Assembly: GCA_944389555.1 (NCBI GenBank)
Contig: CALXMU010000001.1
Span: 132,676-196,675, forward strand
Direction of reading: 5' to 3'
Source of the DNA: an uncultured Alphaproteobacteria bacterium
GTDB lineage: Bacteria; Pseudomonadota; Alphaproteobacteria; Rs-D84
Length of the DNA stretch: 64,000 bases
The translations under genes and the position numbers were made by a program. Below are positions 1 through 64,000 of the stretch, piece after piece. Numbering within the stretch: the first letter of the stretch is position 1; every line of letters starts with the position of its first letter. Below the pieces are notes generated by a model. That model was given only the letters and a program-made list of their open reading frames with translations, did no database searches and had not been told where the DNA came from.

Positions 1-1377
1 CCGTCACATTCTCAAGACAGAGGATGGAAGTTATCTTTCTGGGGTGATGAAATAGAAGAAATTTGGGAATTTGATACTTTAACGGGGGCAAAGTTAAGAA
101 AATTAGACAGAATTGCTGTATATCCTAATACCCACTATGCGACGCCTATGCCGTCAATATTACAAGCAATTGGTCAAATTCGTGAAGATTTAAAAGAAGG
201 GTTAGAATATTTTCACGAAAATATGAAATATATAGAAGAACAGCGATTGCGCGAACGGGTTAATTTTGATATCGAGATGATGGAATCTACCGGTACATGC
301 CGTGGTATTGAAAATTATTCCAGGTATTTATCTGGTCGTGCACCGGGGCAACCGCCACCAACATTATTTGAATATTTACCAAAAGACGCGATTTTATTTA
401 TAGACGAAAGTCACGTTACCGTACCACAGATAGGTGCAATGTCTCGTGGGGATAGGGCACGAAAAGAAACTTTGTCGCAGTATGGCTTTCGTTTGCCCGC
501 CTGTATTGATAACAGACCTTTAACGTTTGAGGAGTGGGATAATTTACGACCGCAAACAATATTTGTTTCTGCAACGCCAGCTGAATGGGAGTTAAATCAA
601 TCAGGGGGAATTGTTTCAGAACAAGTAATTAGACCTACTGGTTTATTGGACCCAGAATGTGAAGTTCGTCCGACTACTCATCAGGTCGACGATTTATTGG
701 ATGAGGTAAAAAAAGTCAAAGGACGAGTTCTTGTTACAACTTTGACTAAAAAAATGGCCGAACAGCTGACGGATTATTTCGTAGAAAATGGGGTAAAAGC
801 AAGATATTTACATAGTGATATTGAAACACTGGAACGTATAGAATTATTACGTGATTTGCGTCTTGGGAAATTTGATGTATTAGTTGGTATAAATTTATTA
901 AGAGAGGGACTGGATGTTCCAGAGTGTGAACTAGTTGCAATTATGGATGCGGATAAAGAAGGTTTTTTACGTTCTACACGGTCTTTAATTCAGACGATCG
1001 GCAGAGCCGCAAGAAATGCGAACGGTCATGTAATATTGTATGCAGATACAGTTACAGATTCTATGCGGGCTGCGCTGGGTGAAACTGCACGTCGCCGTGA
1101 AAAGCAAATGGCGTATAATAAAGAGCATAATATAATACCGAAAACAGTTACCAAAGCGGTATTTAATGAAGTTACGGATAAGCAAGAAAAAACTGATAAA
1201 AAGCGTAGGTTCGTTTATACTACTGATGGGGTTATGGATGCGGAAACATTGCGTAAAGAAATAAAAAAACTTACTAAACAAATGCGTGATGCAGCAGAAA
1301 ACTTGGAGTTTGAAAAGGCCGCAGAATTACGAGACGCGGTTCACAAAATGGAAGACGATTTATTATTGTTGGAGTAG
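1..1377 (+). CDS. uvrB: UvrABC system protein B, 3' part (5' end outside window)
   Basis: UvrB is the helicase-fold damage-verification subunit of nucleotide excision repair; it is loaded by UvrA and then recruits UvrC. The frame is open from base 1, so the gene begins upstream. The 458 visible residues correspond to roughly the last two thirds of a usual protein of about 670 residues. The DEAD-like box shows as FIDESH, followed by the SATP motif. Helicase motifs V and VI (GINLLREGLD, QTIGRAARN) come later. The C-terminal UVR domain, which contacts UvrC, covers about the last 35 residues and contains LEFEKAAELRD. Only the Walker A region lies outside the window. tsaE follows five bases later, probably in the same transcript. 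The identity is secure. Confidence 0.97.
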   Translation, partial: PSHSQDRGWKLSFWGDEIEEIWEFDTLTGAKLRKLDRIAVYPNTHYATPMPSILQAIGQIREDLKEGLEYFHENMKYIEEQRLRERVNFDIEMMESTGTCRGIENYSRYLSGRAPGQPPPTLFEYLPKDAILFIDESHVTVPQIGAMSRGDRARKETLSQYGFRLPACIDNRPLTFEEWDNLRPQTIFVSATPAEWELNQSGGIVSEQVIRPTGLLDPECEVRPTTHQVDDLLDEVKKVKGRVLVTTLTKKMAEQLTDYFVENGVKARYLHSDIETLERIELLRDLRLGKFDVLVGINLLREGLDVPECELVAIMDADKEGFLRSTRSLIQTIGRAARNANGHVILYADTVTDSMRAALGETARRREKQMAYNKEHNIIPKTVTKAVFNEVTDKQEKTDKKRRFVYTTDGVMDAETLRKEIKKLTKQMRDAAENLEFEKAAELRDAVHKMEDDLLLLE

Positions 1378-1382
1378 GTAAT

Positions 1383-1784
1383 ATGCAAAAAGTATATGAG
1401 TTAAAAAATATAGATGAAACAAGAAAATGGGCGCGTGAATTTGCAAAAACATTAAAAGCACCTTGCGTCATTGCTTTGCACGGTGACCTTGGTATGGGAA
1501 AGTCAGAAATTGCTCGTACCATAATTCAAACTTTGCGCGGAAGCGATACGGTGGTACCTAGTCCTACTTTTACAATAGTTCAAAACTATGACGGAATATC
1601 TCATTTTGATTTGTATAGAATAGAAGATAAATCGGAACTTGTTGAAATTGGTTTACCTTATGCAATACAGAATGACATAACTTTGATAGAATGGCCGGAT
1701 ATCGCGTCTGATATATTACCATCAGATACTATACATATATATTTATCTGGTGATGGTGATATGCGAACGTTAAAAATAATTTAA
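1383..1784 (+). CDS. tsaE: tRNA threonylcarbamoyladenosine biosynthesis ATPase TsaE
   Basis: TsaE (YjeE) is the small ATPase that works with TsaB, TsaC and TsaD to make the t6A modification at position 37 of ANN-decoding tRNAs. The product is 133 residues, a little shorter than the usual 140-160. A P-loop, GDLGMGKS, lies at about residues 34-41. It is followed by the family motifs SPTFTIV, HFDLYRI and LIEWPD. A GGAG-containing site from the end of uvrB precedes the ATG. The stop sits one base from the stop of the convergent ftsA-rpe gene, with no room for a separate terminator. Confidence 0.95.
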   Translation: MQKVYELKNIDETRKWAREFAKTLKAPCVIALHGDLGMGKSEIARTIIQTLRGSDTVVPSPTFTIVQNYDGISHFDLYRIEDKSELVEIGLPYAIQNDITLIEWPDIASDILPSDTIHIYLSGDGDMRTLKII

Positions 1785-1785
1785 G

Positions 1786-3570
1786 TTATTTTTCGCTTTT
1801 TTGTTTTAATAAACTTTGTACGGCCAATGGAAAATCAGAACTTTTTGCAAGATAAGAACCGCTAACTAATAAATCTGCTCCTGCTTTCCAACATTTTTGC
1901 GCGGTTTCAGCGTTTATTCCGCCGTCAACAGAAATAAGATATTTTAAACCATACTTTTTTCTGGTCGCAACAAGTGCAGATATTTTTCTTAGACAGTTGT
2001 CGTCAAATTCTTGACCTGCTGCCCCTGGCGCAACAGCCATAATCATTATTTCATCAATTTCTCGAATTATTGGTTTTAATATTTCAATAGACGAGTCGGG
2101 ATTTAAAGCAACGCCGGCCCGTCTTCCGGCGGCATGTATGGTACGTATTGCTGCACGTACACCTGAAGTGTTTGTAGAAACAATAATTGTATTTGCACCG
2201 GCTTGTATGGCATCTGTTGCCCATACGTCAGGACTTTCTGTCATCAGATGAACATGTAGATGAGCAGGTGTGTGCGCGCGTATATATTTTAATTCTGAAA
2301 TACTTCCACGAATATTTTCTACGTATAATCCATCCATTATGTCTACATGAATCATTGATATTCCACCAGCCCTGAACGTGGAATATGTCGCAGCATTTTT
2401 CATATCAAAACATAAAGTACTTGGCATAATAGGTACGAATTGAATTTTCTGTTTTTTCTTTCGCGGTTTGAATATAGACGTAATACGTGTATAGATATTA
2501 TTTAATTTTGCACTGCGCGCTTCATATGCTTTGCGATGATTTGATTCCGCATTCCATATATATTCTGATAACGCTTGAACGGATGCCTGACGAGTAGCAT
2601 TTTTAACGGGAATACCAAATAGGTTTTCAATAAAATCCGTCATAGCCTCCATTTCTGCGCCACCACCAGATATTATTATCTGGTTCAGTGTCGTATGCTT
2701 GAAAGGGGTTGCGCAGGCTTCTTTGATTCTTTCACATACATCAATTATGTTCGGTACAATTATATTATTTATGTCGGCGCGTGAAAAGTCGTACGCTGTA
2801 TCTGCAGGGGTAAATCTGTCCATTTCTTTGGGCATTAAACCACCTACATTTTTCTTTATTCTTTCCGCTTCGTCAAAAGTAATATTTAATTTTTCTGCGA
2901 TATCGTTCGTTACGTCTGTACCGCCAAAAGGAATTTTCTGAAAGAATATAGGTCCGTTGTCAAGCCATATAGAAACGCTAGTAAATTGTGCGCCGAAATC
3001 TATATACATTTCGGCTTGTTTCTTTTTATGGTGCATGGCGTTTTGTAAGAACTGCGGATCATAAAAAGAATACGGCTGAATGTGCGCTGCATGTAAAGTT
3101 GAGGTCATTTCAGACATGGAGTCTGTTGAATAAAAAATTGCTCCAAATATAGCCGTTAAACCGGTATCTGTGTATCCGATTGGTGTATATAATTTAGGTA
3201 TATTCGGCGTTTCATACCTTAGCGGAATAATATGTATCGGGTAATAACCATCAGGCGGCGTAATCTGAGAAATCATTGAGGCCACATCAGATTGGTTGAT
3301 TTTATGTTCTCCGCGCCATTTTTTTGCTTTCGGGCTAATTTTGAATATTGCCGAACCAAAATTACCTGTTATATATGCACTATCAAAACTATCACCGATT
3401 TGATGTTCTAATTCGTCTATAACTGATTTTAAAGCGAATACAGTATCGAAACTATCAATTTCATACATTGCAGATTTTGCAATATGCCCAGAACGTATAC
3501 GATGGGCTATACCACGTACACCACTAGTACCAATGTCTAAGCACAAAAAAGACGAATCTGCCAGGTTCAT
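1786..3570 (-). CDS. FtsA fused to ribulose-phosphate 3-epimerase
   Basis: The 594-residue product joins two normally separate proteins in one frame. Residues 1-372 read as FtsA, the actin-like protein that anchors FtsZ to the membrane. The phosphate-1 motif is LDIGTSGVRG, phosphate-2 is YIDFGAQFTSV (about 189-199), and the adenosine motif is ISGGGAE (about 300-306). A basic amphipathic stretch at about 355-373 (LNNIYTRITSIFKPRKKK) resembles the membrane-targeting helix that normally ends FtsA. Residues 376-594 read as Rpe, the pentose-phosphate epimerase interconverting ribulose-5-P and xylulose-5-P. They keep the PST serine (384), H408, D410, H441 of HLM and D549 of VDGG. The usual PGFGGQ loop reads PGAAGQ. 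ftsQ lies nine bases upstream and no ftsZ follows. Both domain calls are firm; whether the product is cleaved or independently initiated is unknown. Confidence 0.9.
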   Translation of the reverse strand: MNLADSSFLCLDIGTSGVRGIAHRIRSGHIAKSAMYEIDSFDTVFALKSVIDELEHQIGDSFDSAYITGNFGSAIFKISPKAKKWRGEHKINQSDVASMISQITPPDGYYPIHIIPLRYETPNIPKLYTPIGYTDTGLTAIFGAIFYSTDSMSEMTSTLHAAHIQPYSFYDPQFLQNAMHHKKKQAEMYIDFGAQFTSVSIWLDNGPIFFQKIPFGGTDVTNDIAEKLNITFDEAERIKKNVGGLMPKEMDRFTPADTAYDFSRADINNIIVPNIIDVCERIKEACATPFKHTTLNQIIISGGGAEMEAMTDFIENLFGIPVKNATRQASVQALSEYIWNAESNHRKAYEARSAKLNNIYTRITSIFKPRKKKQKIQFVPIMPSTLCFDMKNAATYSTFRAGGISMIHVDIMDGLYVENIRGSISELKYIRAHTPAHLHVHLMTESPDVWATDAIQAGANTIIVSTNTSGVRAAIRTIHAAGRRAGVALNPDSSIEILKPIIREIDEIMIMAVAPGAAGQEFDDNCLRKISALVATRKKYGLKYLISVDGGINAETAQKCWKAGADLLVSGSYLAKSSDFPLAVQSLLKQKSEK

Positions 3571-3579
3571 TTCAAAAGT

Positions 3580-4260
3580 TTATTTTACTAGTATTCTTGC
3601 ATCATCACGCATATCAATTACGTTGATATCTTTTGATAATATTTTATGGTTCTTGTCCAGAATCATTAAACTTGCGATGGCAGCAGACGGATCTTTTTCT
3701 GGTAACATGACTGTAATACCATCTGTTGTGTAAAGGTTCCATCTTCTGTCTTCAATGTATTCTAGGTAATCTAACTTTTCAACAAGATTGTGCGCCGTAT
3801 TAGTTATTTCGGTTATATCGTTTGGCACGTTACCACGAAATACTACAGTATTTTTGTTTCTTTCTTCCGTTGGTTTGTTTACAATTGTACCGTCTGCGGA
3901 TAATGGGTAATATAAGGTCCCATCTGTCCATTGAGCAACGGCTTGATATAACTGAACGTGTATAGAAATGTTACCAGAAGGCAAGCGTCGTGTCGCCGCC
4001 TTTTTTACACCAGGTGTTGAAGTTATTCTAGCGTTTATAGTTTCAAGTGTTTCACCATATGCACGAGTTCCCGGTGCAATCGCAGCCGCGGCAGCAACAG
4101 GAGTTAAATCTTTATTTGGAATGTCTGCAGATATAGTTAAACTTCTTATATAAGATAAATTACTGCGACCTGTGCAGACCATAATTACGCGCGTCGCAAA
4201 ATATACGGATAGAATAATTGCGACGACGAAATATAACCAAAACCATATTGAACGTTTCAT
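3580..4260 (-). CDS. ftsQ: Cell division protein FtsQ
   Basis: FtsQ is a bitopic inner-membrane divisome protein that links FtsA/FtsK to FtsL, FtsB and FtsW/I. The 226-residue product has a short cytoplasmic N-terminus and one transmembrane segment at about residues 5-27. It is followed by a POTRA-like region (about 38-105) with the typical GVKKAATRRLPSG motif, then the beta domain. It is slightly shorter than most alphaproteobacterial FtsQ. The gene lies directly upstream of ftsA-rpe, the classical ftsQ-ftsA order of the division cluster. murC, murB, ddl and ftsZ are not adjacent, so the cluster is broken up here. The call rests on the motif, topology and gene order together. Confidence 0.85.
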   Translation of the reverse strand: MKRSIWFWLYFVVAIILSVYFATRVIMVCTGRSNLSYIRSLTISADIPNKDLTPVAAAAAIAPGTRAYGETLETINARITSTPGVKKAATRRLPSGNISIHVQLYQAVAQWTDGTLYYPLSADGTIVNKPTEERNKNTVVFRGNVPNDITEITNTAHNLVEKLDYLEYIEDRRWNLYTTDGITVMLPEKDPSAAIASLMILDKNHKILSKDINVIDMRDDARILVK

Positions 4261-4310
4261 GCACTAAATTATATCACAAAAACATCGCGTTGGAAAGAGC
4301 AGGCTAAAAA

Positions 4311-4691
4311 TTAACTGGCTCGTAACAAATAACCGCGTCTGAACATACACTTACGGTATGCACCAACTGATTTTGATGTGGTATTACGCGGTACTGATAA
4401 TAAAGCACGTTGCCCCACATCTTTATATTCATTTGATTGAAAAGTTACCCACAAACCGTCCCAATCCGGCATAAGGCTGCTTTGGTTAGGCGAAAGAAGT
4501 TTTGCAATTCTAGAGCGTGGCATATATGACGGTTCTTTTATCCCAAGACATGTTTTATGGTCGCGGACAAATTGTTCCATAGTAACGGACTCGTTTTCCC
4601 AGTTCAAAACAGTTGCATCATCTATACTGCCACGATTAACAGAAGCGCAAGCGGATAATATCAATGCAAAAACAATATATTTAATTCTCAT
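4311..4691 (-). CDS. Small predicted lipoprotein, unknown function
   Basis: I do not recognise this 126-residue protein. It begins with a short hydrophobic signal and a lipobox ending LSAC at about residues 12-15, so it should be lipidated and sent to the outer or inner membrane. The mature part has two further cysteines, in HKTCLG and RKCMFRRGYLL, that could form a disulfide in the periplasm. It lies upstream of ftsQ on the same strand across a gap of about 50 bases and may share its transcript. The upstream gap faces the divergent gene at 4768. An envelope location is well supported; a role in division would be guesswork from position. Confidence 0.7.
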   Translation of the reverse strand: MRIKYIVFALILSACASVNRGSIDDATVLNWENESVTMEQFVRDHKTCLGIKEPSYMPRSRIAKLLSPNQSSLMPDWDGLWVTFQSNEYKDVGQRALLSVPRNTTSKSVGAYRKCMFRRGYLLRAS

Positions 4692-4767
4692 ATTTTGTAT
4701 TATAATTTAATTGCCTTAGGGGGGCAATAGTTTTTATAATAGAGTAAAAGAGAATATAGGAAATAGT

Positions 4768-5094
4768 ATGGCGATAACAGTTCAAAATTTCATTAAACTG
4801 GCAAATCTATATAACCAAATGACTATGGTTATGTCGGCAATTTGCGTGCAAAAAGGCGGAATTGCAATAGAAAATTATGTGGGTCGTTTCTTTTTGGCAG
4901 ATGTGTTAGAATATGTTTATGAATATGGTCGTCGGTTGATGGATGCTGATAAAAATAGTGTGCCCGCCGATGTGGCTGCGGTTATAAAACGATTTGGTGA
5001 ACAGTATGAACGTGTTAAAGGTTTAACAACGCCGACGCAGAAACCTATTTATGAGATGACGTTAGAAGAATTTGAGCGTGTTATGAACATTTGA
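4768..5094 (+). CDS. Hypothetical protein, 108 aa
   Basis: I do not recognise this protein. The 108-residue product has no signal peptide or obvious membrane segment. It looks mainly helical and ends in a short motif, MTLEEFERVMNI. The ATG is preceded by a purine-rich AGGAAATAGT ribosome-binding site. The secretin-like lipoprotein gene starts 20 bases downstream on the same strand, so the two are probably co-transcribed. Start, stop, ribosome site and spacing all support a real gene. Confidence 0.65.
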   Translation: MAITVQNFIKLANLYNQMTMVMSAICVQKGGIAIENYVGRFFLADVLEYVYEYGRRLMDADKNSVPADVAAVIKRFGEQYERVKGLTTPTQKPIYEMTLEEFERVMNI

Positions 5095-5114
5095 GTTTGA
5101 AATAAGGGGACAAA

Positions 5115-6461
5115 ATGAAAATTATCAGATATTTTTGTGGATTTTTATTTTTGATGATTGGTGCTGGATTGTTTTTAGGATGTGCACAACAGTCTCAAGA
5201 AGACGTCCCGCAATATGATACGATAAACGTCGTTGAAAATTTTGTTATAGATGAAAATTCGGTTCCTATTTTCCCGAAAAAAGCGGCACTTACAACAGAT
5301 ACTGCGCAAAGGTTTTCTATAGAATTACCGAAACGTTGTCAGGTAAATTGGGATAATCAAACAATCGTTTCCGTCGTACCAGAAGAACCGATTGAAATGG
5401 TACGTTTAGGGACGGGTGATGAATTACCAGAATTAAAAGTAACTGATTATGAATTTGAACAACTGACGGTTAAAGAAACGTTGGATAAATTATTAGATGG
5501 TACGGACATTTCTGTTATAGAAGACGGAGAATTAACAGAAACCATATCCGGTTCAATTACGTCTGGGAATTTGTCGGATAGTATTGAATTGATTGCTAAA
5601 ATGGGACGAGCGTATTATTCTTATGATGCAACATTCGGCGAGATTCATCTAGATCATCGTGCTAAGTGGATGATAAAGATGCCTAAAAACGAAAGTATAA
5701 TTATGGCGTTACTAGATGCTATGCACGGTGCAGATGTTAGAAATTTGCTGGTTGATTGGCAGGATAAGACTCTTGTGTTTGAAGGGAACTATCAAACAGA
5801 ACGAGAGGTTGCAAAAATTATCTCTGATATAGCATCTAAAAAATATATGATTGCTTGGGATATAGATGTATATCGTGTATATCCGCGTACAGACAACCCT
5901 ATTATATGGATGAATTTGTTGCCGGCGTTTGGCTCTAACAATGTGAAAATGTCCATTCCTGGTGTAGTGGGGCGGGCGCTTGTGGTAAGTCCAGAAATAA
6001 ATACAAAGACGTTGCAAGAATTTTTATATCAGCAATCAAATGTTGTGTTGATATCTCAGGGAACATTTGTAATTCCAAATGGGTGGCAGTCTAGATTTGA
6101 TATAGGGCAATGCAGTAAGGAAGATAGACTAGAAACAGATTTAGTCATCGGGGCTACTGGTAAATATGGTGATTATGGTGGTAAGAATAAAATTGATGCA
6201 AAAATAGTATTACGCACAAGCAATGGCGAATTGTCTTCGTTTAATATACCATCTGACGTCGGTGATAATTATGTTATAATTGGTATACCGACACATTCGT
6301 TTGTAACAACGCCTGAAACTTTGATAAGTCCGTTTGCAGAATTAGTTGTGTTTATGTCACCAAGAATAATATCTATTGTTGACGCGGCTAAATTACCAGC
6401 AGGTTCTGATGTCCCATTGGTAGGGGATGCGTTACGTGATTTCTTAGGTTCTGGTATGTAG
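5115..6461 (+). CDS. Secretin-like lipoprotein (PilN-like)
   Basis: The 448-residue product starts with a signal sequence ending in a lipobox (LFLGC, cysteine at about residue 23). Residues near 115-135 (LTVKETLDKLLDGTDISV) resemble the N-domain seen in type II/IVb secretins. A later stretch (about 295-325) resembles the secretin segment that ends in a glycine-containing turn. Near the C-terminus ELVVFMSPRIISI matches the end of the secretin barrel domain (LVV.l.TPrIi). Family knowledge suggests an outer-membrane multimer of the PilN/TcpC lipoprotein type, used by type IVb pili. No pilin, pilus ATPase or inner-membrane pilus gene is visible nearby. lolC starts 10 bases downstream. The barrel-end motif is the strongest evidence; the pilus link is inference. 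Confidence 0.55.
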   Translation: MKIIRYFCGFLFLMIGAGLFLGCAQQSQEDVPQYDTINVVENFVIDENSVPIFPKKAALTTDTAQRFSIELPKRCQVNWDNQTIVSVVPEEPIEMVRLGTGDELPELKVTDYEFEQLTVKETLDKLLDGTDISVIEDGELTETISGSITSGNLSDSIELIAKMGRAYYSYDATFGEIHLDHRAKWMIKMPKNESIIMALLDAMHGADVRNLLVDWQDKTLVFEGNYQTEREVAKIISDIASKKYMIAWDIDVYRVYPRTDNPIIWMNLLPAFGSNNVKMSIPGVVGRALVVSPEINTKTLQEFLYQQSNVVLISQGTFVIPNGWQSRFDIGQCSKEDRLETDLVIGATGKYGDYGGKNKIDAKIVLRTSNGELSSFNIPSDVGDNYVIIGIPTHSFVTTPETLISPFAELVVFMSPRIISIVDAAKLPAGSDVPLVGDALRDFLGSGM

Positions 6462-6471
6462 GGGATTGTAT

Positions 6472-7725
6472 ATGTTTTCAAAACTAGAAAAGAAAATTGC
6501 TTTTAGATATTTGGCCGTGAAAAGACGGGGATTTGGTTCTGTGGTTTCTTGGGTTTCTCTTATAGGTATAACCTTAGGCGTTGCGACGCTTATAGTGGTT
6601 ATGTCTGTTATGGGGGGATTTCATGATACGTTGTTGTCTCGTATTGTTGGTATGAATGGGCATGTCGTTGTTTATTATCAAGACGGGGCAATCAAAGATT
6701 ACGACTTTTTAATTGAAAAGATGAAGCAAAACAAGGTTGTCGCAGAAAATGCCGTTGGTATTGTTCCTATTGCAGAAGGGCAGGTTATGGCAATGGCAAA
6801 TGGTAATAATACCGGCGCGATGATACGTGGAATTCGTATGGAAGATTTAGCGGCAAAGGCTGTAACAGGGACAAAAATTTATGGTAAACAGTTAGACAAA
6901 ATTAAAGATGGTGAGTTAGTAGCGGGCGCTTCTTTAGCTCGGACGCTTGGTGTTACTATGGGTGATGAAATATCTTTGGCGTCGGCAAATAATGCGACAC
7001 CAACACCATTTGGTTCTATGCCGAGAATAATGTCTTACCCCGTTATGTCTTCTTTTTTCATGGGAATGTACGAGTATGATTCTGGATATATATTTATGCC
7101 ATTAGAAACCGCGCAGAAATACTTAAACATTTCTGATTCTGTAACGCATATAGATTTGTTTTTGAAAGATCCGGAAGACACTGAAGAAGTTCGCGATGCA
7201 TTGACGAGATTATTGCCCGACGGTTTTGTTGTTCGGGATTGGAGGGATTTAAATAGAGGTTTCGTTGGGGCTTTACAGGTCGAATCAAACGTTATGTTTT
7301 TAATTCTAATGCTGATAGTAATCGTGGCTGCATTTAATATTGTGTCTAGTTTGGTTATGTTGGTAAAAGATAAATCAAAAGATATCGCTGTATTGCGGAC
7401 TTTCGGTGTGTCACGTCGATCTATGATGAAAATATTTATTTTGTCTGGTACCAGTATTGGTGTATTAGGCGCTTTCTTTGGTACTGTTTTCGGTGTTCTG
7501 ATTGCTATATATATAGAACCCATACGTCAATTCTTTCAGTGGGCAACAGGCAGAGATTTGTTTCCGGCAGAATTATATTATTTGTCTGAATTGCCGTCTA
7601 AATTGGTTCCAAGTACAGTTGTCGGAATAGCGTGTTTAGCTATATTATTAGCTTTTTTGGCAACTTTATATCCTGCGTGGAAAGCGGCAAGTACAGACCC
7701 AGTAGAGGTATTGCGTAATGAATAA
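6472..7725 (+). CDS. lolC: Lipoprotein-releasing ABC transporter permease LolC/LolE
   Basis: This is the inner-membrane permease of the Lol system, which extracts mature lipoproteins from the inner membrane and hands them to LolA. The product is 417 residues from ATG 6472. This start is preferred over the in-frame TTG at 6466 because GGGG at 6461-6464 then sits seven bases ahead. The N-terminus carries the typical FRYLAVKRRGFGSVVSWVS membrane entry. A large periplasmic domain follows, then three transmembrane segments at the C-terminus (FtsX/MacB-type permease), ending in YPAWKAASTDPVEVLRNE. Only one permease gene is present, as in bacteria using a LolF-like homodimer. lolD follows 13 bases later. 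Confidence 0.93.
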   Translation: MFSKLEKKIAFRYLAVKRRGFGSVVSWVSLIGITLGVATLIVVMSVMGGFHDTLLSRIVGMNGHVVVYYQDGAIKDYDFLIEKMKQNKVVAENAVGIVPIAEGQVMAMANGNNTGAMIRGIRMEDLAAKAVTGTKIYGKQLDKIKDGELVAGASLARTLGVTMGDEISLASANNATPTPFGSMPRIMSYPVMSSFFMGMYEYDSGYIFMPLETAQKYLNISDSVTHIDLFLKDPEDTEEVRDALTRLLPDGFVVRDWRDLNRGFVGALQVESNVMFLILMLIVIVAAFNIVSSLVMLVKDKSKDIAVLRTFGVSRRSMMKIFILSGTSIGVLGAFFGTVFGVLIAIYIEPIRQFFQWATGRDLFPAELYYLSELPSKLVPSTVVGIACLAILLAFLATLYPAWKAASTDPVEVLRNE

Positions 7726-7738
7726 AGGGAAAAAGTAA

Positions 7739-8449
7739 ATGGCAAATATATTAAATTCTTTATCAAAAGTTTCCCGTGGTGACGTTGTGTTGTCTGTACG
7801 TGATATTAAAAAGACTTTTATGGAAGGGGGGCAACCTTTACATATATTACGCGGTGGTGGTTTTGATTTGCATCGCGGTGAAATAATTGCTCTTGTCGGT
7901 CCTTCCGGAAGCGGCAAGTCTACTTTACTCCAATGCGTTGGTTTGTTAGATAAGCCTACGATGGGCAGTATATTGCTTACGGGAACACCGGTACAAAAAA
8001 TGGATGACGAAATGCGTACGATGATGCGACGTCGCAAAATAGGCTTCGTTTATCAGCGCCATAATTTATTATCAGATTTTACCGCGTTGGAAAATGTTAT
8101 TTTACCGATGTTAGCAAATGGAGTGGACGAACGTACTGCGACTGCTCGTGCTATGAAATTGTTACGCGCGGCCAATGTTGCTCATCGTGCGTCTCATCTG
8201 CCAGGTGAAATGTCAGGAGGAGAACAACAACGTACAGCGGTTGCGCGTGCTTTGGCAAACGACCCAGAAATATTATTGGCAGATGAACCAACGGGAAGTC
8301 TTGATCCGAATCATGCCGCGTCTGTATTCGATTTACTTTTAGATTTGGTGCGTAAAAACAAAATGGCAATGTTGTTTGTTACGCATGATATGAATTTGGC
8401 GGCACGTGCCGACAGAAAAATTACAATTCGTGACGGAATTGTGGCATAA
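7739..8449 (+). CDS. lolD: Lipoprotein-releasing ABC transporter ATPase LolD
   Basis: LolD powers the lipoprotein-releasing complex together with the permease encoded just upstream. The 236-residue product carries Walker [10 protein letters not shown], a Q-loop (YQRHNLL), the signature MSGGEQQR, Walker [13 protein letters not shown] and the H-loop histidine in FVTHD. That is the standard set for the MacB/LolD branch of ABC ATPases. The start follows an AAGTAA spacer after the lolC stop. The next gene begins 21 bases after the lolD stop, so the four cysteine-module genes downstream may be read from the same promoter. Confidence 0.95.
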
Positions 8450-8470
8450 TATATGTAGATGGGGGGGACA

Positions 8471-9190
8471 ATGAAAAAAAATATAAATAAAAAAACTTCT
8501 AAAAAGTCGATGCCAGCAAAGCAAACTCCGGCATGTCCTATAGATTGTTGTAGCACAGGTCATAAGATTTGGAGTGCCATTGCATTGGCAGGTTTGTTTG
8601 CGTGCGGTTTAATTTTGGGCTTATCTTACGGGGATGGTGGAATGCCGCGCCAGACATTAGGAGCAGAGCAATGTGATGCAATTGCTAATGAAATAGTAAA
8701 TATAACTTCATCTGGTGCGACCGCTGAAAATATAGATACATTAAATGAATTAAAAGATACTTATCTAAATGGGTGCGCTGGTAGATTGGTTGTAATTGAA
8801 AAAGATGCAGTTATACACGAAAGTGAAAACCCAGAAATAATGTCTACGTGCTCTCGTATAGAATATTTACTGAAAAAGAGATTACATCCGGAAGATAGTT
8901 CAAATTATATAGATCATTTAGCGAACGCAGATACTTATAGTTCTATGGCAGATAGAGGCTGTCAGGAAAACGCTGACTTATATAAAACTTTGGCATTACG
9001 AGAATTAGAAATTGCGACGGCTTTACAACCAACCGATAATATGAGACAGCGTGACGCAGCGATTGTTATAGATACATTTAAGAAATTAGATATGGAACGC
9101 GAAGCACAGGAATTTTTGGAAAAGGTTGAAAAACTTATTGATCCTGCAACAGACTTTATTTTAAAAATGGAACAGATAATAAATGAATAA
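8471..9190 (+). CDS. Membrane-anchored protein with cysteine-paired helical modules
   Basis: I do not recognise a known family. Translation probably starts at ATG 8471, because seven G residues (8461-8467) form the ribosome-binding site just ahead; an in-frame ATG at 8459 would place that site inside the gene. The 239-residue product has a lysine-rich cytoplasmic tail and one transmembrane segment (about 32-54). Two cysteine-bracketed helical stretches follow outside. Residues 68-102 resemble two stretches of the 9183 gene product. Residues 127-220 (CSRIEYLL, then NADTYS, RGC and ALQP) clearly match the C-terminal half of the 10132 product. It overlaps the next gene by eight bases. Probably an inner-membrane-anchored periplasmic protein. 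Confidence 0.75.
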   Translation: MKKNINKKTSKKSMPAKQTPACPIDCCSTGHKIWSAIALAGLFACGLILGLSYGDGGMPRQTLGAEQCDAIANEIVNITSSGATAENIDTLNELKDTYLNGCAGRLVVIEKDAVIHESENPEIMSTCSRIEYLLKKRLHPEDSSNYIDHLANADTYSSMADRGCQENADLYKTLALRELEIATALQPTDNMRQRDAAIVIDTFKKLDMEREAQEFLEKVEKLIDPATDFILKMEQIINE

Positions 9191-9851
9191 AAAAATGAAA
9201 AACATTTTTATTTTATTATTTGTCGGTGCATTTTCTGTATCGGCATTTGCCGCAGATATTTCTGATAGGGCAGATTGTACAAAAATACAATCAAGAATAA
9301 GTGAATTGGCCGCGATAGAAAACCCTGATGAAGCACAAAGCGCAGAACTAACTCAATTGCAGACTCAGTATAGGGCTAATTGTTCTAAACCTGCGTCTGG
9401 ACGGCGTATTTCTGCTACCGCTCGTGTATCAACGGCCACGGCGACCGCAACAACTAACGTGACACCGGAACCAATTGTAGAAACTGTCATTATAACCACG
9501 CAGAGTGTTTTAAAGGACTATCTGTCAGAACGTCAAAAGTTATGCAATGAGTTTAATACAGATATTGCTACTTTGACGTCAAACGGTGCCAGTGAAGCAG
9601 AATTAAAACCTTTACAAAATCAGTATGATAAAGACTGTAAAGATATAGATAAGTCCGCAATAGTAGAAATAGATGCAGAAACTGCGGCGGCTAACGTTGC
9701 GGCGGGGTTATGTACTGATGGCAGTAAACCGAATCAGTTTGGTTGTTGTGAAGGTGAGACGTTCAAAGATATTGGAAATCTTGTATTTGCGTGTTGTCCA
9801 GATGATGGCGGTGAATGTTATCCGCCGATAAACAGTGGTGATGCCATATGA
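9183..9851 (+). CDS. Secreted cysteine-rich protein with three modules
   Basis: This is an unrecognised 222-residue protein with a classical signal peptide, cleaved after about residue 24 (SAFAA). It has two cysteine-bracketed helical units, C32 to C67 and C121 to C152. Both have the pattern C, a helix, a short turn, an LQ.QY helix, then C, and both match residues 68-102 of the upstream gene product. They are separated by an Ala/Thr-rich linker. The C-terminal 40 residues hold six cysteines (177, 188, 189, 204, 205, 212) in a compact unit ending CYPPI. That unit recurs in the next gene. The start overlaps the upstream stop and the stop overlaps the next start by four bases, indicating translational coupling. 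Confidence 0.75.
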   Translation: MNKKMKNIFILLFVGAFSVSAFAADISDRADCTKIQSRISELAAIENPDEAQSAELTQLQTQYRANCSKPASGRRISATARVSTATATATTNVTPEPIVETVIITTQSVLKDYLSERQKLCNEFNTDIATLTSNGASEAELKPLQNQYDKDCKDIDKSAIVEIDAETAAANVAAGLCTDGSKPNQFGCCEGETFKDIGNLVFACCPDDGGECYPPINSGDAI

Positions 9852-10111
9852 AAATGAAATTAAATAAGTTAAATTGGTGTGTGATATCTATATGCACTTT
9901 ATGTTTTATTTTAGGTATCGGTATCGGTTATATAATGGCTCTATATGCAGGAAATAGTGCACATAGAGCAGATATAGAATTTAGTTGCCCAGATGGTGGC
10001 GCGCCTGATTCTAACGGTTGTTGCTCTGGTGAAACTTATACCGATATGGGTGATTTAGGTTTTAATTGTTGCCCAGATGGTGACGGCGATTGTTATCCAC
10101 CGATAAAATAA
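9848..10111 (+). CDS. Small membrane protein with CC-CYPPI module
   Basis: This is an 87-residue protein that I do not recognise. One transmembrane segment (about 12-33, with several cysteines) is followed by a six-cysteine unit (C47, 58, 59, 74, 75, 82). The unit aligns throughout with the C-terminus of the upstream product: GCC.GET, then D.GDL.F.CCPD, ending CYPPI. The cysteine spacing suggests three disulfides or a metal site outside the membrane. The start forms an ATGA overlap with the upstream gene, so the two proteins are made together. Confidence 0.72.
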   Translation: MKMKLNKLNWCVISICTLCFILGIGIGYIMALYAGNSAHRADIEFSCPDGGAPDSNGCCSGETYTDMGDLGFNCCPDGDGDCYPPIK

Positions 10112-10131
10112 TTTATAGCATGGAGAGAGAG

Positions 10132-10974
10132 ATGAAAAAAGAAAAAGACGTCGTTGTACAAAAAAGGCGTACTCATCGTGGACGAGTTTGGTTATGGTTT
10201 TTTATTGTAATATTGATTATCTGTGGTGCGACAGCATGGGTCTTGCATGATGGCGGCGTTGTAAATTGGCGAGAAACTTTGAAACGCTTTGTCCCGGAGG
10301 AATCGGTGCCACAGGAACAGTTAGTAGAAATTCCGACAAAACAAGATTCTGTTGAAGTTGCGGAAGAAGTAGAGATTAAACCTGCTTGTGCGGTAATAGA
10401 AGAAATGCTTTTAAGATCAATAGTTAGTGATAGCGCCGATTCGGCTGAGGCGCAATTTGAGTCATCAAGAATTTATGCTGTTTTGGCGCAAAAGGGTTGT
10501 CCAGAAAACGCGCAGTTTTTTAGTGATATGTCCGTACGAAAACAGACAATTGCTGAAGGTTTAAGTGCTGTATATGCATCAGATAGTAATGCGATGACAT
10601 CTATTGAATATTTATATTCAGATGAAAAAATATGTCAGATCATAGAAAAACGCGTTATGCAGAACATAAACCCTAATGCATATCAATATTATGAGTTTTT
10701 AGATAATGCTAATACTTATTCTGTTTTGTATCAGTATGGTTGTCGTGATAATAAGGCGGCGTATTCTCGTGCTGCAATCAGAGAGTTAGCAATAGCGATG
10801 GCGCTGCAACCAGCAGAACATATGAGTAATGATGAAATAGTTACTGTCGTTGAAGTTTATAAACGTTTAGGTGTTGCGAATTTGGCACATTTGGTTTTGC
10901 AACGGTTAAAGGCACGTGGTTATGATATGGGCTTTCTACTTTCTTTAGAGGACATAATTCACGGAATTAGGTAA
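10132..10974 (+). CDS. Membrane-anchored protein with duplicated cysteine-paired module
   Basis: This is an unrecognised 280-residue product from ATG 10132, chosen because GGAG at 10122-10125 lies six bases ahead; an upstream TTG at 10090 lacks such a site. It has a basic cytoplasmic tail and a transmembrane segment at about 20-38. A Glu/Val-rich linker leads to two tandem copies of one module. The first is C86 to C123 (KGCPEN) and the second C168 to C204 (YGCRDN, then IRELAIAMALQP). The second copy aligns closely with residues 127-220 of the 8471 product. It ends the run of four cysteine-module genes after lolCD, about 80 bases before the tRNA genes. Confidence 0.75.
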   Translation: MKKEKDVVVQKRRTHRGRVWLWFFIVILIICGATAWVLHDGGVVNWRETLKRFVPEESVPQEQLVEIPTKQDSVEVAEEVEIKPACAVIEEMLLRSIVSDSADSAEAQFESSRIYAVLAQKGCPENAQFFSDMSVRKQTIAEGLSAVYASDSNAMTSIEYLYSDEKICQIIEKRVMQNINPNAYQYYEFLDNANTYSVLYQYGCRDNKAAYSRAAIRELAIAMALQPAEHMSNDEIVTVVEVYKRLGVANLAHLVLQRLKARGYDMGFLLSLEDIIHGIR

Positions 10975-11006
10975 GATTGGCGTTTCGGCTCTGTGTAATT
11001 AAATAC

Positions 11007-11034
11007 TTGCGTTTAGATGAAAATAGTATATAAT
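11007..11034 (+). promoter_or_regulatory. Predicted sigma-70 promoter of the tRNA genes
   Basis: A TTGCGT box (11007-11012) and a perfect TATAAT (11029-11034) are separated by 16 bases. The start point would fall about ten bases before tRNA-Gly. It is the clearest consensus promoter in this part of the window and fits strong transcription of the two tRNA genes. Confidence 0.7.
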
Positions 11035-11054
11035 CACAGGGCTTTGAATTTGTT

Positions 11055-11129
11055 GCGGGCATAGTACAAAGGCTAGTATGCAAGCCTTCCAAGCTTGAAA
11101 TGCGGGTTCGATTCCCGCTGCCCGCACCA
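11055..11129 (+). tRNA. tRNA-Gly (anticodon TCC)
   Basis: This is a complete cloverleaf with an encoded CCA. The acceptor strands GCGGGCA and TGCCCGC pair perfectly. The anticodon stem CAAGC/GCTTG encloses the loop CTTCCAA, with anticodon TCC at 11088-11090. The T arm is CGGGTTCGATTCCCG. It is transcribed ahead of tRNA-Tyr from the same promoter; the gap between them is seven bases. Confidence 0.96.
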
Positions 11130-11136
11130 AGGGATT

Positions 11137-11223
11137 GGGCGTGCGCCGGAGTTGGAGAGCCGGGGCAGACTGTAAATCTGTTGGCTTAAGCCTGAGGTGG
11201 TTCGAATCCACCCACTCCCACCA
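11137..11223 (+). tRNA. tRNA-Tyr (anticodon GTA), class II, with one acceptor mismatch
   Basis: The anticodon stem GCAGA/TCTGT encloses CTGTAAA, giving GTA. A long variable arm (11182-11195) marks a class II tRNA as expected for tyrosine. The T arm is GGTGG TTCGAAT CCACC and the 3' end reads CACTCCC-A-CCA. The best-fitting 5' acceptor strand is GGGCGTG at 11137-11143. It pairs with CACTCCC except for a C-T mismatch at the fourth pair, and base 8 is C instead of the near-universal T. The identity is firm; the exact 5' end and the effect of the mismatch are less certain. Confidence 0.9.
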
Positions 11224-11226
11224 CAA
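11205..11226 (+). repeat. Direct repeat copy 1 (3' end of tRNA-Tyr)
   Basis: Twenty-two bases covering the T-arm 3' strand, acceptor 3' strand and CCA of tRNA-Tyr, plus three bases beyond, recur identically 169 bases downstream. Such a copy is what integration into a tRNA 3' end, or unequal recombination, leaves behind. Confidence 0.85.
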
Positions 11227-11260
11227 TAAAAAACACCGCCTTGTGCGGTGTTTTTTATTG
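11226..11260 (+). terminator. Rho-independent terminator after tRNA-Tyr
   Basis: CACCGC (11234-11239) pairs with GCGGTG (11245-11250), extended by A-rich and T-rich flanks into a 14-base-pair stem, with six T residues following. It starts three bases after the encoded CCA. Confidence 0.9.
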
Positions 11261-11341
11261 TGTGATGCGGTACAAGGATTAGGGCATTCAATCGTTAGAT
11301 TGTTTGGTTCGGAACAAGCACGAAGTGCGCAGTGAAAGGGG

Positions 11342-11367
11342 CCCAACGCAAAAATATTTGCGTTGGG
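11342..11367 (+). repeat. Perfect inverted repeat, 11 bp stem
   Basis: CCCAACGCAAA and TTTGCGTTGGG flank a four-base AATA loop. The hairpin lies in the 250-base gap between the two tRNA-end repeats and the histidine phosphatase gene. It has no T tract directly after it, so it is not a simple terminator. The rest of that gap holds the two terminators and the second tRNA-end copy but no gene. Confidence 0.7.
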
Positions 11368-11373
11368 AATTAC

Positions 11374-11395
11374 AATCCACCCACTCCCACCACAA
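11374..11395 (+). repeat. Direct repeat copy 2 (orphan tRNA-Tyr 3' end)
   Basis: This is an identical 22-base copy of 11205-11226, but without a tRNA body upstream. It is followed, like the first copy, by a rho-independent terminator. It may be an attachment-site remnant or the rest of a second, deleted tRNA-Tyr gene. Confidence 0.85.
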
Positions 11396-11398
11396 CAT

Positions 11399-11424
11399 AA
11401 ACCGACCGATGGGTCGGTTTTTTA
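11399..11424 (+). terminator. Rho-independent terminator after the orphan tRNA end
   Basis: AAACCGACC pairs with GGTCGGTTT around a four-base loop and runs into a T tract. Its sequence differs from that of the first tRNA terminator. Confidence 0.85.
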
Positions 11425-11471
11425 TTCTTTTTTGTTTTTTTAGTTTTTTTGTGTGTTATATTCTTAATTAT

Positions 11472-12026
11472 ATGAGACAAAATTTTTATTTTTTTCGACA
11501 TGGGCAGACGAATGAGAATGCAGACGGTGCACGCGAAGGTAACAAAGTAGAATCTTTTTTGACACCAACTGGGCTCAAACAGGCAAAACGGTTGGCAGAA
11601 TATTTGTCTGATAAAAATATAGATGTGATTTATTCATCGCCTCTAAAACGTGCAATTAAAACAGCAGAAATTGTCGCAGAATATCATCCAGATGTATCAA
11701 TTGTTGTAGATGAGGCTTTAATAGAATCTGCGTTTGGTTTTTGGTATAACGAAGACATTATCGCACAGCAAAGAATAGATAATAATTTTAATCGCATTAA
11801 AGGATGTTTAGATAAAATTGTTACGGAATATAGCAATAAAGATATCGCAATATCTTCACATGGTGGCGTTACTCGTGCCTTATGTTATGCGGTTGGTTTA
11901 AAGGTCGGTAATATAAAAAATTGTCAATGTTTTCATTTTGTGCTGGATAGCGGAAATTGGCACTTTATAGATACTTTTGAGACAGGTATAGATGTGGTGA
12001 ACAAATCAGATATCTCACAGGAATAA
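11472..12026 (+). CDS. Histidine phosphatase family protein
   Basis: This is a member of the phosphoglycerate-mutase-like histidine phosphatases. The N-terminal RHGQTNEN motif holds the phospho-accepting histidine. SSPLKRAIKTAEI supplies the second arginine, and SSHGGVTRAL the second active-site histidine. The 184-residue size fits small broad-specificity phosphatases such as the CobC/GpmB type; the substrate cannot be told from sequence. ATG 11472 is used because it starts directly at the catalytic motif; the frame extends upstream through the tRNA region. No ribosome site is visible, and a TATATT box at 11457-11462 implies a nearly leaderless message. Confidence 0.88.
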   Translation: MRQNFYFFRHGQTNENADGAREGNKVESFLTPTGLKQAKRLAEYLSDKNIDVIYSSPLKRAIKTAEIVAEYHPDVSIVVDEALIESAFGFWYNEDIIAQQRIDNNFNRIKGCLDKIVTEYSNKDIAISSHGGVTRALCYAVGLKVGNIKNCQCFHFVLDSGNWHFIDTFETGIDVVNKSDISQE

Positions 12027-12051
12027 AAACATCCGAATAATTGGGCGTTGT

Positions 12052-13668
12052 TTATTCTTCTATTTCAACGCTGTCTATATATGTGCGATTTATAGATTCT
12101 AGTGTTATAGGTTGAAATTCTGGTGACGTTATTACTGCGTCGCTATCATCTTCGGGTAATATTATAACGCTTTGAGATTCTTGTATTGGCGTTGTCTGGT
12201 TATTGTATGTAATATGAGCCCCATATGTTTTTGATTTATATTTATTACTTAAACGTTGCGGTATATTTATGTAATCGTTAGGATTTATTCCAGGCGTCTC
12301 TAAGTCCATTGCATACGCCGATTTTGTTTTATATTGTTCTATATTATATATAGGTGTTAAGAAATTCGTTGCAGATTCTTTAATAACTTTGGGTTCGCCA
12401 GTGCCGTTTAGTTGTACTATACGTAAAGCGCGTTCGTTTTCACCAGTTGGCTTTAATCTATATAAACCTTCTACGCCAGCATAACCGCTTGGATCTAAAA
12501 GATATGCCGCATCTGACTTCGTTGAATATATCATCCCCATTGCCATATTTGCTGCGTCATACCCGAAACCTGCTAAACGTCCAGGTTCATTCCCAGATAT
12601 TCTTTCGTATAAGTTTGTAAATTCAGGTGAGGTATCTGGTAAAACGGCATATTTTGCTCCAACCATAGTAAAATCATTTATTATATCAGAACCTTCCCAT
12701 ACAGCGGTGCCGTAAAATTTTGCTTCTCGGGAACCTACGCCGTAATAGCGAAGAAACGATGCCAAACTTTCCGTATCATCACCATTGCCTAAGAACAGAA
12801 CCGCGTCATACGGTAATTTCCCAAGAGTTTCCATTTTTGATAAACGTTCTAGTTGCAAAGTTAAAGATGACTTTTCTAGTGCAGTTAAACGTTCGGATGT
12901 TAAAATATCTGACAGTATTTCACGCGCTCTTGTATTTGCAGCGGTTCTTGCACCATTCATAGATGCCGATAAGGTAGTTTCTTTAATGGAGTCTGAATTG
13001 TTTTCTTTATAATAGAATATTCCAGATACGGGAACGTTGTATATGTTTGAAGCACTTTGTGCAGTTCCTGCCATCAATTTACCAGAATTTGTATCGGGTG
13101 CCAAAATTATAAAACTTTTGATTCCATCTGATGACATTTCTTTGACTATCGCTTCGACACTATTCGTTGGCATCAGTGCCATCGTCATAACGCCGTCACC
13201 CAAGGCGGTTGCATCAGAAGTAAACGATAAAACAGGTAAGTCTTCTGGTTTTGCATTACGTAATGCTCTTACATCGTTTGCAAATACTGGTCCAATGATA
13301 ATTTCTGGGACGTCTAATAAGACTTCGTTTATCGTATCAGATAAATTTGTCGCGGTATCATAAAATGCTACAGACAGATTCCTTGGAGCATTTTGTAAAA
13401 CAGCTGTTTCAATAGATGTACGAATCTCTTTACCCGTAGCGGCGGCGTCTCCGGATAAAGGCAACATTACTGCCATACGATGCACAGGGGCCCCCAGCAA
13501 ATTGTCTGATGGCGTTCCTGGCTGCATATCTGGTGAACCGTATTGCATCTGAATGGGCGTCCCTGTTTCTAGAGTCCTATACTCATAAAACCAATCACTT
13601 TGTTGGCCTATATTAGAAGTACAACCAGTAATTGTTAATAACGTTAAAAAAGCAAAAATTCTCTTCAT
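12052..13668 (-). CDS. LppC/LpoA-like penicillin-binding protein activator lipoprotein
   Basis: The product of about 538 residues has a lipoprotein signal (FLTLLTITGC) and a type I periplasmic-binding-protein fold. It opens with VHRMAVMLPLSGDAAATGKEIR and continues with IIIGPVFANDVRAL, VLSFTSDATAL and FGYDAANMAM. This architecture is that of LppC/LpoA proteins, outer-membrane lipoproteins that stimulate penicillin-binding protein 1A; alphaproteobacterial members are annotated as PBP activators. The C-terminal 100 residues are low in known motifs. The frame opens further upstream (13728), but ATG 13668 puts the signal peptide at the N-terminus; 13674 is an alternative. It diverges from rsmI. 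Confidence 0.78.
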   Translation of the reverse strand: MKRIFAFLTLLTITGCTSNIGQQSDWFYEYRTLETGTPIQMQYGSPDMQPGTPSDNLLGAPVHRMAVMLPLSGDAAATGKEIRTSIETAVLQNAPRNLSVAFYDTATNLSDTINEVLLDVPEIIIGPVFANDVRALRNAKPEDLPVLSFTSDATALGDGVMTMALMPTNSVEAIVKEMSSDGIKSFIILAPDTNSGKLMAGTAQSASNIYNVPVSGIFYYKENNSDSIKETTLSASMNGARTAANTRAREILSDILTSERLTALEKSSLTLQLERLSKMETLGKLPYDAVLFLGNGDDTESLASFLRYYGVGSREAKFYGTAVWEGSDIINDFTMVGAKYAVLPDTSPEFTNLYERISGNEPGRLAGFGYDAANMAMGMIYSTKSDAAYLLDPSGYAGVEGLYRLKPTGENERALRIVQLNGTGEPKVIKESATNFLTPIYNIEQYKTKSAYAMDLETPGINPNDYINIPQRLSNKYKSKTYGAHITYNNQTTPIQESQSVIILPEDDSDAVITSPEFQPITLESINRTYIDSVEIEE

Positions 13669-13722
13669 ATACATTGAAAAATCCATTTTATCTTGTATCA
13701 TTCTACTATAAAAGGATTTACA

Positions 13723-14520
13723 ATGCAATCTGGGCTTTACATTGTTGGGACACCGATTGGAAATTTATCTGATATGTCTCCGCGGGCAATAGAGATATTA
13801 AAAAAAGTCGATTTAATCGCAGCAGAAGATACCCGCGTTTTTGCTAAATTAGCATCTCATTTTGATATAAAAACACCGCGTATTTCTTGCCATGAACATA
13901 ATGAGCAAGAAGTTATACCAGAACTGATAAAGAAACTGCAAGCTGGCGCGTCCATTGCTGCTGTATCAGATGCCGGAATGCCGGGCATTAGTGACCCTGG
14001 TTTTCGTCTTGTTCGGGCAGCCCGCGCAGAAAATATCCCTGTGTACGTTGTTCCAGGACCTGTTGCAGCTATATCGGCATTAGTATTGTCTGGATTCCCA
14101 ACAGATAGATTTACATTCTGTGGTTTCTTTGACGAAAAAAAATTACGAGACGATAATAAAATTCGGCATACGATAATTTATTATGAAAGTCCTAATCGGA
14201 TTATGGCAACAATATCTGCGTTGAATCGTGTTATGCCGGAGCGACAAATTGCCATAGTACGAGAAATTACAAAATTACACGAAGAAACAATAATTGGATA
14301 TCCCGCAGATTTGATGCATATAGAACAGCCACGCGGTGAAATAGTAATTGTTATAGCACCTGCACCTGAACATAAAATGTCAGATAATGAAATTACGGAT
14401 ATAGTGAATGATATTGCTTCAAATCTTTCTACGAAATCTGCAGCCGCAGATTTAGCAAAAAGGGCGGGAATTTCCAAAAAAGAAGCTTATAAACGTATGC
14501 TTAAAAAAGAGGATGAATGA
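13723..14520 (+). CDS. rsmI: 16S rRNA (cytidine(1402)-2'-O)-methyltransferase RsmI
   Basis: RsmI methylates the ribose of C1402 in the ribosomal decoding centre. The 265-residue product shows the family N-terminus LYIVGTPIGNLSDMSPRAIE, followed by AAEDTRVF. The SAM-binding tetrapyrrole-methylase motif is ISDPGFRLVR, and VVPGPVAAISAL follows. ATG 13723 is preceded by AAAGGA. Its stop overlaps the engB start, so the two are coupled. The start region faces the divergent lipoprotein gene. Confidence 0.95.
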   Translation: MQSGLYIVGTPIGNLSDMSPRAIEILKKVDLIAAEDTRVFAKLASHFDIKTPRISCHEHNEQEVIPELIKKLQAGASIAAVSDAGMPGISDPGFRLVRAARAENIPVYVVPGPVAAISALVLSGFPTDRFTFCGFFDEKKLRDDNKIRHTIIYYESPNRIMATISALNRVMPERQIAIVREITKLHEETIIGYPADLMHIEQPRGEIVIVIAPAPEHKMSDNEITDIVNDIASNLSTKSAAADLAKRAGISKKEAYKRMLKKEDE

Positions 14521-15074
14521 TGATAAAATTCGTTGGTGGGTTTGATAAAGTTTCCTCTTTACCTAATACGCAATTCCCAGAATATGCTTTTGTAGGAAGA
14601 AGTAACGTAGGTAAGTCTTCTTTGATAAATGCTATCGTTGGAGCTAATGTTGCACGTACTTCAAATACCCCTGGTAGAACGCAGACATTAAATTTATTTA
14701 ATTTGGATGATAGAATAATAATTGTCGATTTGCCGGGATATGGGTATGCTCGTGTTTCTAGGACAGATGCTTTGGCGTGGCTGAAAAGGTTAGAAGAATA
14801 TTTGATGACAAGACGTCAGTTACGAAAGTTATTTATATTGATTGATTCTCGTATTGGTGCGCGTGATTCAGATTTAGATTTAATGGACTTTTGTGATGTA
14901 CACGGAATTTCGTATCAAATAGTTTATACTAAGAAAGATAAGCGGATACGCGAAAAATCTCAGAAAATATTGAATCACGAAAACCATCCTGCAATGGCGG
15001 AAGAAATCATTGAAACGTCTGCGGAAAAGAAAACAGGACTTGAACCTTTAAGGAACATCATTGGTATCAAATAG
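14517..15074 (+). CDS. engB: Ribosome biogenesis GTP-binding protein EngB (YsxC/YihA)
   Basis: EngB is an essential GTPase needed for assembly of the large ribosomal subunit. The 185-residue product has the G1 motif GRSNVGKS, the T of G2 in SNTPGRTQ, the G3 motif DLPGYGYARV, the G4 motif TKKDK and the SAEKKTG G5 motif, all at the usual spacing. It overlaps rsmI by four bases (ATGA) and the next gene by 14 bases, forming a tight three-gene run. Confidence 0.96.
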   Translation: MMIKFVGGFDKVSSLPNTQFPEYAFVGRSNVGKSSLINAIVGANVARTSNTPGRTQTLNLFNLDDRIIIVDLPGYGYARVSRTDALAWLKRLEEYLMTRRQLRKLFILIDSRIGARDSDLDLMDFCDVHGISYQIVYTKKDKRIREKSQKILNHENHPAMAEEIIETSAEKKTGLEPLRNIIGIK

Positions 15075-17571
15075 AAATATCTTTTATGCGACAAATCCGG
15101 CAAAAATGTTAGATGCTTTATACATTGTTCTAAATGCGTCTAGTGTTCCTTTGTCTGATATGTTGATTTTTTTACCAAGTAGGCGCGCGGTACGTTCTGT
15201 CGAAAAATATTTAGTTGATAAAGCAGGACATAGTATAATTCTACCAAGGTTAGTTGCGCTGGGTGAAAGTGCAGAAGAAGATGATGAAGATGAAGAAAAT
15301 TTGGATGCAATATCAAATACTATGCGGCTTGTCGCAACGGCTAAATTATTATCAGCAGATGCAAGTATAGGAAATATAGCAACCGCTTTACCTGTAGCAC
15401 ATGATTTGTTACGCATGCAAGATTATCTTGAAAACGAGGGCGTGGACGCAACAAGAATAAATTGGTCTGAATTAGTTGATGAAAAGTATGCTATGCATTT
15501 TCAACGAAAGGCACAGTTATTAAATATATTATCTAAAGTACAGAAAGAAATATCGGATAACAGGCCGACTATTACTCAGGTAAGAAACGAAGGTATTCGT
15601 GCATGGATAAATAAAATAAATGAATACAAATTAGTCGTTGTATGCGGTTCAACCGCAAGTGTTCCGGCTACGGCCGATTTAATGGCTGCAATAGCATTCT
15701 CTGGGCACGGACGTATAATATTATCTGGGCATATTAGTGGAAGTGCACAGGATTTTGCTTTAAATACAAATCCATATAATGCAGAGTATAAATTCTTATC
15801 TCGCATAGGCGTTTCACCAGAAGATGTAATACCGATAGAAGTCGGTAAAAGCGCAATAGAATTTTTTAACTTTTCTTTTAGTAATAATCCGTCTCAACCT
15901 GTATGTGATAGAGATTTACAAAATTGTCATTTGATAAATTGTGAGCGTGAAAGTGAAGAAGCAGATGTTGTTGCAGAAATTTCTGCGCGTGCAATTAAAA
16001 AGGGAAAGACAGTTTTGGTAATAACTCCGGATGCAGCGGGTAATCAACGTATTGCGACGGCATTCCGTGCCCGCGGATTAGTCGCTGATTTTTCCGGGGG
16101 AATTCCTGGAACCATGACAGCGACGGGTAGGGCGATATTGAATAAATTTGATGAATGGATAGAAAAAGGTGACACTTCTGTTTTTGATAAAATATATTCT
16201 AAATCTGATTATGATTTAATGAAAACTATAACTTACATTATTGATGATTGCGGTTTTAGTTTTTTACCAGAATTTGTTGCGGAAGATAATATTTCTATTC
16301 AGATTTGGGTTGCGTTAAAGAATTTATCAGAATGCTTGAATGCGTTAAAAGTTCGTTTGACGCTTAGTGATGCGCGTTCTTTTGTGGCTGATTCTATTTC
16401 ATCTGTTCAGGTTCGTGAACAAATGGATGACACCGCTAGGATAGTTGTTTTAGGTACGATTGAATCAAGAATGCAAACTGCAGATGTAGTTATTTTAACA
16501 GGCTTAAATGATGGGATGTTTCCAGCGCGTGGATACGAAAATGCTTGGTTGCCACGTGATACGGCGGAAAAAATAGGTTTGCCGTCACCTGATAGAAAAG
16601 TGTCTTTGCAATCATTAGACTTTATGAATCTTTCTTGCGGGGCAGAGGTTTATTGGACGCGTAGCGAGTCATCTGGTGGTATAAAAACCGTTCCTTCCAG
16701 ATTTTTGTCTCGCGTTGCGGTACGTCGTGGCGACTACAATGAAAGTGAAGCGGTTGATATATTAAATTCTGTTCGTGGACGTGACGTTGTGTCCGCAAGA
16801 CCGCTGGATTATTCTGCACCGACGCCACCAGTGGATTGGGGGGATATATATGTAACGGAATTAGAACTTTTAATTCATAATCCATATGCTTTTTATGTGC
16901 GCCATATGTTACGTTTACGTGTTTTAAATGACTATTGGGCCGCACCTGATGCAAGAGATTTTGGAAATCTTGTGCACGAAGTTATAGAAAAAGCCAATAA
17001 TTTTTCTCCGAATGAATTAGTTCAAGAGATGGATAAACGGGCCATAGAAAAACTTGGTGCGGATAGTGTTTTGTTTCATTTTTGGCATAAACGTTTTATG
17101 GAAATTGCACCTGTGGTCGCGAACTTGATGACCGAATTAGTGGGTTCCGTTCCTGAGATAGATGGTTGTATAACCATAGACGGACATAATGTACGTGCAA
17201 GAGCAGACCGTGTTTGGGATGGAGGGGTGTTAGATATAAAAACAGGTGCTGTACCGACGAAGACTCAGTTAGAGCAGGGGAATATGCCGCAGTTGCCACT
17301 GGAGGCCTATATACTACAAAATAGCGGTTTTAATATTAAAACTACGGTAAAATCAAAAACGCCTGTCATGATGTTTTTACAATTAAAAAATAATGATGTA
17401 CGTACCATCAATTACGATTCTGTTATAACGCAGCAAATGATGGATGCAGCTGTTGAGAAAGTAAAACAAATGATAGATATTTTTCTTATTGGACGGGCAC
17501 CATACGAGTATCGACAAACCAGCGATTTGAAGTACAAGGCATATGATGATTTAGCTCGTTGTGATGATTAA
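15061..17571 (+). CDS. addB: AddB-like double-strand break repair nuclease subunit
   Basis: The 836-residue product resembles alphaproteobacterial AddB, the partner of the AddA helicase in RecBCD-like end resection. The N-terminal half has a degenerate helicase fold (FLPSRRAVRSVEKYL, ILPRLVALGE). The middle contains LTGLNDGMFPARGYENAWLPR. The C-terminus carries a PD-(D/E)XK nuclease: FGNLVHEVIE, RADRVWDGGVLDIKTG and QLPLEAY. The best start is TTG 15061, inside the end of engB; ATG 15106 would remove conserved N-terminal sequence. addA is not downstream here, where the convergent xthA lies. It is somewhat shorter than typical AddB (about 1000 residues), so it is a compact form. Confidence 0.85.
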   Translation: MVSNRNIFYATNPAKMLDALYIVLNASSVPLSDMLIFLPSRRAVRSVEKYLVDKAGHSIILPRLVALGESAEEDDEDEENLDAISNTMRLVATAKLLSADASIGNIATALPVAHDLLRMQDYLENEGVDATRINWSELVDEKYAMHFQRKAQLLNILSKVQKEISDNRPTITQVRNEGIRAWINKINEYKLVVVCGSTASVPATADLMAAIAFSGHGRIILSGHISGSAQDFALNTNPYNAEYKFLSRIGVSPEDVIPIEVGKSAIEFFNFSFSNNPSQPVCDRDLQNCHLINCERESEEADVVAEISARAIKKGKTVLVITPDAAGNQRIATAFRARGLVADFSGGIPGTMTATGRAILNKFDEWIEKGDTSVFDKIYSKSDYDLMKTITYIIDDCGFSFLPEFVAEDNISIQIWVALKNLSECLNALKVRLTLSDARSFVADSISSVQVREQMDDTARIVVLGTIESRMQTADVVILTGLNDGMFPARGYENAWLPRDTAEKIGLPSPDRKVSLQSLDFMNLSCGAEVYWTRSESSGGIKTVPSRFLSRVAVRRGDYNESEAVDILNSVRGRDVVSARPLDYSAPTPPVDWGDIYVTELELLIHNPYAFYVRHMLRLRVLNDYWAAPDARDFGNLVHEVIEKANNFSPNELVQEMDKRAIEKLGADSVLFHFWHKRFMEIAPVVANLMTELVGSVPEIDGCITIDGHNVRARADRVWDGGVLDIKTGAVPTKTQLEQGNMPQLPLEAYILQNSGFNIKTTVKSKTPVMMFLQLKNNDVRTINYDSVITQQMMDAAVEKVKQMIDIFLIGRAPYEYRQTSDLKYKAYDDLARCDD

Positions 17572-17577
17572 CATAAT

Positions 17578-18348
17578 TTAATCTATTTTTATCATCAAGC
17601 CGCAGTGGTCTGTTGGTTTTTCAGCTAAACGTGGCGCCATATCAATTTCACATAATTTGATAGATTTCATTGCTGTTCGATTCGCTAGGAAATAGTCTAG
17701 ACGCAATCCTTGTTTTTTACCTATTGTATCGCCACCGCGATATCCATACCATGTATAACCGATTTCGTCTGGATGCATTGTGCGCCATACGTCTGTCCAA
17801 CCAGAATCTAGCCAAGATTGCATAATTTCTCGCGCCTGTGGAGCGGCGATAGCAATACCAACGTAATTGGCTGGTTTCCATACATCTTTATCGGTTAAAG
17901 CAACGTTAAAGTCGCCACCAATTATTACTTGTTCTGGTGAATTTAAGTATTGGCTTATATAATTTGTAAATGCACGCATCCAATCTAATTTATACGGGAA
18001 TTTTGGAGATTCTATAGTGTCACCGTTTGGCATATATACATTTATTATACGTAAGTGTCCGTCAATAAGACATTCAATGAACCTTGCGTTTGTGTCTGGA
18101 TAATTCGGCAACCCTATGATAGTATCTTCTATTGAATACTTAGAGAAAACGGCAACACCATTCCAGCTTTTCTGTCCGAAAACCTTTATGTTATAACCAT
18201 ATTCGTCAAATATATTATGGGGAAAATTGGCATTTTCCACCTTAATTTCTTGAACGAGTATGACATCATATTCCCCGCCGCGTAAAATATCCATGAAACT
18301 TTCCGCGTGGGCGCGTATAGAATTGATATTTAGTGTAAGTATTTTCAT
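17578..18348 (-). CDS. xthA: Exodeoxyribonuclease III
   Basis: This is an AP endonuclease and 3'-exonuclease of base excision repair. The 256-residue product opens with MKILTLNINSIRAH. It shows VILVQEIKVEN (metal-binding Glu), GVAVFSKYS, NVYMPNGD, the NVAL pocket in GGDFNVALTDKDV, and ends in the RLDYFLANR and TDHCGLMI catalytic motifs. The frame is open 80 codons further upstream, across the divergent gene, but ATG 18348 matches the family start and usual length. Only seven bases separate its stop from addB. Confidence 0.95.
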   Translation of the reverse strand: MKILTLNINSIRAHAESFMDILRGGEYDVILVQEIKVENANFPHNIFDEYGYNIKVFGQKSWNGVAVFSKYSIEDTIIGLPNYPDTNARFIECLIDGHLRIINVYMPNGDTIESPKFPYKLDWMRAFTNYISQYLNSPEQVIIGGDFNVALTDKDVWKPANYVGIAIAAPQAREIMQSWLDSGWTDVWRTMHPDEIGYTWYGYRGGDTIGKKQGLRLDYFLANRTAMKSIKLCEIDMAPRLAEKPTDHCGLMIKID

Positions 18349-18417
18349 AATTGCAATCTTTTTCCTAGTGGGTATAATAAAGCCTGTCCAATATAAAAAC
18401 AACAAGGAATTTTTATT

Positions 18418-19998
18418 ATGAATATGTATCAATTGCTGGAACGGGCAGCAGCCACGTGGCCTGATAATTTGTTTCTGGTTCGTGAGAACGTTACGTTCGC
18501 AGGATTCATAGATTTGGTAAAGGCTCGTGCCACGTCTTTGCACGCAGCCGGAGTAAAGAAGGGTGATGTAGTTGGTGTGCTGGCACATAATATACCAGAA
18601 TTTCCGATAACTTTGTTTGCTATCTGGTATCTTGGTGGAACGGCGTTGCTACTAGATACAAATTTAACTCCGTTTGAGTATGATAACATGACGGCAACGA
18701 CGGATTGTCATATTGTATGTGCAGAAAAGTCGTTCTTTTATAAAACAAAGAATTTTACTTTTTATGACATAACTAAAAAAGATGGCAAAACCGATTCTAA
18801 ATTGAAACCTGCTGTATTGGAATCTTTAGATGTTGCAACTTTATCTTTCACGTCGGGTTCTACGGGGACGCCAAAGGTTGTACCGTTGACTCACTTTAAT
18901 TTGATAGAATGTTCAAATTCATTGGAAGATATGCATGAATGGATTCAGCCAGGCTTTATAATGTATGGCTTTTTGCCCATGTATCATATTTTTGGGTTCG
19001 CGGTTGAATTATTGGCTACGTTACATTATGGTGCAGGGGTATTGTTACAACCGACAGTCAATCCCAAAGATATTTTGGAAGATTTTAAGGTCTATCGTCC
19101 CCATGTTATTCCTGCCGTTCCAAGATTGTGGGAGGTTTTTCGTAATAAAATCATAGATAACATAAAAGCACAACGTAAGTGGTGGCTTGTGTCTATTGTT
19201 TTGAAGCACGGGAACTTATTAAAAAAGATAGGTCTTGGCGCCTTGGTACGAAAGGTACAACAACCTGTTTTGAACGTTTTTGGTGGTCGGGTAAGTTTAT
19301 TGATTGCTGGTGGGGCCGCAACAAAACCAGAAGTAGAAACTTTCTATGAACGCTTGGGTTTAACTTTTATACAGGGTTATGGTTTAACGGAAACCGTTGG
19401 ACCTATTTGTATTTCAAAACCAACTAAAAAACGTTTCCCATTTGCTTTTGGTGGGCCAACAACAAATAATGAATGCGAAATTCGTGATAAAAACGAAGAT
19501 GGCGTTGGTGTTTTGTGGTTGCGCGGTCATCAGGTGTTTGGCGGATATCTGAACAATCCAGGGGTAAACGCTGAGGTGTTTGATGAACGTGGTTTCTTTA
19601 ATACTGGTGATATGGTTACTATGGATAAAAATGGTGAGTTGCACTTCGCTGGTCGTAAAAAGCAGGTTATCGTTTTGGATTCGGGTAAAAATGTTTATCC
19701 AGATGAATTAGAAGCGATGTTCATTGAAATTCCTGGTGTGAAAAACGTTGCTGTTTTTGAACATAAGGTAAAAAACAAAACCGTAACTTATGGGGTATTT
19801 AGTGTAGAACCAACAATGACTCTTGAAAAGTTGGCTGCCGCAGTTGCTCAAGCGAATAAGAAAGTTGCTTCTTATAAATGGGTGACACATTTTGCAATGA
19901 CTACGGATGATTTACCTTTAACAAGTACACAAAAAGTAAAGCATCATGTTGTTCGTCAGAACCTGATTGATGGCAAATATCCGATTAGAAAGGAATAA
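18418..19998 (+). CDS. AMP-dependent acyl-CoA synthetase/ligase
   Basis: This adenylate-forming enzyme of 526 residues probably activates fatty acids. The P-loop SFTSGSTGTPKVVPLTH, the adenine motif GYGLTETVGP, the hinge region FFNTGDMVTMDKNGELHFAGRKKQVIV and the C-terminal catalytic lysine in LTSTQKVKHH are all in order. The MYHIFGFAVELLATLHYGAG stretch is typical of long-chain acyl-CoA or acyl-ACP ligases. Substrate chain length, and whether CoA or ACP is the acceptor, cannot be read from the sequence. It is transcribed away from xthA and ends at a clear terminator, so it is likely a single-gene unit. Confidence 0.88.
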   Translation: MNMYQLLERAAATWPDNLFLVRENVTFAGFIDLVKARATSLHAAGVKKGDVVGVLAHNIPEFPITLFAIWYLGGTALLLDTNLTPFEYDNMTATTDCHIVCAEKSFFYKTKNFTFYDITKKDGKTDSKLKPAVLESLDVATLSFTSGSTGTPKVVPLTHFNLIECSNSLEDMHEWIQPGFIMYGFLPMYHIFGFAVELLATLHYGAGVLLQPTVNPKDILEDFKVYRPHVIPAVPRLWEVFRNKIIDNIKAQRKWWLVSIVLKHGNLLKKIGLGALVRKVQQPVLNVFGGRVSLLIAGGAATKPEVETFYERLGLTFIQGYGLTETVGPICISKPTKKRFPFAFGGPTTNNECEIRDKNEDGVGVLWLRGHQVFGGYLNNPGVNAEVFDERGFFNTGDMVTMDKNGELHFAGRKKQVIVLDSGKNVYPDELEAMFIEIPGVKNVAVFEHKVKNKTVTYGVFSVEPTMTLEKLAAAVAQANKKVASYKWVTHFAMTTDDLPLTSTQKVKHHVVRQNLIDGKYPIRKE

Positions 19999-20011
19999 AA
20001 AAATATCAAAT

Positions 20012-20045
20012 AAAAAGCTCCTGCAAAAGCAGGGGCTTTTTTTAT
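20012..20045 (+). terminator. Terminator after the acyl-CoA ligase
   Basis: AAAAAGCTCCTGC pairs with GCAGGGGCTTTTT (one T-G pair) around an AAAA loop. Its A- and T-rich ends suit it for stopping transcription from both sides, including mnmE on the opposite strand. Confidence 0.9.
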
Positions 20046-20049
20046 TGTG

Positions 20050-21360
20050 TCATTTACCTAGACATAGTTGACAAAATGTTGCGTCCATCACTTCTGTTGC
20101 AGTTATCGTTCCTAATATTTTCCCTATGCTATCTGCTGCGCGTCTGGTATGTTCAGAAAATATGTCATAATTATCAGCAGGAGTTTCTAACGCATTTTTT
20201 AATTCAGATGCTGCATCAACTAATAAACTCATAGTGCGATTATTTACTGCAACACTTGATTCTGTGTTAGATGTCAATGCAGCAATTTTTTCTTTTATAA
20301 CACTGATTAAAGTATCAATACCAAAACCTGTTTTTGCAGAGATATGTATTGCATCGGGAATTGATTTCGTATCACTTAAATCCGATTTATTTATGACTAA
20401 AATTTCATTATCAGAAAGTTGTGGAGTTTTTGTTTTTTTTGTTCCGTCTATAACGCGCAAGATTAAATTTGCATTTTCTATTTCTGATTGTGTACGTTCA
20501 ATACCTATTTTTTCAATTGTGTCTGATGTTTCGCGTAATCCAGCAGTATCAGATAAATTTACTAAGTATCCGCCAATATCAAGAGATGCTGATACAACAT
20601 CCCGAGTTGTACCGGGAATGTCGGATACTATTGCGCGATTAGATCCAAGTATTGCGTTGAACAATGATGATTTTCCAACGTTTGTATCGCCGACTAATGC
20701 TATATTAAATCCGCCGCGGATAGCACGTACAGCCGTATAGCGCGATAATGCATTGTCGATTTCTGTATGCAATTTTTTTGTTTTTGTGCGAATCGTTTTT
20801 TCTATGTTTGCCGGTAATTCATCTTCCGCGTAATCTAACATTGCTGCTGCATAAGCCGAAATTTCTATCATTTGCTTACGCCAATTGTCATATATTTTGC
20901 TGTCGCCGCCCATCATTGAAGAAAGTGCGCTTTTTCGCTGAGCATCTGTTTGGGCGTCCAATAGTGCGGCCAAACCATCTACATCGGCTAAATCCATTTT
21001 TCCGTTATAAAATGCACGTCTGGAAAATTCACCGGGGTTCGCCATGCGAGCCCCAATTTTTGATAGGTAGTCAAATATTTTATCAATAACTGCTGGGGCG
21101 CCATGGGAATAAATTTCAATTATATCTGTTCCTGTAAAAGACGCAGGCGCAGAAAAATAAGTCGCAATAATTTGGTCAATTATTTCGCCGTTTATATCAA
21201 ACATATTTGCAAAATATGCGTGTCGTGTATCTGCTGTTTTGCGATTCGTTATACGTAAGAAAAGCGTATATAAATCGTCGCCTGATACGCGTATTACTGC
21301 AACACCTGATTTCCCATGCCCGCTAGATAAGGCGAAAATAGTTTCGTTATTATTACTCAT
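20050..21360 (-). CDS. mnmE: tRNA modification GTPase MnmE
   Basis: MnmE (TrmE) works with MnmG to add a (carboxymethyl)aminomethyl group to the wobble uridine of several tRNAs. The 436-residue product has the N-terminal tetrahydrofolate-binding domain (TIFALSSGHGKSGVAVIRVSG). The inserted G domain (about 215-370) has GDTNVGKSS, the potassium-loop region IPGTTRD, DTAG and NKSD. It ends in the helical C-terminal CQLCLGK, which supplies the catalytic cysteine. It is shorter than the usual 450-455 residues. It starts two bases after ruvA and is likely co-transcribed with it. Confidence 0.96.
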   Translation of the reverse strand: MSNNNETIFALSSGHGKSGVAVIRVSGDDLYTLFLRITNRKTADTRHAYFANMFDINGEIIDQIIATYFSAPASFTGTDIIEIYSHGAPAVIDKIFDYLSKIGARMANPGEFSRRAFYNGKMDLADVDGLAALLDAQTDAQRKSALSSMMGGDSKIYDNWRKQMIEISAYAAAMLDYAEDELPANIEKTIRTKTKKLHTEIDNALSRYTAVRAIRGGFNIALVGDTNVGKSSLFNAILGSNRAIVSDIPGTTRDVVSASLDIGGYLVNLSDTAGLRETSDTIEKIGIERTQSEIENANLILRVIDGTKKTKTPQLSDNEILVINKSDLSDTKSIPDAIHISAKTGFGIDTLISVIKEKIAALTSNTESSVAVNNRTMSLLVDAASELKNALETPADNYDIFSEHTRRAADSIGKILGTITATEVMDATFCQLCLGK

Positions 21361-21362
21361 AT

Positions 21363-21941
21363 TTATTTATTCCCACTGATTTCCTTTAATGCCATTGGAA
21401 CAAGTTTTGATATGTCGGCAGAAGGATTTTCTTTTACTAGTTTTTGTGCTATATCAATTATGTCTAATCTTCTATATCCCAAAGATTCTAACGCAGCCAG
21501 CAAATCAGGCATGGCGGAAACTTCTGATTCGGATGTGTTAATTTCAAAAGATGTGCCACCAAGCTTATTCTTTAACTCCAATATAATTTTTTCTGCAACT
21601 TTTTTCCCGACCCCAGGAGCTGTCGCTATTGTTTTTGCATCACCAGTTGCAATTGCAGACATTAAAGTATCGGTTTTTATAGTGCCCATTATCGCCAACG
21701 CGACTTTGGGGCCGACACCAGATACGCCGGTTAGTTGGTTGAATAAGTTTTGCCCAGCGATAGTTGAAAAACCAAATAGCCTAATAGAATCTTCTCTTAC
21801 AACTGTTTCTATCCAAAGCGAAACAGTTGATTTAGGTGTTAAATATTCTGGGGTATAAACTTTATATCCTACGTCGTGTACCATTAAAATGACAAAACCA
21901 TCACCTATATAATCAACTATGCCTTGCAATTTCCCAATCAT
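21363..21941 (-). CDS. ruvA: Holliday junction branch migration protein RuvA
   Basis: RuvA tetramers bind Holliday junctions and load RuvB. The 192-residue product has the N-terminal OB fold (MIGKLQGIVDYIGDGFVILMVHDVGYKVY). The tandem helix-hairpin-helix domain follows, with TGVSGVGPKVALAIM and APGVGKKVAEKIILELK, then the C-terminal RuvB-binding domain (LLAALESLGYRR). ruvB is not adjacent; mnmE follows instead. ruvC lies close by on the other strand beyond yebC, so the usual ruvCAB cluster has been rearranged. Confidence 0.96.
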   Translation of the reverse strand: MIGKLQGIVDYIGDGFVILMVHDVGYKVYTPEYLTPKSTVSLWIETVVREDSIRLFGFSTIAGQNLFNQLTGVSGVGPKVALAIMGTIKTDTLMSAIATGDAKTIATAPGVGKKVAEKIILELKNKLGGTSFEINTSESEVSAMPDLLAALESLGYRRLDIIDIAQKLVKENPSADISKLVPMALKEISGNK

Positions 21942-21991
21942 TTGTTATCCTTTTGTCGTAATTTTAATCAAATAAAAGTAAAAGGTCAAAT

Positions 21992-22708
21992 ATGAGTGGA
22001 CATAGTAAATGGCATAACATTCAGCACAAAAAAGGTGCTGTGGATGCAGCGCGCAGCGGTTTGTTCACAAAACTTGCGCGTGAAATAACGATGGCGGCAA
22101 AATTGGGTGATAAAAACCCGGATAACAATCCTCGTTTAAGATTGGCGGTTTTAAACGCTCGTAAAAATTCTATGCCGAATGATAATATTAAGCGCGCAAT
22201 TGAAAAGGCATCTGGTTCTAATACAGAAAATTATGTTGCAGTTCGTTACGAAGGATACGGACCTGGTGCAGTTCCCGTTATAGTTGAAGCCTTAACTGAT
22301 AATCCGCGTCGTACCGTGCCAGAAGTTCGTAATATATTTGCTAAAAACGGTGGGAATATGGGAGAAGAGGGAAGCGTAGTATTTATGTTTACTCGTGCCG
22401 GTCAGATTTTCTATCCTGCATCAATCGGTAAAACTGAAGACGAGATGATGGAAATCATTATGGATGTAAACGCAGATAATTTAGAAACGTCTGAAGAAGG
22501 TTTTATAATTACAACGAAACCTGATGATTTTATAAACGTTCAAAAGGCTTTGGCAGATAAGTTGGGTGAACCAGAAAATGCAGAATTAACTTGGTTGCCG
22601 AATATGCCTATGGACCTAGACGACGAAACTTATGCAAAAGTTGAAAAATTGGTAGATGCTTTGGACGATAACGATGATGTTCAGAAAGTGTTTACTGCAG
22701 CGGCATAA
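21992..22708 (+). CDS. yebC: YebC/PmpR family protein
   Basis: The YebC/TACO1 family binds RNA or DNA; members have been described as transcriptional regulators and more recently as translation factors helping at difficult peptide stretches. The 238-residue product starts with the invariant MSGHSKWHNIQHKKGAVDAAR and contains VRYEGYGPGAVPVIVEALTDN and KNGGNMGEEGSV. The length is normal. It is divergent from ruvA and is followed by a terminator and then ruvC, the order often found in bacteria (yebC-ruvC). Confidence 0.96.
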   Translation: MSGHSKWHNIQHKKGAVDAARSGLFTKLAREITMAAKLGDKNPDNNPRLRLAVLNARKNSMPNDNIKRAIEKASGSNTENYVAVRYEGYGPGAVPVIVEALTDNPRRTVPEVRNIFAKNGGNMGEEGSVVFMFTRAGQIFYPASIGKTEDEMMEIIMDVNADNLETSEEGFIITTKPDDFINVQKALADKLGEPENAELTWLPNMPMDLDDETYAKVEKLVDALDDNDDVQKVFTAAA

Positions 22709-22733
22709 GTTTTTATATTTTGCACACTGAAAT

Positions 22734-22763
22734 AAAAAGTGTCGCCAAAGCGGCACTTTTTTT
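22734..22763 (+). terminator. Terminator between yebC and ruvC
   Basis: AAAAAGTGTCGC pairs with GCGGCACTTTTT (one G-T pair) around a CAAA loop and runs into T residues. It separates ruvC transcription from yebC. Confidence 0.88.
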
Positions 22764-22782
22764 GTATTATATATGAATAAAG

Positions 22783-23271
22783 ATGATAAAAATGACACGG
22801 ATTCTTGGAATTGATCCTGGTTTGTTACATACAGGTTGGTCTGTAATTGATTCAAAAGGCGCAGAACGTCATTACATGGCAAGTGGGGTAATTCTGCCGA
22901 AAACAACTTTATCTCTGCCCGAACGTTTGACCGAAATCTTTCGGGGGGTAACTGATTTGTGTGAAAAGTTTTCACCTGATGTATGTAGTATAGAAATAAC
23001 ATTCGTGAACCAAAATCCAAAAACTACTCTAATTTTAGGTCATGCTCGTGCTGCTGCGATAGTTGCTGTTGCAAACTGCGGTATTCCTATATTTGAATAT
23101 GAACCAAACAAAATAAAAAAGGCTTTAACATCTGCTGGACATGCTGATAAGGAACAAGTTTATAAAATGATAAAAATTTTGTTACCAATGGCTAACCCTA
23201 AATCTTCAGATGAAAGCGATGCAATTGCTATAGCTTTGGCTCACGCAAATATGAGCAGATTCACATTTTAA
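22783..23271 (+). CDS. ruvC: Crossover junction endodeoxyribonuclease RuvC
   Basis: RuvC resolves Holliday junctions by paired nicks. The 162-residue product has the RNase-H-like catalytic residues in the expected places: GIDPGLLHTGW, CSIEITF, and the acidic pair in SSDESDAIAIALAH. Two in-frame starts are possible, ATG 22783 and ATG 22792; the shorter form begins MTRILGIDPG and matches the family better. The message must start close to the ATG, because the yebC terminator ends only 20-30 bases upstream. Confidence 0.95.
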   Translation: MIKMTRILGIDPGLLHTGWSVIDSKGAERHYMASGVILPKTTLSLPERLTEIFRGVTDLCEKFSPDVCSIEITFVNQNPKTTLILGHARAAAIVAVANCGIPIFEYEPNKIKKALTSAGHADKEQVYKMIKILLPMANPKSSDESDAIAIALAHANMSRFTF

Positions 23272-23321
23272 GAAATATCTTTTTGTGATATAATTGTATC
23301 GTGCAACCAAAGGGGAATCTT

Positions 23322-23600
23322 ATGAAAAACGATTTTCAAGAAAAATGTGTTATGAAATTATTATCAAAACAGCGTATTTTATTTCGTGCTTTCGCTGTAA
23401 ATACTATTTTGGTTTTATTGATTTGGTTGCTAACATTTTTCCCAGAATTATTGTATATAGGTGTTTGGGCAACCGGTGTTTCGGCACCAATGTTTTATGT
23501 TTATGCTGTTGGGACCCTTGCATTATGGGGATTGGCAGGTGTAATCTTTTTCTTAGTGCCTGCTATTGCAATATGGTGGGAAAGAAAAATAATGAAATAA
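23322..23600 (+). CDS. Small two-span membrane protein
   Basis: This 92-residue protein is not recognised. ATG 23322 is preceded by AAAGGGG at an ideal distance; a GTG at 23301 opens the same frame but has no such site. Two hydrophobic segments (about 22-42 and 57-80) are separated by a short loop, and the product ends in a basic WWERKIMK tail. It lies between ruvC and a bidirectional terminator. Possibly an inner-membrane protein of the 2TM-domain type, but nothing shows its function. Confidence 0.65.
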   Translation: MKNDFQEKCVMKLLSKQRILFRAFAVNTILVLLIWLLTFFPELLYIGVWATGVSAPMFYVYAVGTLALWGLAGVIFFLVPAIAIWWERKIMK

Positions 23601-23617
23601 TTTTATGAAATTCGTTT

Positions 23618-23656
23618 GCTGTATACGTTGATAAACGCCGTATACAGCCTTTTTTA
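23618..23656. terminator. Bidirectional terminator
   Basis: GCTGTATACG and CGTATACAGC form a perfect ten-base-pair stem around an 11-base loop. Downstream T residues serve the plus strand and the mirrored A-rich side serves the dciA-like gene ending at 23654. Confidence 0.8.
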
Positions 23657-23983
23657 TTTTCTAAAACTTATTTTTGCAACGGCATCGCGACCAAAGTATT
23701 TGTTTATTTTTTCTTTTATTTCTTCGGACATATACGATAATTGTAAGGTAAGAGCAGGGTTGCTTGGACGTAAAGTTATGTTTAACCGTCCGTCTTTCAT
23801 TTTCTTTATTGCAGCAATTGTTGCAATATTTGCAATTTCTGACCCCATTATTTTTTCCCAACGTTTGACTAAATCTGCGTCAGAGGCTCGTGTCCCAAAC
23901 ATTTGCATTAACTCACCCATTGCACTGGCAATGGTCATGGGGCGCTTGGAACGTTTGTCAAAATTATTTGGTTGGTTTGACAT
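23654..23983 (-). CDS. DUF721 / DciA-like protein
   Basis: The 109-residue product fits the DUF721 family, whose best-studied member, DciA, helps load the replicative helicase in bacteria lacking DnaC. Family features visible are LVKRWEKIMGSEIANIA near residues 38-54, followed by GRLNITLRPSNPALTLQLSYMSEEIKEKIN and a C-terminal beta strand with KISF. It starts inside the last 20 bases of mltA on the same strand. The helicase-loading role is known for the family and not shown here. Confidence 0.8.
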   Translation of the reverse strand: MSNQPNNFDKRSKRPMTIASAMGELMQMFGTRASDADLVKRWEKIMGSEIANIATIAAIKKMKDGRLNITLRPSNPALTLQLSYMSEEIKEKINKYFGRDAVAKISFRK

Positions 23984-25067
23984 ATGTATATTCTTTCGGC
24001 ATCAAGATAAACATTTGACCTTGTGCATGCTGACCATGTGCAAATTTATATGCGTCGTCCCCTTTGCCGAAAAAGATGTCTGCTCGAATCCAACCGCGAA
24101 TCGCACTTCCCGTATCTTGTGCCACCATCAGTCGGCTAAATCTGCGACCATCAGATAGGTTGGTATCAACATATACAGGTAATCCTAACGTATAGATACT
24201 GTCGTCCATAGCGATAGAACGTATTTTTGATAGCGGCGTCCCAAGCTTTCCTATTACATCTGGTGGAACAGATTCATAGAAATACACATATCTTGGATTG
24301 TTATAAATAACTTCTTTTGCAAGTGCCGGGTTTTGTTTCAAATATTGCCAAACCGCATCGGCAGAATATCCGTTAGGCGGACGTATTCCCCGCGCACGTA
24401 ATTGCTCCCCAATAGATTTGAATGGCAAATCATTTACAGCGGCAAAGTTTAATTTTACCATTTTACCGTCGTCCAACTGCAACATGCCGCTACCTTGAAT
24501 TTGTATGTTTTGAACGTCTACTATGTTTGCCCAATATAAAGGTCTGCCAATTTGTTGCTCTACGATTTGTTGCTTTGGCACGCCTTTATAATTACGCCCA
24601 TCCGTTGGAACACCCATAAGCGGTTCGTTACATTCTGCTGTTTTGGTTCTGCATCCAGGTATAATCGGTGAGTAATAACCAGTAAATAAACCCTTTTTAG
24701 ACCCGTCATCGTTTATTATTTGATATGGTTGAAAGTTTGATTCAAACCATGCGCGTATGGTTGCTACGTCAGCAGAAGCTGAAGGAAGCATTTGGCATTT
24801 TTCTCGGAATAGTTCACGATCAGGTATTACTTTCCCCGTATATTGAATTTTTGCGCGGCAAGAATTACGAAATGCCTGTAACGCATAACGAACGTCATCA
24901 TTTCTCCAACCCGGTAAATCGTTATAAGAGACTTTCTTTAAATTTGATGGAATTACAGAGTTGTCGCCCCTGTGAGTGGGTGTTGATAAATCACAAGATG
25001 TCAAAGATATAGCGCATAAAACACCAATAAAAGCACGGAAAAATACCCGTTTTACAGAACCTAACAT
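23964..25067 (-). CDS. mltA: Membrane-bound lytic murein transglycosylase A
   Basis: MltA cleaves peptidoglycan glycan strands with formation of 1,6-anhydromuramic acid. The 367-residue product has a lipoprotein signal (ISLTSC). The family double-psi barrel contains GLFTGYYSPIIPG, IQGSGMLQL and FYESV. The catalytic-Asp motif is AQDTGSAIRG, followed by RADIFFGKGDDA. A GGGG tract about 15 bases ahead of ATG 25067 is a plausible ribosome site. The 3' end overlaps the dciA-like gene by 20 bases. In Alphaproteobacteria mltA commonly sits near secB and tim44-like genes, and secB is divergent here. Confidence 0.95.
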   Translation of the reverse strand: MLGSVKRVFFRAFIGVLCAISLTSCDLSTPTHRGDNSVIPSNLKKVSYNDLPGWRNDDVRYALQAFRNSCRAKIQYTGKVIPDRELFREKCQMLPSASADVATIRAWFESNFQPYQIINDDGSKKGLFTGYYSPIIPGCRTKTAECNEPLMGVPTDGRNYKGVPKQQIVEQQIGRPLYWANIVDVQNIQIQGSGMLQLDDGKMVKLNFAAVNDLPFKSIGEQLRARGIRPPNGYSADAVWQYLKQNPALAKEVIYNNPRYVYFYESVPPDVIGKLGTPLSKIRSIAMDDSIYTLGLPVYVDTNLSDGRRFSRLMVAQDTGSAIRGWIRADIFFGKGDDAYKFAHGQHAQGQMFILMPKEYTYVKPTK

Positions 25068-25150
25068 TTTTATTATTTCCCCCCACTTGTAAAAATTATT
25101 TATAATGTTATATTATCATAAAATGACGCCTAAAAAAAGGAGTATTAGAA

Positions 25151-25603
25151 ATGGCAAAATTTAACATCATTACGCAATTCTTGAAAGATTTCTCTTTTGA
25201 AAGCCCAAATGTACCGGAATTGTTCTTTAAAAATGATAACGGGCAGGCAAAAATGGAAATCAATATTGATATTCAAATAAAAGGCGCAGAAAATAACCTG
25301 TTTTTAGTCGATTTGATTACGAAAATTCATTCCAAATTGGAAAATGGTGACAAATCTATCTTTTTAATTGAATCCACATATTCTGGTTTGGTTCAGATGG
25401 AAGAAGAAAAAGATGATGAAATTAAAAAACGTACTTTGTTGATAAACGTGCCGACATTGCTTTTCCCAGCTGTTCGTGCTTTGATTACTCGTATGACAGC
25501 AGAATCTGGTTTCCCTGCATTTAGTATGCAACCGGTTGATTTTGAAAAATTATATGAAGATAGACAGAAACAAACTCAACAGGCGCCAGCAAATAATAAA
25601 TAA
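25151..25603 (+). CDS. secB: Protein-export chaperone SecB
   Basis: SecB tetramers hold secretory preproteins unfolded and deliver them to SecA. The 150-residue product has the typical start ITQFLKDFSFESPNVPELF, then IDIQIKGAENNLFLVDL. The SecA-contact region includes LLINVPTLLFPAVRALITRMTAESGFPAF. A strong AAAAGGAGT ribosome site precedes the ATG. It is followed by a terminator. SecB is characteristic of Proteobacteria and supports the Gram-negative assignment. Confidence 0.96.
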   Translation: MAKFNIITQFLKDFSFESPNVPELFFKNDNGQAKMEINIDIQIKGAENNLFLVDLITKIHSKLENGDKSIFLIESTYSGLVQMEEEKDDEIKKRTLLINVPTLLFPAVRALITRMTAESGFPAFSMQPVDFEKLYEDRQKQTQQAPANNK

Positions 25604-25619
25604 TCATATAAAATACGAT

Positions 25620-25650
25620 AAAAATCCGCTTTGGGCGGATTTTTATTTTT
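25620..25650 (+). terminator. Terminator after secB
   Basis: AAAATCCGC pairs with GCGGATTTT around a five-base loop, with T residues following. Confidence 0.88.
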
Positions 25651-25678
25651 AATGCTTTTATGATACAATATATAAGAT

Positions 25679-26863
25679 ATGGCTAAAGATAAATATATTT
25701 CTGTTAAAAGCGGGGTAAGCGGTTTTTCGTTTGCGAATCTGGGGTTGTTTACTGGTTTCGCAGATGGTATTTATAACGCCGTATATTCGCTGGTCTTGAT
25801 GGAAATTTTTATGAATTCGGCGGTAGTCGGAATTTACGTAAGTATATATGCTGTATTTTGTATGATCGTAGGTCTGTTTGCAAATGAGCTTTTTCGTAGA
25901 TTTTCAAAAGTACGCGTTTTTTATTTTTCTATGCTGATGTTAGCCGTTTGTTACGCAATGATGAGTTTTTCTATCAGACCAAGTACTTTTATTATGCTAG
26001 ACTACACTACTGGTATAGCATCAACTCTTGTCGGTGTTTTGATACCTTTGTTCATGTCTGATTTTTCCGGTAAAATCGGTATGGAACGGTTAAATTCTAG
26101 ATATCACCTATGGACGAATGTTGGGGCATTGTTTGCGCCTATGATAGCCGTAGCAATTGCAAATCAATTTGATAATAGGGCGGCTTTCTTTGCGTCCGCC
26201 TTGATATATTTTGCTGGTTGGATGTCTTTTAAGTTATTCCGTGTCGTACAAGAAAGCAGAAAAATAAAACCAGCAAGTCCACGAAAAACAATTAAAGTTT
26301 TGTGGAAAAATGCAATCGCATTTTTTAAGACCCCCGGAATGCCGCGCGCATATGCAGTAAATTTTGGCTATTATGCTTTGCGAGCAATGCGGTATCTTTA
26401 TGTGCCGATTGTCGTAATAGAAAATGGTTTTTCTAAAGATGTTCTGGGTTGGGTTTTAACTATAGGTATCATTCCATATTTGATATTGTCAGAAGTAATG
26501 GCCAAACTTGTGCGTAAATACGGTAAAAGAAAATGGTTGTTTATCGGTTTCGCTTCTTTTGCGGCATTTTCTGCGTTGGCAACATTCGTAACAGGCTACC
26601 CTTTATTAGCAATATTTGTTATGTGGCAAGTTTCAGGGGCGCTTATGGAGTCTGTACACGATTTGCTTTTCTTTGATAACGCCAAAAAAACAGAACAGAC
26701 AAAATTTTATGGGGTATTTAGGACAAGCGTAAACTTACCTAATATAATAGCACCAATACTTGGGGCCGCTTGCATCGCTGCGTTCGGCGGTACGTCGGCG
26801 GTATGGCTTGTGACCGCAATAATAGGTGGAATATCCGCCTTGTTGTCTGTTGCCAAAAAGTAA
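25679..26863 (+). CDS. Major facilitator superfamily transporter
   Basis: The 394-residue protein has about twelve hydrophobic segments and a cytoplasmic central loop rich in Lys and Arg (about 195-210), the layout of an MFS secondary transporter. The first segment begins near FANLGLFTGFADGIYNAVYS. No signature tells the substrate. No ribosome site is present: a TACAAT box lies about ten bases before the ATG, so the message may be leaderless. recA follows on the same strand behind its own promoter. Confidence 0.8.
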   Translation: MAKDKYISVKSGVSGFSFANLGLFTGFADGIYNAVYSLVLMEIFMNSAVVGIYVSIYAVFCMIVGLFANELFRRFSKVRVFYFSMLMLAVCYAMMSFSIRPSTFIMLDYTTGIASTLVGVLIPLFMSDFSGKIGMERLNSRYHLWTNVGALFAPMIAVAIANQFDNRAAFFASALIYFAGWMSFKLFRVVQESRKIKPASPRKTIKVLWKNAIAFFKTPGMPRAYAVNFGYYALRAMRYLYVPIVVIENGFSKDVLGWVLTIGIIPYLILSEVMAKLVRKYGKRKWLFIGFASFAAFSALATFVTGYPLLAIFVMWQVSGALMESVHDLLFFDNAKKTEQTKFYGVFRTSVNLPNIIAPILGAACIAAFGGTSAVWLVTAIIGGISALLSVAKK

Positions 26864-26895
26864 TTTTGTCGTTTAATAAAAATGGCTTATTTTCG

Positions 26896-26924
26896 TTGCG
26901 TATAACTTAAATAATTTGTATCAT
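26896..26924 (+). promoter_or_regulatory. Predicted recA promoter
   Basis: TTGCGT (26896-26901) and TATCAT (26919-26924) are separated by 17 bases, 27 bases ahead of the recA ATG. No alphaproteobacterial SOS box (GTTC or GAAC repeated at 11-base spacing) is visible in this interval. Confidence 0.55.
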
Positions 26925-26950
26925 TTTCCTAATAAGAAAAGGGGAATTTT

Positions 26951-28033
26951 ATGGCAAAGAAAGAAGCAGTAAAAGAAAATAATGCACCAGCAAAAAATCC
27001 GGCATTGGAATCGGCCTTGGCACAGATTCAAAAACAATTTGGCAAAGAAGCCATTATGAAAATGGGGGACGGATCTCAACAGAATATAGAAGCGATTTCT
27101 TCGGGTTCTTTGGGGTTAGATATTGCGCTGGGAATAGGTGGTTATCCACGGGGACGTATAGTTGAAATTTATGGTCCGGAAAGTTCGGGAAAAACGACCT
27201 TGGCTTTACATGCCGTTGCAGAAGCTCAGAAAAAAGGTGGTACGTGCGCTTATATTGATGCAGAGAATGCTTTGGATCCAAGTTATGCTAAAAAATTAGG
27301 TGTTGATGTTGCTAATTTAATTATATCGCAACCAGATTCTGGTGAACAAGCATTAGAAATTGCGGATACATTGATTAAGTCTGGCGCGGTTGATGTTGTA
27401 GTAATTGATTCTGTTGCTGCTTTGGTACCCAAAGCCGAACTAGAAGGTAATATAGGCGATTCGTTCGTCGGTACAACGGCGCGTTTAATGTCGCAAAGTT
27501 TGAAAAAATTGGCCGGTTCCGTATCTCGTAGTAATACTTTGTTGATTTTCATTAACCAGATTCGTATGAAAATAGGGGTAATGTTCGGTAACCCTGAAAC
27601 AACGTCTGGTGGTAATGCTTTGAAGTTTTATGCTTCTGTACGTCTTGATATCCGCCGTACAGGACAGATTAAAGAAAAAGAAAACATTATCGGAAATGAA
27701 ACGCGTGTAAAAGTTGTAAAAAATAAAGTTGCACCGCCTTTCCGTACGGTTGATTTTAAGATTATGTATGGCGAAGGTATATCTCGTATCAGTGAAATAT
27801 TAGATATGGGTGTAAAATACGATTTAATTGAAAAGGCAGGAAGTTTCTATTCTTATAATAATGAGCGTATGGGGCAGGGTGAAGCAAATGCTCGTCAATG
27901 GTTGAAAGAGCACGAAGATGTTCAGCAAGAGTTGTTAGATAAAATAATGGCTCGCGCACAGGGAATCGCAGAAGAAATGACGACCGGACCAGTTGATGAT
28001 GACGATGTGGCAATGGTACCAGACGCTGAATAA
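26951..28033 (+). CDS. recA: Recombinase RecA
   Basis: RecA catalyses strand exchange and triggers the SOS response. The 360-residue product shows Walker [10 protein letters not shown], the MAW region, loop L1 near [17 protein letters not shown], loop L2 near [18 protein letters not shown], and [13 protein letters not shown]. An AAGGGG site lies before the ATG. The acidic C-terminal tail ([13 protein letters not shown]) is typical. The first gene of a glycosyltransferase run starts ten bases after its stop, so those genes may be partly expressed from the recA promoter. Confidence 0.98.
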
Positions 28034-28043
28034 GGAGAATTTT

Positions 28044-28949
28044 ATGAATCTGTCAAGATTTTTTGCTATGTCTGACGTAATAGTGCGAGGGCATATTTTG
28101 AATTGGTTTTGGCGTAGCCGCGAAAAAAGAAGGGCTGTACGTAGTGATGTTTTGGCAACGGCAATACCGCGTTATTTTAAGCGATACTTGCCCGCAGCTG
28201 CCGCAATCAAAGAACGTAAAGTTGTTAAGGATGATAATAACGAAAAGATTTTTACGATTTGGTTACAAGGAGAAGAGAACGCGCCTGACTTGGTCAAGGC
28301 GTGTTTTCGTAGCGTAAGAAAAAATTGTAAACAAGAATTAGTCGTGTTAGATGAAGCTACATTAAACCAATATATAACTTTGCCAGATATAATTTGGAAA
28401 AAGAGAAGCGAAGGTAAAATTAAAAACGCTCATTTTGCAGATATCTGTCGTGTAGAATTATTGTATGAACATGGAGGAATCTGGTTGGATTCAACGGGTT
28501 TTGCAACGGCACCAATTCCAGATTGGATTATAAAAGAGGATTTCTTTGTCTATATGGCGGGGAATAAGGTCGGCAGCCCGTATAGCTTTATGCAAAATTG
28601 TTTTATTCGTGCAAGAAAAGGTGCGTATTTATTAGATGCTTGGCGCGCAATGATTTTAGATTATTGGATACATGAAAATCATAGTTTCGATTACTTTATG
28701 CATCAATTATTATTCAAAACTTTGGTTATGAATGATCCTCGTGCAAAAAAGTATTTTGCAGAAATGCCCCATATAGATCAAGATCCTACTCATGCATTAT
28801 GGTGGGCATATGCAGATAAACCGTTTAATCAAAAAGTTTTTGATGAAGTTACATCTGGGGCATTTTTTCAGAAAACTACATATGCACAGGCAAAGAATCC
28901 TCCAAAGGGTAGTTTTGCGGATGTTATGGTAAACGAAATGTACAAATAA
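28044..28949 (+). CDS. Capsular polysaccharide synthesis-type glycosyltransferase (GT32-like)
   Basis: The 301-residue product begins at ATG 28044, with TAAGGAGAA ahead of it. The motifs FTIWLQGEENAPDLVKACFRSV, HFADICRVELLYEHGGIWLDST and the later QNCFIRARKGAYLLDAW are those of the Caps_synth/GT32 fold. In that fold the acidic residues after GGIW bind the sugar nucleotide and metal. It should act on the cytoplasmic side of the inner membrane, adding a sugar to a surface polysaccharide. It is followed by two further glycosyltransferases on the same strand. Donor and acceptor are unknown. Confidence 0.82.
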   Translation: MNLSRFFAMSDVIVRGHILNWFWRSREKRRAVRSDVLATAIPRYFKRYLPAAAAIKERKVVKDDNNEKIFTIWLQGEENAPDLVKACFRSVRKNCKQELVVLDEATLNQYITLPDIIWKKRSEGKIKNAHFADICRVELLYEHGGIWLDSTGFATAPIPDWIIKEDFFVYMAGNKVGSPYSFMQNCFIRARKGAYLLDAWRAMILDYWIHENHSFDYFMHQLLFKTLVMNDPRAKKYFAEMPHIDQDPTHALWWAYADKPFNQKVFDEVTSGAFFQKTTYAQAKNPPKGSFADVMVNEMYK

Positions 28950-28969
28950 AGAAAATACGGGGGCTTCAT

Positions 28970-30004
28970 ATGCCGACAATTTCTATAATAATACCAGTAT
29001 ATAACGTAGAAAAATATTTAAGAAGATGTTTGGATAGTGTATTGAATCAAACTTTTTCAGATTGGGAGGCTATTTGTGTAAATGACGGCAGCCCGGACAA
29101 TAGCGCAAAAATATTGGAAGAATATGCGGCTCGTGATGAACGCTTTAAAATAATAACTAAAGAAAATGGTGGTTTATCAGATGCTAGAAATGCAGGTATG
29201 AAAGTTGCAGAAGGTGATTTCATATTGTTTTTAGATAGTGATGACTTTATTCACCCGCAGACGATGGAAATAACTCATTTTTTGGCGACAAGAGATGGGT
29301 CAGATATAGTTTCTTTTACTTATGATAGAATTTATAGACCGCAATTGATGGTACGCCATAAGTTAGGATTGGATACAGATAGCGTGGTTCCATCGCGTAT
29401 ACATAAAAGGTATGACCCTGCCGGAATAAAAACTTTAGTTACAGATGATGTTTATGCTTATGCAACAGAACGTGCACATAATGCATTTAACCCGAAACGT
29501 AAATGGTTGATAAAGCATTGCCAGGTTTGGAAAAATTTATATCGTCGTGAACTTATTTCTGACACGCCGTTTATAAAAGGAATATTGTTTGAAGATTTTC
29601 CATGGTGGTCTGCGATAATGTTAAAGAACCCTCGTGTAACTATTGCACCATTGCCGTTATATTTTTACGTACCAAATTTTGGGGGAATCGTACTATCTGC
29701 AAAACAATTGCGTATATTACATAATTTATGTGACGGAATAGAAAGCGCTTTCATTTTATATAAAGAACAAGCAACTGAATATCAGATGCAGCAATGGTCT
29801 AAGAAATTTAAGTGGCATTTTATAAAATGGGCTTTTAGAAAAATAAAGTATTTAGATAATAGTGCAGACCTAGAAGCGGCACGTAAACGTTTCTGTGAAC
29901 TTGAAAAAATAGGTGCTTTGGATAATCCACCTACTAAAAAAGCACGTTGTCTGCGATGCAGAATTTGTAAGTTTATAAAGATTTGTAAAAAATGGAAAAA
30001 ATAA
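28970..30004 (+). CDS. Family 2 glycosyltransferase
   Basis: The 344-residue product has a standard GT-A fold N-terminal half: ISIIIPVYNVEKYLRRCLDSVLNQT, VNDGSPDNS, then GGLSDARNAGMKVAEGDFILFLDSDDF, whose DSDD is the metal and nucleotide-sugar site. The C-terminal half is basic and amphipathic (KWHFIKWAFRKIKYL), with a cysteine-rich tail, probably for membrane contact. It overlaps the next gene by 13 bases. Likely role: lipopolysaccharide or capsule assembly. Confidence 0.9.
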   Translation: MPTISIIIPVYNVEKYLRRCLDSVLNQTFSDWEAICVNDGSPDNSAKILEEYAARDERFKIITKENGGLSDARNAGMKVAEGDFILFLDSDDFIHPQTMEITHFLATRDGSDIVSFTYDRIYRPQLMVRHKLGLDTDSVVPSRIHKRYDPAGIKTLVTDDVYAYATERAHNAFNPKRKWLIKHCQVWKNLYRRELISDTPFIKGILFEDFPWWSAIMLKNPRVTIAPLPLYFYVPNFGGIVLSAKQLRILHNLCDGIESAFILYKEQATEYQMQQWSKKFKWHFIKWAFRKIKYLDNSADLEAARKRFCELEKIGALDNPPTKKARCLRCRICKFIKICKKWKK

Positions 30005-31134
30005 AAATTGCTTTTTGTGTGCGGGATATGAAAATCGGTGGCGTAGAATCTGTTATGATTCGTACCATGGATATGTTACTTAAAATTAAGAATATAGAAA
30101 TTGTTGTGATTACATATTCTAAAATTAAAGAGCAGGTATATCTTGATTGGTTCGCAGAACATCCTGAAGTGAAAGTTTATACTTTATATCCTTCACGTTG
30201 GTTCGGAACGGATTTATCTCATTTCTTTTTATTTCGTATATTTCAACATTTTGGGCGGGATATCTACAGATGGTATAGACGTACGTTTGTTGGACTGGCG
30301 AATATAAAAGATGTGAACTTATTTATAGATTATTATAACTTTTCATTTAATTCAGAATTTAAGAAAATTTCTAAACCTAAAATAGTTTGGTGGCATTCGT
30401 CAATTGATAATTTTATAAACGGTAAATATATCCGTTATATGAATAATTATAATAAGATGGTTACATTGACAGACGGTTTCGTTGAGGAATTCAAAAGTCT
30501 ATACCCAGAATATTCAAATAAAATTATAAGAATATATAATCCGATTGATATAGAACGCGCCATACAAAAATCAAAAAGCATTCCAATACCAGACGGTAAG
30601 TATTTTTGCTGTGTATCTAGGTTATATGCTGACAAAGACATTCCTACGGTTTTGTACGCTTTTGATAAGTTCTGGAATGATAATGGTAAACCGGATGTAA
30701 GTTTATATATAATAGGTGATGGAAGTTTTCGTATGCGTTATGAACAGTTAGCTGCATCTTTATCTTCTTCTGATAATATTATTTTTACGGGTGCTTTGGC
30801 GAATCCGTTTGGATATATGCGCGGAGCAATGGCAAATATTCTGTCTAGTCACAGTGAAGGTTTTGCGATAGTGTTAACAGAAGCGTCCGCGGTAGATACA
30901 TTAAATATCGCATCTGATTGTAGGAATGGCCCACGTGAAATATTATATGACGGTAAGGGCGGCTTATTGTTTACCCCAGGTAATGCTGATGAATTGGCAA
31001 AATGTATGGATATGGTTTTCAATAAAAAAGTACCAATAAATCAGATGAAAAAAATAGCTTACGAAGGGCTTAACAGATTTGATTCAAAGGTAATATTTAA
31101 TCAAATTATAAAATTGATAAAGTCAAACGTTTGA
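29992..31134 (+). CDS. Family 4-type glycosyltransferase
   Basis: The 380-residue product has a GT-B fold. It opens with FCVRDMKIGGVESVMIRTMDML, the nucleotide-binding half begins near YFCCVSRLYADKDIPTVLYAF, and the region LSSHSEGFAIVLTEA contains the conserved donor-site glutamates. Its start lies inside the end of the preceding glycosyltransferase, so the two are translationally coupled. The 3' end overlaps the convergent gene at 31123 by 12 bases, so two glycan transcription units meet tail to tail. Confidence 0.9.
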   Translation: MEKIKIAFCVRDMKIGGVESVMIRTMDMLLKIKNIEIVVITYSKIKEQVYLDWFAEHPEVKVYTLYPSRWFGTDLSHFFLFRIFQHFGRDIYRWYRRTFVGLANIKDVNLFIDYYNFSFNSEFKKISKPKIVWWHSSIDNFINGKYIRYMNNYNKMVTLTDGFVEEFKSLYPEYSNKIIRIYNPIDIERAIQKSKSIPIPDGKYFCCVSRLYADKDIPTVLYAFDKFWNDNGKPDVSLYIIGDGSFRMRYEQLAASLSSSDNIIFTGALANPFGYMRGAMANILSSHSEGFAIVLTEASAVDTLNIASDCRNGPREILYDGKGGLLFTPGNADELAKCMDMVFNKKVPINQMKKIAYEGLNRFDSKVIFNQIIKLIKSNV

Positions 31135-31974
31135 TTCTTTTAATCTTGGTGGAATTTTTATAACTCGTTTTAACCCAAACATTCCGGGTTTATCTAAAGC
31201 ATAAATGGGTCTTGCATACGTTTGTATAATTCTTGCAATTTTTAACCATCTTTCGCCGCGAACGGGTAGGGTGCTTACGGCGTTTATAGTTCCGTTACCG
31301 CGACGACGTAAATGGTTTAACCAATCGGGACCTCTTGCAGCCGCCTTGTCTAATAGCATTTGTAAGTCAATGGCACCAAAATGTAAAAGGTACAAATTTT
31401 TATCTATATGAAAATTGTGCTTATGTATACTATGAAAACCGCTGCCCCATTGAACTGGTTTATTTATAACAACTGGTTTCGTATACCTTGTTGATAATAA
31501 AGCATATTCGCGTTGACGAAGTAACGGTAGTTTACGGTTTAATTTTTTTTCATTATTTAAGTTTTGACCGACATCCAAACCTAAACCAGATACGGTCGTT
31601 TTTATTTTTAAGTTCGATAAATATTTTGCCAGCGACTTGTTTGTTATTGGGTCTACAACCAAGAACTCGTCGCAATCGCAACCAATGACAATGTCGTAAG
31701 TTTTTAATAGTTCCTTTGCTAAGGCTGATAATTGATTTATTCTATATTTATCCCCCGCTGCCCGCGACATTTCAATATGAGGCAGTTTCTTTACATGAGA
31801 TTTGCCAGCATTTACCGGTATTTTTTGGTCTTCGCCGTCTAGGTATATATATAAATTTTCATAGCCAATTTCTTCACCGTAATATTTTATCCAACGCTGC
31901 AAGAAAAAGTCATCATTACGCGCCATGGTTATGGCTGCGATTCGTTTTATGTTATTTTTTTGCGCGTTTTTCAT
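31123..31974 (-). CDS. Glycosyltransferase family 2-type protein (Glyco_tranf_2_4-like)
   Basis: The 283-residue product begins with IAAITMARNDDFFLQRWIKYYGE, the opening of the Glyco_tranf_2_4 group of GT2-like enzymes. The acidic motif CDCDEFLVV lies near residues 99-107, and later QWGSGFHSIHKH and YLLHFGAI match the same group. It shares a four-base overlap with the RgpF-like gene upstream. The role is presumably sugar addition to a surface glycan; the substrate is unknown. Confidence 0.75.
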   Translation of the reverse strand: MKNAQKNNIKRIAAITMARNDDFFLQRWIKYYGEEIGYENLYIYLDGEDQKIPVNAGKSHVKKLPHIEMSRAAGDKYRINQLSALAKELLKTYDIVIGCDCDEFLVVDPITNKSLAKYLSNLKIKTTVSGLGLDVGQNLNNEKKLNRKLPLLRQREYALLSTRYTKPVVINKPVQWGSGFHSIHKHNFHIDKNLYLLHFGAIDLQMLLDKAAARGPDWLNHLRRRGNGTINAVSTLPVRGERWLKIARIIQTYARPIYALDKPGMFGLKRVIKIPPRLKESNV

Positions 31975-32819
31975 AGTCCCTCGGTAAAGATTTTATGGAT
32001 AAAATATTTTGCGTTTCTTAAAAAGATTTTAACTGGATTTCTTGTTAAAAGCCAGTTTATATATCTTTCTCCAAACGTTTCTTTCGCAGCAGATGTAATC
32101 GCATTTTTGGTAATCGGGTCGGTTTTATTCAGAACATAACATAGTTGACTGCCTAGTGCACCGCCATGACGCGTAAATGCCACCTTTTTTATAAATGGCA
32201 TACCCGCATCATATAATTTTTTTATATCGTTGTACACGCTACGTCCCGGTGCTGAATAGATGCATTGGATAGTTCCATTATGCTCACGAATTAGTTTTGA
32301 TAGACCCTGTTCATAAACATAAGTTATAACACCTTTACTTGGTTGACGTGTTATTGATACCATAAATTCGTTGAACCAGTCTGATAAGAATATTGATGGT
32401 TTGAATCCTATAAACCAAGATTGAATATGCGGATTTTTTTTGTGCGGGTTGTAAACTAAACCAAAAGAGTCTGTTCCGAAAGATTCCATTTTATTTAAAG
32501 AAATATCTAACGGATGCACTGGACCATAAACTGAATCGTTTATTATGTATAAATATTCGTAATTATTCAGTAACCCGTTTCCTTTTGCGTAAACGTAAGC
32601 ACGCTTATAAGAACCGAAGTCATATTCAAAATGACGAACAGCATCAGAATATATTACGTAATTAGATATTTTATCTAATTCAGATTTAGGTACGTCACTA
32701 TCCATTACTAGAATGACATCACCTAAATCTGATAATGATTTGACCATATAAATTAGTGCCGCATCAACTTTGTTTTGCGCGCTATAACCAGCTACTAAAA
32801 ACAAACGTTTAGATTTCAC
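31971..32819 (-). CDS. Rhamnan synthesis RgpF-like protein
   Basis: This 282-residue product matches the RgpF family, which builds rhamnose-containing polysaccharides. Family marks are a region starting LFLVAGYSAQ, FEYDFGSYKRAYVYAKG, YLYIINDSVYGPV and the later SWFIGFKPSIF. It starts inside the last 11 bases of typA and overlaps the next gene, so typA and the two glycan genes form one operon on the minus strand. Rhamnose as substrate is an inference from the family name only. Confidence 0.78.
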   Translation of the reverse strand: MKSKRLFLVAGYSAQNKVDAALIYMVKSLSDLGDVILVMDSDVPKSELDKISNYVIYSDAVRHFEYDFGSYKRAYVYAKGNGLLNNYEYLYIINDSVYGPVHPLDISLNKMESFGTDSFGLVYNPHKKNPHIQSWFIGFKPSIFLSDWFNEFMVSITRQPSKGVITYVYEQGLSKLIREHNGTIQCIYSAPGRSVYNDIKKLYDAGMPFIKKVAFTRHGGALGSQLCYVLNKTDPITKNAITSAAKETFGERYINWLLTRNPVKIFLRNAKYFIHKIFTEGL

Positions 32820-34647
32820 TATTTTTACGGGTCTTTTTTCTTATGTTGCTATCCAATTCTTTTTTGCGTAAGCGAATCGTCGCCGGCGTTACTTCTACCA
32901 ATTCATCATCTTGTATATAAGATAATGCTTCTTCCAAAGATATTTTACGTGGAGGAGCTAAGAATAACTTTTCATCAGCCGTTACAGAACGTATATTCGT
33001 AAGTTCTTTACCTTTAACCGGATTGACCTCTAAGTCATTTTCTTTGCTGTGTTCACCGATTATCATACCCGAATAAACCTCTGTTTGAGGACCGACAAAA
33101 AGCACACCACGAGGTTCTAGATTATGTAAGGCGTATGTAGATGTAACCCCGTTTTCCATTGATACCAAAACGCCTGGACGGTATTGCATTATAGGACCGC
33201 GATATTCCTCATATCCAGAAAATACGCGGTTCATAACGCCTGTGCCACGTGTATCTGTACGAAATTCTGATAAATAACCAATCAAACCACGTGATGGAGC
33301 AGAAAATACTATACGCGTTTTTCCACCACCAGAAGATTTCATTTCTGTTATAGTGGCTTTACGTTTAGTCATTTTTTCAATTACAACGCCGCTAAATTCA
33401 TCGTCAACGTCAATTACAACTTCTTCAATCGGTTCTAATTTTTCACCGTTGGGACCGTCTTGCATGACAACGCGAGGTCTGGACACACTAAGTTCAAAAC
33501 CTTCGCGACGCATAGTTTCAATCAATATACCTAATTGCAATTCCCCACGTCCCGATACTTCAAATGATTCATTATTTGCGCTTTGGGTTACACGTAAGGC
33601 TATGTTTGTTTCTGCTTCTTTGAATAAACGTTCCCCGATCATACGAGAAGTAAGTTTTTTGCCCGATTTTCCAGCCAAAGGGGACGTGTTTACAAAAAAT
33701 GTCATTGTAAGGGTAGGCGGATCAATTGGCATTGCTGGGATTGGTTCGGTTACCTCTGGTGCACATAAAGTATCCGCCACAGTAGCCTTTGAGAAACCTG
33801 CCACAACAACAATGTCACCAGCAGATGCAGATTCTAACGATACTTTTTCTATACCCCTGTGTTCGATGATTTTTGTTATTTTGGCGTTTTCTATAAATTC
33901 GCCTTTCATATTTATTGCTTTAACAGTTTGACCAACGCGGACTGTTCCCGATTCGATTTTTCCTGTCAGAATTCTGCCGACATATGGATCCGCCTCTAAT
34001 GTCGTTGCTAGCATAGAAAAAGGAGCGTCTATTTGACAACGCGTTCCGTTACAATCTGGTGCAGGTACGTGATCTATAATCAATTGGAATAGTGGCGTTA
34101 AATCTTTATGTTCATCGTTAAGATTTCTTACAGCCCAACCATCACGACCCACTGCATATAGGTAAGGGAAATCCAATTGAGAATCTGTTGCACCCAGTTT
34201 ATCAAATAAGTCAAAAGTTTCATTTAGAACTTCTTCTGGACGGGCGTCACCGCGGTCTACCTTATTTATACATACTATCGGACGAAGCCCTAATTTCAGA
34301 GCCTTTGATAAAACAAATTTTGTTTGTGGCAGTGGGCCTTCTGCGGCGTCAACCAATAGAACAACACCGTCAACCATAGATAAAATACGTTCCACTTCAC
34401 CACCAAAGTCTGCGTGTCCAGGCGTGTCTACTATATTTATTTTATATTCACCCCATTGAATAGATGTGGGTTTTGCCGATATGGTAATACCACGTTCGCG
34501 TTCTATATCACCACTGTCCATAACCCTTTCAGCAACACGTTCGTTTTCACGAAAAGTCCCAGCTTGCTTTAACATATTGTCAACCAGTGTTGTCTTTCCA
34601 TGGTCAACGTGCGCAATAATTGCAATATTGCGAATCTTCATAGCCAT
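32809..34647 (-). CDS. typA: Translational GTPase TypA/BipA
   Basis: BipA is an EF-G-like ribosomal GTPase needed for growth at low temperature and in stress, and involved in 50S assembly. The 612-residue product has G1 AHVDHGKTT, G3 DTPGHADFGGEVER and G4 NKVDR. Domain II, the EF-G domain III-like region and the conserved C-terminal domain (DTRGTGVMNRVFSGYEEYRGP) follow. The full family length is present. It is the first gene of an operon that continues into two glycan genes with overlapping ends. Confidence 0.97.
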   Translation of the reverse strand: MAMKIRNIAIIAHVDHGKTTLVDNMLKQAGTFRENERVAERVMDSGDIERERGITISAKPTSIQWGEYKINIVDTPGHADFGGEVERILSMVDGVVLLVDAAEGPLPQTKFVLSKALKLGLRPIVCINKVDRGDARPEEVLNETFDLFDKLGATDSQLDFPYLYAVGRDGWAVRNLNDEHKDLTPLFQLIIDHVPAPDCNGTRCQIDAPFSMLATTLEADPYVGRILTGKIESGTVRVGQTVKAINMKGEFIENAKITKIIEHRGIEKVSLESASAGDIVVVAGFSKATVADTLCAPEVTEPIPAMPIDPPTLTMTFFVNTSPLAGKSGKKLTSRMIGERLFKEAETNIALRVTQSANNESFEVSGRGELQLGILIETMRREGFELSVSRPRVVMQDGPNGEKLEPIEEVVIDVDDEFSGVVIEKMTKRKATITEMKSSGGGKTRIVFSAPSRGLIGYLSEFRTDTRGTGVMNRVFSGYEEYRGPIMQYRPGVLVSMENGVTSTYALHNLEPRGVLFVGPQTEVYSGMIIGEHSKENDLEVNPVKGKELTNIRSVTADEKLFLAPPRKISLEEALSYIQDDELVEVTPATIRLRKKELDSNIRKKTRKNSEI

Positions 34648-34739
34648 TTTTCAAATACCTTTATATAATTTGCTAAATTTTTCGTAACTAATAGATTATA
34701 CTATAAATTCGCATTTTCAACAAATATCTGTTAAAGTAT

Positions 34740-34767
34740 TTGACATCTTAGGCTTTTGTACTATCTT
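34740..34767 (+). promoter_or_regulatory. Predicted sigma-70 promoter for the 34803 gene
   Basis: TTGACA (34740-34745) and TATCTT (34762-34767) are separated by 16 bases. The start point would lie about 28 bases ahead of the ATG at 34803. Confidence 0.5.
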
Positions 34768-34802
34768 ATTGGCACAATAAAATTTATTAAAGGTTTTAGA
34801 AT

Positions 34803-35345
34803 ATGAATATAACTAAAGAACAAAGCGTTTATCCTGCAATTAAAGATGGTTTAATGGGATTAAAATATTTATCAAAAATAAAATTGATAAAATATTGGGA
34901 TACGATGACGAAAGAAGAGCGTTGGAAAGCAGGGCGTATATTAGTTTATATGGAACAGGTCGCAAATAACCCGGCATTGTATTTTTCTCGTGCTGCGACA
35001 CAAAATGCTTGGGCAGAAAGAATTAAAGCAATTGAACAAACTGCAGATGTGAAGTCAGACGGGCGTGACAATCTTGCGCAGGATCCGAAAGATATAGTTT
35101 TTTATAATGTTTTCCCTTTGTTAGCAAGCCAAAAATTGAAAGTTCAATACTATAATTTTTGTTCTAGCATTTTAGATTGGGAATATGGACGTACAATGAA
35201 CAATGAAATAGGGATTATATATGAAATGCAAGGAGCAAGAAAAATATTAAGGGAATCTAAAAAAATCAAGCAAGAAGTAAATACCTTTAAGTTTCATAAT
35301 TTGGTGCGTAATTTAAAAAAGAAATGTAAGCAATTTCATAGATAA
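34803..35345 (+). CDS. Hypothetical protein, 180 aa
   Basis: I do not recognise this protein. It has 180 residues, no signal or membrane segment, and is rich in aromatic and lysine residues with a strongly basic C-terminus (LVRNLKKKCKQFHR). The first half contains KYWDTMTKEERWKAGRILVYMEQVANNP, a helical region. It has its own promoter and a terminator shared with the convergent serS, so it is a single-gene unit. The basic tail could bind nucleic acid or membrane. Confidence 0.6.
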   Translation: MNITKEQSVYPAIKDGLMGLKYLSKIKLIKYWDTMTKEERWKAGRILVYMEQVANNPALYFSRAATQNAWAERIKAIEQTADVKSDGRDNLAQDPKDIVFYNVFPLLASQKLKVQYYNFCSSILDWEYGRTMNNEIGIIYEMQGARKILRESKKIKQEVNTFKFHNLVRNLKKKCKQFHR

Positions 35346-35372
35346 AAAATCCCCGCGTTTGCGGGGATTTTT
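35344..35372. terminator. Bidirectional terminator between the 34803 gene and serS
   Basis: AAAAATCCCCGC and GCGGGGATTTTT form a perfect 12-base-pair stem around a five-base loop (GTTT plus flanking base). It serves both converging genes. Confidence 0.92.
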
Positions 35373-36651
35373 AATGTTTGCCACCAATTTTTGTTCTGCC
35401 ACCCATTAAAGGTTGCAGTTTTTTCGGTATATTTACGCTGCCGTCTGCGTTTTGGTGATTTTCTAAGATTGGTACCAATGCACGTGGTACTGCAATACCT
35501 GTATTGTTTAATGTGGCACAGAACTTAACTTCATTCGTCCCGTTTTCACGATATCTGGTATTTGTTCTGCGTGCTTGGAATGTTCCAATCGAAGAACAAC
35601 TGCCCAGTTCTTTATAGGCGTTTTCGCTTGGTACCCATGCTTCAACGTCGTTCATTTTTACTTTGTTAAAACCCATATCTCCTGTTGAATTCGCAATTAC
35701 TCGGTATGGTAATTCAAAGTCTTCCATAACTTCGCACAGGTTGTTCAAAATATGTTCATGCATTTCATCGGATTGTTCAGGTGTACAATATATATATTGT
35801 TCAACCTTATTGAATTGATGAAAACGTGCCAAACCTCTTGTGTCACGACCTGCGGCGCCAGCCTCTTTACGAAAACAAGGTGAAAAACCGGCGTACTTTA
35901 TAGGTAATACGCTTTCTGGCAGAATTTCACCGCTGTGTAAAGAGTTCAATATTATTTCTGCCGTCCCAGCTAAGCACTTGTCGGTGTCGGTTAACATAAA
36001 TACGTCGTTATTCATTACTGACAAATCAGAACCCATAAAATGTCCAGCATCAAATATGGTTTGCGGTTTTGTAATAGAAGGGCATTCGATAAAGCGAAAT
36101 CCTTTGGATATCAGTTTCTGAATAACATAAGTTTCTATGGCCAATTGTAATTCAGCGGCTTCGCCAACAAGACAATATGTACGAGTTCCACATATTTGTG
36201 CTATTTTCTCTGGCATCCACCAGTTATTCATGTCCAGTAAGTCCCATTGGGCGCGAGGAGTAAAATCAAATTCACGCGGTATGCCAATGCGGCGAACTTC
36301 TACATTTGAACTATCGTCTGGACCAATAGGTGCACTTTTATCTGGAATTTGAGGAACGCGATGCATAAGGTCGTTTAATAGTGCTTCTTTTTCTGCAAGT
36401 TCTGCCATATCTGCGGCAATTTCTTCACTAATTTGTTTAGACTTTGCTATTAAAGGTGCTTTATCTGTCGCGGTTGGTATTTCACGTGTGATTTTATTTT
36501 TTTCTGCGGTCATATTCTGAGTTACCGTTTTTAGTTCTCGTACACGTGCGTCTAGCATCAGAATTTCATCAACATGGTCATCAAATCCCTTAACCTTGCA
36601 AGCGTTTTTTACTATTTCTGGGTTTTCACGAATAAATCTAATATCCAGCAT
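35371..36651 (-). CDS. serS: Seryl-tRNA synthetase
   Basis: This class II aminoacyl-tRNA synthetase charges tRNA-Ser and tRNA-Sec. The 426-residue product has the N-terminal antiparallel coiled coil (about 30-105). Motif 2 is FSPCFRKEAGAAGRDTRGLARFHQF, a CSSIGTFQARRTNTRYR segment follows, and motif 3 is LNNTGIAVPRALVPILENHQ. Length and motifs are standard. The 280 bases upstream are very AT-rich, hold a short hairpin (CCCC AAAA GGGG at about 36747) and the trxB promoter, and show no T-box or other recognisable leader. Confidence 0.97.
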   Translation of the reverse strand: MLDIRFIRENPEIVKNACKVKGFDDHVDEILMLDARVRELKTVTQNMTAEKNKITREIPTATDKAPLIAKSKQISEEIAADMAELAEKEALLNDLMHRVPQIPDKSAPIGPDDSSNVEVRRIGIPREFDFTPRAQWDLLDMNNWWMPEKIAQICGTRTYCLVGEAAELQLAIETYVIQKLISKGFRFIECPSITKPQTIFDAGHFMGSDLSVMNNDVFMLTDTDKCLAGTAEIILNSLHSGEILPESVLPIKYAGFSPCFRKEAGAAGRDTRGLARFHQFNKVEQYIYCTPEQSDEMHEHILNNLCEVMEDFELPYRVIANSTGDMGFNKVKMNDVEAWVPSENAYKELGSCSSIGTFQARRTNTRYRENGTNEVKFCATLNNTGIAVPRALVPILENHQNADGSVNIPKKLQPLMGGRTKIGGKH

Positions 36652-36871
36652 GTTTTATTCCTTAATTTCATTGATTTTTTATTATGGTAATATCGCTTTT
36701 ATAAAAGCGCAACTATATATAATATGTATTATAAATTAAATCAGCACCCCAAAAGGGGATGAGAAAATATAAAAAGAACAAAATATTTTTTTCATATTAC
36801 TTTTAATTTTATTGCGTATACATAAAAAAATCAATTAAAAAAGCCTAGATTTTATGTATGGGCGAAAATGT

Positions 36872-36900
36872 TTGCGACTTTAATGTGATTATGTTATGCT
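36872..36900 (+). promoter_or_regulatory. Predicted trxB promoter
   Basis: TTGCGA (36872-36877) and TATGCT (36895-36900) are separated by 17 bases. The promoter lies downstream of an in-frame ATG at 36858, which argues that trxB starts at 36933. Confidence 0.6.
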
Positions 36901-36932
36901 ATTGCCGAAATAAGGTAATAGGAGTTTTTAGA

Positions 36933-37841
36933 ATGAACGACGTTATTATGCACGATGTTATAATTTTGGGGTCTGGTCCCGCTGGTTTAACAGCTGCATT
37001 GTATTGCTCGCGTGCCGGTAAGGATACTTTGGTGCTTGGCGGAGATAGATTGGGGGGGCAGACGGCGGGGATTGCTGTGCTAGAGAATTACCCTGGTTGG
37101 AAAGGTAGCGGTTTAGAATTATCAGAATTTATGAAAAATCAGGCCGAAACTTTTGGTGCAAAAATAAAATTCGTTTCTGCAAAGACTATATCTGGTGATG
37201 TGGAAAGCGGTTTTAATGTTTTGTGTGATGATGGTAATCGATATGTCGGGAAAGTCGTTGTTATTGCTACTGGTGCTTCACCGCGTAAACTAGAAATAGA
37301 GGGCGCGAAAGAATTATTTGGCAAGGGGGTTTCTTATTGTGCGACTTGTGATGGATTTTTCTATTACGGCAAAGATGTAATTGTTATGGGTGGTGGTAAC
37401 TCCGCATTAAATGATGCGTTGTACTTGGCAGATGTTGCTCGTAATGTAAAGATAGTTTATCGCAAAGGGGCTTTCACTCGTGCGGAAGAGGTTTTGCGTA
37501 ATCGCGTTGCTGAAAGAGAAAATATAGAATGCTTATTTAATACAGATTTGAAGAAAATTGCAAAGACGGAAGACGATAAACTAGTCGTTACAACTACGGA
37601 AGATCAAGAAATTATTTGTGACGGCTTGTTTGTCGCAATAGGGCACGAAGCGAATACAGATTATCTTACAGAAGATGTTAAGCGAGATAATATGGGGCGT
37701 TTGATTCCAAGTGAATTACCAACTGGAATGTATGTCGCAGGTGACGTTCAATCTGAGTTAAAAATGCAGATTGCAACAGCGGTTGGGGCAGGGTGCAGCG
37801 CTGCAATGGATGCAATTGCGTTTTTAAATACACGTAATTAA
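36933..37841 (+). CDS. trxB: Thioredoxin reductase
   Basis: TrxB is the FAD-dependent enzyme that passes electrons from NADPH to thioredoxin. The 302-residue product has the FAD site GSGPAGLTAALYCSRAG, the redox motif CATCDG, the NADPH site GGGNSALNDALYLA and the second FAD motif GMYVAGDV. ATG 36933 is chosen because GGAG sits eight bases ahead and the predicted promoter begins only at 36872. A terminator follows 16 bases after the stop. Confidence 0.95.
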   Translation: MNDVIMHDVIILGSGPAGLTAALYCSRAGKDTLVLGGDRLGGQTAGIAVLENYPGWKGSGLELSEFMKNQAETFGAKIKFVSAKTISGDVESGFNVLCDDGNRYVGKVVVIATGASPRKLEIEGAKELFGKGVSYCATCDGFFYYGKDVIVMGGGNSALNDALYLADVARNVKIVYRKGAFTRAEEVLRNRVAERENIECLFNTDLKKIAKTEDDKLVVTTTEDQEIICDGLFVAIGHEANTDYLTEDVKRDNMGRLIPSELPTGMYVAGDVQSELKMQIATAVGAGCSAAMDAIAFLNTRN

Positions 37842-37856
37842 ACTGTTATAATGTAG

Positions 37857-37885
37857 TAAAATCCGCTTAATGCGGATTTTTCTTT
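37857..37885 (+). terminator. Terminator after trxB
   Basis: AAATCCGC pairs with GCGGATTT around a TTAAT loop, followed by T-rich sequence. Confidence 0.85.
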
Positions 37886-37938
37886 ACTTTTTTTTAGGTT
37901 TTAATAATAATAATTTTGTCGATAGGTGTTCTATTGAC

Positions 37939-38129
37939 GGGGTGTCGAAACCCTGTGTTGAGATGTCATTAAATGACATAAAAAATTGGTCATAAAACAT
38001 GCGTAGCCTTAACGGGATTTGATTCTTGTGGCGCCTTGTGTGTTTATGTCCGACCTTCAACCATGTTGGGTTGGAGGGTGGTGATATATATAAATAAACC
38101 CACAATTCTCAACAATTGTTTCGAACCTC
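37939..38129 (+). ncRNA. Structured small RNA, possibly 6S RNA
   Basis: The 347 bases between trxB and the next gene hold no convincing protein gene but a clear RNA fold. The two ends pair: 37939-37943 with 38125-38129, then TCGAAA (37945-37950) with TTTCGA (38119-38124), then TGTTGAGA (37956-37963) with TCTCAACA (38107-38114). Inside are a small hairpin (ATGTCAT TAA ATGACAT) and a nine-pair hairpin at 38054-38077 (CCTTCAACC/GGTTGGAGG). A long closing stem, an open centre and an inner arm in about 190 bases fit the 6S RNA that sequesters RNA polymerase. A TAATAAT box lies upstream and a terminator directly downstream. The structure is read from the sequence; the 6S name is inference. Confidence 0.5.
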
Positions 38130-38130
38130 C

Positions 38131-38160
38131 AACCACTTGAATTCGTTTCAGTGGTTTTTT
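38131..38160 (+). terminator. Terminator of the structured RNA
   Basis: AACCACT pairs with AGTGGTT, extended by three further pairs across one mismatch, closing a small loop and followed by T residues. It starts directly after the closing stem of the structured RNA. Confidence 0.8.
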
Positions 38161-38188
38161 GTTTGCTTTTGGATGAATGGGGGTGTCC

Positions 38189-38749
38189 ATGAAACGTTTT
38201 CTTATAATAATTGGTCTAATCATTTTTCCTTTTGCTGGTTATGGAATCATCAATGATGACCCGTCTTGTAAAACATGTACATATGTTTCCGGTTCTATGT
38301 TGCAATATATGCAATTAAATGGTTTGTATAGCGTTACTGTTGATCAAGTTAAAGTTGCGGGGAGACAATATTGTCAACAGAATTCATTCCTTTTAAATTG
38401 TACAACTTTTGTGGAAAATGAAACGTCTAAAATGGTGGAAAGTTTTAGAGCAGGAAAGACATATAATGAAGGGCTTTGTGTTACTTGGGGGTATTGTCGG
38501 TGTGAGGCCGGTACATATTTTGATTCTAGCTTATATTCTGGTTCTGGTGGTTGTGCGATTTGTCCGGATGGAACTTATAGTGGTGGTGATGGTGAAACAT
38601 CTTGTTCTAGTTGCCCAGAACCTGGCACCACTTCAAGTAAAAATGGAAAAGTAAGTATATTTAATTGTTATATACCAGAAGGAACAGAATTTGAAGATAC
38701 AACAGGTAAGTGGAAATACACCGATGATTGTTTCTTTAGCCCGACCTAA
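38189..38749 (+). CDS. Secreted cysteine-rich protein with ephrin-receptor-like repeat
   Basis: The 186-residue product starts at ATG 38189, preceded by GGGGGTG; the in-frame ATG at 38177 would bury that site. It has a signal peptide (about 1-19) and roughly 15 cysteines. The part from about 105 to 155 repeats C..CPDGTYS.GDGETSC..CP.PGTTS. That pattern is known from ephrin-receptor-like and GCC2/GCC3 domains of eukaryotic surface proteins and from some gut bacteria. It must fold by disulfides outside the cytoplasm. It stands alone between the structured RNA and the convergent J-domain gene. The function is unknown; adhesion or host contact is speculation. Confidence 0.7.
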   Translation: MKRFLIIIGLIIFPFAGYGIINDDPSCKTCTYVSGSMLQYMQLNGLYSVTVDQVKVAGRQYCQQNSFLLNCTTFVENETSKMVESFRAGKTYNEGLCVTWGYCRCEAGTYFDSSLYSGSGGCAICPDGTYSGGDGETSCSSCPEPGTTSSKNGKVSIFNCYIPEGTEFEDTTGKWKYTDDCFFSPT

Positions 38750-38755
38750 ATGAGG

Positions 38756-39265
38756 TTACTTTTTACCGAAATGTTTTTTTAGAATGTCGTATGCGGCGGA
38801 AATCTTCGCAAAGTTTTCTGCCGCTGTATTTTTATCACTGGTTGCGGTATCTGGGTGATATTTTTTTGCTAATGCTCTATATCGCGTTGATATTTCACGC
38901 CAAGAAGCACTAAGCGGTAATTCAAAGATTCTTAATGCACCAGAAACACTAGTCGGTAAATTTGCTTTGCGGGGCGGCGTTTTATCAAACGTTGATCTGC
39001 CAGCGATGAAATCGTTCAAAAAGTTTATATAGTCTTTATTATCTTGTTCTGCTTGCTTTTTGTCTTTTAGGGGCGAACCAAAGGTTTGACGTTCCCAGTC
39101 TTCTTCTATTTCTTCTGGTGTCATGCCGGCATAATAATTCCAATTTTTATTATATTCTGCAGCATGGTCTTTACAAAACCACCAATATTCTTTCAAATCG
39201 CGTGACTTAGGTGCACGACATGTTCCAGCCTTTGTACAGCCAGGATGATCACATTTCTTTATCAT
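38756..39265 (-). CDS. J-domain (DnaJ-like) protein
   Basis: The 169-residue product has an N-terminal cysteine-rich patch (CDHPGCTKAGTCRAPKSRD, then WWFCKDHAAEYNKNWNYY) that is typical of a short alphaproteobacterial J protein. The C-terminal J domain (about 105-168) has the invariant HPD that stimulates DnaK ATPase. The start at 39265 makes an ATGA overlap with the recombinase gene upstream; 39280 is an alternative. No Gly/Phe or zinc-finger region of full DnaJ is present, so it is a specialised DnaK partner. Confidence 0.88.
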   Translation of the reverse strand: MIKKCDHPGCTKAGTCRAPKSRDLKEYWWFCKDHAAEYNKNWNYYAGMTPEEIEEDWERQTFGSPLKDKKQAEQDNKDYINFLNDFIAGRSTFDKTPPRKANLPTSVSGALRIFELPLSASWREISTRYRALAKKYHPDTATSDKNTAAENFAKISAAYDILKKHFGKK

Positions 39266-40128
39266 TTTTTGTTTTCCCAATTATGACCTAATGGATGATG
39301 CATTTGTACAGTTTGTTTTAATTTATCTGGTAATACATGTGTATAAATTTGGGTTGTAGAAATATCTTCATGACCCAACATAGTTTGTATAGCACGCAAA
39401 TTGGCACCACCTGCTAAAATATGTGACGCAAAAGAATGACGCAATACGTGGGGGCTTACCCTGTGTGGATCTATTCCAGCAAGCGTTGCGCATTTTTTCA
39501 AAATTTTAAAAAATCCGTCTCTGGTAATATGACCGGTTTTCCCAGATGAAGGAAATACATATTTAGACTTGTCGTCTCCACGTAGTTCCAACCATTTATG
39601 TAAAGCGTTTTGAGCGCGCTCATGCATTGGCACAATGCGTTCCTTTGCGCCTTTGCCGTGAATCAATAATTTATCACCTAAATTCGCCGTCATAGGCAGT
39701 TCACATAATTCCGATACTCTTAAACCAGACGCATAAACCAATTCTAACATTGCGCGTAATCGCACAGAATTTTTTGTGTCGCCAGCAGAAGATATTAACA
39801 ATTCTATTTCTTCTAATGATAGAAATTTTGGCAGGGCTCTTGTCCGTTTCGGTAATTCTAAATTTGCAGCAGGGTTTTCAGATATTACTTTTTCCAACAT
39901 TAAAAATTTATAAAAACCGCGAATTGCGCTGGCTTTCCTTGCAACTGATGAGGCTCTGTCTGGTAGATGAGATAAATAGTCTTGAACATCCGCAGCACTT
40001 GCGTTCATTAAACCGACAGGAATAGAAGCGTCCGCATGACGTAAGTCGCTGGCATAACTTTCCAGCGTTTTTTTACTGCGCCCACGTTCTGCCGATAATG
40101 CTTCTAAAAATATATCTATGTAATTCAT
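39262..40128 (-). CDS. Tyrosine recombinase XerC/XerD
   Basis: This site-specific recombinase resolves chromosome dimers at dif with its partner and FtsK. The 288-residue product from ATG 40128 starts at the core-binding domain (YIDIFLEALSAERGRSKKTLESYASDL). It ends in the catalytic domain with R of ASGLRVSEL, K of HGKGAKERIVP, H-x-x-R of HVLRHSFA, H of LGHEDI and the nucleophile Y of TTQIYTH. The open frame continues to 40212, but that extension matches nothing. The sequence looks closer to XerD. ftsK lies 9 kb away; no dif site was recognised. Confidence 0.92.
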   Translation of the reverse strand: MNYIDIFLEALSAERGRSKKTLESYASDLRHADASIPVGLMNASAADVQDYLSHLPDRASSVARKASAIRGFYKFLMLEKVISENPAANLELPKRTRALPKFLSLEEIELLISSAGDTKNSVRLRAMLELVYASGLRVSELCELPMTANLGDKLLIHGKGAKERIVPMHERAQNALHKWLELRGDDKSKYVFPSSGKTGHITRDGFFKILKKCATLAGIDPHRVSPHVLRHSFASHILAGGANLRAIQTMLGHEDISTTQIYTHVLPDKLKQTVQMHHPLGHNWENKK

Positions 40129-40271
40129 TGATACAAAACAATTTCTGTTACATTCTGGGCGGATGGAAAAGATATTATCATCAATATTATCAATACAGCA
40201 ATTAACAACCATATGATGATTTTTGTTTTATTCGTATTTTTCTTTCGTAGTGGCATATTATGTCCCCATTG

Positions 40272-41333
40272 TTATATTGTATCAAAACTTGTTATGACTA
40301 CGCCAGAAGCCGCAATTATTATTAACGGTGGTGCTATAATTGCTAATAGCGGGGGAAATACGCCCGTCGCCCCCAAGGCATTAAACATATTTATAAGAAA
40401 ATAAACCGCAAAACAGGTTAAAATACCTAAACCAAATTTTATACCAAAACTATAATTACGACGTTGACGGGTTTGCGAAAAAGCAACACCAAGCGTTGCC
40501 ATTGATATCATGGTCAAAGGTAAAAATAGTAATGTCCAAAATTGAACTTGGTGACCACGTACTGAAACCCCGATGGCCTGCATTTTTTTTATAAAATGCG
40601 GCAATTCCCAGAAAGAAATTTGATCCGGTTGTAGGTACCTGTCTAGAACCGTCTGAGGTGTTAATAATGTTTTTATCTTCCACGATTTTTTTGTTGGAAC
40701 TCCTAAATCGTCCCAAACGGTTGCGTTAGTCGCGCTAAACCCTGCATCCGACAATTTCATTGTTTTTGCTTGAATGCGTTCAGTAAGTTTAAATGTGGTA
40801 TCTTGAATATATATTGTTGCATCGTCAAATAACAACGTTTCACCAGATTTGGTCATACTTTTTGCATTCATCGTTATAAAACCGTCATCAGAAGATTCGC
40901 GTAACCACATTTCGTCGTCTATAAGCATTAAATGGTCTGGTGTTATGTTCTCTGAATTTAGTTTTACAGAATAAGGGTTTATAACTGTTGTTGCAAAAAT
41001 TCCAATCAATAAAGCACCGATTAAAGACGGGCGGGCAATTTGAAAAGGCGATAATCCAGCCCCAGCAATAATAATATTTTCACTGGATTTTGTAAGATTA
41101 TAAAATGCGAATAATGTGCCCATAAATATTGCCATAGGCAGAAACATTGGAACATATTCTAACAATCTACGCCAAGAATCTACGAATGCCGCCATAGCGG
41201 TTGGATTAGAAGGAAGACGTTCTACAAATGTGACCGCCATTATAATACCGCAAACGACTAATAAAACTAACCCCACGCCATAGAAAAAGCGTCGCATAAG
41301 AAATCTTGTTAAAATTGTCGGTTTTAATCTCAT
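40272..41333 (-). CDS. lptG: LPS export permease LptG (YjgQ family)
   Basis: LptG, with LptF and LptB, extracts lipopolysaccharide from the inner membrane and passes it to LptC/LptA. The 353-residue product starts at ATG 41333 (MRLKPTILTRFLMRRFFYG). It has three N-terminal transmembrane segments, a periplasmic jellyroll region (about 150-250), and three C-terminal segments containing GIKFGLGILTCFAVYFL. The frame opens further upstream, overlapping greA, but that part is unlike the family. lptF is not next to it. Presence of the gene implies an LPS-bearing outer membrane. Separation of LptF from LptG relies on overall resemblance. Confidence 0.85.
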   Translation of the reverse strand: MRLKPTILTRFLMRRFFYGVGLVLLVVCGIIMAVTFVERLPSNPTAMAAFVDSWRRLLEYVPMFLPMAIFMGTLFAFYNLTKSSENIIIAGAGLSPFQIARPSLIGALLIGIFATTVINPYSVKLNSENITPDHLMLIDDEMWLRESSDDGFITMNAKSMTKSGETLLFDDATIYIQDTTFKLTERIQAKTMKLSDAGFSATNATVWDDLGVPTKKSWKIKTLLTPQTVLDRYLQPDQISFWELPHFIKKMQAIGVSVRGHQVQFWTLLFLPLTMISMATLGVAFSQTRQRRNYSFGIKFGLGILTCFAVYFLINMFNALGATGVFPPLLAIIAPPLIIIAASGVVITSFDTI

Positions 41334-41425
41334 TTTTGCCTTATTTAACTTAAAAAGTATACTCTGTTCATTTGATAATTGCAAAATTAAAATGAATGCG
41401 TATAATTTCAGCGAAATAATAGGGT

Positions 41426-41902
41426 ATGAAGATGGAAAAAAGACCGATTTCAAGAGCCGGTTTTGACGGTTTGCTGAAAGAATTAAAAGATTTAAAAGAA
41501 GTACAAAGACCAGAAATTCTGAAAACTGTTCAATGGGCGCGTTCTTTGGGGGATTTATCAGAAAATGCAGATTATAGCGCGGCAAAAGAAAAACAGCGGC
41601 AAATTGATAAACGTATTCAATTTATTGAAGATTTTATAAATAACGCAGATGTAATTGATGTAGATAGTTTGTCTGGGGACAGAGTCGTTTTCGGTGCGCG
41701 CGTTGTCGCAGAAGATGAAGACGGTAATCGTATGCAGTGTCGCATTCTGTCTGATATAGAATCTGACGGTAAACAAGTTATTTCTTGTACTTCACCAGTA
41801 GGCAGGGCAATGATAGGGCGATGCGTTGGTGATACTTGTATTGTAAAGTTACCTGGTGGTGAAAAAGAATACGAAATTTTAGAAGTTAAATTCAAAGAAT
41901 AA
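41426..41902 (+). CDS. greA: Transcription elongation factor GreA
   Basis: GreA rescues backtracked RNA polymerase by stimulating transcript cleavage. The 158-residue product has the N-terminal coiled coil, with LGDLSENADYSAAKEKQRQIDKRI carrying the acidic tip, and the C-terminal FKBP-like domain (SPVGRAMIGRCVGD). The length is standard. mutL begins nine bases after the stop. Confidence 0.96.
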   Translation: MKMEKRPISRAGFDGLLKELKDLKEVQRPEILKTVQWARSLGDLSENADYSAAKEKQRQIDKRIQFIEDFINNADVIDVDSLSGDRVVFGARVVAEDEDGNRMQCRILSDIESDGKQVISCTSPVGRAMIGRCVGDTCIVKLPGGEKEYEILEVKFKE

Positions 41903-41910
41903 GGTAAGGT

Positions 41911-43638
41911 ATGCCGATTCGCGTTTTGCCGGATTTTTTGATAAATCAAATTGCTGCCGGTGAAGTGGTAGAAAAACCGGCTAGCGTAGTAAAAGAATTG
42001 GTCGAAAACGCTTTGGATGCTGGTGCTGATCAGATTGTTGTGGATGTGATTGACGGTGGACGTACCTTGATTTCCGTGATAGATAATGGCAGTGGTATGT
42101 CGCGGGAAGATTTAATAAACAGTGTGACAAGGCATGCCACATCAAAATTACCTTCTGATGATTTATTAAATATAAATTTTATGGGGTTTCGTGGCGAGGC
42201 TTTACCGTCAATTGCATCTGTATCGGATATGTTTATTGATACGTGTAATGGTACGGACTTAAACGGTTGGGTATTAGATTGTGAAACGGGTGAAATAAAA
42301 CCGTCTGATTGGGATTGTGGAACCAGAGTCAGAGTAAAAAATTTATTTGCGAAAACACCTGCGCGCTTAAAATTTATGCGAAGCGATAAGGCGGAATTTA
42401 TTTCTGTTTTAGAGGTAATTAAACGTTTAGCTATGGCGCGCCCAGACGTTGGTTTTACATTAAATAATAAATGGCGTTTCCCTAAAAACCAAGATATGCC
42501 TGACCGTATAGTTGACGTCATGGGGGAAGACGTACGAGGACGTATGTTAGAAGTGAACGCAAAATCTTTCTCAAATGATTCGTTGACTTTAAGTGGTTTT
42601 ATATCAGAACCGACTTTGAGACGCGCTTCTTCGGTTGACCAATATTTATTTGTAAATGGTAGACCGGTTAAGGATAAAGTATTGGTTGGGGCTTTGCGGG
42701 CCGCATATATGGATGTTATGCATGCTCGTGAATTTCCTTTATGTGCCTTGTATTTAACACTTGATCCACGAAGTGTCGATGTAAATGTGTCACCGGCAAA
42801 AACAGAAGTTCATTTTTTAGAACCTTCTCATATCAGGGCTTTTATAATAAAATCTTTAAGAGACGTTTTGGCTTGTACATTGGTAGAAAAATCACAATCT
42901 GTGTTTTCATCTGGTGCTACAAAGCCGATGCAAAATTCAATGAATTTTGTTGCAAAAGAATTTCATGTATGTGCACCTCACTATGGTCCAGACGCTGCGT
43001 TTATGTTTGAAAATGATTTAGAAAAAAGTAATCCAGAAGAAACAGAAAATCATGAAAATAATCAATCTCATGAAATGCCATTAGGTCGAGTTATAGGACA
43101 AATTGGTAATAAATACATATTGGCTCAAAGTGGTGAAAATTTAGTTGTTGTTGATCAACACGCTGCACATGAACGCATAACTTATGAACATTTGCGTACT
43201 CATACCGTGAAAGTTCAACCTTTGTTGACACCGATAGTCGTCGCTTTACGTACCGAAGATGTAGATGCTGTTTTAGCCATTGCGGATGAGATGAAAGCAT
43301 CGGGTTTACATATAGATGCTTTCGGTGAAGACGCGATAGCAATTTTTGAAAAGCCGGCAGATTGGGACTTAGATTGGGCAGATTTATTTCATGCCGTTGC
43401 CGATGAGGTCAGAGTCAATGGGCATTCGTCACAATTAAAAGAGCGATTGCACTTAAAGTTAGCAAATTATGCGTGTCATCACAGCGTTCGAGCCGGGCAA
43501 AAATTAGATATGGCTCAAATGAACGCTTTGTTGCGAGATGTTGAAAATACAAGTAGAGCAGGTGAATGTAATCACGGAAGACCCGTCTATAAAATAATCC
43601 CGTTTCAAGAGATAGATGGATGGTTTGAACGTGTCTGA
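41911..43638 (+). CDS. mutL: DNA mismatch repair protein MutL
   Basis: MutL couples mismatch recognition by MutS to strand removal. The 575-residue product has the GHKL ATPase N-terminus: ELVENALDAGAD, DNGSGM, GFRGEALPSI. A variable linker (about 330-390) rich in Asn and Glu follows. The C-terminal dimer domain contains DQHAAHERITYE and CNHGRP, the metal-binding endonuclease motifs found where no MutH exists. It should therefore nick DNA itself. It lies just behind greA. Confidence 0.96.
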   Translation: MPIRVLPDFLINQIAAGEVVEKPASVVKELVENALDAGADQIVVDVIDGGRTLISVIDNGSGMSREDLINSVTRHATSKLPSDDLLNINFMGFRGEALPSIASVSDMFIDTCNGTDLNGWVLDCETGEIKPSDWDCGTRVRVKNLFAKTPARLKFMRSDKAEFISVLEVIKRLAMARPDVGFTLNNKWRFPKNQDMPDRIVDVMGEDVRGRMLEVNAKSFSNDSLTLSGFISEPTLRRASSVDQYLFVNGRPVKDKVLVGALRAAYMDVMHAREFPLCALYLTLDPRSVDVNVSPAKTEVHFLEPSHIRAFIIKSLRDVLACTLVEKSQSVFSSGATKPMQNSMNFVAKEFHVCAPHYGPDAAFMFENDLEKSNPEETENHENNQSHEMPLGRVIGQIGNKYILAQSGENLVVVDQHAAHERITYEHLRTHTVKVQPLLTPIVVALRTEDVDAVLAIADEMKASGLHIDAFGEDAIAIFEKPADWDLDWADLFHAVADEVRVNGHSSQLKERLHLKLANYACHHSVRAGQKLDMAQMNALLRDVENTSRAGECNHGRPVYKIIPFQEIDGWFERV

Positions 43639-43730
43639 CTTTTCGGGTTTTGTAAACTATTTTTCTTTACATAATCGGCTTTTTTTACTATTCTGAACCC
43701 ATAAAATATATATTTAGAAGGAGAATAATT

Positions 43731-44039
43731 ATGGAAGAAACAACAGCAGTCGTAGAAACAGCCACTAGTGCCGCGACAACAACTGCAAATGATTGGTGGG
43801 GTATGTTGCTGTATTGCCTTATAATTTTTGCAATAATCTACATATTTATGGTTCGACCAAATAAAAAACGTATGGCCGAATATCAAAAAATGTTGGATTC
43901 TTTAAAAGTTGGAAATCGTGTTTTAGCTGCAGGAATTTACGGTACAATTAAAAAGATAAACGAAAAATCAATAGAAATGGAAATTGCAGACGGCGTCGTT
44001 ATTGAAGTAAATAAAGGTGCTATTGCAAACGTTGAATAG
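43731..44039 (+). CDS. yajC: Preprotein translocase subunit YajC
   Basis: YajC is the small single-span partner of SecDF. The 102-residue product has one transmembrane helix (about 22-43, WWGMLLYCLIIFAIIYIFMV), the signature RPNKKRMAEYQKML and a C-terminal KOW-like beta region (VLAAGIYGTIKKI). An AAGGAGAA ribosome site precedes it. secD follows ten bases downstream. Confidence 0.95.
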   Translation: MEETTAVVETATSAATTTANDWWGMLLYCLIIFAIIYIFMVRPNKKRMAEYQKMLDSLKVGNRVLAAGIYGTIKKINEKSIEMEIADGVVIEVNKGAIANVE

Positions 44040-44048
44040 GGGTAAGGT

Positions 44049-45608
44049 ATGTTTAAAAAACTGGCAATAATTTTTGTCGCGGTATTTGGTGTGTTGCTGG
44101 CGGTGCCGACGATTGCACCTAGTTTGGCGCCATATTTTCCGTCTTGGATTCAACCAATTCCGCTGGGGTTGGATTTGAAGGGCGGTGCACAACTTTTATT
44201 AGAAGTTGATACTGACGCTATGATGAAAGATAAAACAGCGCAGCTTTATGAAGATGCACGTAGTGCTTTGATTGATCGCGATAATGGCGTAATTAGATTT
44301 TCTAATATGCGTAATAGTGATGGTGTAGTATCCCTTGTCGTTCGTGATGACGACGATGTTTCAAAGGCTCGCGGAAGATTGAAAAGTGAATTTGGTGATG
44401 CTATAGATATTTCTGTTGAAGGTCGAACGGTATCTTTGACGTATTCGCAAAAAGCAAAAGATGAAATGCTTCAAGATGCCTTGTCTCGTAGCATAGAGAT
44501 TGTTCGTCGTCGTATTGATGCGTTGGGTACGAAAGAACCTTCTATTCAAAGTCAGGGTGGAAAATATATTCTGGTTCAATTACCGGGTGTTGATAATCCT
44601 GAACGCATAAAAGATTTAATCGGTCAAACGGCCAAAATGACTTTCCATTTGGTAAATGAAGATATAACGCAAGAACAACTTGCGTCAGGTCGTGCTCCAA
44701 AGGGTACAGAATTTTTACCTTTGATGGAGGCACCAGATCAATTGATCCCTGTGTATTCTCGTGTGGAAGTATCAGGTGAGTCATTAAAAGATTCTCAGGC
44801 AGATTTTGATCAAAATAATATGCCTGTAGTAACTACTGTATTTGATTCTGGTGGGGCACGTAAATTTGCACGTTTAACGACAGAGCACGTAAACGAACGT
44901 TTCGCAATAGTTTTAGATGATATGGTTCTTTCTGCACCGACTATTCGTGAACCTATACCTGGTGGGCGTGGGCAAATTTCTGGTGGCTTTACTTTACAAG
45001 GTGCAAAAGATTTGGCTGTGTTATTGCGTAGTGGTGCCTTGCCGGCTCCGTTGCAGGTAATTGAAGAACGCACAGTCGGTGCAGGTTTGGGGGCGGATAC
45101 AATTGCGTCCGGTAAAATCGCATCTTTAGTCGGTATGATTTTCATTATGATATTTATGATTGTTTGCTATCGCGGTTTCGGCGTTATCGCAAGTTTCGTT
45201 TTAGTAATCAATCTGGCTATGATAATTGGAATATCTGCTTTGTTGGGGGCAACATTAACCTTGCCAGGTATTGCCGGTATCGTATTGACTTTGGGTATGG
45301 CAGTGGACGCAAATATATTGCCGTTTGAACGAATTCGTGATGAAATTCGGGCAGGAGCTACGCCTTTGCGTGCGGTTGAGGCCGGTTTCCATCGCTCTAT
45401 GAAAGCGGTATTAGACGGAAATTTGACGAATTTGATTTGTTCGTTGGTCCTTTTCCAGTTTGGCGCAGGACCCATTCGTGGTTTCGCTGTGACTTTATCA
45501 GTCGGTGTTTTAACAACTTTGTTTACTTGCGTATCTTTATCAAAAGTAATCATCGATTGGTATATGAACGGTAAAAATAAAAAAATTGGTTATGTAAGAA
45601 GTAAGTAA
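44049..45608 (+). CDS. secD: Protein translocase subunit SecD
   Basis: SecD uses the proton-motive force to pull preproteins across the membrane. The 519-residue product has an N-terminal transmembrane helix, the family motif LGLDLKGGAQLLLEVD, the large periplasmic P1 domain and five C-terminal helices. The motif LTLGMAVDANILPFERIRDE is conserved, although the usual VLIFER is ILPFER here. The gene order yajC-secD-secF is standard. Confidence 0.96.
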   Translation: MFKKLAIIFVAVFGVLLAVPTIAPSLAPYFPSWIQPIPLGLDLKGGAQLLLEVDTDAMMKDKTAQLYEDARSALIDRDNGVIRFSNMRNSDGVVSLVVRDDDDVSKARGRLKSEFGDAIDISVEGRTVSLTYSQKAKDEMLQDALSRSIEIVRRRIDALGTKEPSIQSQGGKYILVQLPGVDNPERIKDLIGQTAKMTFHLVNEDITQEQLASGRAPKGTEFLPLMEAPDQLIPVYSRVEVSGESLKDSQADFDQNNMPVVTTVFDSGGARKFARLTTEHVNERFAIVLDDMVLSAPTIREPIPGGRGQISGGFTLQGAKDLAVLLRSGALPAPLQVIEERTVGAGLGADTIASGKIASLVGMIFIMIFMIVCYRGFGVIASFVLVINLAMIIGISALLGATLTLPGIAGIVLTLGMAVDANILPFERIRDEIRAGATPLRAVEAGFHRSMKAVLDGNLTNLICSLVLFQFGAGPIRGFAVTLSVGVLTTLFTCVSLSKVIIDWYMNGKNKKIGYVRSK

Positions 45609-45618
45609 GGGGTAATCA

Positions 45619-46485
45619 ATGAAATTAAAGTTTATGAAATATCGTAAGTTATCGTATTGGGTTGCGGCAGCTTTGGTGGGATTGTCTATATTGTCTTTGT
45701 GTGTAAAGGGTTTGAATTACGGTATTGATTTTGCGGGTGGTATATCAATGGAGGTCACGCCAGTGGCGGCAGATTATACCATTGATAAAATGCGCTCTGA
45801 TTTGGCGCAGTTTAACCCTGAGTTACAATCGGTTGGAAATAGTGGCGCTATATTAGTTCGCGTAGGTTTACATAAAGGCGCAACAGATGCAGAACAAAAT
45901 CAACGGGTTACCGAAATTAAAAATATTTTAGGTAACAAAGTTGAATATTCCCAGGTTCAAATTGTTGGGCCTAAAATTGGGGGTGAACTAGTTCGTGGTG
46001 GTATTCTGGCTGTATTGTTCTCGTTTATATTGATGTCTGTTTATGTATGGGTACGGTATCGCGGAGGTTATGCTATCGGTTCGTTTGTATCGCTTTGCTT
46101 GGACTTCATAATAATGTTCGGTTTCTTCTCTATTACTGGATTAGAATTTAATCAGACCGCAATTGCAGTTATATTGATGGGGGTTGGGTATTCTATCAAT
46201 GATAAGGTCGTAAACTATGATAGAATTGAAGAAAATATAAAAATGTATCATAAGATGCCAATGGACGATTTAATAGATTTATCCGTTAATGAAATGATGC
46301 GTAGAACCATTATGACAGGGTTGTCTACAATTTTAGCTATGGTCGCATTGTATTTATTTGGCGGTTCTATGTTACGTGAATTTGCAATTGCTATGACGTT
46401 CGCCGTCGTTATGGGAACTTTTACAAGTATTTATATTTCAAATGTAATCTTGTATCACTTCAATTTGCGTGACGATACAAAATAA
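45619..46485 (+). CDS. secF: Protein translocase subunit SecF
   Basis: SecF is the partner of SecD in the export motor. The 288-residue product has the opening motif GLNYGIDFAGGISMEV, a short periplasmic domain and five further helices. The conserved GVGYSINDKVVNYDRIEEN stretch corresponds to the usual YSLNDTIVVFDRIREN; the common VVFDR reads VVNYDR. The last gene of the translocase set is followed by an S41-type gene 38 bases on, which may be co-transcribed. Confidence 0.95.
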   Translation: MKLKFMKYRKLSYWVAAALVGLSILSLCVKGLNYGIDFAGGISMEVTPVAADYTIDKMRSDLAQFNPELQSVGNSGAILVRVGLHKGATDAEQNQRVTEIKNILGNKVEYSQVQIVGPKIGGELVRGGILAVLFSFILMSVYVWVRYRGGYAIGSFVSLCLDFIIMFGFFSITGLEFNQTAIAVILMGVGYSINDKVVNYDRIEENIKMYHKMPMDDLIDLSVNEMMRRTIMTGLSTILAMVALYLFGGSMLREFAIAMTFAVVMGTFTSIYISNVILYHFNLRDDTK

Positions 46486-46523
46486 GAAATGTTACTGCAG
46501 TAACCAAGGGGAGGGGATTATAT

Positions 46524-48029
46524 ATGAGAATAATAAAACTATTTTTACTTACCTTTTTTACCTTGGTTACCGTACCGTGCCATGCCGAAAGTTTGTTCTT
46601 TGAAGATGAACCTGTTCAAGACGGATTAAATGTTTTTGATGTATCCGCAACTTTTGCTGATATATATGAAAAACTAGATACTGTAAAGTGGGGCGGAAAA
46701 AATATAAATGTTGCGATTGAAAGTTTAGAGAAATTAAATTCAGATGCACATATTGCCGCAACAGATGAAAGAGTCGTTCTTGTCTGGAAAGACGCCATAA
46801 TTGCTAATTATCCTCGACCGGCGGCGGGTGATTGGAACGGGTTTGGGGAAATAACAACAGCTTTAGTATTAAAACTTCGCGCAAATGACCCTGTTTTACA
46901 TAGAGCTTCGACTAGCGAAATGTATCAATTGGTTGTGGATAGCTTGATGCGCGGCATTGATGAAAATGGTCGCTATATATATTCAAGAGCAGCAGAAATT
47001 ACAGAAGACGGTCGAATATTGACAAGCGTGGGTTTAGAAGGTGCGCGTGATGAACGTGGAAATTATAGAGTTACCGGAATCTACAAAGACTCGCCAGCTG
47101 ATACAGCAGGTATTCGTGAAGGAGATTTAATTGTAGCCATAAACGGTCAAAATGTTTCAGATATGTCTGATGTAGATTTGTCCTCAGAAATGTCTGGTTT
47201 TAATTCAGGAACGTCTAAAATAAAATTATTATCACCAAGCGGCGAAAAAGATGTTGTATTACGCCGTGCTACAATAATTTTAGCTGACGCGGATGTCGTT
47301 CATAGAAGCGATTCGGAAACAGGCGGAATCTTAGAAATTGTTGTTCATAAGATATCTGATAATACTGCAGCAATAGTAAATGAGGCTTTGGCTAAATACC
47401 CAGATGTATCAGGTATCATTCTAGATTTACGTGCTTCGACTGGAGACGATGAACGCGCCGCTGCGAAATTGACGGGTTTGTTTATCGGTGCAAAACCTGT
47501 AATGCGCATCGTAGAAACCGCAAAAGAAGAGGTCGAGGTTATACCAGGTGGTGCTGCTGTTACAGATGTACCAGTTGTTGTTTTAATGTCTAATATGACC
47601 CGTGGTACCGCTGAAGCGGTTGTTGCGGCGTTCTATGAAAATGAACGTGGGGTTTTGGTTGGAACACCTACTGCCGGCAGCGCTCGAATCGCTACTCGTA
47701 TAAATTTAGAAAATGGCGGTGCTCTGGAATTATTAAATAAAGCCATAAAAACCGGTAAAGGGAGAGTAATTGACGGACGTGGTATTTTTCCTATAGTATG
47801 TTTATCTAATATAAGATCTTCTAATCAGCAAAATGCGTTTTTCTTAAATGTTATAAATAATGATTTTAACGCCCAAGATTTTAATCGTGATGAAAATGTC
47901 GATCCCGAATCTGTAAGACGAGGATGTCCGACAATAACTAGCGGTGCTGATGAAGATGCTTTGTCTGCTGCTGTCGCGGCTAAAATATTAACCGATAAGA
48001 AGGTTTATAATAAATTGGTTGCAGAATAA
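46524..48029 (+). CDS. S41-type (CtpA-like) protein lacking catalytic residues
   Basis: The 501-residue product has a signal peptide (ends about residue 21, CHAES) and a PDZ domain (about 165-240, VTGIYKDSPADTAGIREGDLIVAINGQ). An S41 C-terminal-processing-peptidase fold follows (about 245-425). In active enzymes the nucleophile lies in a [ST]-A-S-A-S-E motif; the aligned stretch here is TRGTAE, with G361 at the nucleophile position. The general-base lysine of PT-x-GKG is replaced by S386 in PTAGSA, and the NPGG turn reads STGD. The scaffold motif IDGRGIFPI remains. It should be a periplasmic non-catalytic scaffold or binding protein following secDF. The fold is well supported; inactivity is inferred from alignment by eye. 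Confidence 0.8.
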   Translation: MRIIKLFLLTFFTLVTVPCHAESLFFEDEPVQDGLNVFDVSATFADIYEKLDTVKWGGKNINVAIESLEKLNSDAHIAATDERVVLVWKDAIIANYPRPAAGDWNGFGEITTALVLKLRANDPVLHRASTSEMYQLVVDSLMRGIDENGRYIYSRAAEITEDGRILTSVGLEGARDERGNYRVTGIYKDSPADTAGIREGDLIVAINGQNVSDMSDVDLSSEMSGFNSGTSKIKLLSPSGEKDVVLRRATIILADADVVHRSDSETGGILEIVVHKISDNTAAIVNEALAKYPDVSGIILDLRASTGDDERAAAKLTGLFIGAKPVMRIVETAKEEVEVIPGGAAVTDVPVVVLMSNMTRGTAEAVVAAFYENERGVLVGTPTAGSARIATRINLENGGALELLNKAIKTGKGRVIDGRGIFPIVCLSNIRSSNQQNAFFLNVINNDFNAQDFNRDENVDPESVRRGCPTITSGADEDALSAAVAAKILTDKKVYNKLVAE

Positions 48030-48050
48030 TAAGTACTAAATGAGGAAGTT

Positions 48051-48749
48051 ATGTTTTTAACAAAGGATAATAAAATTAAATGGAATTGGTTAAAATGGGG
48101 AACCTGCATAACAGCGGTACTGGTTATATCTGGAATTTTATGGTTTGATAAACCTTTATATTTATTTTTACGTAATTTTGATTGCGGTTTGTGGCGGGTG
48201 TTCAACGTAGTTTTTGACGCAAAAATGTGGATTATAGTTGCCGCAGTAGTTTTGCTTGTGTTTTATATAAAAAAGATAATTAAGGTAAAACCGCGTTTCA
48301 GAAATGAAAAAAATAAATTTAGCTTGATTGTATTCGGACGTGATTTTATCGCTAAAACGCATAATAGTTATGCTTTCTTTGTATTGGCATCTGTTTTAGC
48401 GGCAAGCGTTGTAGGTAAAATTCTAAAAATTGTAATAGGGCGTATGCGTCCAGTGTTTTTTGAGGCTTTGGATAAAACTGGTTTTGTGCCGTTTTCAACA
48501 GATTGGGCATTTAATTCTATGCCGTCAGGGCATACTTTCGCGTCTTTTGCAGGTTTGATTATGTTAGGTTTATTGGCGCCAAGAATTAAATGGGTTACTT
48601 GGACTTTGGCCATAATAATCGGAATTTCTCGGGTTTGCATCGGCGCGCATTGGCCGTCAGACGTCATTTTTGGAGCCTTTATAGGTATGGTCGCCGCTGA
48701 TTTAGTAAAGGCTGGCTTAAAATATTATGGCACAGAATTTACAAAATAA
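48051..48749 (+). CDS. PAP2-family membrane phosphatase
   Basis: This integral-membrane lipid phosphatase has the three family motifs: KIVIGRMRP (K-x6-RP), PSGH, and SRVCIGAHWPSD (SR-x5-H-x3-D). The 232-residue product has about five to six transmembrane helices. Family members dephosphorylate undecaprenyl pyrophosphate, phosphatidylglycerol phosphate or lipid A (LpxE); the sequence alone does not say which. It begins 21 bases after the S41-type gene. Confidence 0.88.
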   Translation: MFLTKDNKIKWNWLKWGTCITAVLVISGILWFDKPLYLFLRNFDCGLWRVFNVVFDAKMWIIVAAVVLLVFYIKKIIKVKPRFRNEKNKFSLIVFGRDFIAKTHNSYAFFVLASVLAASVVGKILKIVIGRMRPVFFEALDKTGFVPFSTDWAFNSMPSGHTFASFAGLIMLGLLAPRIKWVTWTLAIIIGISRVCIGAHWPSDVIFGAFIGMVAADLVKAGLKYYGTEFTK

Positions 48750-48804
48750 TAAAATTTATCTTAAATCCTAACATTTTTGTCTTTTTTATGATAAAATGCG
48801 GGGT

Positions 48805-51051
48805 ATGGCAAGAAAGTTTAATTTTTTTCCAGAAAGCGTTTCTAATGCGTTAAAGAATTTATTAAAACGTTCCGCTGGGGCGCTTTTATTGGCGCTTGGT
48901 TTGTGGGCATTGTTTTCGTTAATTTTCTTTGACCCGTATCTTAATGGTTTTGCGGCTGCCAGTACGTTTGGTGAACAATCTTTAATGGGGCAGGTGGTCG
49001 GGTTCATAAGATATGGTGTCGGGTATGTACCTGCATTGTTTTTCATATTATGTGTCGCTCGGTGGGGGTTGACTTGGTTAGCCGGTTGGGAAGAAGATGG
49101 GGCGCCAGAATATAATTTCTTACGTTGCTTTGTCATTGTATGTACAGGTGCGATTGGTTTTGGGTTGATTATGCCGTCATCTACTTTTGGTGGAATGCTT
49201 GGTTATATCGCAGCATCGGATATTACAAGTTTGCTTGGAAGATGGGGAATCATAATTGGTATTGCAGCAATCGCTGTATTCTTGTTAATGGGTGCCTTGA
49301 TACTTCATATAAAATGGGTGCATATTAAAAGTGCTTTTCAGATTATTTGGAAAGGCATTCGTTGGTTGTTATCTATATTCCATTTAATACCGGCCAGTGC
49401 TGCGGAAGACGAAGAAATTGAGGAAGACGATTCTGAAGAATATGAAGAAGAGGAAGACGCTGCGGAAGAAGAGGAAGAAAATAAACCTGCTCGTCGTCGT
49501 GCACGTTTAGTAAAACGGACAGCAAAATCTAAGAAAGTTCTTGCAGGTGAATATGAATTGCCTGATCCTGCTTTCTTAGAAAGGTCTAATTTCGGTAAAA
49601 ATATTGTTACCCCAGAATTAAAGCGTAACGCCGCTGCGATGGAGGTACATTTCGCAGAATATGGTGTAAAAGGAAAGGTTGTCGGCATTCGTCCTGGACC
49701 GATTGTTACTTTATATGAGTTTATGCCAGAAAGTGGGGTGCGTATGGCAGACGTTAGTAAAACCGTAAAAGATATGACCCGCGCTATGGCAACGGAAAAT
49801 ATCCGTATTGCTCATATTCCAAGTACTCAGTTAATCGGCGTAGAAATGGTAAATATTACGCGTCAAACGGTCAGATTCCAGTCATTGGTAGATAACGATA
49901 CGTTTATAAACTCTAAGTATAAAATACCTTTGGCGTTGGGTGTAGACATTGGTGGTAATCCAATGTATTACGATTTGGCAAAAATGCCGCATATGTTAAT
50001 AGCGGGGCGTACAGGTTCTGGTAAGTCTGTATTCGTTCAGTCAATAATTATGTCGATAGTTTATCACTTTACGCCCGATAAATGTAAATTGATAATAATT
50101 GACCCTAAAGGGGTAGATTTTGGGTTCTGGGACGACATTCCTCATTTGATAACTCCGATAGTAAAATTGGACGCGGCTGCGGCTGTAAATGCATTAAAAT
50201 GGGCGGTACGTGAAATGGAAGAACGGTATAAACAACTTCAAGTTTTGAACGCGCGCAATATAGAAAGCTATAATGAGATAGCCGCAAAAAAACGAGAAAG
50301 TGGTGAAAAAGTTACTCGTCAAGTTGCAGTAGGAACAGATGAAGAAACTGGGGAATTACTGTTTGAAACGCAGGAAGTTGATTTATCTGACATGCCGTAT
50401 ATTGTGATAATTATTGATGAGGTTGCGGACTTGATGAGTTTGGCTCGTAAAGAGGTAGAGGCTTGCGTACAGCGTATTGCTCAGAAAGCACGTGCGGCGG
50501 GTATTCATCTGGTCATGGCGACTCAGCGTCCTGATGCAACAACGATTACCGGCGTCATTAAAGCTAACTTCCCGACTCGTGTATCGTTCCAAGCGCGTAG
50601 CGTAATTGATTCTATGACAACGCTTGGTGAAAAAGGTGCGGAACAGTTACTTGCTTGTGGTGATATGTTATTTAGTGAGGCGGGACGTGTACCTGTACGT
50701 ATACATGGGGCCTTTATATCTGATGAAGAAATGAATCGAGTAGGTGATTTCTTACGTGCAGAGGGAGAACCAGAGTATGCGGCAGGCGTAACAGACGGGG
50801 AGGTCGGTGAAGAGGTCGGCGCTGGCACAATACCAGGAATGCCTGCGGCTGCATCAACCAAAGCAGATAAAGACGCTGATTTATATACTCAAGCAAAGGA
50901 ATATGTGTTGCGAGATAAAAAACCAACTATTTCATATATACAGCGTAGACTTGGCATTGGATACAATAAAGCCGCAGGTTTTATGGAACGTATGGAGCAG
51001 GAAGGTATAGTTAGTCCGCCTGACGCAAATAATAAACGACATATTTTATAG
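48805..51051 (+). CDS. ftsK: DNA translocase FtsK
   Basis: FtsK pumps DNA through the closing septum and activates XerCD at dif. The product has four N-terminal transmembrane helices (about 20-175) and a short acidic linker of nearly pure Glu/Asp followed by a basic patch. The motor domain has Walker A AGRTGSGKS and Walker B YIVIIIDEVADLM. The C-terminal winged-helix gamma domain contains ISYIQRRLGIGYNKAAGFMERME. ATG 48805 is preferred to 48796 because a GATAAAAT minus-ten box covers the first ATG, which points to a leaderless message. At about 748 residues it is a short FtsK. Confidence 0.95.
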   Translation: MARKFNFFPESVSNALKNLLKRSAGALLLALGLWALFSLIFFDPYLNGFAAASTFGEQSLMGQVVGFIRYGVGYVPALFFILCVARWGLTWLAGWEEDGAPEYNFLRCFVIVCTGAIGFGLIMPSSTFGGMLGYIAASDITSLLGRWGIIIGIAAIAVFLLMGALILHIKWVHIKSAFQIIWKGIRWLLSIFHLIPASAAEDEEIEEDDSEEYEEEEDAAEEEEENKPARRRARLVKRTAKSKKVLAGEYELPDPAFLERSNFGKNIVTPELKRNAAAMEVHFAEYGVKGKVVGIRPGPIVTLYEFMPESGVRMADVSKTVKDMTRAMATENIRIAHIPSTQLIGVEMVNITRQTVRFQSLVDNDTFINSKYKIPLALGVDIGGNPMYYDLAKMPHMLIAGRTGSGKSVFVQSIIMSIVYHFTPDKCKLIIIDPKGVDFGFWDDIPHLITPIVKLDAAAAVNALKWAVREMEERYKQLQVLNARNIESYNEIAAKKRESGEKVTRQVAVGTDEETGELLFETQEVDLSDMPYIVIIIDEVADLMSLARKEVEACVQRIAQKARAAGIHLVMATQRPDATTITGVIKANFPTRVSFQARSVIDSMTTLGEKGAEQLLACGDMLFSEAGRVPVRIHGAFISDEEMNRVGDFLRAEGEPEYAAGVTDGEVGEEVGAGTIPGMPAAASTKADKDADLYTQAKEYVLRDKKPTISYIQRRLGIGYNKAAGFMERMEQEGIVSPPDANNKRHIL

Positions 51052-51078
51052 GAAAATCGCCGTATGGCGGTTTTCTTT
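51052..51078 (+). terminator. Terminator after ftsK
   Basis: GAAAATCGCC pairs with GGCGGTTTTC (one T-G pair) around a four-base loop, followed by TTTTG. Confidence 0.78.
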
Positions 51079-51150
51079 TGCTTTGGCGTTTTAATTCTTT
51101 TGTGATTGTACTTTTTGTGGTATAATTTTTATAAAAAGGAGAACATTATA

Positions 51151-52371
51151 ATGAAAAAGTATTTATCTTTGTTTACTGCTTTTGCGGTAGTAGTCGGGGT
51201 TGCGCCTGCGTTGGCGGCAACTAATTATGGTACTCGTGCTGCGTCAAGTGCAGATTTAACGGGTGCACCTGCTGTACGCGAACGTACACAGGTAAATTAT
51301 GAAAAGTATGCAACACGCTCAACAACAAAGACGTATGATGAAGCGGATGCTAAAAATATTTATTATACTCAACCAGCAAATAGAAGCGCATTATATAAGC
51401 AATATGATAGCGGTAATGCTGCCGCAACAGTGCGTACTACGCGTGCAGAAACATATCGTACAGAATTGAAACGTAAGTATTATTTGGCGCATCCGTTCTT
51501 TCAACCGACAAAGGGTAAGTTCGGATCTGTAACAGATATTTCTTATAATGCAAACTCTTATGATATATTTTTAACTCCAAATTCTGGTGTTTCAATCTCT
51601 GATCCTAATGGAAAATGGGATATGAGTCAGATTTCAATTAAAGAGGATTTCAGTTATGGTATAACAGACCGCTTGTCTGTTTTGGCTATGGCTCGGTATG
51701 ATATATCTGATTACAAATTTGATTGGTCTGTTGCACCAGATGATAGTATGGATGACAGTGGTTTTAATTTATTCGGTTTGGGTTTGCAATGGCGTTTCGT
51801 TGATACAGAAAAGTGGATTGCAACCGCATCTGCGTATTATCAATATCAGCAAGATATTTCTAATAATGTAGTATTAGATTTGAAAGCTGGTTATAAAGTA
51901 AGTTCTTCAACCATATACGGTTTGGTACGTGGTTGGTATTTGAACTTCGACGGAAATTCATATGGTAATGGCATAAATGGTAAGACAGAGGAAGGTGATG
52001 AGGCTACCTTCTTTATGGCTTACAATACAGATGCAGATAATACTTTCTATGTAGAAGGTGGTGTTGGTGTATTCAGTGTATTAGATGAAGATTGGACGTT
52101 GAACTTAGAAGCCGTTTTAGGAAATTATGATTGGCACAATCAAGCAAGCATAAAGGCCGCAATAGGTTGGCAGCCAAATGATTGGTTTGCTTTGAATTTA
52201 TACGGGAAAATGGCAGTTTGGGATTCTGCAAACGGTAAAGACTTATCGTTCTGGCAGACTGATACAAATTCGGAAAGCGATTATTATGGTCAGTTCGTCA
52301 GAATGGGAAGTGCCAACATTGATAATTATTCCGAATATTCAATCGGTCTTCAGGCGATATTTATGTTTTAA
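51151..52371 (+). CDS. Predicted outer-membrane beta-barrel protein
   Basis: The 406-residue product starts at ATG 51151 behind AAAAGGAGAA and has a signal peptide (ends about residue 22, PALAA). A polar Thr/Ala/Tyr-rich region (about 23-115) is followed by alternating hydrophobic strands. Strand-rich stretches such as YGITDRLSVLAMARYDIS, and a C-terminal phenylalanine (AIFMF), fit a barrel recognised by BAM. The smaller barrel gene downstream shares the SYGI.DRL strand pattern. Channel, adhesin or structural roles are all possible. A strong terminator separates the two genes. Confidence 0.78.
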   Translation: MKKYLSLFTAFAVVVGVAPALAATNYGTRAASSADLTGAPAVRERTQVNYEKYATRSTTKTYDEADAKNIYYTQPANRSALYKQYDSGNAAATVRTTRAETYRTELKRKYYLAHPFFQPTKGKFGSVTDISYNANSYDIFLTPNSGVSISDPNGKWDMSQISIKEDFSYGITDRLSVLAMARYDISDYKFDWSVAPDDSMDDSGFNLFGLGLQWRFVDTEKWIATASAYYQYQQDISNNVVLDLKAGYKVSSSTIYGLVRGWYLNFDGNSYGNGINGKTEEGDEATFFMAYNTDADNTFYVEGGVGVFSVLDEDWTLNLEAVLGNYDWHNQASIKAAIGWQPNDWFALNLYGKMAVWDSANGKDLSFWQTDTNSESDYYGQFVRMGSANIDNYSEYSIGLQAIFMF

Positions 52372-52381
52372 TAATATATAG

Positions 52382-52418
52382 AAATCTGGGTTCTGAGTTT
52401 TCAGAACCCAGATTTTAA
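52382..52418 (+). terminator. Strong terminator between the two outer-membrane genes
   Basis: A perfect 15-base-pair stem (52382-52396 with 52401-52415) encloses a four-base loop and is followed by T and A residues. Confidence 0.92.
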
Positions 52419-52458
52419 AACTTTTTATTATTTTTATTTAGATACAGGAAGGGGAGAG

Positions 52459-53184
52459 ATGCGTAAATTTTTAATAGGATTATTTGCCGTTTGTGTCGGA
52501 GGACTGCCTATGTTTTCTGGTGCGTATGCAGCGAGTTTAGAATTAGATACATCTGACCCGCTATATATGCTTAGCCAACAGCACGTTTTATCTGAAACTA
52601 CATTAACATATTGGGATAATATTCTGCGGTTGGGACAGGCAGTGTCATACGGAATAAATGACCGCTTAGTTATCGGTGCAAATGTTCATTACCAGCAGGA
52701 TTTTGATGGACCAGAAGACGGTTTTTCTGCTGTTGATTTAGGCGGTGTGTATCGCGTTGGTACAGCATCTGGTAATAGTGCCGGTATAATATCAGATGTA
52801 TTATTAGGTTTGAAATTTGGTGGATCTTCTCGTGTTCGTACGCCAGATTATGCAGATTCAACATATTATGCTGGATATAGATTTGGTCGTCAATGGGCAG
52901 GGTTAACGTTGGCGGCAACGATTAAATCTACTTGGGTGTTTGATGACGTTAGGGGAATGGCTTTCATAGATGCGATGCCAGAGGCGTATTTCCGTATTGC
53001 TCAGGATTGGCGACTTGGGGCTCAGTTCACGTTACGAAAAGCAACGAATCCTCATTATAATCAAGAATGGCTTGGCGGTAAAATTGTGCGCCAGTATGGT
53101 CGTACACAATATGCCGGTCATATAGATTATGAGTTTGAGAGTGATGATTTACAAGTTGGCGTAATCGTAAATATATTGTTCTAG
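52459..53184 (+). CDS. Predicted small outer-membrane beta-barrel protein
   Basis: The 241-residue product has a signal peptide (ends about residue 25, GAYAA), then alternating strands and a C-terminal phenylalanine (VGVIVNILF). The strand pattern SYGINDRLVIGANVHYQQDF resembles SYGITDRLSVLAMARYDISDY in the upstream barrel, suggesting an old duplication. The ATG is preceded by GGAAGGGGAGAG, an unusually strong ribosome site suited to an abundant protein. Probably a barrel of eight to ten strands; the substrate is unknown. Confidence 0.75.
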   Translation: MRKFLIGLFAVCVGGLPMFSGAYAASLELDTSDPLYMLSQQHVLSETTLTYWDNILRLGQAVSYGINDRLVIGANVHYQQDFDGPEDGFSAVDLGGVYRVGTASGNSAGIISDVLLGLKFGGSSRVRTPDYADSTYYAGYRFGRQWAGLTLAATIKSTWVFDDVRGMAFIDAMPEAYFRIAQDWRLGAQFTLRKATNPHYNQEWLGGKIVRQYGRTQYAGHIDYEFESDDLQVGVIVNILF

Positions 53185-53193
53185 GAAATAAAT

Positions 53194-53221
53194 ATCCCGC
53201 ACTTCTGCGGGATTCTTTTTT
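53194..53221 (+). terminator. Terminator after the small barrel gene
   Basis: ATCCCGC pairs with GCGGGAT around a six-base loop, followed by a T-rich tract. Confidence 0.85.
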
Positions 53222-53231
53222 ATTTGCTGTG

Positions 53232-53259
53232 TTGACATTTATTTTTTTAGTGTAATAAT
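53232..53259 (+). promoter_or_regulatory. Predicted fabD promoter
   Basis: A perfect TTGACA (53232-53237) is followed after 16 bases by AATAAT (53254-53259). The start point falls only a few bases before the ATG pair at 53269/53272, so the fabD message is nearly leaderless; no ribosome site is present. Confidence 0.6.
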
Positions 53260-53268
53260 GTTTCTGAT

Positions 53269-54237
53269 ATGATGAATGAAAAAGTTGCTTTTGTCTTTCC
53301 TGGGCAGGGTGCTCAATATATAGGTATGGCACGCGATTTATTTGATGAATACGCGGTGGTTCGTCATACTTTTGAAGAAGTGTCCGATATTACGCATAAA
53401 GATGTGGCAAAGGTATGTTTTTATGGCCCAAAAGAGGAATTAAATAAACCAGAATTGACTTCTCTTGGGACGTTTGCTCATTCTGTATCAATTGCTCGCA
53501 TTATTGAGGATTATTTTGCTCAACCAATTTACAATATAGGATACGCCATAACTGGGCATTCTATGGGGCAGTATTCTGCTTTACATTGTGCTGGTAGTTT
53601 GAGTTTTGATAGTGCAACGCGTTTATTATCCGCTCGTTCTACATATATGTCTATGACAGATGATAATATCGGTGGGGGAATGGCTTGCATAGTCGGTTTA
53701 GATAAAGATACCGTCGAATTATGTTTAATGGCGGCAACTGGGCACGGGTATGCCGCAATTTCTAATCATAATGGTCATGACCAATTTACAATTAGTGGAC
53801 AAAATGAAGCCTTAGATGCGGTCATCGCTCGCGCAAAGGAAAAGAAAGCCAGAATAGCAAAAAGATTAAATGTGGCGATTCCTGCGCATTGCGCATTGAT
53901 GGAGAACGCTAAAATTTTACTTCGTCATCGTTTAGAAACGATTGAAGTACAGTCCCCTAAAACGAATTGGTTTTCAAATCAAACGGGTAACGTAATGTCA
54001 AACCCTATTGATGTGAAGGAAGCATTGGCTGATCAAATGACACATGGGGTGCGCTGGGTAGAAATTATGGAAAATTTACCTAAGTATAATATTACATCTG
54101 CATACGAATTGGGGCCTGGTAAGATTTTGACCGGATTGATAAATAGAGCAAATGTAGGAGTTGTTGCTTATAATACAGACGGATTAAAAAATGTTCAAAC
54201 AATGATTGAACATATAGAGAAAGTCATGTCGCGTTAG
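53269..54237 (+). CDS. fabD: Malonyl-CoA-ACP transacylase FabD
   Basis: FabD loads malonate onto acyl carrier protein for fatty-acid synthesis. The 322-residue product opens with VAFVFPGQGAQYIGMARDL. The nucleophilic serine lies in GHSMGQYSAL (usually GHSLG) and the second catalytic residue in VAIPAHCALM. Towards the end, ELGPGKILTGLI is typical. fabG, acpP and fabF, often adjacent, are not in the window. The stop overlaps that of the convergent rarA by four bases. Confidence 0.95.
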   Translation: MMNEKVAFVFPGQGAQYIGMARDLFDEYAVVRHTFEEVSDITHKDVAKVCFYGPKEELNKPELTSLGTFAHSVSIARIIEDYFAQPIYNIGYAITGHSMGQYSALHCAGSLSFDSATRLLSARSTYMSMTDDNIGGGMACIVGLDKDTVELCLMAATGHGYAAISNHNGHDQFTISGQNEALDAVIARAKEKKARIAKRLNVAIPAHCALMENAKILLRHRLETIEVQSPKTNWFSNQTGNVMSNPIDVKEALADQMTHGVRWVEIMENLPKYNITSAYELGPGKILTGLINRANVGVVAYNTDGLKNVQTMIEHIEKVMSR

Positions 54238-55517
54238 TTCTTTTTAGAATTTATTTTTTCGCGCAATGCGTCCCAATATTCAAGGCGTTTTTTTATTTCT
54301 CGTTCAAAACCACGTTCAATTGGGTGGTAGAATTTTTGTCGTGCCATTTTTTCAGGAAAGCAATTCTGACCGCTGAAACCAGATTCTGTGTTTGGCTCAT
54401 ATATGTATCCAGCGCCATATCCCATTTCTTTCATCATACGCGTCGGAGCATTCAAAATATTTTTTGGCGGCATTAAACTGCCTGTGTCTCGAGCTGTTTG
54501 ATAAGCCGCCATTTGCGCGCGGTAATTAGCTGTACTTTTGGGTGCTGTCCCTAAATATATTACTAATTCAGTTAAAGCTAAATCACCCTCTGGACTGCCC
54601 ATGCGTTCGTATACCTGCCATGCGGAAAGAGCTATTTGCATCGCATTCGGGTCAGCTAAACCTATGTCTTCCATTGCAAACCTAGTTAGACGCCTGAATA
54701 GATACATCGGATCTTGACCAGACGTCATCATTCTGGCCGTCCAGTATAAAGCGGCGTCCGTATCGCTGGCGCGTAAGGATTTATGTACTGCGGATATAAG
54801 GTTATAATGTTCATCACCGGTTTTATCGGATAACGGTGCTCGTTTTTGTATCGCTGCATCGAGTGTTTCTGGCGTCAGTTTCTTTTTAAAGTTGGCATTG
54901 GATAAGTACTCAATCGTATTCAATAGAAAACGAGCATCACCATCAGACATTTGGGCTAGATGTATTCTGGCTGCTTCATCTAACGGCATTTTTTTATTTA
55001 GAAATTTTTCTGCACGTTCTATCAATGTCATTAAATCTTCTGTGGATAGCGGTTGTAAAACTCCTACGTGACAACGAGATAATAAAGCATTATTTAAGTT
55101 GAAACTTGGGTTTTCTGTGGTTGCACCCATAAATACAACGGTTCCGTCTTCTAGATATGGTAGCAAAGTATCTTGTTGTGTTTTATTGAATCTATGAATT
55201 TCATCTATGAATAAAAGAGTAGAACGACCGATTTCACGGTTCATCCGCGCTGCTTCCATTGCTTTCTTTATGTCGGCTGTTCCAGAAAATACCGCAGACA
55301 TAGGCACAAAATCCATATCAACCGATTTTGCCAACGCACGGGCAATAGTTGTTTTCCCGCATCCAGGAGGTCCCCATAAGATTAAATTTGATAATTTATG
55401 GTTGTCAACCATTCTACGGACTAAACCGTTTTCGCCCAAAAGTTGCGGCTGCCCGACAATTTCGTCTATTGTTGATGGGCGCATTAAATCCGCAAGAGGT
55501 CTATTTTCTGTTGGCAT
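54234..55517 (-). CDS. rarA: Replication-associated recombination protein RarA (MgsA)
   Basis: RarA is a AAA+ clamp-loader-like ATPase acting at stalled forks. The 427-residue product has the N-terminal PLADLMRPSTIDEIVGQ, Walker A WGPPGCGKTT, Walker B LLFIDEIHRFNKTQQD, sensor 1 GATTENPSF and the C-terminal tetramerisation region (GSPEGDLALTELVIYLGTAPKS). The final segment contains KFYHPIERGFEREIKKRLEYW, as in the family. The length is normal. Confidence 0.96.
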   Translation of the reverse strand: MPTENRPLADLMRPSTIDEIVGQPQLLGENGLVRRMVDNHKLSNLILWGPPGCGKTTIARALAKSVDMDFVPMSAVFSGTADIKKAMEAARMNREIGRSTLLFIDEIHRFNKTQQDTLLPYLEDGTVVFMGATTENPSFNLNNALLSRCHVGVLQPLSTEDLMTLIERAEKFLNKKMPLDEAARIHLAQMSDGDARFLLNTIEYLSNANFKKKLTPETLDAAIQKRAPLSDKTGDEHYNLISAVHKSLRASDTDAALYWTARMMTSGQDPMYLFRRLTRFAMEDIGLADPNAMQIALSAWQVYERMGSPEGDLALTELVIYLGTAPKSTANYRAQMAAYQTARDTGSLMPPKNILNAPTRMMKEMGYGAGYIYEPNTESGFSGQNCFPEKMARQKFYHPIERGFEREIKKRLEYWDALREKINSKKN

Positions 55518-55596
55518 ATATCTTGTTTTACTTTGATTTTATTTACTATTTATTTGTGATATAATAAATTCTAGTAAATAACAATGAGGTTTTCAA

Positions 55597-55962
55597 TTGG
55601 TAAGTACTAACAAAGAGTCAGCGGAATTTACTTTGGCTGTAGCAAATTTAGCAGCCGCAGCAATCGCTGCGAATCCTGAACTTTCTATGGAGCAGGCGGT
55701 TCATAATGCTCGTGAAAGTCTAAGAGGGGCTTCTGTTACCCCGCAGCAAATCGCTGATTCCGTTCACCCAGATAAAATACAGTGTTTAGAAGATGGAACG
55801 TGGCATATAATGCTTAGGCGATATGTACGTCGTAAATTTAATATGACGCCTCAGCAGTATAGAAAGAAATGGGGGTTGCCGGAAAACTATCCGTTCGTTG
55901 CACCTAATTATTCTGTACATAGATCAAAAATTGCCAAAAAAAACGGATTAGGTAAAAAATAA
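55597..55962 (+). CDS. MucR/Ros-family transcriptional regulator lacking zinc ligands
   Basis: The 121-residue product matches MucR/Ros, the alphaproteobacterial zinc-finger DNA-binding regulators of surface and cell-cycle genes. The middle reads SVHPDKIQCLEDGTWHIMLRRY and the C-terminus MTPQQYRKKWGLPENYPFVAPNYS, ending GLGKK. Translation starts at TTG 55597, with GAGGT six bases ahead; the nearby ATG is out of frame. In Ros zinc is held by C, C, H and H at spacings 2, 9 and 4. Here those positions are C63, D66, Y76 and F81, so only one ligand remains. Some rhizobial homologues fold without zinc. The lysozyme-like gene follows 14 bases on. Confidence 0.85.
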   Translation: MVSTNKESAEFTLAVANLAAAAIAANPELSMEQAVHNARESLRGASVTPQQIADSVHPDKIQCLEDGTWHIMLRRYVRRKFNMTPQQYRKKWGLPENYPFVAPNYSVHRSKIAKKNGLGKK

Positions 55963-55976
55963 ATAAGGGTTTTCTT

Positions 55977-57878
55977 ATGTCAGAAAATTTTAGAAAAAAT
56001 GTTAGAATACCTGAAGAATTAGCAAAAAAAGCCCGTAAGTTCATAGAGTCTAAGCATCCTGTTAAGTATGTTAAATCTAAAAGCGCAGGGAAAAAAAGAG
56101 ACTTTGTTGATGAAGCAGTTGATAAGACAGAAATGGTTGTGCTTAGTACCCTTAAAGGGGCTGCGTGGTTGGCGGCTGGGGGAAGTCAATTTTTGCTTAC
56201 GTTGGCAAGGTGGTTGACGGCTGATAACGTTTTCTTGCGTAAGATGGAGAACCATTTTGCGCAAAAGAAGGTGAAATTAAATCAAGATGGCAAACCTAAA
56301 ACAATGTCTTCTTCGATTAAAAATAATCCAAATACATATGCTCATATTTTGTGGTTGCTTGGTTTAGTGGCGGTAGGATACGTCGGTGCAGAATACGGTC
56401 CTGATGCTGTACAAAAAATAAAAAAAATAGTAAGCAATAAAAAATCTAAAGAGTTTAAAGATTTCATTATAGACCCAACCGTGGATGACGAGACGTGGAA
56501 TAGTATGATTGATGCTGTGCACCCTTATGTGCTTTCCCATATTATATCTAGCGAAGGCTTCATAAAAAGAGTGTATGATGATAATTTTGGTTCAGGTACT
56601 CTTACAATAGGAAGTGGTTTTGCTTTACTAGATAAAGAACATAGAAATTTTGCAGAAAAAATTTTGGGACGTAGAGTCGGTAACGGGGCTTCTATAACAA
56701 TAGAAGAAAATAGACGGCTTGTTTCTGCTTGGTTGTATAAAAAAATATACCCAAAAATAAAAGAAAGTATAAAAGTACCAATAGATTCTAAGTTATTTGT
56801 TATATTATCTGTAGCGGCTTATAACAAAGGTTCAAATACATATTCGAACAAAAGAAATACGGGATACCCTGTTGCAGAAGCGATTAACAAAGGGAAAAGT
56901 AAAGAAGATATTGCTAATACATATGTGCGCTGTTTCGGTGGAATAAAAGGTACAGGTTGGGCAGGTTTGGTAAATAAATATGCCGTAGCTGCTCTTTATT
57001 ATTTGGATGATGTAGACGATATAACGATATTAAATTCTATTGCAGAGGCTCCGTATACATTGGAAAAGTTTTTACCAGAAAATAATTCACGGTTGCTAAT
57101 ATACGAAAGTAATTCTAGAAATGCGAAAGCAAAGGGGGTTCGCAGAATAGATAATATTAAAGAATTATTGTTGGCAGAAAAGAATAGGGTAACAAAAGGA
57201 ACTCGTCAGGAACCTGTTAGAAATTATTTGACATCGGAACAGGTAGATTTAATAGAAAAGGGCCTTGTCAATGTATCTGGTGCAACAATAAATTATGAGG
57301 ATTATGTAGAAAAAGATAAAAGAGAAAACAAAGCCAAAATTGCTCAGAAATCTGAAGAGTTGAATGCTGAGGGTGAAGATTTATTCATTGAAAAAAAATA
57401 TAAAAAGGCCATTACAAAATTTGAATCTGCATTAGAAGCTGACCCCAAAAATTATATTGTATATAGTAACCTTTCACTTAGTTATTATAAAATAGGTGAA
57501 TATCAAAGGGGATTAGAAGTTGTGCAACGTTTGATAAATTCTAGTTTTATAAAAGCTATGCCAGATGATATTAAGGGATATACTTATTATAATGCTGCGC
57601 TATGTAGAACTGCGATAGGTGATAATAGCTCTGATATTGCGGAAAAGAAATTTAATTATAATATGGCACAAAAGAATTTGAAATTAGCAAAAAAATTTAG
57701 TGGGTTAGAATACTCAGACTTATCAGATATGTTGAATAAAAAAATTCATTCTGATGAGTTCTCTCAAGCGTTAAAAGTTAAGAATTATGATCACGCTATA
57801 AGAAAACTGAGTAAAACAAACAATAATGTGCCCCAGGATATAAAATTATTGAAGGGGAAATCAAAAGATTTTGCTTAA
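55977..57878 (+). CDS. Membrane protein with GH24 lysozyme domain and TPR repeats
   Basis: The 633-residue product has a basic N-terminal tail, hydrophobic segments at about 52-80 and 121-141, and then a T4-type (GH24) lysozyme domain at about 180-345. The catalytic glutamate is E193 in ISSEGF. D202 and T210 (TIGSGF) fall near the places of T4 lysozyme D20 and T26. YNKGSNTY and VRCFGGIKGTGWAGLVNK follow. The C-terminal part (about 465-600) has TPR-like helices, with the repeat LFIEKKYKKAITKFESALEADPKNY. The MucR-like gene lies 14 bases upstream and ybeY-lnt seven bases after the stop. No phage genes surround it. Substrate cleavage is likely but unproven. Confidence 0.78.
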   Translation: MSENFRKNVRIPEELAKKARKFIESKHPVKYVKSKSAGKKRDFVDEAVDKTEMVVLSTLKGAAWLAAGGSQFLLTLARWLTADNVFLRKMENHFAQKKVKLNQDGKPKTMSSSIKNNPNTYAHILWLLGLVAVGYVGAEYGPDAVQKIKKIVSNKKSKEFKDFIIDPTVDDETWNSMIDAVHPYVLSHIISSEGFIKRVYDDNFGSGTLTIGSGFALLDKEHRNFAEKILGRRVGNGASITIEENRRLVSAWLYKKIYPKIKESIKVPIDSKLFVILSVAAYNKGSNTYSNKRNTGYPVAEAINKGKSKEDIANTYVRCFGGIKGTGWAGLVNKYAVAALYYLDDVDDITILNSIAEAPYTLEKFLPENNSRLLIYESNSRNAKAKGVRRIDNIKELLLAEKNRVTKGTRQEPVRNYLTSEQVDLIEKGLVNVSGATINYEDYVEKDKRENKAKIAQKSEELNAEGEDLFIEKKYKKAITKFESALEADPKNYIVYSNLSLSYYKIGEYQRGLEVVQRLINSSFIKAMPDDIKGYTYYNAALCRTAIGDNSSDIAEKKFNYNMAQKNLKLAKKFSGLEYSDLSDMLNKKIHSDEFSQALKVKNYDHAIRKLSKTNNNVPQDIKLLKGKSKDFA

Positions 57879-57893
57879 TTATAGGTGCCTAAT

Positions 57894-59906
57894 ATGAAAG
57901 TATATGTAAATTATAACGATAACCGTTGGCATAAATATAAAATAGATTTTGTTAAAATTGCTAATGCCGCAGCATTAGCAGTTGCACCTGAGGCTGAGGT
58001 ATCCATTACTTTAACTAATGATGAAGAAATTCATAAGTTGAATAAACAATATCGTCATATAGATAAGCCGACAAATGTTCTGTCGTTTGAATTGGGTGAT
58101 GATATTTTACTAGGTGATATTTATATATCATTAGATACAGTAGTTAAAGAATCTAAGCAAGAAAATATTTCTGTTCAAGATCATACTGCTCATATGATTG
58201 TGCATGGTATGTTACATTTACAAGGTTATGACCATATTAAAGAATCTGATGCTGTGATTATGGAATACAAAGAAACAAAAATTCTAGAAAAAATGAATAT
58301 AAAAAATCCCTATGTAGACAAATCCGCCGTATGCAGAGATTTTTCTTGTTGTCCTGGCAGTAAATTTTTATCTTTTTTTAAATGCATAAAAATTAAACAA
58401 AATGGGTTATCTCAATATATATTTATGGCTTTGTTGGGGGGCATGGCAGCATTAGGATTTGCCCCGACTCATTTTTGGTGGTTGACAGTAATAGGATTTG
58501 CTTGTGCGTATAAGCTGGTTATTCGTGATACTAACAGACCTAGCGTTTTTAAAGCTTTCTTACGCGTGTTTCCGTTTAGTGCAGTGTATGCTGTTGCGAT
58601 GTTTTGGTGGGTTGTAAATTCAATATACGTTGTACCAGAATTGGCAGAACAATTTGCAATATGGACTATACCTGCCTTGCTTGGAATAGGACTTTTGGGA
58701 GGAATAATATTCGCAATACCTTTTGTGGTAATAATGCGTATATGCACGTTTCCGCCGTGTAGAGCAATTTTATTTGCGTCAACTTGGACTTTTATTTTGT
58801 GGTTGCGAGAATGGTTTTTGACTGGGTTCCCGTGGAATCCTATTGCGAATATTCTAATGCCGTATCCTATTTTGGCCAACTCTATGGCTTTATGGGGGGC
58901 TTTGGGAACAACTTTCGTTATCATGGGAATTATCGCAATTATTGTAGAACTATTCGGTGATTATAAAAATAAATATTCTTGGACTGTGTTAGTTATATTC
59001 TTATTATTGGGAATTGCTGGGGGATATTACGGGTACAAAAATATTAAATGCTCACAAAATAATGAAAATATTAGCCAGACGATTCGCATCGTTCAACCGG
59101 CTAGAAGCGCAGTACAAAAAGCTTCTCATTCAAGAGAAGAGGCGATTAGAAATGCAACAGAAAACGTAAGGGGCTTAATAGACTTAGCGAAAAATTCAGG
59201 GAATCCGGATTTAATCGTTTTTCCTGAAACTTCGTATCCTTTCGTAGTTATGAATAATGATGATATGCCAATTGCTGAGGCGCTGGACAATAATATTATT
59301 ATCGGGGCAACTTCTTATTCCGAAGGAAGGTTATATAATTCAATGCTTGTTGCCGCCCCTAATGGAAGAATTCAAAAGATATATAGTAAGTCTCATTTAG
59401 TCCCATTCGGTGAATATAGACCTTTTGGTGATATTATTCCGACACCAGGTCAATTATCAAAAGGAGCAGGGGCAGAAATTATAAATGTTGATATAAATGG
59501 TCGCTTGTTTACTTTTGCACCGGCAATTTGTTATGAAATAATTTTTTCTGATTCTTTGATACCAGATGATGAAATGCCAGATGCCATTATAAATATTACA
59601 AATGATACTTGGTTCGGTGATACACCGGGAACTTATCAGCATCTGGATATGGTTCGTAGATATGCTATTGAATCGGGGGTGCCAATTGTCAGGGCCAATT
59701 ATTCCGGAGTTAGCGCTTTTATCGCTTCTGATGGAACTATATTATCTGAAATTCCAGTGGGGACGCCTGGTTATATGGATGGTGTTGTATATGGAGATCA
59801 TATGACTGTCTATCGTGAAATTGGTCGTGATGGTTGGATGTTTATAATTTTGCTTTTTGCGTGCTTTGGAATAATTCCAATTTATATGCTTCAAAAGCGA
59901 AAGTGA
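57894..59906 (+). CDS. YbeY endoribonuclease fused to apolipoprotein N-acyltransferase
   Basis: One 670-residue frame joins two enzymes. Residues 1-148 are YbeY, the zinc RNase of 16S rRNA 3'-end maturation, with H104, H108 and H114 in HGMLHLQGYDH. Residues from about 170 to 670 are Lnt, the last enzyme of lipoprotein maturation. It has an N-terminal membrane region of about six to seven helices and a nitrilase domain with E445 (FPETSYPF), K499 (YSKSHLVPFGEY) and C546 (ICYE), plus a final helix. A linker with four clustered cysteines lies between (about 147-165). ATG 57894 follows AGGTG. In many Alphaproteobacteria ybeY, a CorC-like gene and lnt are neighbours; here the CorC gene is absent and the other two are one protein. 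Confidence 0.9.
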   Translation: MKVYVNYNDNRWHKYKIDFVKIANAAALAVAPEAEVSITLTNDEEIHKLNKQYRHIDKPTNVLSFELGDDILLGDIYISLDTVVKESKQENISVQDHTAHMIVHGMLHLQGYDHIKESDAVIMEYKETKILEKMNIKNPYVDKSAVCRDFSCCPGSKFLSFFKCIKIKQNGLSQYIFMALLGGMAALGFAPTHFWWLTVIGFACAYKLVIRDTNRPSVFKAFLRVFPFSAVYAVAMFWWVVNSIYVVPELAEQFAIWTIPALLGIGLLGGIIFAIPFVVIMRICTFPPCRAILFASTWTFILWLREWFLTGFPWNPIANILMPYPILANSMALWGALGTTFVIMGIIAIIVELFGDYKNKYSWTVLVIFLLLGIAGGYYGYKNIKCSQNNENISQTIRIVQPARSAVQKASHSREEAIRNATENVRGLIDLAKNSGNPDLIVFPETSYPFVVMNNDDMPIAEALDNNIIIGATSYSEGRLYNSMLVAAPNGRIQKIYSKSHLVPFGEYRPFGDIIPTPGQLSKGAGAEIINVDINGRLFTFAPAICYEIIFSDSLIPDDEMPDAIINITNDTWFGDTPGTYQHLDMVRRYAIESGVPIVRANYSGVSAFIASDGTILSEIPVGTPGYMDGVVYGDHMTVYREIGRDGWMFIILLFACFGIIPIYMLQKRK

Positions 59907-59910
59907 TATA

Positions 59911-60114
59911 TTATTTTGCTATATTTTGTAAAACCCAAATACGAATCGCAGAAGATAAGTTGGTGTTGGGTGCCCGATTATCGTCAATAGATTCTATTAT
60001 GGAAGCCATAGATTGGTTCTTTTCTTTGGCGATTTTGCGCAAGGCATCAATAAATTCTCTTTCCAAGGAAATACTTGTTTGATGTCCAGATAAAGATACA
60101 GACAGTTTTGTCAT
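59911..60114 (-). CDS. Ribbon-helix-helix protein
   Basis: The 67-residue product starts at ATG 60114, just after the upstream stop. The opening KLSVSLSGHQTSISLEREF gives the DNA-contacting strand and helix A of a ribbon-helix-helix fold of the RHH_4 type frequent in Alphaproteobacteria. The C-terminal NLSSAIRIWVLQNI forms the last helix. Such proteins usually bind operators as dimers. It is the last gene of a four-gene run and could regulate that run. Confidence 0.8.
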   Translation of the reverse strand: MTKLSVSLSGHQTSISLEREFIDALRKIAKEKNQSMASIIESIDDNRAPNTNLSSAIRIWVLQNIAK

Positions 60115-60119
60115 TGTTT

Positions 60120-60554
60120 TTATATATTCCCCGCCATTAAACAATCTGTTAAGGCCCTGTACGGCTCTTCATATTTTCGTAATTCTTTAAGAGTTGTGTT
60201 GTCTAACATGAAGCATTTTCCAAACGAATCGAAAGCGAACCAAAATAAGTCATTCCTGCCGAAAACGGTTTTTCCACGTAACTGGGAAATACCGGCTAAA
60301 TCCGTGTTTAGTTGTACAATACTTGGAATGGGGTACTTTCTTCCTCTTTTTATTTCAGAGGGGCCGAATATATAACCGTTACCGATATTTAAGCCTCCAC
60401 ATTGCTGGTAAAGTTCTATCATAAATTGTGGTAAAATTGCAGCGCGGATATTTTGTAAATTTGTGTTTGTTAAAGATATCGTTTGAAACGATGCTTGGGG
60501 CGCAAGCATTACACCATTTTTCTTCATCAAAGTTAAAAATTCAAAACAGTTCAT
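60120..60554 (-). CDS. SUKH (SMI1/KNR4)-like protein, unknown function
   Basis: The 144-residue product (ATG 60554; the frame opens further upstream over the preceding gene) has a layout reminiscent of SMI1/KNR4-type proteins. ILPQFMIELYQQCGGLNIGNGYIFGP is followed by LFWFAFDSFGKCFMLD and a final EPYRALTDCL. Members of that superfamily often act as immunity proteins against toxins or as scaffolds. The match is by pattern and therefore tentative. It follows the 168-residue gene by 19 bases. Confidence 0.5.
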   Translation of the reverse strand: MNCFEFLTLMKKNGVMLAPQASFQTISLTNTNLQNIRAAILPQFMIELYQQCGGLNIGNGYIFGPSEIKRGRKYPIPSIVQLNTDLAGISQLRGKTVFGRNDLFWFAFDSFGKCFMLDNTTLKELRKYEEPYRALTDCLMAGNI

Positions 60555-60573
60555 TTCTTTATCAATATTTATT

Positions 60574-61080
60574 TTATTCCATTCCTCGTGATGCAGCAAT
60601 TTGTGCGGCAATCTGACTTAATCTATCTTCGGTTGCGTTACCACCGTCACCACCAGATAAGTTTTTTCCAGGAATGTAAATTTTTTTTGTTGGATTCGGT
60701 AACCATACTGTATCAGAGTTTTTCTGTTCTATTATAAATTGATCAAGACGTTGAGATTGAGGAAATGTCCAACACATAAATAAGTTCTCTATTTCTAACT
60801 TCCCGCCCCATATTAGTGGTACGCGAAAGCGTATAGATAGATTTTCTGGTATTTTTTTCCCCATAATTAACGACATAAATTCATCTTGGCTTAAATTCAT
60901 AAAGGCTAGTAATTCTACCGAATCGGTCAGACTTTCAATGAATTCATGACATAGTTTCTTATATTTCAAAAACCAATCAGAAACCACAGGTGCGTTTTTA
61001 GGGTGAAATTCTATTACTGGCATATCACCCATATTAAAATCAGTTAATCTTCGTTCTGCAGATTCTTTGGTCAATTGCAT
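60574..61080 (-). CDS. Hypothetical protein, 168 aa, in four-gene run
   Basis: I do not recognise this protein. It has 168 residues and no signal or membrane segment. A conserved-looking core reads IPENLSIRFRVPLIWGGKLEIENLFMCW, and the Gly/Ala-rich tail contains LSGGDGGNAT. It begins in the stop codon of the upstream membrane-protein gene, a TAATG-type junction meaning coupled translation. Position next to a SUKH-like gene would suit a toxin or effector, but nothing in the sequence shows a catalytic site. Confidence 0.6.
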   Translation of the reverse strand: MQLTKESAERRLTDFNMGDMPVIEFHPKNAPVVSDWFLKYKKLCHEFIESLTDSVELLAFMNLSQDEFMSLIMGKKIPENLSIRFRVPLIWGGKLEIENLFMCWTFPQSQRLDQFIIEQKNSDTVWLPNPTKKIYIPGKNLSGGDGGNATEDRLSQIAAQIAASRGME

Positions 61081-62024
61081 TATATTTTACCTATATGTGT
61101 TATAACTGCATCAATATATTGGGAATAGGCATCAAACATTTCTTCGTCATCACCAGAAATGGTAGGGTTGGGCCTTTGTTGCATATAATCACGTAATTCG
61201 TTTATTGTGTTGAACATCAATATATCTTGGAATTCAGATGTCGCTGCATCTGGTGCCGCAATGGCGAAACCGTTTATTTCTATTTCTGTTTCATCCAATG
61301 TATCAGAGAAAACTTGTTGGAACTTTTCTATTATTCTACGGACATCAGTTGTTTTTATGCCTATGCAACCCACCCACATAGTTTCATTTGCCCCAATTGC
61401 AATAAGAGATGTTAAAATACCGTTTACACGAGCATTTGGTTTAACCGTATAACCAGCCTTATTGAATATTTCTGTTAGTTCAGAAGAATCTTGCTCAGAG
61501 TTACGAGTATCAATATATGAATTTGATTGTAACGTCGGTGCGCTGGGCGGAGATACATAATTCCCGTTTAAAGTTGGTAAAGTTAAACGAGGAGGTCTGG
61601 AAGAAGATGTGGATCCCATTGAAGAAGTCTTTGTTTGCGGTGTTTGAACTTCTGCTGGTAAGATATCCAAAGTAGATGCGTCTACATTTTGTTGTTGATT
61701 TTGGCTTTGGTTATTTATCGGTTCTTTATGTTCTTGTATATGTTTGTTTATGTCTATTTTCATAATCGGTAAACGTATTTTTCTGATGCGTGGGCGAACA
61801 ATCAGATAGAAACCGAACAGAAAAATGAAAATAGTAATTGCCATAGATACATAAAAACCAGTTTTTATCGGTGAATGCGTCGCTTGTAGCGATGCAACAT
61901 ATTCCCAATGTGCCGGAGAGAAAATATTAAAGCCAAAAATGGTGTTAAACCAAAAACTTGCCCCCAGCGTTACAGCTAGTAGCCATAAAATGCATAACAA
62001 TATATTCTCTGTACGAAATCTCAT
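61080..62024 (-). CDS. Two-span membrane protein with C-terminal cytoplasmic domain
   Basis: The 314-residue product has two transmembrane helices (about 8-30 and 55-78) and a Gln/Ser/Pro-rich flexible linker (about 95-180). The compact C-terminal domain begins SSELTEIFNKAGYTV and includes MWVGCIGIKTTDVRRIIEKFQQVFSDTLDETEIEINGFAI. I do not recognise the family. It is the first gene of the run 62024-59911 and diverges from the gene at 62068. The design suggests a membrane anchor presenting a globular domain to the cytoplasm or periplasm. Confidence 0.65.
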   Translation of the reverse strand: MRFRTENILLCILWLLAVTLGASFWFNTIFGFNIFSPAHWEYVASLQATHSPIKTGFYVSMAITIFIFLFGFYLIVRPRIRKIRLPIMKIDINKHIQEHKEPINNQSQNQQQNVDASTLDILPAEVQTPQTKTSSMGSTSSSRPPRLTLPTLNGNYVSPPSAPTLQSNSYIDTRNSEQDSSELTEIFNKAGYTVKPNARVNGILTSLIAIGANETMWVGCIGIKTTDVRRIIEKFQQVFSDTLDETEIEINGFAIAAPDAATSEFQDILMFNTINELRDYMQQRPNPTISGDDEEMFDAYSQYIDAVITHIGKI

Positions 62025-62067
62025 TTGGCTTTAATTATATCATATTTGTGATAAAGTAAAAAGAGTA

Positions 62068-62736
62068 ATGATAACTACGGATAATATTCTTGATAAATTT
62101 TCTGGTGTAGCATTGTGGTGCTCTGCAGATATTGAGGCAACGGATTTAGCAAATGCTGCCTCTGTTGCCATAGAAAAAAATATTCCCTGTATGTCTGTTG
62201 CGCCCGGTTCTGTTTCGATATTGTGGCCGTGGTTAGAAAATAAAAACGTTAAAATATTTTCGCGGTTTTATTTTGACAGTCAAAATAAAGACGGAATAAA
62301 TTTAATATCAGAAAATATAAATCAGGTTTTTAAGCACGGAGCAGATGGGACTCAAATTTTTGTTTCTATGCGCGATTTGAATGAATTTGTATCGCAATTA
62401 TATCTAATAAGAGATGATTTATTTTTTAATAAAGATGTTTTTATAGGTTTAGATATAAATGAAATAGGTCCGTTCGATTGGCCGACGGTTTTTGAGGCCA
62501 TAAAAAAAATGAGAGCGACAGGTTTAACATTAGCGATGACTCGTGACGATGGAGATAAATCTGATTTTGTTGGGCGAATATATGCTGCTTTATCTTATTT
62601 AGATGAAAAAAAAGAAAATATCCCTTTGCATTTTGTTTGCGGTGTAAACGAAACCCGTATAGAACAAGCGCAGCGGTTAATTCAAGCTATGCGACCGGAA
62701 ATGGTGGGGCAGGCAAAGTTTTTTATAAATATTTAA
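62068..62736 (+). CDS. Hypothetical protein, 222 aa
   Basis: The 222-residue product is not recognised. Alternating strand and helix segments (GVALWCSADIEATDLANAAS, IPCMSVAPGSVSILWPWL, VFIGLDINEI, TGLTLAMTRDD, PLHFVCGVNETRIEQAQRLI) would suit a TIM-barrel fold. That reading is tentative and no active site is evident. It is divergent from the membrane-protein gene and overlaps the end of convergent trmB by four bases. Confidence 0.6.
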   Translation: MITTDNILDKFSGVALWCSADIEATDLANAASVAIEKNIPCMSVAPGSVSILWPWLENKNVKIFSRFYFDSQNKDGINLISENINQVFKHGADGTQIFVSMRDLNEFVSQLYLIRDDLFFNKDVFIGLDINEIGPFDWPTVFEAIKKMRATGLTLAMTRDDGDKSDFVGRIYAALSYLDEKKENIPLHFVCGVNETRIEQAQRLIQAMRPEMVGQAKFFINI

Positions 62737-63365
62737 TTTTTAAGAATCATATATTTTGGAGTTGAGGTCCCAGCTTTATTCTTTTCTTGATAACGTGTAT
62801 GAATTATCTTTATGCTTGGGATTGTTGGAATAAGTTTGGTTTGTTTTACTTGTTCTGCAATCCAGTCAAAATATTCCCAATGGTCTGTACCTATTATAAT
62901 TTCTCCTTCTGGGGCGAGATGCTCAGATAAAAGTTTTAGAAAATCTGAATTTAATAACCGTCGTTTTGTATGTTTCGCTTTGGGCCAAGGGTCTGGATGT
63001 AGAACCCAAATTTGGTCGAATTTCGAATCGGTGTTATGTAAAAAAATACGTACGTCATCTGGAAATATACGAACGTTTTTATATTCTGTGCGAATCGCAT
63101 TTTCTTCGTCTGTTATTGCAGATAGTAAAGATGCAACACCGTTCATAAATGGTTCGGCACCTATAATAATTTTTTCCGGCATTTTCCGGCTGATTTCGCG
63201 TAAATGTTCACCGGAACCAAAACCAATTTCTAAAATCAAATTAGTCTGGTTTGGTATATTTATTGGTGATATTTTAGGCAAAATGTTTTCAATAAGTGTG
63301 ATTTGACGGGAAGATAACTTTTTCCCGTGACGGCGCCCAAATGTTCTTATTTCTTGTTTTTCCAT
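62733..63365 (-). CDS. trmB: tRNA (guanine-N7-)-methyltransferase TrmB
   Basis: TrmB makes m7G46 in the variable loop of tRNAs using SAM. The 210-residue product has the start RTFGRRHGKKLS, the SAM motif LEIGFGSGEHL, the signature VLHPDPWPKAKHTKRRLL, and IIIGTDHWEYF. The family length is normal. It is divergent from gltX across about 70 bases. Confidence 0.95.
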   Translation of the reverse strand: MEKQEIRTFGRRHGKKLSSRQITLIENILPKISPINIPNQTNLILEIGFGSGEHLREISRKMPEKIIIGAEPFMNGVASLLSAITDEENAIRTEYKNVRIFPDDVRIFLHNTDSKFDQIWVLHPDPWPKAKHTKRRLLNSDFLKLLSEHLAPEGEIIIGTDHWEYFDWIAEQVKQTKLIPTIPSIKIIHTRYQEKNKAGTSTPKYMILKN

Positions 63366-63436
63366 ATATTTAGTATAAAATTCACCGTATACGAATACAA
63401 GATTAAAGTTGTTTTATAATGTAAGAGAAATAAAAA

Positions 63437-64000
63437 ATGCGTAAAGGTTTATCAGCAGATTTGATTGCAAGGGTGTTGGGGAATGCACCGAAATATACTT
63501 TGGCAGAGTTAGAAGAAAAGTATCCTCCACGCAATTTACCAGACGGGGCTTTTGTTACACGATTCGCTCCAAGTCCTACTGGGTATATGCATATAGGTGG
63601 TTTATATCAGGCTTTTGTTGATTGCAAATTAGCGCGTCAATCTGGCGGTGTATTTATGTTACGCATAGAAGACACAGATACTAAACGCGAAGTTGCAGAC
63701 GCTGTAAAAATTATTGAAGATTCTATGCATAGGTTTGGTTTAGAATATAACGATGTACCAGAGTACGGCCCTTATTATCAATCACAACGTAAAGATATTT
63801 ATCATAGCGTAGTTGCTGATTTGTTGGCTCGTGGATTGGCATATCCTTGTTTTTTAACCGCAGAAGATATGGAAAAAATTCGTGAAAACCAAAAATCTGC
63901 TGGTTTCGCAACAGGTATTTATGGCGAATTTGCGCGTGATAGAGATATTTCAGAAGAAGAAATAATTCGTCATTTGAACGTAGGTGAAGTTCCATCGATT
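63437..64000 (+). CDS. gltX: Glutamyl-tRNA synthetase, 5' part (continues beyond window)
   Basis: The frame is open from ATG 63437 to the window edge (188 codons). The catalytic start is FAPSPTGYMHIGGLYQAF, the HIGH-type motif of class I synthetases, followed by SGGVFMLRIEDTDTKREV. About 40 residues precede it (with a YPPRNLPDGAFVTR junction), whereas the usual proteobacterial enzyme starts within a few residues of the TRFAPSPTG motif. Such an extension is known from glutamyl-tRNA synthetases of clostridia and related lineages, so this copy may have been acquired by transfer. The KMSKS region lies outside the window. Confidence 0.93.
   Translation, partial: MRKGLSADLIARVLGNAPKYTLAELEEKYPPRNLPDGAFVTRFAPSPTGYMHIGGLYQAFVDCKLARQSGGVFMLRIEDTDTKREVADAVKIIEDSMHRFGLEYNDVPEYGPYYQSQRKDIYHSVVADLLARGLAYPCFLTAEDMEKIRENQKSAGFATGIYGEFARDRDISEEEIIRHLNVGEVPSI

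Follow-up and report, generated by a model that had tools for sequence, protein, structure and literature searches.

A family-wide fusion of FtsA with ribulose-phosphate 3-epimerase in the Candidatus Enterousia group, in genomes without a recognisable FtsZ

Introduction

Several metabolic enzymes are known to touch bacterial cell division, among them UgtP, OpgH and GdhZ/KidO, all of which are separate proteins that act on FtsZ. Solved structures represent both FtsA, the actin-like divisome anchor whose usual partner is FtsZ (7q6f, 1e4g, 4a2a), and ribulose-phosphate 3-epimerase, or Rpe (2fli, 1rpx, 3ovp). Chlamydia, Wolbachia group J and Planctopirus limnophila lack ftsA along with ftsZ (PMC10591338, PMC12283558, PMC4164004).

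The Candidatus Enterousia group (order Rs-D84, Alphaproteobacteria) consists of gut bacteria with very small, reduced genomes (PMC12306168) and is the host of the gene described in this work, in which ftsA and rpe form a single open frame. No description of a fusion between FtsA and ribulose-phosphate 3-epimerase was found in the literature searched, whose coverage is incomplete, in agreement with an earlier note on this DNA whose author knew of none. Relative to that literature, the fusion is a new natural case, and it extends over a whole family.

The fusion gene and its distribution

The window (the whole stretch of DNA that was analysed, 64,000 nucleotides) contains the uninterrupted FtsA-Rpe frame at the position and on the strand that the earlier note had given. 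Its parts, and the gene directly upstream, are as follows.

1786..3570, minus strand: gene for the ftsA-rpe fusion, with 594 codons between an ATG start and a TAA stop
2545..3570, minus strand: FtsA-fold domain, residues 1-342 (PF14450; match to FtsA 7q6f across model residues 6-341, Z 33.1)
2470..2544, minus strand: amphipathic helix, residues 343-367, where an FtsA has its C-terminal membrane-targeting helix; a helix in the AlphaFold2 model
2431..2469, minus strand: flexible K/R-rich linker, residues 368-380 (pLDDT <50 at 369-375)
1801..2430, minus strand: ribulose-phosphate 3-epimerase TIM barrel, residues 381-590 (PF00834, PRK05581; 2fli, Z 32.8)
3580..4260, minus strand: ftsQ (PF03799, E 2e-11), separated from the fusion gene by a 9-base gap

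This is a real FtsA-Rpe fusion and not an artefact. A search of related genomes, which the earlier note had proposed, matched the fusion in 138 of the 142 genomes of the Enterousia family and in all 13 sampled genera (13/13), at identities from 89% down to 31%. In nearly all of the matching genomes both halves are full length and lie in one undisrupted open frame; in the others, a contig end truncates the gene. The frame is likewise intact in assemblies made independently from samples of chicken, horse, ruminant and other origin, among them the single-contig chromosome OX097180.1. Since it is kept so widely, chance and a local frameshift are excluded, and the reading of the open frame as an assembly error, a frameshift error or a chance product, already refuted, retains practically no probability. 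Outside the family, no such fusion was present among the matches listed for 385 genomes of the class, where full-length fusions would rank first.

In close pairs of genomes, dN/dS is about 0.04-0.09 in both the FtsA and the Rpe halves, with mostly higher values in the linker. These ratios indicate that the fusion is under strong purifying selection across the family.

The two halves and the region that joins them

Pfam assigns residues 189-327 of the window protein to PF14450 (FtsA) and residues 381-574 to PF00834 (Ribul_P_3_epim, E 5.9e-45). The AlphaFold2 model, based on 72 aligned members, has a mean pLDDT of 90.5 and a pTM of 0.61, and comprises two confident domains, the helix at 343-367 and the flexible stretch at 368-380.

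The FtsA half scores low against the family profile. TIGR01174 (ftsA, NCBIfam) matches residues 30-341 with 84.5 bits, below its cut-off of 175.85, and in four family members it gives 84, 57, 31 and 28 bits, compared with 97-280 in the recognisable FtsAs of sister families. Among the latter, f2, f3 and f4-g4 lie above the cut-off (243-280), and f6 (162, 135) and f4-g9 (97) lie below it. SHS2_FTSA (PF02491) has no reported match in the window protein and is above its cut-off in another family member (L141); in the window protein, that region is covered by the structural match to FtsA. The best solved structure is FtsA 7q6f (Z 33.1, rmsd 2.8, 333 aligned). The fold includes domain 1C, and the structure ranking places FtsA at Z 30-33, PilM at about 20-26 and MreB at about 21, and on this ranking an MreB or PilM identity for the FtsA half was rejected. 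Its own genome was sampled for division and metabolism genes by searches and in selected stretches; there the fusion is the only FtsA, the second PF14450 match being MreB.

The nucleotide motifs that had been recognised in the FtsA half are indeed present, at 94-100% conservation in 100 sequences. They comprise phosphate-1 (D12 96%, G14 100%), phosphate-2 (D191 96%, G193 99%, T197 94%) and the adenosine motif (G302-G304, 95-100%); the roles of these residues, and of the Rpe active-site residues listed below, are presumably those generally known for the two families. Genus g13 carries Tyr at the D12 position. Mean column identity is 0.62 in the FtsA half vs 0.77 in the Rpe half, which makes the former the less conserved of the two. 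The FtsA half keeps its fold, its motifs and its selection despite the low profile score.

The FtsA part is closed by the amphipathic helix at residues 343-367, as expected of an FtsA, and its helical moment, 0.5-0.97 in the family members listed, resembles that of the E. coli membrane-targeting sequence (MTS; 0.64 on the same scale). The "membrane-helix-like stretch" of the earlier note is thus borne out as an FtsA-type targeting helix, but not as a transmembrane helix, the segment being amphipathic and basic. Its position inside the protein, followed by Rpe, instead of at the end, was described correctly. Separate FtsAs of f2, f3 and f6 end at this very position in a classic amphipathic helix (e.g., KVKKWIDDNF), and the N-terminus of the separate f2 Rpe, FKKRKQKIQISPS, resembles the fusion linker, FKPRKKKQKIQFVPIMPS. 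Family linkers contain a mean of 8.1 K+R within the 22 residues preceding PST, and the stretch from residue 335 to 386 is nearly fixed in length (50-54 in 91/100 sequences). The linker is strongly hydrophobic and shorter in genus g13, and the helix is shortened in genus g19. As the internal helix would hold the FtsA half at the membrane, the epimerase would be tethered there too, and in most members the fusion is predicted to be a membrane-tethered bifunctional protein. Given the low ftsA score, the Tyr in g13 and the short helix in g19, some members may lack membrane binding or ATPase activity.

The junction also bears on a different reading, namely that one gene gives two proteins, Rpe being freed and the two functions uncoupled either by an internal start around codon 382 or by proteolytic cleavage of the linker. 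The disordered basic linker at 368-380 would suit such cleavage, and 56/72 members have ATG or TTG at position 382. However, the other 16/72 have no start codon at this position, and a protein begun there would lack a piece of the first barrel strand (381-384); we consider this reading quite unlikely. No Shine-Dalgarno-like motif was found near codon 382 and none before the fusion start either, so that the motif does not discriminate in this matter. As a separate observation, a Shine-Dalgarno-like 4-mer lies upstream of the fusion start in 0/72 members, and 7 of the 45 long open reading frames of the window have one.

The Rpe half is assigned to its family by PF00834 (153.5 bits, cut-off 21.1) and by PRK05581 (Rpe subfamily, NCBIfam; 180 bits, cut-off 165), and reaches 156 bits with the narrower TIGR01163, below the cut-off of 212.6. 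Its best solved-structure match is 2fli (Z 32.8, rmsd 1.5, 214 aligned), with a TIM barrel. The metal and catalytic residues S384, H408, D410, H441 and D549 are 100% invariant in 100 distinct sequences, which upholds the claim of a full Rpe with its metal-binding and catalytic residues, and on this sequence evidence it is very likely that the half has epimerase activity. Its own genome has no canonical Rpe gene other than the fused one.

Transketolase was found in 133/142 genomes of order Rs-D84, and its presence in most family members means that Rpe can link transketolase to ribose-5-phosphate supply. An "enzyme without a pathway" as a family trait was rejected on the same count. A transketolase match is absent in the own genome (G000), G012 and G013, while nearly all relatives have one; in these few genomes, either a gap or real loss of the gene may be the reason.

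A few genomes of the family, and one of f4, carry a 225-aa Rpe-like paralogue of about 30% identity (L219, L221, L222, L223). Its VDGGIN is replaced by LDGCVS, LDGQVS or similar, and it forms its own clade in the tree. The idea of a second canonical Rpe that makes the fused one redundant was rejected on these two grounds.

Origin of the fusion

The earlier note had held that relatives with separate ftsA and rpe genes at this locus would speak against the fusion. Such relatives exist outside the family and none were found within it, and they explain how the fusion arose instead of refuting it. In sister families f2, f3 and f6 (L131, L132, L133, L139), rpe is a separate gene directly after ftsA. 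There the two genes touch or share 1-4 bases, or, in f2, rpe probably begins 16 bases past the ftsA stop. In family f4 the two flank an ABC transporter gene. An ftsQ-like gene precedes ftsA in the sister families too. The fused Rpe domains form one clade in the tree with support of 100/99, and the sister group of this clade is f3 plus f6, with weak support (67/86). In G037, Rpe appeared as part of an 891-aa frame. Pfam matches nothing in the portion upstream of Rpe, which seems to be a spurious reading frame, and this candidate was set aside.

Separate adjacent genes in the sisters, together with a single clade of fused Rpe domains, would fit one merger at the base of the Enterousia family as the simplest history. 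In the ancestor of the family, rpe would have lain directly after ftsA, touching it or overlapping it by a few bases, and the loss of the ftsA stop with a change of frame would have welded the two into one gene.

The same 64-kb window contains a second fusion of neighbouring genes, at 57885-59906 on the plus strand. This 673-aa frame joins the rRNA maturation RNase YbeY (TIGR00043) to apolipoprotein N-acyltransferase Lnt (TIGR00546), which are usual neighbours. The presence of YbeY-Lnt makes merger by genome compaction the sober reading of FtsA-Rpe as well. It suggests that adjacent genes merge readily in a compact genome and that a coupling of division and metabolism need not have been selected; the FtsA-Rpe fusion is probably tolerated rather than selected for such coupling.

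FtsZ and the remaining division genes

The FtsZ profile TIGR00065 matched 17/18 sister genomes at E <1e-84, the remaining one (G027) having a degenerate homologue without the GGGTGTG motif. In contrast to the sisters, none of 124 family genomes, the own genome and the single-contig chromosome (G074) included, gave a convincing FtsZ match in these profile searches, which were run on MAG assemblies alongside positive controls and leave room for a very divergent FtsZ elsewhere in the genome. Fragmentary matches of 11-16 bits occur in eight of the 124. The loss of a recognisable FtsZ therefore tracks the fusion-bearing family.

In several sister families, ftsZ stands beside or near a phage portal gene and not next to ftsA.

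L167:5764-7347: ftsZ near the portal gene
L169:3309-5060: ftsZ near the portal gene
L171:3818-5344: ftsZ near the portal gene, between two terminase pieces
L172:3533-5536: ftsZ near the portal gene

The portal cluster is kept in 53/60 family genomes, and an order-specific FtsZ profile found no match in the ftsZ slot at this cluster in the family loci inspected. With no recognisable FtsZ in the family and this slot empty, the placing of Rpe at the division ring by the earlier note finds no support. Beside the fusion, ftsQ and ftsK are kept despite the missing FtsZ.

The cluster itself is a T7-like phage structural cluster common to the order and mostly single copy (L203:9560-18210; in the own genome, C4 at about 152.5-161.2 kb). 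It contains the portal (PF12236), a terminase large subunit split into two genes, and tail proteins. Clusters of the same type occur at L205, L167, L169 and L171, that at L205 adding a major head protein and an endolysin. It is possibly a domesticated phage or a gene-transfer-agent-like element.

G027 (family f5) carries, besides its degenerate FtsZ homologue (L166:2019-3245), an FtsA homologue recognised by no FtsA profile (L150:2710-3816). It represents a second lineage of the order with eroded FtsZ and FtsA.

The absence of the FtsZ partner, together with the fall in TIGR01174 scores between the sisters and the family, is what might be seen if the FtsA half were a decaying remnant without a division role, retained because it forms a folded leader for an Rpe that is essential. 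We hold this to be very unlikely, as dN/dS in the FtsA half is similar to that in Rpe, the nucleotide motifs are kept, the FtsA fold is predicted with high confidence, and ftsQ and ftsK are retained.

At the other extreme, the fusion might be a selected scaffold, in which Rpe oligomers cluster FtsA heads on the membrane and the resulting actin-like scaffold replaces FtsZ, possibly with feedback from Rpe flux. Fusion and FtsZ absence alike extend through the whole family, and neither is seen in the sister families; the linker length is nearly fixed, the FtsA motifs are conserved, and several Rpe structures contain numerous chains in a single entry (2fli 12, 7b1w 12). However, the co-occurrence of fusion and FtsZ loss on one branch amounts to a single event, which is no proof of cause; of the two halves, FtsA is less well conserved, and the linker is shorter in g13 and g19. 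This reading is unlikely in our view, and it is distinctly improbable that, after FtsZ loss, membrane-bound FtsA clustered by the fused oligomeric epimerase came to act as a division scaffold and actin-like organiser of the divisome.

Proposed working of the fused protein

The explanation that we consider likely as a whole is a merger of neighbouring genes that yields a bifunctional, membrane-tethered FtsA-Rpe, probably tolerated, with an FtsA half that is independent of FtsZ. The gene would yield one protein of about 66 kDa. Its Rpe half would still interconvert ribulose-5-phosphate and xylulose-5-phosphate and, in most members, would connect transketolase with the supply of ribose-5-phosphate. 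The FtsA half would still bind ATP and sit on the inner face of the membrane by means of the internal amphipathic helix. In cells without FtsZ, any action of this half would be that of an actin-like factor, independent of FtsZ, which serves the remaining division proteins FtsQ and FtsK.

Comparison with known systems

The FtsA half shares with the solved FtsAs the fold including domain 1C, the nucleotide motifs and the amphipathic helix, with ftsQ upstream. It differs from them in that the helix is internal with Rpe after it, the score lies below the ftsA equivalog cut-off, and FtsZ was not found in the family. The Rpe half resembles known Rpes in its TIM barrel, its metal and catalytic residues and its full length; in contrast to them, it has FtsA at its N-terminus, and its lid loop reads PGAAGQ where PGFGGQ is common. 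Because the FtsA and Rpe halves are inseparable in inheritance, the tolerance or use of a large C-terminal cargo by FtsA becomes testable.

Like UgtP, OpgH and GdhZ/KidO, the fusion links a metabolic protein to division. Unlike in those systems, the enzyme is joined covalently, and the family has no recognisable FtsZ.

The family also resembles lineages with FtsZ-independent division (Chlamydia, Planctomycetes, some endosymbionts), as FtsZ is undetected while ftsQ, ftsK, MreB and wall-synthesis genes are retained. The FtsZ-less lineages described in the papers cited here usually lose ftsA too, whereas in the Enterousia family FtsA appears to outlive FtsZ. The family is thus a natural test of FtsA function without FtsZ, which we rank above the importance of the fusion itself: in contrast to Chlamydia, Wolbachia group J and Planctopirus limnophila, it keeps ftsA, in fused form.
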